A stretch of 28,850 nucleotides of DNA from the IMG/VR virus record IMGVR_UViG_3300012920_000185, positions 1 through 28,850 of that record, one strand, 5' to 3'. The DNA comes from a virus. The position numbers and the translations under genes are program-made. Every line of letters starts with the position of its first letter. The first letter of the stretch is position 1. Under the pieces are notes generated by a model, which worked only from the letters and a program-made list of their open reading frames with translations, did no database searches and was not told the DNA's origin. Shown piece after piece: positions 1 to 28,850 of the stretch.

Positions 1-155
1 ACATCGAAAAATTGATGTTTTAAAGTAGATGGATTTATAGCAATTAAATCTATTGGTGATTGAGTTTGTGCACCTTTAAAAACATAATATCCTTGTTCTT
101 GTAACCAAACTATTGCAAGATTTTCACAAACACAACCTTTATTTTTTTTTATCAC
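1..155 (-). CDS. Partial PD-(D/E)XK nuclease-like protein (N-terminus only)
   Basis: The gene starts with GTG at 155-153 and runs off the left edge, leaving 51 visible residues. It begins VIKKNKGCVCENLAIVWLQE and continues through GYYVFKGAQTQSPIDLIAIN. The layout is a conserved Glu in an N-terminal helix (E11), then a beta strand (GYYVFKG), then PID (D38) and a hydrophobic strand. This is what the first half of many PD-(D/E)XK nucleases and resolvase-like proteins looks like. The (D/E)xK half lies outside the window. The GTG overlaps the TGA of the holin-like gene (GTGA), so translation is probably coupled. It may be a phage nuclease acting in DNA processing. The family call rests on pattern only. 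Confidence 0.55.
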   Translation of the reverse strand, partial: MIKKNKGCVCENLAIVWLQEQGYYVFKGAQTQSPIDLIAINPSTLKHQFFD

Positions 156-352
156 TTATTAATTAATTGAAGTAAAGCTGATCCAAGGCCAGTTATTATA
201 AGAGCAGCTGCACCAATTAATATTTTCTCCAATCTAGCAATTTGTTTTGCCAATCCTTCTATTTTATCATGAGTTTCTTTTTGCATGATACGACATAATT
301 TTTCATGTGAATCAAGTCTTGAATGTGCCGATTGTGTATGTTTCTTTGCCAT
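152..352 (-). CDS. Holin-like small membrane protein
   Basis: A 66-residue protein with a charged, helical N-terminal half (residues 1-43, including HDKIEGLAKQIARLEK) and one hydrophobic segment at about 44-63 (ILIGAAALIITGLGSALLQL), ending in INK. A soluble coiled-coil-like half followed by one C-terminal membrane helix is the architecture of XhlA-like and some other class III-type phage holins. Its position after the last virion gene also fits a lysis role. The ATG at 352 overlaps the TAA of the 1100-residue gene (TAATG), so it is translationally coupled to it. No endolysin is visible in this window. It could instead be a small membrane-anchored accessory protein; the holin role is an inference from architecture and position. 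Confidence 0.5.
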   Translation of the reverse strand: MAKKHTQSAHSRLDSHEKLCRIMQKETHDKIEGLAKQIARLEKILIGAAALIITGLGSALLQLINK

Positions 353-3300
353 TATTTTTCTAAAACCTCTGATTCAAATATATCTTCTTCTCTTCCTTCT
401 TTAGTTTTACTTTGTCTAGTAATAGCATTGTATATACCTGAAATTAATTTTTTTATAGTATTATCATAAGCCACTCCTAAACCTTCTGATACTTTCTTAG
501 CAACTACATCGACAGGCTCAAAAGGTGTAGGCTCACCTATATCTTCTTGTTGATCTAATTTTTCTTTTATATATTCTTTAGCTAGTAATGGATTTCTATA
601 AGATATATCAAAAGCTTTTCTTCTACCAAATTCTCTTTGATATAAAGTAAATGTTAAATATTTATTTATTTTATCTATGGCTTTATCTGCAAATTTTTTT
701 TCTGCTTTAGTTCCTCTTAACATTTCATCTATTACTACAGGATAATTACCAGCCATAAAATTCTTTTTAGCACCATTTAAAAATAAATTATAATCTCTTA
801 ATAAATTTAAACTATCACCACCTAAATCAAAACCATCATATATTCTAGCCATTCTATTTAATATTAATCTTTTATGGTTTAATGGTCCTGCAAATATATC
901 AACAAATAAACCTGCTTTATTTGCAGCGCCTGTCAACCCGGGAGCACTAACTGCTTTTGCTACAGATGGACTTTGAATAATTTCTAAAGCGTTTGCTAAT
1001 GATCTATGAACATCAAAAAACTTTTTATCAAAAAGCTGTTCTATTGTTCCTCTATTCTTATTTAAAAAAATATTTAATTGTTCTCCATTTAAACCTGCAA
1101 AACTAAAACCTAAATCTTTATTTTGTGTTTTAACTCCATTCATCATATTTTTTAAAAATACTTGTCTTATATTCGTTAACATTTCCGGTGATTGTTTATT
1201 AAGATTAGTAACTAATTGTTTAATATCTGCTTTATTACTTAATTGAATTATACTTTCTACTATTTTACCTGGTGCACCAGCATCTAGTACATTTACATCT
1301 ATTCCAGGAAGAGATTTAGAAAATGTTGTTTGTATATCTGCTGTATTTTTAATTAAAGCATCATAAGCATCTACAGCTTTTTGTGGACTTTTAAAAAATT
1401 CGTCATATTCTTTACCTAAAATATTTTTATATTGTTCACCATAAGTTTCTTTAAATTTAGCAAATGTTATTCTACCTTGTTTACCTATTTCAGTAGGTGC
1501 AACTTCATCTAAATATTTTTCATATAATGCAGCTTTAACTCTTTGTTTAGAAGAAGCATTAAATACTTTTTTATTATTTAATAATACACCTAATACTTTT
1601 GAATTTTTTATACCGTCTGGTCCAGGATTTACAAATTTATTAAATAAATTTTGACCTTCATACTGTAGAGGACCAGTTACTTTTTTGCTTTGACCATATC
1701 CAAAATTTTGTGCAAAATCTTGAAAAAAAGAAGCTCGTTTTGCAGTAAGTAAATCATCATATTCATTAATTTTTATTAAAATTTTTGGATCAGCACCAAG
1801 TGAATCTTGTATAACTGTATCAAGTTCTCCTTTTAACTGTCTTACAACATTTTTTAAACCGCCTGTTTGTAATGATTCATCAACTGATCTAGCAAGTGTT
1901 CTTAATTGAACAACATCTTTTAAACTTAAATCAGAAGATTTAAATGCTTTAAGTCCTTTTTCTACAGTTTTTAATTTTTGAATTTGTCCTTGAATACCTA
2001 CTTCATCACCTAATGTAACAAATAAATCATTAATAGATTTTTCGTTCATATATTTATCTAGTTGTTCTGGTGAAAGTTTTTTTAATTGTTCAGGTGTAAG
2101 TGTTTTAAATTTCTTTCGAGTATATTTCTTTAATAACTTACTTGTTGTATTTAAAGTTTTTAAATCTAAAGGACCTACTGTAACTTTACTTTTTAGCTGA
2201 AAACTATCTATTTGATCTGCTAATGTACCAATACGTTTTTCTAAGTTACCACTTGCACCAGCAAAGTTAATATTGAAATCGTCTATTATATTATCTGTTG
2301 TAGTTTTAAAAATTTTATTTTTTTCTTTTTGAATATTTAAAAAAGCATCTGCAGCTTCTTTAGATGTAGTTGATAATTCTATATTTCTAATATTTTTTGC
2401 TTCATCATCAATTAATCTTATTGCTTTATCTGCGCTTACGCTATCTAATTCATTAAGACCAGTAAGTTTTTTTAATATCTTTTTTTCAACTTCTTTTACA
2501 TTACCAGCATTTTCAGCAACTGCTAATTGTCTATTATATAATTTATCTGCAACGCTTCCTTTTTCAACTATACCACTTCTTGGTACAGCTTTTGCAATTT
2601 CTATCGCTAAATAATTATCTGCATCTTTTGGTTTTATTCCTAAATCAATTATATCTTTTCTCGCTTTATCAAGTGGTTCTTTTATAGTTTTATCCATACC
2701 ACCTGAATCTAAGAATTTTTGAATTGTATCAGCAGTTAATTTTTCTTTAGGTGTTGTAAATACAATATTTTTTACTGCGGCAGCTAAAGGTAAAAATGCC
2801 GCCGTTGCAGCTGCATCAAACGCACCATATTTAATTGCTTGATCAAATGCAAATTCACTAAATTCTTCATTATCCATATCTGGATTAAAATTATATAATT
2901 TACGACCTAGATATAATCTTGCATATTCACCTAAACCTCCCATGAACGCTGATCCACCGACAGTTCCAACAGGACCTGCAATACTTCCAAATGAACCTCC
3001 AGCGATACTTGTTGATATTGGAAGTAAATCACCGGATATAGCAAAAAAATCTCCAGTTGTTAAACCAGGTTTATTAGCTTTATAAAACTTATTATCTCCA
3101 CCTAGCTCTGTTGGAATTTTGTAAATCAATCCATTAGTTTTATATCCCTCTAAATCTATATCTTGATTTCTAACAACTATTTGTTTTTTAAATTTATTAA
3201 CTTTATCCTCACCATATTTATCTGTTAAGTCTTGAATTAAAAGTTGTCTTGTATTATTTACAAGATCAGCTATATTATTAGAACTTAAACTTAATGCACT

Positions 3301-3654
3301 TCTTATATTATTAGGTAATTCTTCATTAGTTCTAATACCTGAAGCATTAAACAATAATTTATCAGATGGTTTGTATTCGTTAAGTGCGCCTTCTAAATCA
3401 AATTCTTTTGTTTCTTGATCAGCGGCAACCTCTTTTTTTATCTTATTTATTGAATCTTTTATTAAAGATGTATCGTATCCAGAATCATTTAAAAAACTTT
3501 CTTGAGAATCAAGTGATTGTGGTTTAGCAATTTCTAAGAATTCATCTGGAGAAATACTTCCCGATAAAAACTCTAGAACTTTAGATTTTTCAACTTTCGG
3601 ATATTTACTTTGTACTCTTTCATATAAAGTTTGTTGATTCTCATTTAATTCCAT
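352..3654 (-). CDS. Large putative internal virion (DNA-ejection) protein, 1100 aa
   Basis: The largest gene in the window. It is lysine- and asparagine-rich, mostly predicted helical, with long heptad-like charged stretches between about residues 300 and 900. A glycine/alanine-rich hydrophobic region lies at about 200-250 (GDLLPISTSIAGGSFGSIAG onward), with a second at about 278-298 (FDAAATAAFLPLAAAV). I see no lysozyme or transglycosylase motif. Podophages (T7 gp14-16, P22 gp7/16/20) carry two or three large helical ejection proteins encoded after the tail-tube genes. This gene, with the two upstream of it, occupies that place. The hydrophobic segments could insert into a membrane during ejection. 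It starts 12 nt after the 416-residue gene ends. Sequence alone does not exclude another large structural protein. Confidence 0.55.
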   Translation of the reverse strand: MELNENQQTLYERVQSKYPKVEKSKVLEFLSGSISPDEFLEIAKPQSLDSQESFLNDSGYDTSLIKDSINKIKKEVAADQETKEFDLEGALNEYKPSDKLLFNASGIRTNEELPNNIRSALSLSSNNIADLVNNTRQLLIQDLTDKYGEDKVNKFKKQIVVRNQDIDLEGYKTNGLIYKIPTELGGDNKFYKANKPGLTTGDFFAISGDLLPISTSIAGGSFGSIAGPVGTVGGSAFMGGLGEYARLYLGRKLYNFNPDMDNEEFSEFAFDQAIKYGAFDAAATAAFLPLAAAVKNIVFTTPKEKLTADTIQKFLDSGGMDKTIKEPLDKARKDIIDLGIKPKDADNYLAIEIAKAVPRSGIVEKGSVADKLYNRQLAVAENAGNVKEVEKKILKKLTGLNELDSVSADKAIRLIDDEAKNIRNIELSTTSKEAADAFLNIQKEKNKIFKTTTDNIIDDFNINFAGASGNLEKRIGTLADQIDSFQLKSKVTVGPLDLKTLNTTSKLLKKYTRKKFKTLTPEQLKKLSPEQLDKYMNEKSINDLFVTLGDEVGIQGQIQKLKTVEKGLKAFKSSDLSLKDVVQLRTLARSVDESLQTGGLKNVVRQLKGELDTVIQDSLGADPKILIKINEYDDLLTAKRASFFQDFAQNFGYGQSKKVTGPLQYEGQNLFNKFVNPGPDGIKNSKVLGVLLNNKKVFNASSKQRVKAALYEKYLDEVAPTEIGKQGRITFAKFKETYGEQYKNILGKEYDEFFKSPQKAVDAYDALIKNTADIQTTFSKSLPGIDVNVLDAGAPGKIVESIIQLSNKADIKQLVTNLNKQSPEMLTNIRQVFLKNMMNGVKTQNKDLGFSFAGLNGEQLNIFLNKNRGTIEQLFDKKFFDVHRSLANALEIIQSPSVAKAVSAPGLTGAANKAGLFVDIFAGPLNHKRLILNRMARIYDGFDLGGDSLNLLRDYNLFLNGAKKNFMAGNYPVVIDEMLRGTKAEKKFADKAIDKINKYLTFTLYQREFGRRKAFDISYRNPLLAKEYIKEKLDQQEDIGEPTPFEPVDVVAKKVSEGLGVAYDNTIKKLISGIYNAITRQSKTKEGREEDIFESEVLEK

Positions 3655-3666
3655 AGCTTATTCCTA

Positions 3667-4917
3667 CTACGATTTAAACTGGTTTTGAAAATTTCTTAAA
3701 TTTTTCTTTTCTTCTTCTAATTGATTTTCAGTAGTTTGTTTAAATATTTCAAAATTAGTTAATGTTCCTTCTTTTATCTGTGGTTTTAAAGTAGAATAGA
3801 AATAAGCTTGAGCAACTCTGAATGGACTACTTCTATCAGCACTTCCATATAGCTCAACTAATAATTCATCTGGTACTTGATCATTGTATTGTTCAGCAAC
3901 TTTTTGTAAAGATAAATCTCTTGCATTAATATCAAAATTTATATCTTTACCTTCAAACGCTAAATTTTTAGCAATTTCGCCTTCCAATTTATATGCTTCT
4001 GATGCTGCTTTTTGAGCTGATATTAATTTAATAAGAGCTTCAGGTGTAGTTGCAACATCACCAATACCTTGTAGTAATACTTGAATGTCTTTATCAGATG
4101 CTGGATATAAATCTTTTACTTGAGATACAATAGCTTGTTTACTTGCAGCATTTAATATTTCTTTAAAAGCAACATTGTTTGTATCAATTAATTTAGTATT
4201 TAATTTACCATCAGTAAAATATTTATTAATTTTTTCTCCTAATTCAGTTCCTGCTAAAACTTTTTCTATTGGAAATAATAATTGTTCTAAAGTACCGGTA
4301 GGAATTTCTTTACCTTCTGAAATTAATTTAAATGCTTCTAAATATCTTGTGTCTAGTGCATCATACTTAGTTCTATCGTTTTTATATTTTTCTTTATAAG
4401 AACCATAATCTTTAAGTATTGATTCTTCTTTCATATTTCTAATTCTAGGTGGCTCACCTTTCAATGCTTTTTCTAATTGAGCTGTTGCTTTAATTTTGTC
4501 AATTTCTGTTTTAGTTCTCTTTTGGCCAATAGCTTCTGATTCTAAAAATCCCTTTTTAACTCCTTCAGATATTTGTCCTATTGGAGATTTAGCTTGTGTA
4601 AGTGGAGTGTATCGAGAACCTTCTATCATAGTATTTAAACCAGATAAAAATAAAGCTCTTTTTTCTTTATCATCGTAAACAGTTTCTAATTTTTTTTCCA
4701 CTCCATCCATAAAACCAGATAAAGCAGTGCCAACATTTTCTGCAAAGCTTTTAAAACCACCTTTAGGTTTTTTACCTTCTTTTAAATCGTCAAGATCATA
4801 TGATTCGTCTTTATCAATATCAATATCTTTTTTTATATTTTCATTAAAAAGTTTTTCTGCTTTATCAGCTAAGGCATTTCCAGTAACATTTACATCTATT
4901 CTTTCTTTTTCAGCCAT
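3667..4917 (-). CDS. Putative internal virion protein, 416 aa
   Basis: A mainly helical protein with no signal peptide or membrane segment and no catalytic motif that I recognise. The first 60 residues are acidic and lysine-rich (DIDIDKDESYDLDDLKEGK). A segment FAENVGTALSGFMDGVEKKL follows at about 55-75. The C-terminal 40 residues are a charged coiled-coil-like helix (ending LEEEKKNLRNFQNQFKS). Its place between the 279-residue protein and the 1100-residue protein makes it the middle member of a likely three-gene ejection-protein set, as in T7 and P22. It starts at ATG 4917, right after the TAA of the preceding gene (TAATAATG). The function is inferred from position only. Confidence 0.45.
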   Translation of the reverse strand: MAEKERIDVNVTGNALADKAEKLFNENIKKDIDIDKDESYDLDDLKEGKKPKGGFKSFAENVGTALSGFMDGVEKKLETVYDDKEKRALFLSGLNTMIEGSRYTPLTQAKSPIGQISEGVKKGFLESEAIGQKRTKTEIDKIKATAQLEKALKGEPPRIRNMKEESILKDYGSYKEKYKNDRTKYDALDTRYLEAFKLISEGKEIPTGTLEQLLFPIEKVLAGTELGEKINKYFTDGKLNTKLIDTNNVAFKEILNAASKQAIVSQVKDLYPASDKDIQVLLQGIGDVATTPEALIKLISAQKAASEAYKLEGEIAKNLAFEGKDINFDINARDLSLQKVAEQYNDQVPDELLVELYGSADRSSPFRVAQAYFYSTLKPQIKEGTLTNFEIFKQTTENQLEEEKKNLRNFQNQFKS

Positions 4918-4919
4918 TA

Positions 4920-5759
4920 TTAAAATCCTCCAAATCCAGCTAAAGCTTGACCTGCACCAACTATCTGTGAAAATGGACTAGGTGCTCCTACAGGAGTTCC
5001 AACAAAACCTGATCTTTCTTCTCCATAAGTTCTTATCGGAGCACCAGATAATGCACCAATAACTTGTCTTACTTGTTCTACTGGATATTCTCTTTCTTCT
5101 ATAAAATCTCTATAAGCTTCTGCTAATCTAGCTTGTTCGATACCTCTTGCTGTTGAACCAACTCTACCTATTCCTGTTGCTGCACCTGCTAATGCAGACA
5201 ATTCTGATTGTGCTGCACCTAATTGTGCTGCTCTATCTGCAGCAAATCTTTGTGCTCCTGATTCAAAACCTGCTTGTCTAAGTCTTGATGATGTATCAGC
5301 AACTTGTTGTTGAAATCTTTCTCTACCTAAAACATCTTCAATAGCCATTCTTGAACCACCAAAAGCTCCTGCTCCTACTGCTCTTGCTGCAGCACTTTTT
5401 TGTTGACCTGCAAAAGCTTCTCCTAAATCAGCAAGTGTAGCTTGTATTACTTGCTCTTGATATGGATTCATATATTGTTGTGCAGTTGCTGCATCAAATC
5501 TTTGTGCACCTATTTCTGCAAGTTGACCTGCCTGAGGTAAAATTTGATTAGTAAATACTTCCTGTGCTTGAATTTCTGATGGATCAAGCCCTGCAACTCT
5601 TTCTCCTGTAAATCTTCTATATCCTCTGTTACCTACTCTTTCAGCTTTTCGTAAAGTTCTTTCTTGAATTTCTTTAAAATATTCTGGTATTTGCGAAGTA
5701 ACTGTTTGTTGACTTGGCGCTTGAACTACTGTTGTTGATGGTTTAAAAAGACTACCCAT
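4920..5759 (-). CDS. Putative internal virion protein, Ala/Gln-rich, 279 aa
   Basis: Rich in Ala, Gln, Gly and Arg, with a composition unlike its lysine/asparagine-rich neighbours. A long helical core (about residues 75-215) contains YMNPYQEQVIQATLADLGEAF and repeated AQRFAADRAAQLGAAQSEL-like heptads. A Gly/Ala-rich patch SAAARAVGAGAFGGSRMAIE lies near 120-140. The C-terminus is glycine-rich (GAGQALAGFGGF). Similar Ala/Gln-rich proteins encoded between tail nozzle and large ejection proteins are common in marine podophages, and I read it as a small internal core/ejection protein. The start ATG at 5759 overlaps the GNAT-like gene end by 8 nt. No enzymatic motif is visible. Confidence 0.5.
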   Translation of the reverse strand: MGSLFKPSTTVVQAPSQQTVTSQIPEYFKEIQERTLRKAERVGNRGYRRFTGERVAGLDPSEIQAQEVFTNQILPQAGQLAEIGAQRFDAATAQQYMNPYQEQVIQATLADLGEAFAGQQKSAAARAVGAGAFGGSRMAIEDVLGRERFQQQVADTSSRLRQAGFESGAQRFAADRAAQLGAAQSELSALAGAATGIGRVGSTARGIEQARLAEAYRDFIEEREYPVEQVRQVIGALSGAPIRTYGEERSGFVGTPVGAPSPFSQIVGAGQALAGFGGF

Positions 5760-6207
5760 TGATTATATATGTTCCTCCAATATTTTTATAACCTAATTTA
5801 ATAAAGGCGTTATGTTTTCTTTCAACGTCTTTACCTTGTGTTATTTCGCATAAAGCAGTTAATCTTTTACTTTCTGCGTATTCTTTAAAAACTATCATCA
5901 TAGCTCTAAAGATATGAAAATTACGATATTTAGAATTAACATGTAACCATAGACTTCTTAAAAATCGTTTGTCGCTATACCAAGTTTCGTCTACAGCAGC
6001 GGCCATAGTTCCTATAATAACATTTTCATATTTTACTACTATAACAAAACTATTTTTAATGTAAAATATAATATGATCAAGTAATTTCTTGTTATTTACG
6101 TTACCAAAGTTATATGGTGATTCTGGTAGCCATGTTTTTAAAAGCTCCCTTATTCTAACAGCATCATCAATTCTAGCTTGAGATATCTTATATTTATCTT
6201 TTTCCAT
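5752..6207 (-). CDS. GNAT-family acetyltransferase-like protein
   Basis: 151 residues, the usual length of a single GNAT domain. It begins with a typical first strand and helix (YKISQARIDDAVRIRELLKT). A strand pair follows (FVIVVKYENVIIGTMAAAVD, residues about 54-73), then the region where the acetyl-CoA pyrophosphate loop belongs (LWLHVNSKYRNFHIFRAMMI). The C-terminus holds a GNAT-like KHNAFIKLGYKNIGGTYII end. The canonical Q/RxxGxG/A loop is degenerate here (KYRNFHIF), so activity is uncertain. It overlaps the nozzle gene by 14 nt and the next gene by 8 nt, so it is co-translated with virion proteins. It may acetylate a virion or host protein, or be a GNAT fold used structurally. The fold call is fairly good; the substrate is unknown. 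Confidence 0.6.
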   Translation of the reverse strand: MEKDKYKISQARIDDAVRIRELLKTWLPESPYNFGNVNNKKLLDHIIFYIKNSFVIVVKYENVIIGTMAAAVDETWYSDKRFLRSLWLHVNSKYRNFHIFRAMMIVFKEYAESKRLTALCEITQGKDVERKHNAFIKLGYKNIGGTYIING

Positions 6208-8041
6208 CAGGTCTTATATTAATTCTAATAGTTCCAAATCTCCAATTATCTCCTATACCAGTATTTTCTATTTTTAAACTAGACTGTCTACCACGAATTC
6301 TACTGTTATAAAACCTAGTTGTGTTATTAACTGTAATAGCTTCTCCTGAAGTTTTACTATCATTTGGATAATCTCTTGCTTTTAATGTAATAATTGCATT
6401 ACCTGTCATACTTTGAAAGTCTGGTACTACTTTATTTATAAAACTAAAATTTTCACCATCTGCAATATCTCCATCGCCTGATTGAATAAAAGATGATAAA
6501 GCATTTCCATCTGCATCTACACCTTCTTCATGTCTATAAATTAAACTTCTACCTTTAGTTAAACCATTAATTTGAATGTAAGTATTTGAAGTATTATTTG
6601 CAAAATACTCTGTAGCAAGTGGATTTAATTCAACTCCATTATCTTGATATGTACTTCTAGCTAAATTACCAAAATACCATGTATTTTCTAAATAATTAAA
6701 AATTACATATCTATCTATTTGATCAGAATTACTTGAACAATAATACCATATTATTTCTGAAAAATTAGAAGTTTGACCAGCATATACTTGTTGATATTGA
6801 GTTTTATTTATATCATTAAATACATAATTTAAAACACTACAAGGTATTTCTTGTACCGCACCAGCATACCTAAAAAATTGTCCATCTGACATCCAATAAG
6901 CTACATCGTCAACTACTATTGCTGCATTTAAACCTAATGCACCACAATCATTACCTAATTGTCTAAATCCGAATATAAAAGGTGGACCTACAAAAGACAT
7001 TGAATGCATTGCTGTATCTGTCCATATTAGAATTGTACCTTTAGCAGGTCTAGCACATCTAATTTCACTACCACCTGCAATTCTTTGAGAACCAGCAGAG
7101 TTAGTAACATTAGGTTGAAAAGAATTAAAATCTTCTTGATCACTAAATCTAATAAACATTTTATCTTGACTTGAAGCATCTCCAATAACAGTTTCAGTTC
7201 CCATTAAAATTAAATGTCTTGTTTCTGTAGAAATTACAGATAACGTACTAGATGTAGGAGCGTTTGCAATTACTGTTCCTATATTATCAGTCATACCATC
7301 TGATGTATTCCAGATATAAGTTTTTTTATCTCTTTCTGTAAATATTAAATCTTCTCCCCAATTATTCATAGACCATTGTCTCATATCAAGAGTTACATTC
7401 GAAGATGATCTAGGTGTAGACCATGTTCCTAAATTCCAAGTACCAGTTCCCCAACCAAATCCAAAAGTTTGTTTATCTGGTCCAATTGATATTTGATATG
7501 TTATATCAGCATTTGCAATTTCAGTTTGTGTAGATGTTGCTACATCATTTGATATAATTGTATATGCATCAGCATTTACAATTTCTACAATTTCGTATTG
7601 AGCATCAATACTTGCATTAGAGATACCACCTACACTAACTTGACTACAATTTGATACTTCTATAAAATCTCCTAATTGAGCTCCATGCGTTGCGTGACTT
7701 ACAGTTATATTTGCACTACCATTTGTAGTTGAAAAAACATCAGTTAAGCTATTAGATTGTCTTGTAGGTGTTATATCTGCATTATCACCTGATCTATAAA
7801 CATAGACTTTTCTATCTGTACCTAAACCTTCGTATCTAATACCACTATTATCAAACCATTGATGTAAAGCTCGACCAACTCCTACATAGTAATCTAGACT
7901 AAATTTTTCCCATCCACCTATTTTTTGTGGTAAACCTTTTCTAAATCTTACTTTATCGCAGTTAGACCATCTACCTTCTGCACCAGTTTCAGTGTTTTCA
8001 GTATCTATACCAGGTAAAAAATTTAATTGAGTTAAAGGCAT
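6194..8041 (-). CDS. Tail nozzle / DNA-stabilisation protein, P22 gp10-like
   Basis: 615 residues, beta-rich, opening with MPLTQLNFLPGIDTENTETG. This N-terminus resembles the P22 gp10 packaged-DNA stabilisation family, which forms the tail tube/nozzle plugged onto the connector. Repeated strand patterns containing WIWDT/YIWNTSDG-like turns and single tryptophans suggest a beta-propeller or beta-barrel core. An apparent insertion of about 85 residues (about 100-185, starting VFSTTNGSANITVSHATHG) looks like an extra beta domain. Residues 201-207 (TWNLGTW) recur in the fibre gene at 13543-14379. There is no clear Shine-Dalgarno before ATG 8041; the 41-nt leader holds TATAAT at 8054-8049. Its position after the fibres and before the ejection proteins supports the call. 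Confidence 0.7.
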   Translation of the reverse strand: MPLTQLNFLPGIDTENTETGAEGRWSNCDKVRFRKGLPQKIGGWEKFSLDYYVGVGRALHQWFDNSGIRYEGLGTDRKVYVYRSGDNADITPTRQSNSLTDVFSTTNGSANITVSHATHGAQLGDFIEVSNCSQVSVGGISNASIDAQYEIVEIVNADAYTIISNDVATSTQTEIANADITYQISIGPDKQTFGFGWGTGTWNLGTWSTPRSSSNVTLDMRQWSMNNWGEDLIFTERDKKTYIWNTSDGMTDNIGTVIANAPTSSTLSVISTETRHLILMGTETVIGDASSQDKMFIRFSDQEDFNSFQPNVTNSAGSQRIAGGSEIRCARPAKGTILIWTDTAMHSMSFVGPPFIFGFRQLGNDCGALGLNAAIVVDDVAYWMSDGQFFRYAGAVQEIPCSVLNYVFNDINKTQYQQVYAGQTSNFSEIIWYYCSSNSDQIDRYVIFNYLENTWYFGNLARSTYQDNGVELNPLATEYFANNTSNTYIQINGLTKGRSLIYRHEEGVDADGNALSSFIQSGDGDIADGENFSFINKVVPDFQSMTGNAIITLKARDYPNDSKTSGEAITVNNTTRFYNSRIRGRQSSLKIENTGIGDNWRFGTIRINIRPDGKR

Positions 8042-8082
8042 AATTTATATTATACATTGTATTTTGTTGAAATCTACTAGAA

Positions 8083-8643
8083 TTATATAAAGTTAAGCCA
8101 ACCTGTTACAATATACTTAGAGTATTTTTTAGATATTTGACTTTTATGAGTATGAGTAAAATCAGATGGCCATAATAAAGTAACACCTTTTTTAGCTTTA
8201 GTTGTTATTTTTTGATATTTAAATAATGTACCACCATCAGGAACATCATTTAGATAAGTCATAAAAACTAACATTCTTTTACTTGTTTGTGATCCTCTTT
8301 CAGAATGCCATAATTTAAAACCTTCATTTTTTTTATAATATTGTATATTATATCCTTCTATTAAACCAAACTTGTCTAAGAAATTAATATCAGGATAATA
8401 TCTTATATATTTTTCAACACATTTAATTAAAAATTTATTATATTTTTTAAATATTTTTTCATTGCTTATTAATGGTATAAACATATCTGTGCTAACTTTA
8501 GCTCTTTTATCAATTTCAGAATCATTTTTATTACCATCTAATACTCGTCCTGGAACATGACGTTTTTTATTATCTTTAAAATATTTTATAATATCGTCAC
8601 AAAGATTAATTGGTGTTTTGAATTCTCTTATAAAACTATCCAT
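8083..8643 (-). CDS. 2OG-Fe(II) oxygenase, prolyl 4-hydroxylase-like
   Basis: 186 residues. The double-stranded beta-helix core lies at about 97-186. Its signature reads YNIQYYKKNEGFKLWHSERG, with candidate iron ligands H113 and E115. A strand MLVFMTYLND and the loop DGGTLFKY follow. After WPSDFTHTH comes the distal histidine (H164 or H166), and SKYIVTGWL supplies the 2-oxoglutarate-binding lysine (K176). This is the P4H/PKHD pattern (HxD...H...K), but with HxE in place of HxD. Such enzymes hydroxylate protein or small-molecule C-H bonds using Fe(II), O2 and 2-oxoglutarate. It is the last gene of the oxygenase/sulfotransferase cassette and starts inside the end of the preceding oxygenase (8-nt overlap). 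The substrate is unknown. Confidence 0.75.
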   Translation of the reverse strand: MDSFIREFKTPINLCDDIIKYFKDNKKRHVPGRVLDGNKNDSEIDKRAKVSTDMFIPLISNEKIFKKYNKFLIKCVEKYIRYYPDINFLDKFGLIEGYNIQYYKKNEGFKLWHSERGSQTSKRMLVFMTYLNDVPDGGTLFKYQKITTKAKKGVTLLWPSDFTHTHKSQISKKYSKYIVTGWLNFI

Positions 8644-9229
8644 CTATATATACATTACAAGCAACGCTTATTCTTTCATGCTTACTTAAATTAGTTTGAA
8701 CAGCATGAGCTACATGAGATGGGAAAATTAAAATATCGTTATTTTTAGGAATAATGGTAAATCTTTGACTATTAAAATTATTAAATTTTTTAAATTCTAG
8801 TTCATAAAAATGTAATATAGTAAATGCTGGATTTGGATTTCTAAATATTATACCACCAGAATTTTTAGGAACTTTTATATAATATACAATAGAAAATTCT
8901 CCATCGTGAGTATGTTCTGCATTAGAACAATCTTTTTTATTACTATTTATCCATAACGGAGAAAGTTTAAATTTTATATTTTCTGGAAGATTAAAGTTTT
9001 TTAAAAAATCCATTACATAAGGTGCAATTGTTTGATGAAACTTATCTACTAAAGGAACACCAGCTGAAATTAGATCAGATTGAAAACCATTAATATTACT
9101 TTTATTTCTTCCTGTTTTTTTATTTTTTTCTTCTTTTAAAAAATCAATAAATTCATTATCTAATCCATGCATATTTTGCAAATTTTTTTTATATATTGGT
9201 GTACTAAAAATACTTTCTATATTTTCCAT
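8636..9229 (-). CDS. Putative 2OG-Fe(II) oxygenase (R-type anchor)
   Basis: 197 residues. The opening SIFSTPIYKKNL is typical of a phage/bacterial 2OG-Fe(II) oxygenase family often found in marine phages (the PF13759-like group, recalled rather than searched). The core motif is LWINSN...AEHTHDGEFSIVYYIKVP, with H106 and H108 as candidate ligands, followed by SGGIIFRNP. NDILIFPSHVAHAVQTN carries the distal histidine (H172 or H175), and HERISVACNVYI carries the 2-oxoglutarate-binding arginine (R186). A GAGGA ribosome site lies about 9 nt before ATG 9229, inside the upstream oxygenase gene, which it overlaps by 13 nt. It is similar in plan to the gene at 10577-11200 but clearly diverged, so this is not a recent duplication. 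Substrate unknown. Confidence 0.75.
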   Translation of the reverse strand: MENIESIFSTPIYKKNLQNMHGLDNEFIDFLKEEKNKKTGRNKSNINGFQSDLISAGVPLVDKFHQTIAPYVMDFLKNFNLPENIKFKLSPLWINSNKKDCSNAEHTHDGEFSIVYYIKVPKNSGGIIFRNPNPAFTILHFYELEFKKFNNFNSQRFTIIPKNNDILIFPSHVAHAVQTNLSKHERISVACNVYIDG

Positions 9230-9765
9230 TTATTAAATTCCTCTCTAGGTACATAAGCACCTAAACTTAAAACTATTCTTAATCTTTTTCCAAACATAGG
9301 TTTAGATCCATGTTCCCATTCCGAAGCAAAATTAATCCATCCTTTTTTATTTTTTACTTTTAGAATATTACCTTCTAAAATTGGATTACCACCTTTTTGT
9401 GCATTTTGTAACATAAATAATAATCTAAAATGAATGTTATTTTTTTCATCTCTAGGATCACTATGTAAATGAACATTTGTATTATCAAATACATTAACAC
9501 CTATAAAATTACCATAGATTTCTTCTTTAAAATAATTTTTAATATTTAATTTTTTCATTAATTCTTTTTGTAATTTTTTAATCTTGTTTGATAAATCACT
9601 TTTATAATTATTCGTGTCACAAAATTGTCTTCCATGACCATTAAATTTAAATATTTCTCTATTTTTATAATTTTTTTTTGCAAACTTTATTATTTCTTTT
9701 TGCAAAGAATCATCTATTTCAAAATTTAAATATGGGTTTATTTCTTTATTAAATATTTTTATCAT
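9217..9765 (-). CDS. Putative 2OG-Fe(II) oxygenase, 182 aa
   Basis: I chose ATG 9765, not the TTG 12 nt upstream, because GGAG lies 7 nt before it and it makes an ATGA overlap with the sulfotransferase stop. The N-terminal half is lysine-rich and helical. The core begins NFIGVNVFDNTNVHLHSDPR, with H101 and D103 as the HxD ligands. HFRLLFMLQ and GGNPILEG follow. WEHGSKPMFGKRLRIVLSLG gives the distal H152 and the 2-oxoglutarate arginine (R163). The full HxD...H...R triad-plus-anchor is therefore present, consistent with an active dioxygenase. It differs in sequence from its two oxygenase neighbours on the left, so the cassette holds several separate lineages. Substrate unknown. Confidence 0.72.
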   Translation of the reverse strand: MIKIFNKEINPYLNFEIDDSLQKEIIKFAKKNYKNREIFKFNGHGRQFCDTNNYKSDLSNKIKKLQKELMKKLNIKNYFKEEIYGNFIGVNVFDNTNVHLHSDPRDEKNNIHFRLLFMLQNAQKGGNPILEGNILKVKNKKGWINFASEWEHGSKPMFGKRLRIVLSLGAYVPREEFNKWKI

Positions 9766-10580
9766 AAAGTTCTCCAAAATTCCATGTTCATATATCTATT
9801 TTTAATTTTTTCTGGTAAAACATTATCTGTTTTCTTTTTAAATATTTTTTTAGATTTAATTGTATGTAATGGTCCACCAAATACTAAATCATTATACATT
9901 AAATTATTTAAACAAAATTGATCAAGTTCTTTAAATCTATGTTTTTTATATATCGGTATTTCTAAAAAAGTATAAATATCTCTTAGAAATTCTTTTGGTT
10001 TTTCAATTAAATTTTTATATTCGAAAAATCTATAATGTTTACCATCAGCAAAATTTATTAGATGTTTTATACCTGCTAATGATGTATCTATAAATCCGTC
10101 TTTTTGCATCAGAATATTACATTTTTCTTCAATTTCATCTCTCCAACATTCTGTAATTATTCTTTCTTCATAAACTTTATTTACAAAAAAGTCTTCATTT
10201 TCTTGTGCCAGTTTAATAAAAGAAGATAAAATTTCGTTAACATCTCTTACTAAAACTACTATTTTAAAATCATAATTTAAATATTTTTTTAACATATTAT
10301 AATTGTATTCACTAGACCAAGGACCTCTATCTATAACATATTTAGATTTAACATTTTTAAAATAATTATTAAAAATATTTTTACTTACATTTTCTATTCC
10401 ATTTTGATATGGAAAATTTTTATACCATTGAGTATTTTTAATTTCTTCTATTCTAAAAAAAATTTCTGGTAAAATACTTTGACCTGATACAGTAATATCA
10501 GGATTTTGATTCAATAAGGAACTTAATAATGTGTTACCTGATCTTGGTAAACCAGATATAAAAAAATATTTTTTTATCAT
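9762..10580 (-). CDS. Sulfotransferase family protein
   Basis: 272 residues. The N-terminal P-loop-like 5'-phosphosulfate-binding loop is FFISGLPRSGNTLLSSLLNQ (residues 6-25), the hallmark of PAPS-dependent sulfotransferases. The second PAPS site, for the 3'-phosphate, is IVVLVRDVNEILSSFIKL (R112, with S119/S120). The C-terminal part (YKNLIEKPKEFLRDIYTFLEIP) matches the late helix seen in this family. The enzyme would transfer sulfate from PAPS to a hydroxyl or amine on a sugar, protein or lipid. It sits between oxygenase genes and overlaps both by 4 nt (ATGA), so the products are made together. Oxygenases create hydroxyl groups, which sulfotransferases can use; that link is an inference. The acceptor is unknown. 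Confidence 0.85.
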   Translation of the reverse strand: MIKKYFFISGLPRSGNTLLSSLLNQNPDITVSGQSILPEIFFRIEEIKNTQWYKNFPYQNGIENVSKNIFNNYFKNVKSKYVIDRGPWSSEYNYNMLKKYLNYDFKIVVLVRDVNEILSSFIKLAQENEDFFVNKVYEERIITECWRDEIEEKCNILMQKDGFIDTSLAGIKHLINFADGKHYRFFEYKNLIEKPKEFLRDIYTFLEIPIYKKHRFKELDQFCLNNLMYNDLVFGGPLHTIKSKKIFKKKTDNVLPEKIKNRYMNMEFWRTL

Positions 10581-11200
10581 AATTTTAATTCAAATCCGTT
10601 TATTCCTACATTTCCTTTTATATAGAAATCACATGATAGTAAGTATCTATCAAAATTTGTTAAATTAGCTTTAGCACTGTGTTTTAAATGAGATGGAAAA
10701 ATAACTAAAAGCCCATCGCTAGGATTTATTGTAAAAGCTTGTGCATTTAACATATTAAAAGAATAATGTTTAAACTGAAAATTACCTGGTAAAAAATCCA
10801 TATTTTCCGGTCTATATAAAACTAAATCACCTGTTCCCTCTGTATTTTTTAAATATAAAATTACTGACACAATAGAATTTGCATGATGATGAATTTGAGT
10901 AAAATCATTTGTTTGATGTTTTGTAATCCATGAATTTTTTAAATATAATTTACAATTTCTTCTGATTTGTAATACTTCATGAAAATATGCATTTACATGA
11001 TTTTCAATAACTTTTTTTAAAGATTTAAATTTTTTATTATTTAAAATATTTTTTTCTTTAGATATATGACCATTACCAACATGTTTCATAAATTCTAATT
11101 TTGTTTTTAGTAAGTTATTTAATATTGGTTTTTCAATATCTATTTTCGTTTCATATACAGGTACAGAAAATAAACATTTCACTTCAGGTTGTTGATCCAT
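10577..11200 (-). CDS. Putative 2OG-Fe(II) oxygenase, 207 aa
   Basis: First gene of the cassette in transcription order. The N-terminus KCLFSVPVYETKID is the usual start of the family of small putative 2OG-Fe(II) oxygenases in marine phages. The core reads NSWITKHQTNDFTQIHHHAN, with H104-H106 containing the proximal ligands, then SIVSVILYLKN and GDLVLYRPE. LLVIFPSHLKHSAKAN carries the distal histidine (H171 or H174), and FDRYLLSCDFYI provides R185 as the 2-oxoglutarate anchor. The ribosome site before ATG 11200 is weak (GAAAG), and 29 nt separate it from the upstream gene. The cassette therefore begins after a small gap, while every later junction in it overlaps. The substrate is unknown; a virion or envelope target is possible. 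Confidence 0.73.
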   Translation of the reverse strand: MDQQPEVKCLFSVPVYETKIDIEKPILNNLLKTKLEFMKHVGNGHISKEKNILNNKKFKSLKKVIENHVNAYFHEVLQIRRNCKLYLKNSWITKHQTNDFTQIHHHANSIVSVILYLKNTEGTGDLVLYRPENMDFLPGNFQFKHYSFNMLNAQAFTINPSDGLLVIFPSHLKHSAKANLTNFDRYLLSCDFYIKGNVGINGFELKL

Positions 11201-11229
11201 TACTACTTTCTATATTTTTTTATAAATTA

Positions 11230-11664
11230 TTAAACAATAATCCACTGTTGATTTACTTCATCCCATTCATAGTGTTGACCATCATCTGGATAAGGAATAG
11301 GAGCTTCATATGAAGCTGTATCCTCATTAAAAATCCATGAATCAAACATTTTAGGCTCGTAAAAACAATTTCTTTCAGGATCCCATATCCAATCTGGCCC
11401 TGGAAAATTTTTTCTAAATTTTTTATTTTGATTATTTTCATCATAAATATATTCACCAGTTTCTTTATCAACATTATAATATTTATTTTTTTGAGTGCCA
11501 TAAGAACATTGCACATAAGTTTTATCAGAACCAAATAAATTTTGTAAATATGCAATACCTTTTTGTTCTTCTGTTTCGTTTTCTCCTGGTGTTATATTTT
11601 CATTATCAATAAAGATAATATTTGTTACAATATTGTTTGAATCTATTTCTGCAAAATGAGCCAT
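11230..11664 (-). CDS. Conserved marine-phage tail-region protein, 144 aa
   Basis: An acidic, aromatic-rich protein opening MAHFAEIDSNNIVTNIIFID. This opening recurs in small proteins of the tail-fibre region of cyanophages and other marine phages (recalled). It contains YLQNLFGSDKTYVQCSYGTQ, GPDWIWDPERNCFYEPKMF and a tryptophan-rich tail (HYEWDEVNQQWIIV). The fold is unknown to me. Its position directly after the glycine-rich adhesin gene (the ATG at 11664 shares a base with the adhesin's stop) suggests a tail-fibre accessory, assembly or capping role. No catalytic motif is visible. Out-of-frame reading produces a 100-residue shadow that I disregard. Confidence 0.6.
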   Translation of the reverse strand: MAHFAEIDSNNIVTNIIFIDNENITPGENETEEQKGIAYLQNLFGSDKTYVQCSYGTQKNKYYNVDKETGEYIYDENNQNKKFRKNFPGPDWIWDPERNCFYEPKMFDSWIFNEDTASYEAPIPYPDDGQHYEWDEVNQQWIIV

Positions 11665-12494
11665 TATTGAAATCTATACCTTATAATTACACGACCAGAT
11701 CCGCCAGATCCACCGCCTCCGCCACCAGCAGAACCGCCTCCGCCGCCACCGCCTCTTCCAGAAGTACCAGCATTTCCATTAGCGCCGCCTCTACCTTGTT
11801 GACCATTAGCGCCGCCACCATTGCCGCCGCCACCTCTTCCGCCGTCTCCAGTTCCACCTCCGCCGCCACCAGCGTAAGTTCTTGAAGTACCATCAATTGA
11901 ACTACTTTGACCATTACCGCCTCTACCGCCATTGGCTCCAGAACTATTTGTTCCATTTTGGCTTTTACCGCCGCCACCGCCACCAGCTCTCTGAAATCCA
12001 TATCCTCCTCCAGAACCTCCAGCTCTTCCTTGACCACTTGTTCCAGATTTACCACCGCCATTATCGCCACCTCCACCAGAACCTCCGCTTTGACCGTTAT
12101 TAGTTCCAGTTTGAGAACCTCTACCACCTCGTGTATTAGTTTGACTAAATGCATTAGAGTTTCCTCCCGCACCTCCGACTGAAATTGAATAAGCTTGTTT
12201 AGTGACTGCTACAGAGTTTTGAAATCTCATACCTCCTGCACCACCGCCTGCTCCGTGGTTAAATCCTCCATTACCTCCGCCTGCAATAATTAAAACTTGT
12301 TCTAATCTTGCACCATAAGTTGGATTTGTTCCTAAAGCATTAACAGTAAAAGTTCCTGTTCCCATACTATGTATTTTAAAGTTACCATCATATGAAACAG
12401 TTCCGCCTTCTGCTTGTAAAAACTCAAAAGAAATACCGCTTGTAAAACCAAAAGCTTTTGAAGATGCGCCGCCTTTTGAACTAAATATTGGCAT
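11664..12494 (-). CDS. Glycine-rich tail fibre / receptor-binding adhesin-like protein
   Basis: 276 residues. A short ordinary N-terminal part (1-85) leads to VLIIAGGGNGGFNHGAGGGA. From about 85 to 265 the chain is dominated by glycine with Ser/Asn/Arg (runs of up to seven Gly), broken by YGFQRAGG, SSIDGTSRTYAGG and similar loops. It closes with GGSGGSGRVIIRYRFQ, an ending I know from glycine-rich structural proteins of marine phages. Gly-rich domains packed as polyglycine-II helices form the tip of the T-even phage S16 adhesin gp38, so a receptor-binding tip is plausible. The DNA is locally GC-rich (gcc/gga triplet runs at 11690-12180), unlike all neighbours. It lies between a fibre gene and the oxygenase/sulfotransferase cassette. 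Confidence 0.65.
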   Translation of the reverse strand: MPIFSSKGGASSKAFGFTSGISFEFLQAEGGTVSYDGNFKIHSMGTGTFTVNALGTNPTYGARLEQVLIIAGGGNGGFNHGAGGGAGGMRFQNSVAVTKQAYSISVGGAGGNSNAFSQTNTRGGRGSQTGTNNGQSGGSGGGGDNGGGKSGTSGQGRAGGSGGGYGFQRAGGGGGGKSQNGTNSSGANGGRGGNGQSSSIDGTSRTYAGGGGGGTGDGGRGGGGNGGGANGQQGRGGANGNAGTSGRGGGGGGGSAGGGGGGSGGSGRVIIRYRFQ

Positions 12495-12506
12495 TAGTTA
12501 CCCTTT

Positions 12507-13484
12507 CTAAGCAAATTGTGTTTGTGAAGCAAATACAGTAAATGTTGCATTAGCAGTTTTAATTGCTGTATAAACATAAGTATCCACTGAATTTGCATTA
12601 CCTTCGTCTGGTGCTTCTCCACCTTGCCACTCAGGCGTAACAGATGAACCATCAACTTGAACAGCATTATTATAATAAGCAGTTCCACCTTGAGTTACTA
12701 AGTGAGCGATAGTCATAGATTCACCAGTGTCCATTACATCATTTAATGAAACAGAAGAATTACCTCTTATGTTAAGAGTATAATTTGCAGATGCATTTGT
12801 TGTGAAATATTGCACTGCACCATCTATAACATCAAAGTTAATAGTTCCAGTTGCTGCTGTTGCAGATACATTTACTTTTTCTGCTAGTTGTTGTATTTTA
12901 CCACCTCCATTAAAAGTAACAAAACCTGTTCCTTTAGGTGATATTGTTAAATCAGTATTTGTTCCGCCTGTTGCTGTAATTCCAGGAGCAGTTGCTGACA
13001 TTGAAACATTTCCTGAAGTTGTTACGGATGTTGTAGTAACATCTCCTAAATCTCCCATTACATCAGTAATAGAACTTCCATCAGAATATACTATTGTTTT
13101 AGCTCCTTGTTTAAGAGCTACACCATTTGCAGCATGACCTGTATTAGCAAAAGTTAAAGATTGTGATCCTGTTGTATTATTAAATAAAATATAATTTTGT
13201 TCTACTGCATCAGTAAAAACATGAATATCTCCTGTTAATGCTCCTGTTAATTCTAATACTTTATTATGTACTTGATCGTCAGTTGCATCATCATCTGTAT
13301 TACTTGTTGAATTATTAGATGTTAAAGTTACATTTGCAGAACCAGCAACATTAACTGCTTGATAACCTGAAACAGAAGCATCTACTCTGTTAAAAACATA
13401 ATTAACTAAATTTCCCCAAGTTCCAGAATTTTCACCTGAAGCTTGTCTTTCTAATTTTAATCTCGATGTAAAACTTGATGGCAT
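12507..13484 (-). CDS. Tail fibre-like protein, 325 aa
   Basis: A beta-rich, Thr/Ser/Asn/Gly-rich protein. It opens PSSFTSRLKLERQASGENSG, then TWGNLVNYVFNRVDASVSGY, an N-terminal module often seen in tail-fibre proteins of marine phages, probably for attachment to the tail. Central repeats of the TTSVTTSGNVSMSATAPGIT and DLTISPKGTGFVTFNGGG type resemble fibre shaft/pectate-like beta segments. The C-terminal half (YFTTNASANYTLNIRGNSSV, then TYVYTAIKTANATFTVFASQ) reads like a virion surface domain. An AGGAG lies 13 nt before ATG 13484, and a promoter-like sequence lies just upstream (13518-13545). The gene is followed by the glycine-rich adhesin 12 nt after its stop. I call it a structural tail component of unknown exact position. 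Confidence 0.65.
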   Translation of the reverse strand: MPSSFTSRLKLERQASGENSGTWGNLVNYVFNRVDASVSGYQAVNVAGSANVTLTSNNSTSNTDDDATDDQVHNKVLELTGALTGDIHVFTDAVEQNYILFNNTTGSQSLTFANTGHAANGVALKQGAKTIVYSDGSSITDVMGDLGDVTTTSVTTSGNVSMSATAPGITATGGTNTDLTISPKGTGFVTFNGGGKIQQLAEKVNVSATAATGTINFDVIDGAVQYFTTNASANYTLNIRGNSSVSLNDVMDTGESMTIAHLVTQGGTAYYNNAVQVDGSSVTPEWQGGEAPDEGNANSVDTYVYTAIKTANATFTVFASQTQFA

Positions 13485-13517
13485 AATTATTAATACTCCT
13501 AAATCTTATTGTTGTAA

Positions 13518-13545
13518 ACTATATATAATTGTATTCATTTGTCTA
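13518..13545 (-). promoter_or_regulatory. Candidate sigma70-type promoter before the fibre gene
   Basis: On the minus strand TAGACA (13545-13540) is followed after 16 nt by TATAGT (13523-13518). Each hexamer is one mismatch from consensus. It sits in a 58-nt gap, unusually long for this window, just before the 325-residue fibre gene. The surrounding AT-richness makes chance matches likely, so this is only a candidate. Confidence 0.3.
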
Positions 13546-14379
13546 GTGAATATTAGTCCATGTTTCAGTATTTGTTGGCAATATAGGATCCCAAAATTTT
13601 AATGTTGAAACATTAGTATTTGCTTGAAAACCAGTAATAGATAAAAAGTTTTCAGATTTAGGTATTATTGTAGCTTGAGATATATTTAATACTTGGCCTA
13701 CAATTGGTTGAAAATGTTCTGCAACAATAGTTATATTATTTGCTGTAATTGTTAATTCTTGACCAGTAATACTTATAATATTATTAGTTACTAAAGTTAA
13801 TTCACCTAAACTTAATGTTAAATCAAAACCATTGATATCTACAAAGTTTGCAGTTCCTACAACTACACTATTTGTTAATTCTACATTTGCTTCAAATGTA
13901 GGAGTATTAATAGTAATTGCACCACCAGCTGCTACAGCAAAAGAATCAATTTGTGCTGTAACTAATTCTTCACCAGTAATTACATTAGAAGAACCTGCGG
14001 TAGCTATTTCTTCGCCTAGTGTAGATGTTAGTTCTTCACCAGTAATAGAAAAAGGTGCTCCACCTGTAATTGATATATTATTTGCAGATGCGTTTAATGC
14101 TTGACTATCTTCAATAAAAATTGTTCCACTTCCTGCAACAATACTTCCAATAGGTAAATTCCAAGCTCCTGCATTCCATTCTTCTCTTGACCAACCATTT
14201 CCTAAATTTACATCTATTCCTGCAGAAAGACCTGTAGGAGTAAATACAGCTCCATTACCTAAATTAAATGTAAAGCTACCTGCTGATGCATTTATTTGTA
14301 CACCAGAAATAGCAGCACCTGAAACAGCATTATTCCATGTGCCTAAATTCCATTGGCCTTGGCTCCATGTACTTGCCAT
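13543..14379 (-). CDS. Repeat-containing tail fibre-like protein, 278 aa
   Basis: Two Trp-rich motifs, SQGQWNLGTWN (residues 6-16) and SREEWNAGAWN (about 64-74), are followed by a long beta-rich repeat region. The repeat unit resembles ITGEEL/ITGQEL plus an LGE/ITV strand, seen at least five times between about 110 and 260 (NVITGEEL, ISITGQEL, PIVGQVL, LSITGFQ and others). Such ITGxxL repeats are common in long fibre proteins of marine T4-like and other phages. The composition is almost free of Cys and Lys. The first motif is shared with the tail nozzle. An 8-bp stem with the ribosome site and start codon covers the start. It is likely a fibre or a tail-surface protein; where it attaches is unknown. 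Confidence 0.6.
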   Translation of the reverse strand: MASTWSQGQWNLGTWNNAVSGAAISGVQINASAGSFTFNLGNGAVFTPTGLSAGIDVNLGNGWSREEWNAGAWNLPIGSIVAGSGTIFIEDSQALNASANNISITGGAPFSITGEELTSTLGEEIATAGSSNVITGEELVTAQIDSFAVAAGGAITINTPTFEANVELTNSVVVGTANFVDINGFDLTLSLGELTLVTNNIISITGQELTITANNITIVAEHFQPIVGQVLNISQATIIPKSENFLSITGFQANTNVSTLKFWDPILPTNTETWTNIH

Positions 14380-14398
14380 AAGGATTTATCTCCTTATG
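14377..14398 (-). promoter_or_regulatory. Hairpin holding upstream stop, ribosome site and start codon
   Basis: The transcript reads CATAAGGA-GATAAA-TCCTTATG, a perfect 8-bp stem with a 6-nt loop. It contains the TAA stop of the 141-residue gene (14396-14394), the AGGAG ribosome site and the AT of the next ATG (14379-14377). A ribosome finishing the upstream gene would open the stem, so this looks like a translational coupling device. Seen directly; function inferred. Confidence 0.5.
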
Positions 14399-14819
14399 CT
14401 ATTCTAATTAAGCCGTTACTTGCGTCTGCGTTAGGAAACTGTAACTCAAATGTACCGTTAGTAGAAGTTTTTACACCACCAAAATCTAATACAGCAATAG
14501 AAGAATTACTATTGTTTGCATTGTAGATTAGTGCAGCTTGAGCAGATATAGTTGCATTAGCAAATGAAACATTATCAGCATCAAAAATTGCTGTTGTTCC
14601 ATCTGTTGAAATTGCTACATTTGTTAATGTTGCTCCACCAGTAGTGTAATTTGTACCACTGCTTGAAATTTCATTTGCAGTAGTATAAGCGGTAGTGTTT
14701 TGATTTAGAGTTGCAGTATTATCGTATAAAGCACATTTCAATGTTTGAGCCTCTAAATTTCCTCCAGGCGACATTAAATCCTGTTTAAACGATACTGTAA
14801 TCGCTTGTGATATTGCCAT
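14394..14819 (-). CDS. Conserved beta-rich virion/tail protein, 141 aa
   Basis: A small Thr/Ala/Asn-rich beta protein. It starts MAISQAITVSFKQDLMSPGG and includes LKCALYDNTATLNQNTTAYT, then TTGGATLTNVAISTDGTTAI and ALIYNANNSNSSIAVLDFGG. It ends FELQFPNADASNGLIRIA. This is a recurring marine-phage structural protein pattern (CALY...T, AALIYN, VLDFGG, DASNxxIRIA) known to me from tail regions of many uncultured phages. The domain is probably compact and immunoglobulin-like. It lies between a connector gene and a fibre gene. Its role is structural by inference; no enzyme motif is seen. Confidence 0.6.
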   Translation of the reverse strand: MAISQAITVSFKQDLMSPGGNLEAQTLKCALYDNTATLNQNTTAYTTANEISSSGTNYTTGGATLTNVAISTDGTTAIFDADNVSFANATISAQAALIYNANNSNSSIAVLDFGGVKTSTNGTFELQFPNADASNGLIRIA

Positions 14820-14820
14820 G

Positions 14821-15480
14821 TTATTGTCCTCCAGTTAATGTATTTTCGCCTAGTGGACTACCAGGAAACTTGTAATCTGTTCTTCGTCTTCTACGAGCTT
14901 CGTTGTTAAGTGCAGTCACACTTTGTAAATACTTTTGTTGATATATATTATAGTCTTCCATGTTTTTTGTAAAGAGATTTGCTTCTGATAAACTTCCATA
15001 TAAGAGAGCATCTGAAGCATTTTCAGTATACCAATTAGTAGTATTTGTATTAGATAATGGATTAATTCTCCCTTGATATCCTAATTCAATAGTATATTCC
15101 GCATCTGGTGTTGGAGCAACATAAAGAGTAGTATCATCAAAATTAGAAAAATATCTTGGTGTAGATGTTATAGAAGCATTTGGCCAATATTCTTGTACAT
15201 ATTCTAGAGGTTTAATTTCTAAAAATTGTCTTTCATTATTAACAATTATATTAACATAATTTATTAACATTGGTTCAATTGCAGATGGTAGTGTAATAAA
15301 TCTATCTCCAATACTTGTAGATGAATTTACATTTTCATTAAATCCAACTGGATCAATATCTCTTGATAATTTTTGTTGTGTGTTTTCTATAAATGTATCT
15401 AACTGCGCATTAAAATCAGTACCTGTATTTTCAGCCCAAGTTTGTATGTCAGTCTTTAGACTGTTGTATGTCATCGGCAT
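14821..15480 (-). CDS. Head-tail adaptor / tail tubular-like protein, 219 aa
   Basis: It opens with MPMTYNSLKTDIQTWAENTG and a helical segment (DTFIENTQQKLSRDIDP). A beta-rich middle follows (ITLPSAIEPMLINYVNIIVN, then FDDTTLYVAPTPDAEYTIEL). A C-terminal helical part runs through SLSEANLFTKNMEDYNIYQQ to ARRRRRTD. The plan of N-terminal helices, a beta sandwich and a late helix is typical of adaptor proteins that bind the portal ring (T7 gp11 and SU10-type adaptors). Two in-frame ATGs exist (15480 and 15474); either overlaps the end of the glycosyltransferase-like gene by about 30 nt. The long overlap shows the enzyme gene is tightly placed in the connector block. The function follows from shape and position. 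Confidence 0.55.
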   Translation of the reverse strand: MPMTYNSLKTDIQTWAENTGTDFNAQLDTFIENTQQKLSRDIDPVGFNENVNSSTSIGDRFITLPSAIEPMLINYVNIIVNNERQFLEIKPLEYVQEYWPNASITSTPRYFSNFDDTTLYVAPTPDAEYTIELGYQGRINPLSNTNTTNWYTENASDALLYGSLSEANLFTKNMEDYNIYQQKYLQSVTALNNEARRRRRTDYKFPGSPLGENTLTGGQ

Positions 15481-16264
15481 TTTTCTTAACTCCTTCTACG
15501 TCAAATTTGCTCCATACATTTCCAGCAAAAGGATAAGTTCCATAGTGTGTTAAAGGACTAATAACATCAGCAAATATCTTACCACCTAATTTTTGCCACA
15601 ATCTGCAAAAAGCATAATCTTCTGATAAATATCTATTACTTTTTTCATCAATAATACAGTCAAAAAGTGCATAGCAATTATCACTAGAAAATCTTTTATT
15701 ATTTATAATTTGATCACTTGTATATTTTAAATTAGGATATTCTTTTATCATTTTATGAAAAACTTCTTTTTTAATACACATAAAACCTGTTGCTGCTTCT
15801 AAAACTTCTACAAAACCATTTTTTACTCTTAGATTAGTAGGTTCTGCAAAATTAAGATTATAACCCATAGATTTTTGTGCTAAATCTTTTGATCCTGTTT
15901 CTTTAATAAATTTTGGTACTGATTCCCAATCAATAGATTTTCTAGGATATATACCACAAGCAATATCATAATCTGATTTAATTAATCTTATTGCATTCTC
16001 AGCTTTAAATCCAATATCACTATCTATAAATAAAAGATGTGTAAATTTATCAGGGTGTTCTTTATCATAATCTAAAAACTGAGTCACTAAAGTATTTCTA
16101 GCTCTAGTAATTAAACTTTCATTGCCCATAGTATTTAAATGAACTTGAATGCCTTCTTGTTGAGCCTTTGCTGTTAAACTAAGAATACCATGAAGATATC
16201 CTTCTGTTAGTTGGCCACCATAGCAAGGTGTTGCGACCATAACACCATATTTTTTTTCTATCAT
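15449..16264 (-). CDS. GT-A fold glycosyltransferase-like protein
   Basis: 271 residues. It starts with the nucleotide-binding strand YGVMVATPCYGGQLTEGYLH and continues RARNTLVTQFLD. The metal-binding DxD motif is seen in THLLFIDSDIGFKAENAIRL (D81-S-D83). Further on come AATGFMCIKKEVF, a candidate catalytic acid pair in RYLSEDYAFCRLW (E215/D216) and a late histidine (LTHYG, H240) that may bind metal. All key elements of a GT-A enzyme are present. It should transfer a sugar from a nucleotide donor; the acceptor could be the phage's own fibre or capsid proteins or a host glycan. It overlaps the preceding gene by 4 nt and the connector gene by 32 nt. Confidence 0.75.
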   Translation of the reverse strand: MIEKKYGVMVATPCYGGQLTEGYLHGILSLTAKAQQEGIQVHLNTMGNESLITRARNTLVTQFLDYDKEHPDKFTHLLFIDSDIGFKAENAIRLIKSDYDIACGIYPRKSIDWESVPKFIKETGSKDLAQKSMGYNLNFAEPTNLRVKNGFVEVLEAATGFMCIKKEVFHKMIKEYPNLKYTSDQIINNKRFSSDNCYALFDCIIDEKSNRYLSEDYAFCRLWQKLGGKIFADVISPLTHYGTYPFAGNVWSKFDVEGVKKNADDIQQSKD

Positions 16265-16650
16265 GATGTTACTACTGTAACACTTCCTAGATCAGTTGAT
16301 AACAAATTTGTGCTTGCTTGTGCTATTCCTACAGCTGGAATGTAACCAGCATTTGGTGGGAAAATTGTTTCAATTTGATTAGGTACTCCTCCAGTAGATG
16401 ATAAATTAGCTTGTGGTCTAGCATCTTGTAAAGACTGAGCATCAGTAAAGTACATTAAATCTAATTGTGGTTGTTTTGGTTCAAATTCAGAAGTATGAAC
16501 AAAAGAACCATTCCATTCAAAAACCATTTCTTGATATGGAAATTCTAAACCTGATCTATCTGATATAGCTCTTGCATATTGACCAGAAGAAAATTTATTA
16601 TGAGGAGACCTATGAGGTCTTCTACTTCTATCTGCTAATTTATTTGACAT
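16261..16650 (-). CDS. Conserved phage protein with AISDRSG motif, 129 aa
   Basis: It starts MSNKLADRSRRPHRSPHNKF and contains ARAISDRSGLEFPYQEMVFE followed by WNGSFVHTSEFEPKQPQL. This set of motifs is widely conserved in small structural-region proteins of marine phages, as I recall it, but I know of no assigned function. The C-terminal half is low in charge and ends in SVTVVTS. It sits between the P22 gp4-like connector and the glycosyltransferase-like gene, so a head-tail joining or completion role is likely. There is no cysteine pair and no catalytic triad. Confidence 0.6.
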   Translation of the reverse strand: MSNKLADRSRRPHRSPHNKFSSGQYARAISDRSGLEFPYQEMVFEWNGSFVHTSEFEPKQPQLDLMYFTDAQSLQDARPQANLSSTGGVPNQIETIFPPNAGYIPAVGIAQASTNLLSTDLGSVTVVTS

Positions 16651-17339
16651 TATGTATAAAACCTATTTGTGGTAGCAGGTAAAATTCTTGTTGATGGTGT
16701 ATCATCTCCTGCAATCAACCTTACATAAGCTTGTTCGTAATCTGTTTTTAATTCCATTCTAGTTGCTTGATCAATATTTGCTCTTTTTTTAGAAAGATAA
16801 TAAGCAAGACCTGCACACATACATTCAAAAGCTCTAAATGGAATATCAAAATTTTGTTGCACTCCATCAACAGTTGAAGCAGTAATATCTTGTATTTTTC
16901 TCATTCTATAATATCTTAAAGTATAAGCTTGATCTGGAGCAGGATATATTTTTACTACAGGTGTGTTTAATCTTTGTAAATAAAATTGAGTTGGTCTTGA
17001 TTGTTGAGTTTTATTAGATATTGCTGCATAATCATTTAAACCAAGCCTTGTCATAGAATATTCAGTTCCATCTGAATCTACTATATTAGCATTTATGATA
17101 TCAACTAAATCATAATCTAATGTATAATCTGTAGTTCCTTGTGATACAGAAACGTCTTTTAATTCTACTGTCCATTGATTGTAGCCTCTATTAGCCCAAT
17201 CACTAAACATTATATTTAAACTTCTTCGTGCTGAACGCACGTCATAACCTAAAATAGGATCTCCTCCTATTCTATCGTAAGCTTCTTGTATACAGTCATT
17301 GACTGTAAGATTAAAAGTTGCTGTATTGGATGTAGCCAT
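16650..17339 (-). CDS. Head-to-tail connector, P22 gp4 / adaptor-like, 229 aa
   Basis: The N-terminus TFNLTVNDCIQEAYDRIGGD leads into SARRSLNIMFSDWANRGYNQ. This helix arrangement is typical of the P22 gp4-like and related adaptor proteins that dock under the portal ring. A beta-rich part follows (TDYTLDYDLVDIINANIVDS, then LNTPVVKIYPAPDQAYTLRY). The C-terminal helices (FRAFECMCAGLAYYLSKKRA and ATRMELKTDYEQAYVRL) complete the expected fold. It comes right after a small head protein and before the AISDRSG protein. The gene at 14821-15480 has a similar plan, so the window may hold two stacked ring proteins. Not shown is any peptidoglycan hydrolase site as in P22 gp4. Confidence 0.65.
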   Translation of the reverse strand: MATSNTATFNLTVNDCIQEAYDRIGGDPILGYDVRSARRSLNIMFSDWANRGYNQWTVELKDVSVSQGTTDYTLDYDLVDIINANIVDSDGTEYSMTRLGLNDYAAISNKTQQSRPTQFYLQRLNTPVVKIYPAPDQAYTLRYYRMRKIQDITASTVDGVQQNFDIPFRAFECMCAGLAYYLSKKRANIDQATRMELKTDYEQAYVRLIAGDDTPSTRILPATTNRFYT

Positions 17340-17623
17340 TATGCATGAAATGTTGTTAATCCAGCAACATTAGTTAAAGTTGCTTGTAGATTAGTCGTAA
17401 ATTTTACACCTTCATCTGGTAAACCAATACTTACTGGTCCAGAAGCTGCGCTTGCTGCAGTTGCTACAGTAAATTTATTTGTGCCACCATCAGCAAAAAC
17501 AACATTACCTGCATTTGCAGTAGGTGTAATAATAAATCCTTTTAATCTAGTAGATCCACCAAACAATTCTTGTGTTCCAGATGTATTAGAAGTAAAAGCT
17601 ACATTTAGATCTGATCCTGCCAT
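17339..17623 (-). CDS. Small beta-rich virion protein, 94 aa
   Basis: A compact Thr/Ala/Gly-rich protein reading as alternating strands: LNVAFTSNTSGTQELFGGST, LKGFIITPTANAGNVVFADG, KFTVATAASAASGPVSIGLP and GVKFTTNLQATLTNVAGLTT. Similar small proteins appear in many marine phages near the connector genes, and I believe they are structural. It has no charged tail and no catalytic motif. GGAG precedes ATG 17623 (TAGGAGAAATAAATG). Possibly a capsid decoration or minor head protein; the exact place is unknown. Confidence 0.55.
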   Translation of the reverse strand: MAGSDLNVAFTSNTSGTQELFGGSTRLKGFIITPTANAGNVVFADGGTNKFTVATAASAASGPVSIGLPDEGVKFTTNLQATLTNVAGLTTFHA

Positions 17624-17632
17624 TTATTTCTC

Positions 17633-18136
17633 CTATATTAAATTTTGTTTTTTTAAACTTTCGTATAATAACTCAACTCTATCGCCTTGGCTAGTAGGTT
17701 GTTGTAAATATGGTGCAACATATTGTTTTGCAGCATACTGACTAAAATCAACTGGTTTATTAAGATTACTAGAAGACTTTGAAAAAGGACTTGTAGCTGT
17801 AGCCAAAGGTTTTTCATCACTAAAAACGGATAGAACTTTTTCAATATCAGCTAGTGTATCATCTAAGCCCTTTTCTTCTTTTTTTTCTTTTTCTTTTTCT
17901 TCTTTTCTTAATACATCTTGAATAGTTTCTGTTTCGCTAGTATCTTCAGTTTTACCTAATGCAATTTGTTCTTCAGTAGGTTTATATTCATCTTTTGCTT
18001 CAAAAACTTTAATTGCTTTATCTACAATTGGTTCTTCTTCTTTTTTTTCTTCTTCTTCATCGTCTTTTTTCTTAGCAAAATTTTTTAATGCAGATACTCT
18101 TTCAGCAACATTTTCATATATTCTACTTAAATCCAT
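17633..18136 (-). CDS. Hypothetical highly charged head-region protein, 167 aa
   Basis: The N-terminal helix MDLSRIYENVAERVSALKNF is followed by Lys/Glu blocks (KKKDDEEEEKKEEEPIVDKA and VLRKEEKEKEKKEEKGLDDT), then a non-charged C-terminus (SQYAAKQYVAPYLQQPTSQG). The charge-clustered middle looks disordered, as in scaffold or assembly-factor proteins. The C-terminal peptide could be a docking tail. It starts ten nt after TTGGAG, downstream of the cUUCGg hairpin. I do not recognise the family. Confidence 0.5.
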   Translation of the reverse strand: MDLSRIYENVAERVSALKNFAKKKDDEEEEKKEEEPIVDKAIKVFEAKDEYKPTEEQIALGKTEDTSETETIQDVLRKEEKEKEKKEEKGLDDTLADIEKVLSVFSDEKPLATATSPFSKSSSNLNKPVDFSQYAAKQYVAPYLQQPTSQGDRVELLYESLKKQNLI

Positions 18137-18152
18137 ATTTTCTCCAATTAAC

Positions 18153-18170
18153 GAGGGCCCGAAGGCCCTC
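18153..18170 (-). terminator. GC-rich hairpin with cUUCGg tetraloop
   Basis: The transcript reads GAGGGCC-TTCG-GGCCCTC, a perfect 7-bp stem closed as C(UUCG)G, the most stable tetraloop type. It stands out in AT-rich DNA, 10 nt after the stop of the 158-residue head gene. No U-tract follows; the next gene's ribosome site comes instead. So it may shield the 3' end of capsid mRNA or cause partial termination rather than act as a classical terminator. Confidence 0.6.
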
Positions 18171-18180
18171 TAATTAATTA

Positions 18181-18657
18181 TTATGCTGGAACATCTCCTG
18201 CATCAGCAATACTATTGTTCTGTAAGTAAGTTACAGTAACAGTTGCATTACCAGCAGTTCCGTCACCATCTGTACCTGTAAAGTCAGCTAAAACTTGAAT
18301 ATCAGTAGTACCAATATTTGTTGCCTCAGTGTCTAAAGTACCTCTAGTTGTTCCAGTTGCTTTTACGTTAGCAGTAGCAATAAATGCATCTCCATCATCT
18401 GTTGTTCCAACAGAAACAGTTGCAGCGTTTGAATCATCATTCGCTGTTGTTACATTTAATACTACATCTGTAATTTGTGAATTAGCTGGAATTGTTCCAA
18501 TCACTTGATTTAAGTGTGAAGCACCAGTGATGTCGATTTTAGCAGATTGTGCCATTACAACAAAACCAGTATTTACAACATTAGCTCCTAGAGTTGTTCC
18601 AGTAGTTTCTCTTATCGTTCCCGCTTTAATCGGTCCCGAAAATGTAGTTGTTCCCAT
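18181..18657 (-). CDS. Putative capsid decoration or head-fibre protein, 158 aa
   Basis: It opens MGTTTFSGPIKAGTIRETTG, a start often seen in small proteins encoded just after the capsid gene of marine phages. It is rich in Thr, Ala, Asp and Val, with regular beta-strand spacing (KIDITGASHLNQVIGTIPAN, TDVVLNVTTANDDSNAATVS, ATVTVTYLQNNS). No Cys or Trp is present. Its position directly after the major capsid gene, and the hairpins on both sides, suggest a protein needed in many copies. A strong AAGGAGG ribosome site precedes ATG 18657. I infer a surface decoration role. Confidence 0.6.
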   Translation of the reverse strand: MGTTTFSGPIKAGTIRETTGTTLGANVVNTGFVVMAQSAKIDITGASHLNQVIGTIPANSQITDVVLNVTTANDDSNAATVSVGTTDDGDAFIATANVKATGTTRGTLDTEATNIGTTDIQVLADFTGTDGDGTAGNATVTVTYLQNNSIADAGDVPA

Positions 18658-18702
18658 ATGTCTATCCTCCTTGAATAGTCAGCTTTCGCTGTCGTTAGGG
18701 TA

Positions 18703-18726
18703 ACTAGGCGTATTGCTACGCCTAGT
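18703..18726 (-). terminator. 10-bp hairpin after the major capsid gene
   Basis: The sequence ACTAGGCGTA-GCAA-TACGCCTAGT on the transcript makes a perfect 10-bp stem with a 4-nt loop, starting 11 nt after the capsid stop codon. No U-run follows, so full intrinsic termination is unlikely. mRNA 3'-end protection or attenuation fits better. The same 80-nt gap also holds a small CAGC-GAAA-GCTG (GNRA loop) hairpin at 18680-18691, just before the next gene's ribosome site. Confidence 0.6.
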
Positions 18727-18737
18727 CAATTATATTA

Positions 18738-19649
18738 TTATGCAGCTCCTTCTGAACCGAAAACAGCTCTCCAGTCTGTAAAACCAAAAGAGTATCTTTC
18801 TCTAACTTTGTATCTTAGATTACCAGTTTCAAAATCACCTTCAACAGCTTTTTTGATTGGTGCTCTAACAAAGTGTTTCATTCCATCAGGGCAATCAGTC
18901 ATAATGAAGTATTGATCAGTGTCAGTTAGTCTTTGGTTTACGACTACTCCGCCCGGGATCATACCCATATTTCTCATTGCATTAATGTCATTGTCTGCAG
19001 TTCCAGGTCTTAAATTAGATTTAAGAACTCTCTCAGCAATAAACACTAAATTTGGTGGAACAATTAACTTTTGTCCAGTTAGTGCAATTGGTATACCTCT
19101 ATCATCTTCAGCTTGTGCAATTTGAATTAAAAGTGATTCTAAAGAAGTTTCACTTAAATCAGCTGCAGTGCCTAATTTGTTAGAAGCAGTTCCGCCACCG
19201 CCTAGTGGGTGTGCAGTAGACAATAAAGGTTGTCCATCACCACCTAACTGCGATGAGCTAGTTGCATTGTTTAAGATATTTGCACCTTTAATCTCTTTAG
19301 TGTGTTGCATTGATCTTGCTAAAGCTCTAGCATATTTTGCTCCTAAAGATCCGTATAAACCATCTTCTTCTGCTTCCTCAGTAATTGAGAACGCTAAAGC
19401 GATAGTTTCATGCACGTATCTTGAAACAAATCCTTCTCTGCCAGATTCATAAGATATTGCAGCACCTTCAGCTTTTGTTGGTGCAGCTCCGAAGCCGATC
19501 ATTTGTACATCTTCTTCGAATGCTTTTTGTGATTGCTCTGTAGAGTATATTTCTCTCCATTGTTCTGGATATCTATCATACTCCATACCAAACACGGTAT
19601 TTAAACCTAGATTGAGCTGTTTGGTAAATAGTGCTCTATTTAATGCCAT
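18738..19649 (-). CDS. Major capsid protein (HK97-fold, gpT-like pattern)
   Basis: 303 residues. It starts MALNRALFTKQLNLGLNTVF, then YDRYPEQWREIYSTEQSQKA. Hallmarks are GREGFVSRYVHETIALAFSI (the likely E-loop/backbone segment), ARALARSMQHTKEIKGANIL (a long spine-type helix), PLLSTAHPLGG, GQKLIVPPNLVFIAERVLKS and a late beta strand region (YFIMTDCPDGMKHFVRAPIK). The HP...L and VPPxL...A patterns resemble Mu gpT-type HK97-fold capsids. The genome order scaffold, small protein, decoration-like protein and then capsid supports the call. A GGAG precedes the ATG, and a 10-bp hairpin follows the stop. There is no visible N-terminal protease or delta-domain, in line with a separate scaffold. Confidence 0.85.
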   Translation of the reverse strand: MALNRALFTKQLNLGLNTVFGMEYDRYPEQWREIYSTEQSQKAFEEDVQMIGFGAAPTKAEGAAISYESGREGFVSRYVHETIALAFSITEEAEEDGLYGSLGAKYARALARSMQHTKEIKGANILNNATSSSQLGGDGQPLLSTAHPLGGGGTASNKLGTAADLSETSLESLLIQIAQAEDDRGIPIALTGQKLIVPPNLVFIAERVLKSNLRPGTADNDINAMRNMGMIPGGVVVNQRLTDTDQYFIMTDCPDGMKHFVRAPIKKAVEGDFETGNLRYKVRERYSFGFTDWRAVFGSEGAA

Positions 19650-19665
19650 TGTTCAATCTCCGTTA

Positions 19666-20232
19666 TTATACGCCAGCCTGACGAGTACCGTATAAGTGTA
19701 AGTTAATTACAACTTCTACGTCAGCATCAGCTCCGACATCGTTGTTTGGTTTATCTACTAATCTTAATATTCTCAAAACTTTTGCTGTTGTAGCTAAAGT
19801 GCTAATATCCAGCTCGTCTGTTGAATAACCGAAAGTAGTGTTCGCTGTACCAATTGTAACATTTGCCAATTCGCCTACGTTAGCGTTTGCGAATGTGCCA
19901 TTACATTGAACTTGGTATGTTATATTTGGATCGTCATAAACTAAAGCTTTTACTGCAGTATTCGCTTTTACAGTCGTACTTGCATTCCAAACTTTAGAGA
20001 ACTTGACATCACCTGTTGCGTTATCAATGTATTCCACTCCATAAAATACACCTAATGCTGTTCCACCAGCAGTACCTCTAATCACTGTACCATCTGTAGT
20101 CATAGTAACTAAGTCTCCAGATGCGATTGTTGTACCGTAGCTATTAGCAATAGGATATTCTTGAGGTCTGATAACACCACCTGTTAAGTGCCTTAATGGT
20201 ACGAAACCAATAGGCGTGTTGTCATTTGCCAT
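19666..20232 (-). CDS. Putative head decoration / minor capsid protein, 188 aa
   Basis: It starts MANDNTPIGFVPLRHLTGGV. Beta-rich segments follow: YGTTIASGDLVTMTTDGTVI, TALGVFYGVEYIDNATGDVK, KANTAVKALVYDDPNITYQV and ATTAKVLRILRLVDKPNNDV, ending INLHLYGTRQAGV. The pattern (GDLV.M, LGVF.G, VKALV.DDP) is typical of capsid-associated proteins placed next to the capsid gene in marine phages. It has an AGGAG ribosome site before ATG 20232 and precedes the capsid gene by only 16 nt. It is likely to bind the capsid outside, at threefold or quasi-threefold sites. No protease signature is seen. Confidence 0.6.
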   Translation of the reverse strand: MANDNTPIGFVPLRHLTGGVIRPQEYPIANSYGTTIASGDLVTMTTDGTVIRGTAGGTALGVFYGVEYIDNATGDVKFSKVWNASTTVKANTAVKALVYDDPNITYQVQCNGTFANANVGELANVTIGTANTTFGYSTDELDISTLATTAKVLRILRLVDKPNNDVGADADVEVVINLHLYGTRQAGV

Positions 20233-20253
20233 GTTATAGTCTCCTATTTATTG

Positions 20254-20700
20254 TTACTCTTTAAAACCACCTCTAGTAACTTCGGACTTGAAAGACTTTT
20301 GAATAGGATTTCCAGGTTGTTCAACTCTATGCATATCTTGTTCAACTGATCTCATTAAATTTTCAGTCATTCTTGCGTAATATAAATTACGTTCATTTAC
20401 CATTTCTTCTGGCATTTCACAGAGTAGCATACCTTCTATACCTATATAACCAGCAAACTTGCCATGTTCTATCGTTGGAAAATGTTCAGCATTCTTAACC
20501 GTTTTAGGGTCACGAGGTTGCCAACCTTCTCTCAATCGTTTAGCTACGTTTGTTGGTGTTTCCTGACCTAATACCATAGTTGCAATCCATCTTTGTTTGT
20601 AACCAGGTCTAGCTTCAGGAGCCTCCAATAAATTACTAGGGCGCCATTGTGAAACCTTTGCTTGTTCAGCTCTAGTTTCGTTTTTTATTTTATTACTCAT
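20254..20700 (-). CDS. Conserved head-module protein of unknown function, 148 aa
   Basis: Basic, with several aromatic residues: KVSQWRPSNLLEAPEARPGY, KQRWIATMVLGQETPTNVAK, RLREGWQPRDPKTVKNAEHF and GKFAGYIGIEGMLLCEMPEE. A helical C-terminal part follows (YARMTENLMRSVEQDMHRVE). I know such proteins (WRPSN...R.RW) from uncultured marine phage head modules but not their function. Encoded between the scaffold and the decoration-like protein, it may join assembly or be a minor head component. No known catalytic residues are visible. Confidence 0.5.
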   Translation of the reverse strand: MSNKIKNETRAEQAKVSQWRPSNLLEAPEARPGYKQRWIATMVLGQETPTNVAKRLREGWQPRDPKTVKNAEHFPTIEHGKFAGYIGIEGMLLCEMPEEMVNERNLYYARMTENLMRSVEQDMHRVEQPGNPIQKSFKSEVTRGGFKE

Positions 20701-20718
20701 TAGTCGTGCTCCTTAAGT

Positions 20719-21660
20719 TCACGTATTGCTGCTAAAGTTTTTTACTTCTTTAGCAAATCGTTTTAGTGCCGCTTCATCATTAATATCAATACCAAAAGTT
20801 TTAGCTGTATCAATATCATCAGAGGTTAGCTTAACTCTATTACTATCATTTCCTTTTTTACGAGAAACGCCAGCAACAGGAGATTGCACTCTGTTGTTTT
20901 TTTGTACTACATTTTTATCTGTTTGAACAGTATCTTCTGAAACATTATTAAAATACTTCAAACCTGAGGATTTTAATCTTTTATCCATTTCAATGTAGTA
21001 ATCTGGATCGTTAACATCCCAGCCTTCTTCAGTCAATTCAGCATCAATACCATATGCCATAGCAGTTTCTTTACGATAACCGGGTTTATTAAACCATTCT
21101 CTGTTTTCTTTTACCCAATCTGCTGCTAAAGGTGGAGTTGAAGCATCTTTTTTTTCAACTTTAGGAACTTCTGATGCTAATTCTTCAGTTTTATTCATTT
21201 GTCCTCTAATATCAGCCATTTTTTCGTAAAGTTCTACTTGTTTATCAGTATTACCTTCTTCAATTGCTGATTTTAGCTCTGCAGAAACAGAAGAATAATT
21301 GTTTTTAAGGCTTTTACTAGCTATATCAAAAGTTTTTTTCTCTAATTCAGCTAATCTTTGCTCTAAATTTACAGCTTTTTGTTCTGCTTCTGCTCTTTTT
21401 GCCACTTCTTTTGCAATTCTTTTACGAACTTTTTCAGAATATGGCATATCATCTGAATATGCAGGGACTTTTTTCTTTTCTTCAAGTTTTATTTCCCTTT
21501 CATTTTCAAACGATTTATCTGTTTCTTTCTCTTTTTCTTCAGTTTCAGCTTTTTCTACCAATTCATCAATAGGATTCTTAGGAACCTCTATTTCTTTTTC
21601 ACTGATATTTTCATCAAGCTTAACTTCTAACTCTTTCTCATTGTTATTTTCTTCTATCAT
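20719..21660 (-). CDS. Putative capsid scaffolding protein, 313 aa
   Basis: Extremely Glu/Lys-rich, with an acidic low-complexity N-terminus (residues 1-65) followed by coiled-coil helices (YSEKVRKRIAKEVAKRAEAE, NLEQRLAELEKKTFDIASKS). A mixed segment (DWVKENREWFNKPGYRKETA, then GWDVNDPDYYIEMDKRLKSS) comes next. The C-terminus is basic and more folded, with NRVKLTSDDIDTAKTFGIDI and LKRFAKEVKNF. A charged coiled-coil body with a basic C-terminal end that binds capsid is the classic scaffold design (P22 gp8, T7 gp9). Its place between portal and capsid genes supports this. No protease is visible, so the scaffold may leave intact. GGAG precedes ATG 21660. Confidence 0.75.
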   Translation of the reverse strand: MIEENNNEKELEVKLDENISEKEIEVPKNPIDELVEKAETEEKEKETDKSFENEREIKLEEKKKVPAYSDDMPYSEKVRKRIAKEVAKRAEAEQKAVNLEQRLAELEKKTFDIASKSLKNNYSSVSAELKSAIEEGNTDKQVELYEKMADIRGQMNKTEELASEVPKVEKKDASTPPLAADWVKENREWFNKPGYRKETAMAYGIDAELTEEGWDVNDPDYYIEMDKRLKSSGLKYFNNVSEDTVQTDKNVVQKNNRVQSPVAGVSRKKGNDSNRVKLTSDDIDTAKTFGIDINDEAALKRFAKEVKNFSSNT

Positions 21661-21698
21661 AGTTTTCTCCTATGTTGTCGTTAGTAAACTAACGTATG

Positions 21699-22067
21699 TT
21701 AGACTTGTTGAGATATTACTTCAGGGTTTTCAAGTGTAGCAAGTACCTCATCGTCATTAATTAACACCATTTTAACTTTTTGTACAGAGATTTTGGCTCC
21801 TGCATATCTTCCAAATACAACCCAGTCACCTATTTTACACCATGGTTGTTTTCTATCACTGTAACATTCTGGTCCTAAAGCAATAACTTGTCCTACAGAA
21901 TTTAAATAACTTTGTTGTTCTTTATTTGTATCAGTTAAATAAATTCCACCTTTTGTTTTTTCCATAACTCCTTTAGGTCTGATTAAAATTCTATAACCTA
22001 CAGGTTGTGGAACTTTTTCTGGCGTAGGTATACTTTCATCAGTAGCCCACGTTTCTTGACTAATCAT
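21699..22067 (-). CDS. GroES-like co-chaperonin (phage Cpn10)
   Basis: 122 residues. The Cpn10 body begins PVGYRILIRPKGVMEKTKGG and shows the mobile loop TKGGIYLTD. Its GGIYL matches the GGIVL that GroES uses to dock on GroEL. VGQVIALGPECY, CKIGDWVVFGRYAGAKISVQ and VKMVLINDDEVLATLE give the remaining barrel strands; the GDxVxFGRYAG and DDEVLA patterns are diagnostic. T4 gp31 and RB49 CocO are known phage proteins of this type, needed for folding the capsid protein. An extra N-terminal 20-residue tail makes it longer than host GroES. It lies between portal and scaffold, with AAGGAGATATAG before ATG 22067, so it is made along with the capsid proteins. A role in folding its capsid protein is inferred. 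Confidence 0.85.
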   Translation of the reverse strand: MISQETWATDESIPTPEKVPQPVGYRILIRPKGVMEKTKGGIYLTDTNKEQQSYLNSVGQVIALGPECYSDRKQPWCKIGDWVVFGRYAGAKISVQKVKMVLINDDEVLATLENPEVISQQV

Positions 22068-22251
22068 CTATATCTCCTTCCTTATATTTTTGAATAGTTT
22101 CTTCAATTATTTCTAATGCTTTATCTAAACCTTGTGCAACACCTTGCACACGTTTAAAATCACTTTCTACTCCTTTTGATAATAAGTTAGAACCTAAATC
22201 TGTTTTATGTTGATTAATTTTTTTCTTTATTGATATTATTAATTTTTCCAT
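22060..22251 (-). CDS. Small coiled-coil protein, 63 aa
   Basis: A short helical protein: MEKLIISIKKKINQHKTDLG, NLLSKGVESDFKRVQGVAQG, LDKALEIIEETIQKYKEGDI. Heptad-like spacing suggests a dimer or trimer coil. It overlaps the co-chaperonin gene by 8 nt and the upstream gene by 38 nt, and its ribosome site is weak (GAAAG), so translation probably depends on coupling. A comparable small gene (GLxxALxIIEE) occurs in T4-like head modules. Unknown function; possibly a head assembly accessory. Confidence 0.5.
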   Translation of the reverse strand: MEKLIISIKKKINQHKTDLGSNLLSKGVESDFKRVQGVAQGLDKALEIIEETIQKYKEGDIDD

Positions 22252-22408
22252 TTATTTCTTTCACGATTGAATTTAATAATTTATCGAATGGCACATTTGC
22301 TTTATTAGCAACTTGTGCAAACAATCTAGGTTTTATAGTTTTTATTGAAAGTTTTTTATTTTCAAGAAATTTTTTAGCTTGTCTTATTTCTTCTGGTTTT
22401 ACTGCCAT
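22214..22408 (-). CDS. Small basic helical protein, 64 aa
   Basis: I chose ATG 22408 (MAVKPEEIRQAKKFLENKKL) rather than the TTG 45 nt upstream, because the first residues then read as a normal N-terminus. It continues SIKTIKPRLFAQVANKANVP and FDKLLNSIVKEINGKIN, largely helical and lysine-rich. It overlaps both neighbours by about 35 nt, a dense arrangement typical of compact phage genomes. No family is recognised. Its nearness to the portal and co-chaperonin suggests an assembly role only by context. Confidence 0.45.
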   Translation of the reverse strand: MAVKPEEIRQAKKFLENKKLSIKTIKPRLFAQVANKANVPFDKLLNSIVKEINGKINNINKEKN

Positions 22409-22676
22409 GTTTTTTTCTAATTGATTCCTTTCCCTTCTTAAATATTGAAGCAACTTTTGTTTTACCCATTACTTTAGCCCTTTGCTCTCCAACTGTTAAA
22501 ATTTGAATTTTTCTAGCATATGGTTTATTAATTCTTTTTACTTTTGCAACAGTTTTTCTTGCATCTGTAGGTGTAGCAAATTTAATTCCAACTGTATCTT
22601 TAGGATTTTCATCAGTATAAAGTCTTCTACCAGAACCTTTAGGTTTTTTTCCAGTACCTTTTTTAGGGTCAGCCAT
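22374..22676 (-). CDS. Basic conserved marine-phage protein (DUF5872-like pattern), 100 aa
   Basis: It starts MADPKKGTGKKPKGSGRRLY, then TDENPKDTVGIKFATPTDAR. The GTGKKPKGSGRRLYTDENP block is the signature of a small protein family often found in cyanophages and other marine phages (I recall it as DUF5872). The C-terminal half is Lys/Arg-rich (KRINKPYARKIQILTVGEQR, then KSIRKK-like tails). It may bind DNA or RNA or join the virion; function unknown. It lies 2 nt after the portal stop codon. Confidence 0.6.
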   Translation of the reverse strand: MADPKKGTGKKPKGSGRRLYTDENPKDTVGIKFATPTDARKTVAKVKRINKPYARKIQILTVGEQRAKVMGKTKVASIFKKGKESIRKKHGSKTRRNKTS

Positions 22677-22678
22677 TA

Positions 22679-24985
22679 TTAACTTCGTTTAGCAACTCTT
22701 GAAGCTGTTTCTACTAATTTAGCTTTTGTTTCAGCATCTTTTCTTGCTTGAGTTCTTTCTTTATCTTTTACTCCTTCTGCAAATCTAGCTTTTCTAATAT
22801 TTAATTCTTCAGCTTTAAGTTGTAAACTAGCTTGCTTCTCTTGCATTTCCATTTGTTCTTTTTGTTGTTCTGGTGATGGTGGCATACTTCCCATTAAACC
22901 CTGAGCAGCTTGTGCAGCAGCAACAGCAATTCTATTTTCTTGTTCTACTGAAACGTCATTTGTTTCTTCATCTCTAAGTTCTTTGTTTATCTCACCTGTA
23001 GAAGTAGGAATTCCCTCTGGTACTTGAGCTTGCATTTGTTGTTGATATAAATATGCCATATGTTGACCTAAGTGAGCCATCATTAATGGATATAAAACTT
23101 CTTTTGCTTGAGGATTACCACCAAATCTAGGATCCATCATAAATTGTTGGTGTACTGCAATATGAGCTTGATGATCTTGATCTTCAAAAACTTTAATTGG
23201 TTTACCATTTAACAATGCCATGTTTTCAGATACAGGATCACGTCTTGGTGTTTCTTCATCTTCAATTAATAAATCATTATAATCAGGTATATTCAAAGAT
23301 TGTAAAAATCTTCTGTAAGCTTCTTTAGTATCAATTATATTTGGTGCTTGTTGCGCTAATTGTAAACCTGTTTGAGCTAGTGCAATTCTTTGTGCTTGAG
23401 AAAAAATATTTGGATCACTAACAGGAACAACATCTATTGCGCTATCAAAATCTTTTCTTCTAATTGTTTTTCTTTCTCCAATAACTTCATAAGGATATTC
23501 ATCATCTAAATACTCTCCATTTAGTTCATAAATTAATTTAAATTCTCTACCTTGAGATTGATGAAGTCTTTTATGAATTGCAGAAAAAACTTTACTACCT
23601 TGTTCTATAAGAGCAATAGTTGTACCAACAGGTCCTGATCCTGCAGATTGACCTACCATAGCATCTGCAATACTTGCAAATCTTCTACCTGATTCAGTTA
23701 ATACTCCTAGTAATTGTAAAAGGGTCGGCGATGGCTCCTTAAATGGAAGAGGGATAAACGATTTTCGGAGATCATCGCCATATGCTTCGACATCGACCCA
23801 TTCACCTGGTGAAACTGTAATATCTCCTCCTTCAATTCTTGCTCCTTTAGCTTTAAAACCACCATTAAGATTAGCAAAAGCTGCTGAATCTAATAAAGCT
23901 CTTAAAGCACCTGTACTTGCATGTTGAAGTCCGCCTATCATTTGAATTAAACCTGAACCATAAAATCCTAAACCTGGTAAATATTTATAATGTATAAAAT
24001 AAGTTCTTTTCTTTTTCAGTGGATCATTTTCTTTCCAGTTTCTTCTTATAGCTAAAGTTTGTCCACTTTCGTAATCAACTGTTACAATATATGGTAATGC
24101 TAAACCTGATTCATCTTCTTCTAAATCTAAATCAGCATGAATTTCTAAAACAGTATGAATTTTATCTGCCATTGATGGAGACATACCTTCAAGTTTTTGA
24201 ATTGTTTGTTCAACAATATCAGAAGAATTTTGTCCACCTTGATTTTGAGTTACAGTAACATCTCTGTAAAAACCTTCGACTTGACGTCTTTTAATTTCAT
24301 TTGTTGTTAGCTTCATTATTTGAGTATATCTTTCAGCAGTTTCTAAATCTGTATTTTCCATTGAAATAACAAATTGATCTGCAGGTACAAATTTAGAGCA
24401 AATTCTATCTAAAGAATTATCAAAATAAATTTTTTTAAAAGATGAACCAGCTAAAGCTAAATAATATAACATCTGATCTAATTCATTAAAATAATCAGTA
24501 ATTTGATTTGTTACTTGGTAGTTCATAAAATCTTGAACTCTTTGCGCTTGTTCAATTTTTTTATCTGATTGTCTACCTAGTATTTGTGTTTTAACAGGAC
24601 CACCTGCTGGAAACATTTCTGCAATAGCTCTTGCTTGAAATTGAGTTGCTGCTTCTGACATCAGTGGATGATGTACACCAGAAGCTCCCGGGAAAGGATC
24701 TTGTCTATCTTCGACTACCATTCCTAACATTTTTAAACCTTTAGAATATTGGTCTTCCCAATCTTTTCTAGAAGCTTTATCATCTTCAAAAGCTTTTATT
24801 AAACTTTTACCAATTCCTAAAACTTCTTGTTCAGGTAATTCTTCAGCCATATTTGCATAATGATTTGATGTAAATGCTTCTTCCTCTTTATCAGTTAAAT
24901 CTTGATCTATATCAACTCTGACTTTTTGTCCGTCTTCATTTGTATATTCAAGTTTCTTTTTATCAAGTTCTACTTCTAATGCCAT
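22679..24985 (-). CDS. Portal protein, P22-like family
   Basis: 768 residues, close to the size of P22 gp1. The wing/clip region shows FPGASGVHHPLMSEAATQFQ and ARAIAEMFPAGGPVKTQILG. The stem-like part contains QVTNQITDYFNELDQMLYYL, and FVPADQFVISMENTDLETAE follows. The HYKYLPGLGFYGSGLIQMIG and STGALRALLDSAAFANLNGG patches are well conserved in this portal group. The C-terminus is a long Gln/Glu/Ala coiled coil (EQQKEQMEMQEKQASLQLKA, then KDKERTQARKDAETKAKLVE), fitting the alpha-helical barrel of P22 portals. As a dodecameric ring it would be the packaging channel and the dock for the connectors. ATG 24985 shares a base with the upstream stop. Confidence 0.88.
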   Translation of the reverse strand: MALEVELDKKKLEYTNEDGQKVRVDIDQDLTDKEEEAFTSNHYANMAEELPEQEVLGIGKSLIKAFEDDKASRKDWEDQYSKGLKMLGMVVEDRQDPFPGASGVHHPLMSEAATQFQARAIAEMFPAGGPVKTQILGRQSDKKIEQAQRVQDFMNYQVTNQITDYFNELDQMLYYLALAGSSFKKIYFDNSLDRICSKFVPADQFVISMENTDLETAERYTQIMKLTTNEIKRRQVEGFYRDVTVTQNQGGQNSSDIVEQTIQKLEGMSPSMADKIHTVLEIHADLDLEEDESGLALPYIVTVDYESGQTLAIRRNWKENDPLKKKRTYFIHYKYLPGLGFYGSGLIQMIGGLQHASTGALRALLDSAAFANLNGGFKAKGARIEGGDITVSPGEWVDVEAYGDDLRKSFIPLPFKEPSPTLLQLLGVLTESGRRFASIADAMVGQSAGSGPVGTTIALIEQGSKVFSAIHKRLHQSQGREFKLIYELNGEYLDDEYPYEVIGERKTIRRKDFDSAIDVVPVSDPNIFSQAQRIALAQTGLQLAQQAPNIIDTKEAYRRFLQSLNIPDYNDLLIEDEETPRRDPVSENMALLNGKPIKVFEDQDHQAHIAVHQQFMMDPRFGGNPQAKEVLYPLMMAHLGQHMAYLYQQQMQAQVPEGIPTSTGEINKELRDEETNDVSVEQENRIAVAAAQAAQGLMGSMPPSPEQQKEQMEMQEKQASLQLKAEELNIRKARFAEGVKDKERTQARKDAETKAKLVETASRVAKRS

Positions 24986-25275
24986 TATGCTTTTCTAGTT
25001 TTTGGTTTCTTTTTTCTACCGTCGGCTCTTCTGTTTTTATCTCTCTTACCTTTTAAAATATCTTTATCTACTTTTGCAGCTTTACCGCCAGTTAAAGCAG
25101 AATTAACTCTAGCCATTGCCCATGCTTGTGGACTTACACCTTTTCTATGTCCACTTGTTCTATATGCAGCAAGACCTCTATTATAAATTGCTCTTACTTT
25201 ACTTGTTGAAACACCTGCTTTTTTAGCTTTGTTTCTAATTGCTGTTGCAGTACTTGAACCTTTTGCTTTAGCCAT
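24985..25275 (-). CDS. Small basic conserved protein, 96 aa
   Basis: It contains NKAKKAGVSTSKVRAIYNRG, then LAAYRTSGHRKGVSPQAWAM and ARVNSALTGGKAAKVDKDIL, and ends with a basic tail (KRDKNRRADGRKKKPKTRKA). The YNRGLAAYRTSG/HRKGVSPQAWAMARVNS/GGKAxKxDKD block is shared with small proteins of many marine phages and cyanophages (I recall a DUF5824-like family). Strongly positive, so nucleic-acid binding or DNA packing is possible. The gene starts 8 nt inside the preceding one and its stop touches the portal start. Function unknown. Confidence 0.6.
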   Translation of the reverse strand: MAKAKGSSTATAIRNKAKKAGVSTSKVRAIYNRGLAAYRTSGHRKGVSPQAWAMARVNSALTGGKAAKVDKDILKGKRDKNRRADGRKKKPKTRKA

Positions 25276-25477
25276 ACATCTCCTTAAATTTTTTATTATG
25301 TTTACTTTTCTTTTTTGATCCTACAAATTTTCCACCTTTTTTATCACCTGGTAAAACTCCTGAACCTTTATTATCTTTGTTTAATCTTTTAAGAGCAGCT
25401 TTTCTTTTAGCTCTTAATTTACCTGACGTTCCAGCTAAGTATTGTTTTTTAACTTTTTTCTTATTAGGTTTAGTCAT
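25268..25477 (-). CDS. Small lysine-rich protein, 69 aa
   Basis: I chose ATG 25477 (MTKPNKKKVKKQYLAGTSGK); a TTG at 25540 would overlap the preceding gene by about 40 nt and has no ribosome site. The protein is about one third Lys/Arg: LRAKRKAALKRLNKDNKGSG, VLPGDKKGGKFVGSKKKSKH, NKKFKEMYG. No domain is known to me. Highly positive charge suggests binding to nucleic acid or to the acidic scaffold. It lies in a run of tiny basic genes before the portal. Confidence 0.5.
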   Translation of the reverse strand: MTKPNKKKVKKQYLAGTSGKLRAKRKAALKRLNKDNKGSGVLPGDKKGGKFVGSKKKSKHNKKFKEMYG

Positions 25478-25499
25478 AGTATTTTTAAATCCTTTTCTA

Positions 25500-25655
25500 C
25501 TAAGCACGTTTTTTCTTTTTATCTGCTTCTGAAAGAGCAATAGCTATTGCTTGTTTTCTTGATTTAACTTTTTTCTTAGATTTTCCAATAGGTAATTTTC
25601 CCTTTTTATATTCTCTCATTACTTTTGCTATTTTCTTTTCTTTTTTAGTTTTCAT
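25500..25655 (-). CDS. Tiny basic protein, DUF6496-like, 51 aa
   Basis: Starting at ATG 25655, the protein reads MKTKKEKKIAKVMREYKKGK, LPIGKSKKKVKSRKQAIAIA, LSEADKKKKRA. The KVMREYKKGKL and KVKSRKQAIAIALSEA signatures match the small family I recall as DUF6496, found in phages and bacteria. The ATG forms an ATGA junction with the preceding 40-residue gene, so they are translated together. Positive charge and helical content suggest a nucleic-acid binding protein. The function is not established. Confidence 0.65.
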   Translation of the reverse strand: MKTKKEKKIAKVMREYKKGKLPIGKSKKKVKSRKQAIAIALSEADKKKKRA

Positions 25656-25774
25656 TTAGGAAACCCTTTTCTCATATTCTTATAAGCTTTTTTAGAAATT
25701 GTTGATTTTGATTTTGGTCTACTTTTGCCAGCTTTACGTCTGGCATTTATATTTGCATAAAGTCCTTTTTTCAT
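25652..25774 (-). CDS. Tiny conserved marine-phage protein, 40 aa
   Basis: It starts at ATG 25774: MKKGLYANINARRKAGKSRP, then KSKSTISKKAYKNMRKGFPK. The MKKGLYANIN/RRKAGKSR/AYKNMRKGF pattern is a tiny protein seen again and again in marine phages, so the short gene is probably real. It follows a three-codon open frame (MNK) that has the only strong ribosome site (AGGAGG, 25792-25787) and overlaps it by ATGA. The stop overlaps the next gene's start likewise. Unknown function. Confidence 0.7.
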   Translation of the reverse strand: MKKGLYANINARRKAGKSRPKSKSTISKKAYKNMRKGFPK

Positions 25775-25782
25775 TTGTTCAT
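25771..25782 (-). other. Three-codon minigene ATG-AAC-AAA-TGA
   Basis: The strong AGGAGG at 25792-25787 is 4 nt from ATG 25782, which opens only MNK before TGA (25773-25771). The TGA overlaps the ATG of the 40-residue gene (ATGA). AGGAGG is 12 nt from that second ATG, so it could serve either start. The minigene may be a re-initiation device or merely chance. Confidence 0.35.
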
Positions 25783-25840
25783 AATACCTCCTGGTTCATA
25801 CCATACTTTCCTACAAAGAGATATAAAACAAAAAAGACAA

Positions 25841-26053
25841 TTATTCTAGTATTAATTTTTTTATACTTTTGCTACCATCAACGTTACTTTCTAGTTCTGC
25901 CATTGATTTTATGCATTGGTATTGAATGTTATTATTTTTATTGGTTCTCATTGCAACTCTTTTACCTTTTAAACATTGTGACATGGATTCTTGAATTCTA
26001 TGTTCTTTTATCTCTCCATTTACAATCATAAGTAAAGCTATAATTAATTCCAT
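25841..26053 (-). CDS. Small protein with hydrophobic N-terminus, 70 aa
   Basis: It opens MELIIALLMIVNGEIKEHRI, a short hydrophobic stretch (residues 2-11), then ESMSQCLKGKRVAMRTNKNN, IQYQCIKSMAELESNVDGSK and SIKKLILE. The cysteines at 27 and 47 could pair if it is exported, but the hydrophobic segment is too short to be sure. Related small genes (VNGEIKEH...CLK.KR...M...YxC) recur in marine phages. It overlaps the upstream coiled-coil gene by TAATG. The pair might act in lysis, as a membrane protein next to a spanin-like one; that is speculative. Confidence 0.5.
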   Translation of the reverse strand: MELIIALLMIVNGEIKEHRIQESMSQCLKGKRVAMRTNKNNNIQYQCIKSMAELESNVDGSKSIKKLILE

Positions 26054-26433
26054 TAATGTGCTCCGTTACCATTTTCTCTTACTTTGTCTTTTAAATCTTC
26101 AATATCTGCTAATGCTTTATCTAATTGTTCTCTTAAAAATTGTATATTAACTTTGTTAGTCATGTTCATTTCTTGAGTAGCTTCCATTTTTTCTACAGTC
26201 TTATAAAGATCCTCAATCAAAAAATGTTGTTCTTGGTCTGTAGGTACTTGCTCAGATTTTTTTAATAAATCATTTTCAAATAATTCTCTAGATGTTTCTA
26301 AAGATACTAACCTTGCAGTAAGCTCTGTATATGCAAAGACGCCGGCTGCGACAACAAAAATTAGACTAGCAACCGTCTTCATTGGCATTTGAACTTTAGC
26401 TTCCTCTCCTATGTTTAATGGTTTATCTTTCAT
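26053..26433 (-). CDS. Single-pass membrane coiled-coil protein, i-spanin-like
   Basis: 126 residues. An N-terminal cytoplasmic stretch leads to a membrane helix at about 19-36 (KTVASLIFVVAAGVFAYT). A long charged coiled coil follows to about residue 120 (LVSLETSRELFENDLLKKSE, TVEKMEATQEMNMTNKVNIQ, FLREQLDKALADIEDLKDKV). An N-in anchor plus periplasmic coiled coil is the shape of Rz-type i-spanins. The matching lipoprotein partner would need a lipobox cysteine, and I do not see one in the next gene. It may instead be a holin-associated or structural membrane protein. It overlaps the preceding 35-residue gene by 11 nt. Confidence 0.5.
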   Translation of the reverse strand: MKDKPLNIGEEAKVQMPMKTVASLIFVVAAGVFAYTELTARLVSLETSRELFENDLLKKSEQVPTDQEQHFLIEDLYKTVEKMEATQEMNMTNKVNIQFLREQLDKALADIEDLKDKVRENGNGAH

Positions 26434-26530
26434 CTTTCTTTTTCTGCCTCTTAGGTGTAAATAATTTTTGAATTAAATTACTTAATAAATCTATACCTGC
26501 AAAAAATTTATAAACAATTTTATCTAACAT
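26423..26530 (-). CDS. Tiny protein, 35 aa
   Basis: Read from ATG 26530: MLDKIVYKFFAGIDLLSNLI, QKLFTPKRQKKKDER. An amphipathic helix (KIVYKFFAGIDLLSNLIQKLF) is followed by a basic tail, so it may sit on a membrane surface. Small genes with this plan occur in marine phages, as far as I recall. The start lies 7 nt inside the previous gene and the end overlaps the next gene by 11 nt, so a tight overlapping series supports it as real. Function unknown. Confidence 0.55.
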   Translation of the reverse strand: MLDKIVYKFFAGIDLLSNLIQKLFTPKRQKKKDER

Positions 26531-26829
26531 TTCCATCTTCTTCTCGCTTGTCTTATTCTAGAATTAGGATCGTTTCTTGTTTTAGCAGAGCTTCTTTTTA
26601 ATTGTCCTAATGATCTAGCGCAATATGATTTTCTTCTTTTCGCTGCTTTACTACCAGGTTTTACTTTTCCAGTGACAGCCATAGATAATTTAGAACCAGG
26701 GTTAGCACGTCTATAAGCTCTTATACCTGCTCTAGTCATACCCGCACCTTTTTTAGTAGGTCGATAATATTTTTTTCTTCTAGGAATATCTCCTGTTCTT
26801 TTTCTAGGTCTAATTCTTGTTCTTGCCAT
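26524..26829 (-). CDS. Very basic conserved protein, DUF6321-like, 101 aa
   Basis: About 40% Arg/Lys: MARTRIRPRKRTGDIPRRKK, YYRPTKKGAGMTRAGIRAYR, RANPGSKLSMAVTGKVKPGS. The KPGSKAAKRRKSYCARSLGQ and DPNSRIRQARRRWKC blocks are the signature of a family I recall as DUF6321, common in cyanophages and marine phages. Cys70 and Cys101 could matter in the virion. Such a cationic protein could bind DNA or neutralise it in the capsid. Encoded in the cluster of small genes before the portal. The role is not established. Confidence 0.7.
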   Translation of the reverse strand: MARTRIRPRKRTGDIPRRKKYYRPTKKGAGMTRAGIRAYRRANPGSKLSMAVTGKVKPGSKAAKRRKSYCARSLGQLKRSSAKTRNDPNSRIRQARRRWKC

Positions 26830-27365
26830 TATCTTCTAAACGCTCCATGTTGTGCAGATGTTACTCCTTGATCTGTTTTAGCTGAAGGAGTTGAACGTGC
26901 ACCTCGGTTACCTCTTGCTATATCTTGAGCTGTTGGTTTAATATTTGTAATTCTAGGACTTACAACTGTATTAATTGCACCTTGATTATCTTGTAATGTT
27001 TTTCTCATTATTGTATTTTGATTAGCTCTATTTAAAGCACCACCTGCAAAAAAAGGTAATGCAAAAGGTAGTATCGAACCAGTTGCTATTGCTGATCCTA
27101 TTCTAAAAACATTTTGTGCACCACTTGGTATTCCTAATTTATCTTCAACAAAATTATTATATGCACTTATATTATTACCAATTATATTACTAGCAGATTC
27201 AAAAGCTGATTCTGTAGGTTTTTCAAAATCAAATTTAAAAAAATTTTTTCCACTTGTTACATTTTTAGGTGTGGGCGTAATAGGTTTATCATCTTTTGCT
27301 CCTTCAAATATAGGGCAAACTCCATTTACTGATAATTTTCCATTAGGACATACAAACTCATTCAT
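26829..27365 (-). CDS. Hypothetical protein with one hydrophobic segment, 178 aa
   Basis: The N-terminus carries two cysteines in MNEFVCPNGKLSVNGVCPIF (C6 and C17), reminiscent of a small metal- or disulfide-type knuckle. A polar middle (KFDFEKPTESAFESASNIIG) and a hydrophobic segment at about 88-110 (RIGSAIATGSILPFALPFFAGG) follow. The C-terminus is polar and Arg-rich (GNRGARSTPSAKTDQGVTSA). Function unknown; the VCPxG start and single hydrophobic segment suggest a virion or membrane-associated protein. The start overlaps the preceding tiny gene by ATGA. Confidence 0.5.
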   Translation of the reverse strand: MNEFVCPNGKLSVNGVCPIFEGAKDDKPITPTPKNVTSGKNFFKFDFEKPTESAFESASNIIGNNISAYNNFVEDKLGIPSGAQNVFRIGSAIATGSILPFALPFFAGGALNRANQNTIMRKTLQDNQGAINTVVSPRITNIKPTAQDIARGNRGARSTPSAKTDQGVTSAQHGAFRR

Positions 27366-27490
27366 CTTCCTTGCCTATTATATTTTTTAAAATCTCTTTT
27401 TTCATTTTTATTTAAAGTTTTTTTATGCCTTCGAGGTCTTTTCTTTGGTTTTGGTCTTGGAACATAGTGTGTAAATTTTTGTTTAGCCAC
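27362..27490 (-). CDS. Tiny basic conserved protein, 42 aa, GTG start
   Basis: It begins at GTG 27490, sharing the G of the upstream TAG (TAGTG), and reads VAKQKFTHYVPRPKPKKRPR, RHKKTLNKNEKRDFKKYNRQ, GR. The AKQKFTHYVPRPKPKKRP stretch is a well-conserved tiny protein of marine phages, as I recall. It ends with an ATGA overlap to the 178-residue gene. Rich in Lys, Arg and Pro, so probably partly disordered and nucleic-acid binding. Without the GTG start it would be missed. Confidence 0.65.
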   Translation of the reverse strand: MAKQKFTHYVPRPKPKKRPRRHKKTLNKNEKRDFKKYNRQGR

Positions 27491-27759
27491 TAATCTTTTT
27501 TCTTCTTATTAGGATTAATTTTAATTATTTTAGCTTCCTTTTTTTTAATTAGATCAGCTGCTGATGTATAATTTTTAGCTTTACCTTTATAAAGTAATCC
27601 ACCTTTGTAAGAATCAGAGACAGAAGCATTAGCAGTCATTTCTCTTTCTTTTGATTTACCTTCTTCATATCCATCGTCATCAAATGCTTTTGATTTTCCA
27701 ACATCTTCAAAATCTACATCTAAAATTTCTTTAGTAATTTCTTCTCTAGTTTTTTTCAT
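27490..27759 (-). CDS. Hypothetical charged protein, 89 aa
   Basis: Hydrophilic: MKKTREEITKEILDVDFEDV, GKSKAFDDDGYEEGKSKERE, MTANASVSDSYKGGLLYKGK, AKNYTSAADLIKKKEAKIIK. The acidic first half and Lys-rich second half suggest a disordered binding protein. No family recognised. It overlaps its upstream neighbour by ATGA and shares a stop/start base with the GTG gene. A head or packaging accessory by context only. Confidence 0.45.
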   Translation of the reverse strand: MKKTREEITKEILDVDFEDVGKSKAFDDDGYEEGKSKEREMTANASVSDSYKGGLLYKGKAKNYTSAADLIKKKEAKIIKINPNKKKKD

Positions 27760-27989
27760 TTTCTCTCCTTTTGAGCTGTATCTGGTTTTCCACCTAATCC
27801 AGCATCTTCTTCAAAAACTGTAATTGCAGGATTAGTATGAGTGAATCCTTCTTTTTTAGCCATATCAACTCCAGCAAGTTTTTGATAAACAACTTTAGGA
27901 TCTTTTGGTTTTATAGTATCAGTAATAGTATCTACAAATTTATTTTCAAGTTTTTTTCTTTTTCTATTTATATCACTTAAAAATCCCAT
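27756..27989 (-). CDS. Hypothetical protein, 77 aa
   Basis: It starts MGFLSDINRKRKKLENKFVD and continues TITDTIKPKDPKVVYQKLAG, VDMAKKEGFTHTNPAITVFE, EDAGLGGKPDTAQKERK. The first part may be an amphipathic helix; the rest is polar. No match is known to me. The start is 2 nt after the stop of the EF-hand-like gene, and its end overlaps the next gene by ATGA. Purely hypothetical. Confidence 0.45.
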   Translation of the reverse strand: MGFLSDINRKRKKLENKFVDTITDTIKPKDPKVVYQKLAGVDMAKKEGFTHTNPAITVFEEDAGLGGKPDTAQKERK

Positions 27990-27991
27990 AA

Positions 27992-28180
27992 TTATTTTTT
28001 TCTTTTTCTTTTAATTACACCTCTTGCAATTAAAATATCCTTTTTAGTTACTTTACCATCTCCAGACATATCTGGAAATTTACCTTTTTTCTTTTTCTTT
28101 TTTTTCTTCATCATCTTGCCAGTGATCTTAGAGTTTTGCATTCTGCCTTCTCCTGATCCTGCGCCTGCTGTCATTTTCAT
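27992..28180 (-). CDS. EF-hand/dockerin-like microprotein with polylysine, 62 aa
   Basis: A glycine-rich start (MKMTAGAGSGEGRMQNSKIT), then a polylysine run (residues 25-32), then PDMSGDGKVTKKDILIARGV. The segment D37-S39-D41-G42-K43-T45-D48 fits a 12-position EF-hand/dockerin calcium loop with Asp last, followed by a helix (ILIARGVIKRK). Similar DxxGDGKVTxxD tails on tiny lysine-rich proteins occur in marine phages. Calcium binding is inferred from the loop only. The start shares its A with the TAA of the preceding gene. Confidence 0.55.
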   Translation of the reverse strand: MKMTAGAGSGEGRMQNSKITGKMMKKKKKKKKGKFPDMSGDGKVTKKDILIARGVIKRKRKK

Positions 28181-28425
28181 TATGATATCTCCACTTCTAT
28201 TTTCATTGCTTTCATCATTTTTGCATGTTCAGCTTTTCTATCATCATCAATTTTTACAACTTCATCACCTGGATTCATCATAGCTTTTTTTAACATAGCT
28301 GCATCTTCGACTGCTCCAGGAAACTTATCATAAAATCTTTTATCCGCATCTTTGACATCCTGAACGCTAAAACTTTTAACGCCTAGTCTAGGTTGCTTAC
28401 CTGTTCTTTTAAATGGGTTACTCAT
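28180..28425 (-). CDS. Hypothetical protein, 81 aa
   Basis: It begins MSNPFKRTGKQPRLGVKSFS, then VQDVKDADKRFYDKFPGAVE, DAAMLKKAMMNPGDEVVKID, and ends in a helical acidic stretch (DRKAEHAKMMKAMKIEVEIS). I do not recognise it. It overlaps its upstream neighbour by 8 nt; GGAGG is found 6-10 nt before the ATG (ACCGGAGGACTTAAAAG). It leads the lysine-rich series. Confidence 0.5.
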   Translation of the reverse strand: MSNPFKRTGKQPRLGVKSFSVQDVKDADKRFYDKFPGAVEDAAMLKKAMMNPGDEVVKIDDDRKAEHAKMMKAMKIEVEIS

Positions 28426-28762
28426 CTTTTAAGTCCTCCGGTGTACTTAGTTTTTTATTCAATATACCTTGAAATACTGATTGTGTAAAGGTCGGAAGCA
28501 TCAATTCGCTTATAGGATTTTTGGTATGACCAGTAGACCATGATATACAAGGAACTCCCTTTTCGTCCCAGGCGACCAAAGCATATCCCTTAATATCTAC
28601 TTTATCACTAATTTTAATACAAGCGTCATGAAAAGCTTGAACTACTTGATCATCTTGAATAAGCTCTTTTTCTTTAGAAGTCGTTTTACGAGGAGTTACA
28701 CGAAACTTATCAAGAGTAATAATGTTTGTCTTTGCGCAATTGTTTTCTTGTTTCATTATCAT
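28418..28762 (-). CDS. Conserved small phage protein with GYALVAWD motif, 114 aa
   Basis: The N-terminal half is basic (ITLDKFRVTPRKTTSKEKEL). The C-terminal part reads as a small alpha/beta domain: AFHDACIKISDKVDIKGYAL, VAWDEKGVPCISWSTGHTKN, PISELMLPTFTQSVFQGILN. The KGYALVAWDEKG block is familiar to me from other marine phages but has no assigned role. GAGG lies 3 nt before the first ATG (28762) and 9 nt before the second (28756), so the second may be the real start. It overlaps the upstream gene by about 50 nt. Confidence 0.5.
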   Translation of the reverse strand: MIMKQENNCAKTNIITLDKFRVTPRKTTSKEKELIQDDQVVQAFHDACIKISDKVDIKGYALVAWDEKGVPCISWSTGHTKNPISELMLPTFTQSVFQGILNKKLSTPEDLKDE

Positions 28763-28850
28763 CGTCCTCTGGATCGTCTGGATGTAATACTAAAAATCCA
28801 TCTCGAATCCTCATTAAAGCTTGAACACATGTATCATGAATATCGTCATG
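28710..28850 (-). CDS. Partial hypothetical protein (C-terminal 46 aa)
   Basis: The frame open from the right edge gives HDDIHDTCVQALMRIRDGFL, VLHPDDPEDDDNETRKQLRK, DKHYYS, ending at TGA 28712-28710. The first part looks like a helix, followed by an acidic loop and a basic end. Its start is outside the window. It overlaps the next gene by 47-53 nt, longer than the usual junctions here, so one of the two start/stop choices could be wrong. Confidence 0.5.
   Translation of the reverse strand, partial: HDDIHDTCVQALMRIRDGFLVLHPDDPEDDDNETRKQLRKDKHYYS

Follow-up and report, generated by a model that had tools for sequence, protein, structure and literature searches.

Here, we observe that a marine phage carries, between its glycine-rich tail adhesin and its tail nozzle, a cassette of five enzyme genes. 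It probably represents an allele of a hypervariable tailoring island whose enzymes post-translationally modify this adhesin. The analysed DNA (IMG/VR record IMGVR_UViG_3300012920_000185, positions 1 to 28,850; "the window") was compared with about 80 related phages and about 290 related loci, some of which are overlapping records. The cassette spans positions 8083-11200 on the minus strand, where five consecutive ORFs encode four 2OG-Fe(II) oxygenase-fold proteins and one PAPS-type sulfotransferase. A sequence-only reading had proposed this gene content, with overlapping gene ends. Both the ORFs and the enzyme classes were confirmed, the latter by Pfam for oxyA, oxyC, oxyD and sulT and by alignment and an AF2 model for oxyB.

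All cassette genes lie on the minus strand. oxyA (10577..11200) and sulT (9762..10580) overlap by 4 bp (ATGA). The same extent of overlap joins sulT and oxyB (9217..9777), if oxyB starts with the ATG at 9765 instead of the listed TTG at 9777; the ATG is likely the true start. oxyB overlaps oxyC (8636..9229) by 13 bp, and oxyC overlaps oxyD (8083..8643) by 8 bp. The order oxyA-sulT-oxyB-oxyC-oxyD was found again in other marine viral contigs, and dN/dS values of 0.11-0.36 for every cassette gene in every comparison indicate purifying selection. Thus, the cassette is not a chance arrangement.

By profile match, oxyA and oxyC are predicted 2OG oxygenases of family Oxy_5 (PF13759; 8.9e-16 and 58.6 bits for oxyA, also phrog_81; 7e-17 and 62.1 bits for oxyC), while oxyD is a predicted prolyl-4-hydroxylase-like 2OG oxygenase of family Oxy_3 (PF13640, 2.9e-8, 35 bits; phrog_61, 8e-37). 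All three exceed the Pfam cut-off of 27 bits. The metal motifs noticed in the sequence-only reading are present in a refined form: the first motif of oxyA and oxyC is HxH (HHHANS and HTHDGE, respectively) and not the canonical HxD, which counts against their proposed activity, with a conserved distal H; oxyB carries HSD; and oxyD shows HSE within the facial triad HxD/E...H (H113-S-E115, H164). Weak PDB matches of oxyD point to bacterial prolyl 4-hydroxylases.

The divergent member is oxyB (H105-x-D107, H156, R167), which has no Pfam match and no match among GenBank phages, and thus no annotated relative. H105 and H156 are invariant in a diverse alignment. The AF2 model derived from this alignment (pLDDT 80.4, pTM 0.81) superseded a first model from close homologues only, which reached a pLDDT of 59 and gave no structural match. 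In a Foldseek search, prolyl and aspartyl hydroxylases were the best solved matches. Probabilities were 0.97-1.00 for hydroxylases, prolyl ones included, with a best E value of 4.5e-4 and TM scores of about 0.4-0.6. The viral collagen prolyl hydroxylase vCPH of PBCV-1 (PDB 5c5u) ranked second, and AlkB is absent among the best 50 matches. Judged from this model, oxyB is a predicted 2OG oxygenase with a DSBH fold and the motif HxD...H...R.

sulT matches PF13469 (2e-12) and PF00685 (4e-11) over the cut-off. Its N-terminus carries the 5'-PSB motif SGLPRSGNT, and R112 and S120 of the 3' motif R112..S120 are invariant in the alignment. With the 5'-PSB loop and the 3' R...S motif both in place, it is a predicted PAPS-dependent sulfotransferase. 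The nearest PDB sequences are protein-tyrosine sulfotransferases (TPSTs), with matches in the P-loop region only (E 0.002-0.4). Sulfation of tyrosine or serine would need no prior hydroxylation. PAPS must be supplied by the host, and SAR11 hosts are not known to assimilate sulfate, which counts against the adhesin-modification reading. The sole genome-scan match for a host, a Maricaulis MAG contig, is not a reliable host call.

The island is bordered downstream by the tail nozzle (6194..8041, minus strand; phrog_3287, 6e-85), a label taken over from the earlier reading and supported by nozzle gp16 (PDB 8zkk, E 8e-5). Its upstream border is fib325 (12507..13484, minus strand), a fibre-type structural protein (phrog_5906, E 5e-29) that is syntenic in relatives. 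The Gly-rich adhesin (11664..12494, minus strand; PF21722 Gly_rich_2, 5.6e-7; phrog_2295) consists of 37% Gly and 0.7% Pro. The proposed location of the cassette between adhesin and nozzle holds, with the refinement that a gene for a conserved 144-aa protein (11230..11664, minus strand; phrog_7759) lies between adhesin and cassette. This protein is present in most islands, follows the adhesin in pelagimyophage HTVC008M as well, and may be an assembly helper or a minor tail protein.

In the about 290 loci, the adhesin-to-nozzle site is a hypervariable oxygenase island with 0-12 oxygenases per complete island. Some islands add a halogenase, a carbamoyltransferase, a methyltransferase or a sulfotransferase; the pairing of hydroxylase and sulfotransferase is one rare variant, the majority of islands being without sulfotransferase. 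All PF13640/PF13759 loci of 13 long contigs (41/41) lie inside the fibre-nozzle interval, which makes up 15.7% of the bases, and no match to an island enzyme occurs downstream of the nozzle in the about 290, partly overlapping, loci. This makes the linkage to the tail module nearly absolute, in support of the sequence-only reading. The array of adhesin, 144-aa protein and oxygenases was found again in HTVC008M, which is unrelated. Counter to this pattern, the T4-like cyanophages and Campylobacter phage CP21 have some of these enzyme genes located away from adhesins.

Two diverged relatives (L003/L005) share the block of adhesin, 144-aa protein and cassette at 58-83% identity (adhesin 75-78%, 144-aa protein 75-77%, oxyA-oxyD 58-70%, sulT 83%), versus 29-48% in the flanking genes (fib325 29-34%, nozzle 40%), and thus the block moved as a unit. 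The nearest relatives by backbone (nozzle 86%) have a different adhesin (49%) and different oxygenases. The joint transfer of adhesin and cassette supports the sequence-only reading. A partial Mantel test showed weak general coupling between the similarity of adhesins and that of cassettes (r 0.14-0.20, p about 0.02), which was set aside as main evidence.

Adhesin composition was compared with enzyme content in 58 non-redundant adhesin clusters, 45 with the island enzyme OX2 and 13 without. Adhesin proline amounts to 6.7% with OX2 versus 3.2% without (p=8.5e-7, the best of 260 tests). The association was replicated in 32 new clusters from unused loci (p=1.2e-4), is seen in each of the two nozzle clades (p=1.4e-4 and 1e-3), keeps its direction in 13/13 backbone-matched pairs and persists under permutation within clades (p=5e-6). 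GC does not explain it, and proline of the 144-aa protein, the nozzle and fib325 gives no signal (p 0.42, 0.26 and 0.25, respectively). Neither adhesin Trp with halogenase nor adhesin residue content with sulfotransferase, for which there are few independent cases, is among the leading associations. OX1, a second island oxygenase, and OX2 probably hydroxylate adhesin prolines; an indirect coupling, e.g., an adhesin subtype and an enzyme inherited together, could also produce the correlation. The window has neither OX1 nor OX2, and thus the association bears on it by analogy, together with its proline-poor adhesin: the sulT-type adhesin has the lowest proline (58/58) and the second-highest arginine content.

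OX2 is phrog_2954 (gp67 of HTVC023P), published as "ferrochelatase". This assignment was rejected, as Pfam matches none of three members at E values up to 0.5. OX2 exhibits invariant H108 and D110, a nearly invariant K109 and a distal H161, i.e., HKD...H like 2OG enzymes. Its profile finds no 2OG match among PDB sequences, and thus the motif and a profile similarity to OX1 (probability 89%) are the basis for regarding it as an oxygenase.

Either a tail protein or the host envelope had been proposed as the target of the cassette. Since the proline content of the adhesin follows the oxygenase content, in contrast to that of three neighbouring proteins, the comparisons point to the adhesin and not the host envelope. 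If LPS, a glycan or a surface protein were modified to exclude competing phages, with the late tail operon used for timing only, neither the proline association nor its absence in the neighbours nor the co-transfer of adhesin and cassette would be predicted, and late expression beside tail genes would be a poor moment for an envelope change. Sulfotransferases and carbamoyltransferases are often glycan-active, which counts for the envelope. PMC7029224 interprets the glycosyltransferases of the pelagimyophage host-recognition cluster as such envelope modifiers. Overall, we consider an envelope target unlikely. Modification of another tail virion protein (144-aa protein, fibre or nozzle) instead of the adhesin appears still less probable: the 144-aa protein adjoins the cassette, shows co-transfer as tight as that of the adhesin (77%), and a partial Mantel r of 0.20 fits as well, but proline of none of these proteins is related to OX2.

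The genes could also be auxiliary metabolic or repair genes, with roles in 2OG/nitrogen signalling, heme/iron or AlkB-like repair, as suggested for cyanophages and pelagiphages: NtcA/2OG drawdown and repair of DNA have been proposed (PMC3037559), as have ferrochelatase-2OG partner AMGs (PMC9599517; PMC11561400). Such roles are very unlikely here in view of up to 12 different copies per island and the absolute linkage to adhesin and nozzle. Moreover, the 'ferrochelatase' carries HKD...H instead of a Pfam ferrochelatase match, and the oxyB fold resembles protein hydroxylases rather than AlkB. The set of halogenase, carbamoyltransferase, TylF methyltransferase, sulfotransferase and 2OG enzymes resembles natural-product clusters that would tailor a phage-directed small molecule or peptide, the adhesin association being incidental. 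This idea was dropped as hardly credible, because the islands showed neither a scaffold-forming enzyme nor a precursor peptide; it also leaves the adhesin association unexplained.

According to the preferred reading, in which the island enzymes are presumably active on the phage's own adhesin, modification would precede or accompany virion assembly inside the infected cell. In most relatives, the 2OG oxygenases OX1 and OX2 would act on adhesin prolines, with halogenase, carbamoyltransferase, methyltransferase and extra oxygenases as optional additions. The window would represent a different allele: four other oxygenases and a sulfotransferase replace OX1 and OX2, and the adhesin is rich in arginine and almost devoid of proline. 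From this, it would follow that non-proline side chains are hydroxylated and sulfate is added to the adhesin. The receptor-binding surface would thereby change in charge and hydrogen bonding, which may affect host binding.

Mycobacteriophage virions are glycosylated by phage-encoded glycosyltransferases, a case of phage enzymes decorating their own virion, albeit with sugars as chemistry and other genes. Viral 2OG protein hydroxylases include the mimivirus collagen hydroxylase and vCPH, both of eukaryotic viruses with collagen repeats, in contrast to bacteriophages, a Gly-rich adhesin and an exchangeable multi-enzyme island here. Cyanophage enzymes (PrnA/VirX1 halogenase, Nol-like carbamoyltransferase, 2OG, sulfotransferase) belong to the same families, and in S-CAM8 and HTVC008M such tailoring genes adjoin a Gly-rich adhesin, but their function was left unassigned or guessed as antibiotic or metabolic, and some of the copies are found at other genome positions. 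HTVC023P-type pelagiphages, which are related podoviruses, have several non-orthologous 2OG genes close together, one always adjoining a 'ferrochelatase' (Wittmers et al. 2022, PMC9599517). There, the genes are treated as auxiliary metabolic, with no substrate, whereas here the 'ferrochelatase' is OX2, the genes sit in the adhesin-nozzle island, and the composition of the adhesin varies with OX2. HTVC023P itself carries the island, with Gly-rich gp59-62, OX1 and OX2. Fe(II) oxygenases rank with the most frequent genes in metaviromic islands, where their inferred function is 'host recognition' (PMC3909814), and these islands, like the pelagimyophage cluster (PMC7029224), comprise hypervariable tail fibre or recognition genes. 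The accessible parts of both papers propose no enzymatic role on the adhesin, contain no co-variation test, and describe no set of sulfotransferase, halogenase and carbamoyltransferase for a podovirus island. For a modification system of this kind, which the sequence-only reading took to be undescribed in phages, no earlier description was found in the searched open-access literature, but clusters of phage 2OG genes were already known (PMC9599517).

We tentatively suggest, as a possibility rather than an expectation, a combinatorial post-translational code for marine phage tail adhesins at a fixed locus, of which the window would be the hydroxylation-plus-sulfation allele. If so, prolyl and other hydroxylases, halogenases, carbamoyltransferases, methyltransferases and sulfotransferases would be shuffled together with Gly-rich adhesins, and receptor specificity would evolve via swaps of side-chain chemistry as well as of sequence. 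The genes for 2OG oxygenases and their 'ferrochelatase' partners rank with the most frequent ones in ocean phages that still lack an explanation. One time series reports them as enriched in seasonal viral chronotypes (PMC11561400), and they have been read as host-manipulating metabolic genes. Should they act on the phage's own adhesin, this literature would concern host recognition instead of host metabolism, and a chemistry layer of the virion (hydroxyproline, halogen, carbamate, sulfate) would become testable in cultured pelagiphages.

The window, 28.85 kb at 31% GC, is a piece of a marine podovirus genome whose portal protein is 44-48% identical to those of Roseobacter phages CRP-901/902 and Pelagibacter phages HTVC023P/HTVC027P. 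Its late genes lie on the minus strand and are transcribed in the order fibre protein (12507-13484), Gly-rich adhesin (11664-12494, PF21722), 144-aa protein (11230-11664), the cassette oxyA-sulT-oxyB-oxyC-oxyD (11200 down to 8083), nozzle (6194-8041) and a GNAT acetyltransferase (5752-6207), which overlaps the nozzle stop. Consecutive cassette genes overlap by 4, 4, 13 and 8 bp, with the oxyB start taken as the ATG at 9765. A 271-aa protein among the tail genes (15449-16264) belongs to phrog_1574 and has a weak glycosyltransferase match.

Pfam assigns oxyA and oxyC to PF13759, oxyD to PF13640 and sulT to PF13469/PF00685; no Pfam family was matched by oxyB. The best remote matches of an oxyB-relative profile include 2OG genes from neighbouring islands, as we call the fibre-to-nozzle intervals with their exchangeable enzyme genes. 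In an alignment of 16 sequences H105 and H156 are invariant, and oxyB itself has D107 and R167 in place. The AF2 model built from this alignment (pLDDT 80, pTM 0.81) resembles prolyl hydroxylases, a viral collagen prolyl hydroxylase and aspartate beta-hydroxylase (probability 0.97-1.00, best E 4.5e-4); some sequences in the alignment clearly match a 2OG profile and may thereby favour this fold, and close homologues alone gave a poor model. Judging from alignment and model, oxyB is an oxygenase. Gene layout, Pfam, motifs and the oxyB alignment and model thus confirm the four oxygenases and one sulfotransferase that the sequence-only reading had placed between adhesin and nozzle. The first metal motif of oxyA and oxyC is HxH, so their metal site may be non-canonical.

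In nozzle-related loci the island is hypervariable: its length ranges over 1.6-8.8 kb and its oxygenase genes number 0-12, with a median of 5 across the 31 complete intervals. It can also carry tryptophan halogenase (PF04820), carbamoyltransferase, DUF6445, TylF-type methyltransferase and sulfotransferase genes. Linkage to the tail genes is strict: in 13 long contigs, 41 of 41 merged PF13640/PF13759 loci fall inside this interval, which makes up 15.7% of the bases, and 0 of about 1,000 island-enzyme matches lie 3' of the nozzle (~790 kb of downstream sequence from 287 nozzle loci, including some overlapping records of one contig). Unlike the island, the GNAT acetyltransferase is conserved backbone, present in nearly all close relatives and up to 98% identical. 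The island is wholly or partly inverted in L018, L024, L040 and HTVC027P; since such islands run against the tail operon, they may be driven by a promoter of their own, or exchange may work in both orientations. The L009 region is also listed with these loci among inverted islands or island parts. L068 (3-1783) shows a further tailoring combination, in which a TylF-type methyltransferase accompanies a halogenase-cluster ORF and an oxyB relative. A 110-aa protein (family s110, e.g., L018 7809-8138) often stands at the island end directly before the nozzle.

Conservation of the cassette as a block, left as a check by the sequence-only reading, was found in IMG/VR loci L002-L006, which repeat the five-gene order, and dN/dS of each gene is 0.11-0.36 in all comparisons. 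Between the window and L003/L005, identity is high for the adhesin (75-78%), the 144-aa protein (75-77%) and the cassette (oxyA 58-60%, sulT 83%, oxyB 63%, oxyC 59-60%, oxyD 69-70%), but low for the surrounding genes (w141 47-48%, fibre protein fib325 29-34%, nozzle 40%). The reverse holds for L018 and L019, where a nozzle 86% identical to that of the window goes with a different adhesin (49% in L019) and different oxygenases. This contrast indicates that adhesin, 144-aa gene and cassette were exchanged as one between diverged phages. Synonymous divergence between L002 (1447-3141) and the window is 0.20-0.38 over oxyA-oxyC and 0.64-0.69 over oxyD and nozzle; this jump suggests a recombination breakpoint within the cassette.

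Among the oxygenase families of related islands, OX2 equals phrog_2954, which is labelled ferrochelatase (members HTVC023P gp67 and the HTVC008M 'putative ferrochelatase'; examples at L015 9302-9922 and L103 5028-5669). OX2 has no Pfam ferrochelatase match and carries a conserved HKD...H; its profile resembles the PF13640-type OX1 (probability 89%) and gave nothing useful against PDB. On sequence grounds, the pelagiphage phrog_2954 proteins, with their HKD...H motif, are relatives of 2OG oxygenases. In published work phrog2954 and phrog61 have been handled as auxiliary metabolic genes (PMC9599517; PMC11561400); 'ferrochelatase' claims of this kind may rest on a wrong label. The phrog_274 family, labelled DNA endonuclease V, also catches OX5 oxygenases; at L070 2297-2776 this misleading label falls on a protein that Pfam assigns to 2OG-FeII_Oxy_3.

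In a first round of 30 loci, OX2 presence against adhesin proline ranked top of 220 enzyme-by-residue tests (p=3.9e-6). Three further scans yielded 80 loci in which adhesin and nozzle are both complete, or 58-59 adhesin clusters at 80% identity. Median adhesin proline is 6.7% in the 45 OX2-positive clusters versus 3.2% in the 13 OX2-negative ones (p=8.5e-7; about 2e-4 after Bonferroni correction over 260 tests), with OX2 absence backed by a loose six-frame search and an N-run check. The association was replicated in 32 clusters outside the discovery set (p=1.2e-4). It also holds within both nozzle clades (p=1.4e-4 and 1e-3), in every one of 13 pairs chosen for similar nozzles, and when labels are permuted within clades (p=5e-6). 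In a regression, OX2 added 3.1 points of proline (t=5.1) and OX1 1.7 (t=2.1), with no contribution from GC, island length or other enzyme count. Proline content of the 144-aa protein (p 0.42), nozzle (0.26) and fib325 (0.25) is unrelated to OX2. Since only adhesin proline follows OX2 among these proteins, the correlation, in which clusters and nozzle matching fall short of a full phylogenetic correction, points to the Gly-rich adhesin as substrate and proline as OX2 target.

Similar arrangements occur in other phages. In pelagimyophage HTVC008M the adhesin (PF21722) and a 144-aa homologue are followed by OX0, OX2, OXD, OX0, OX0 and OX1, which lie on the opposite strand, and a halogenase is close by; in cyanophage S-CAM8 a PF21722 protein is adjoined by oxygenases, a 144-aa homologue, OX2, OX1 and a carbamoyltransferase. 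By contrast, one halogenase copy of S-SSM7 and the halogenase of Campylobacter phage CP21 lie elsewhere. Metaviromic islands were recorded as containing Fe(II) oxygenases, for which the function inferred was 'host recognition' (PMC3909814), cyanophage 2OG genes were linked either with DNA repair or with nitrogen signalling (PMC3037559), and human EGLN3 prolyl hydroxylase shows structural likeness to phage 2OG proteins (PMC12774648). A paper on collagen-like phage fibres regards the prolyl hydroxylases needed for collagen as absent from bacteria and viruses (PMC3368898). We found no proposal of tail-adhesin modification by these enzymes in the open-access literature, a result that does not establish novelty.

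The sulT protein has the P-loop SGLPRSGNT and an R112...S120 motif whose two residues are invariant among distant relatives. Distant relatives occur in cyanophages and marine viruses, and a Sulfotransfer_3 gene of unclear function was reported for two genomes from metagenomes that belong to the OM43-phage lineage (PMC10580990). The nearest solved sequences are protein-tyrosine sulfotransferases, similar over the P-loop region only. The sulfate from sulT would go either on tyrosine, serine or threonine or on a hydroxylated residue. PAPS must come from the host, for which the sole cellular-genome match, a contig in a Maricaulis MAG, is a weak clue.

The cassette had been thought to hydroxylate and then sulfate tail fibres or the host envelope. 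The replicated OX2-proline association favours the adhesin as hydroxylation substrate, and its modification by island enzymes is the best-supported function and a fairly probable one. That sulT sulfates the adhesin is plausible, if tentative, and a strict coupling of hydroxylation to sulfation is unlikely. The window island has neither OX1 nor OX2, and its adhesin type is the lowest in proline (rank 58/58) and second-highest in arginine (z 3.1) among the clusters. By analogy with OX2 islands, oxyA-D would therefore act on residues other than proline, and sulT would add sulfate.
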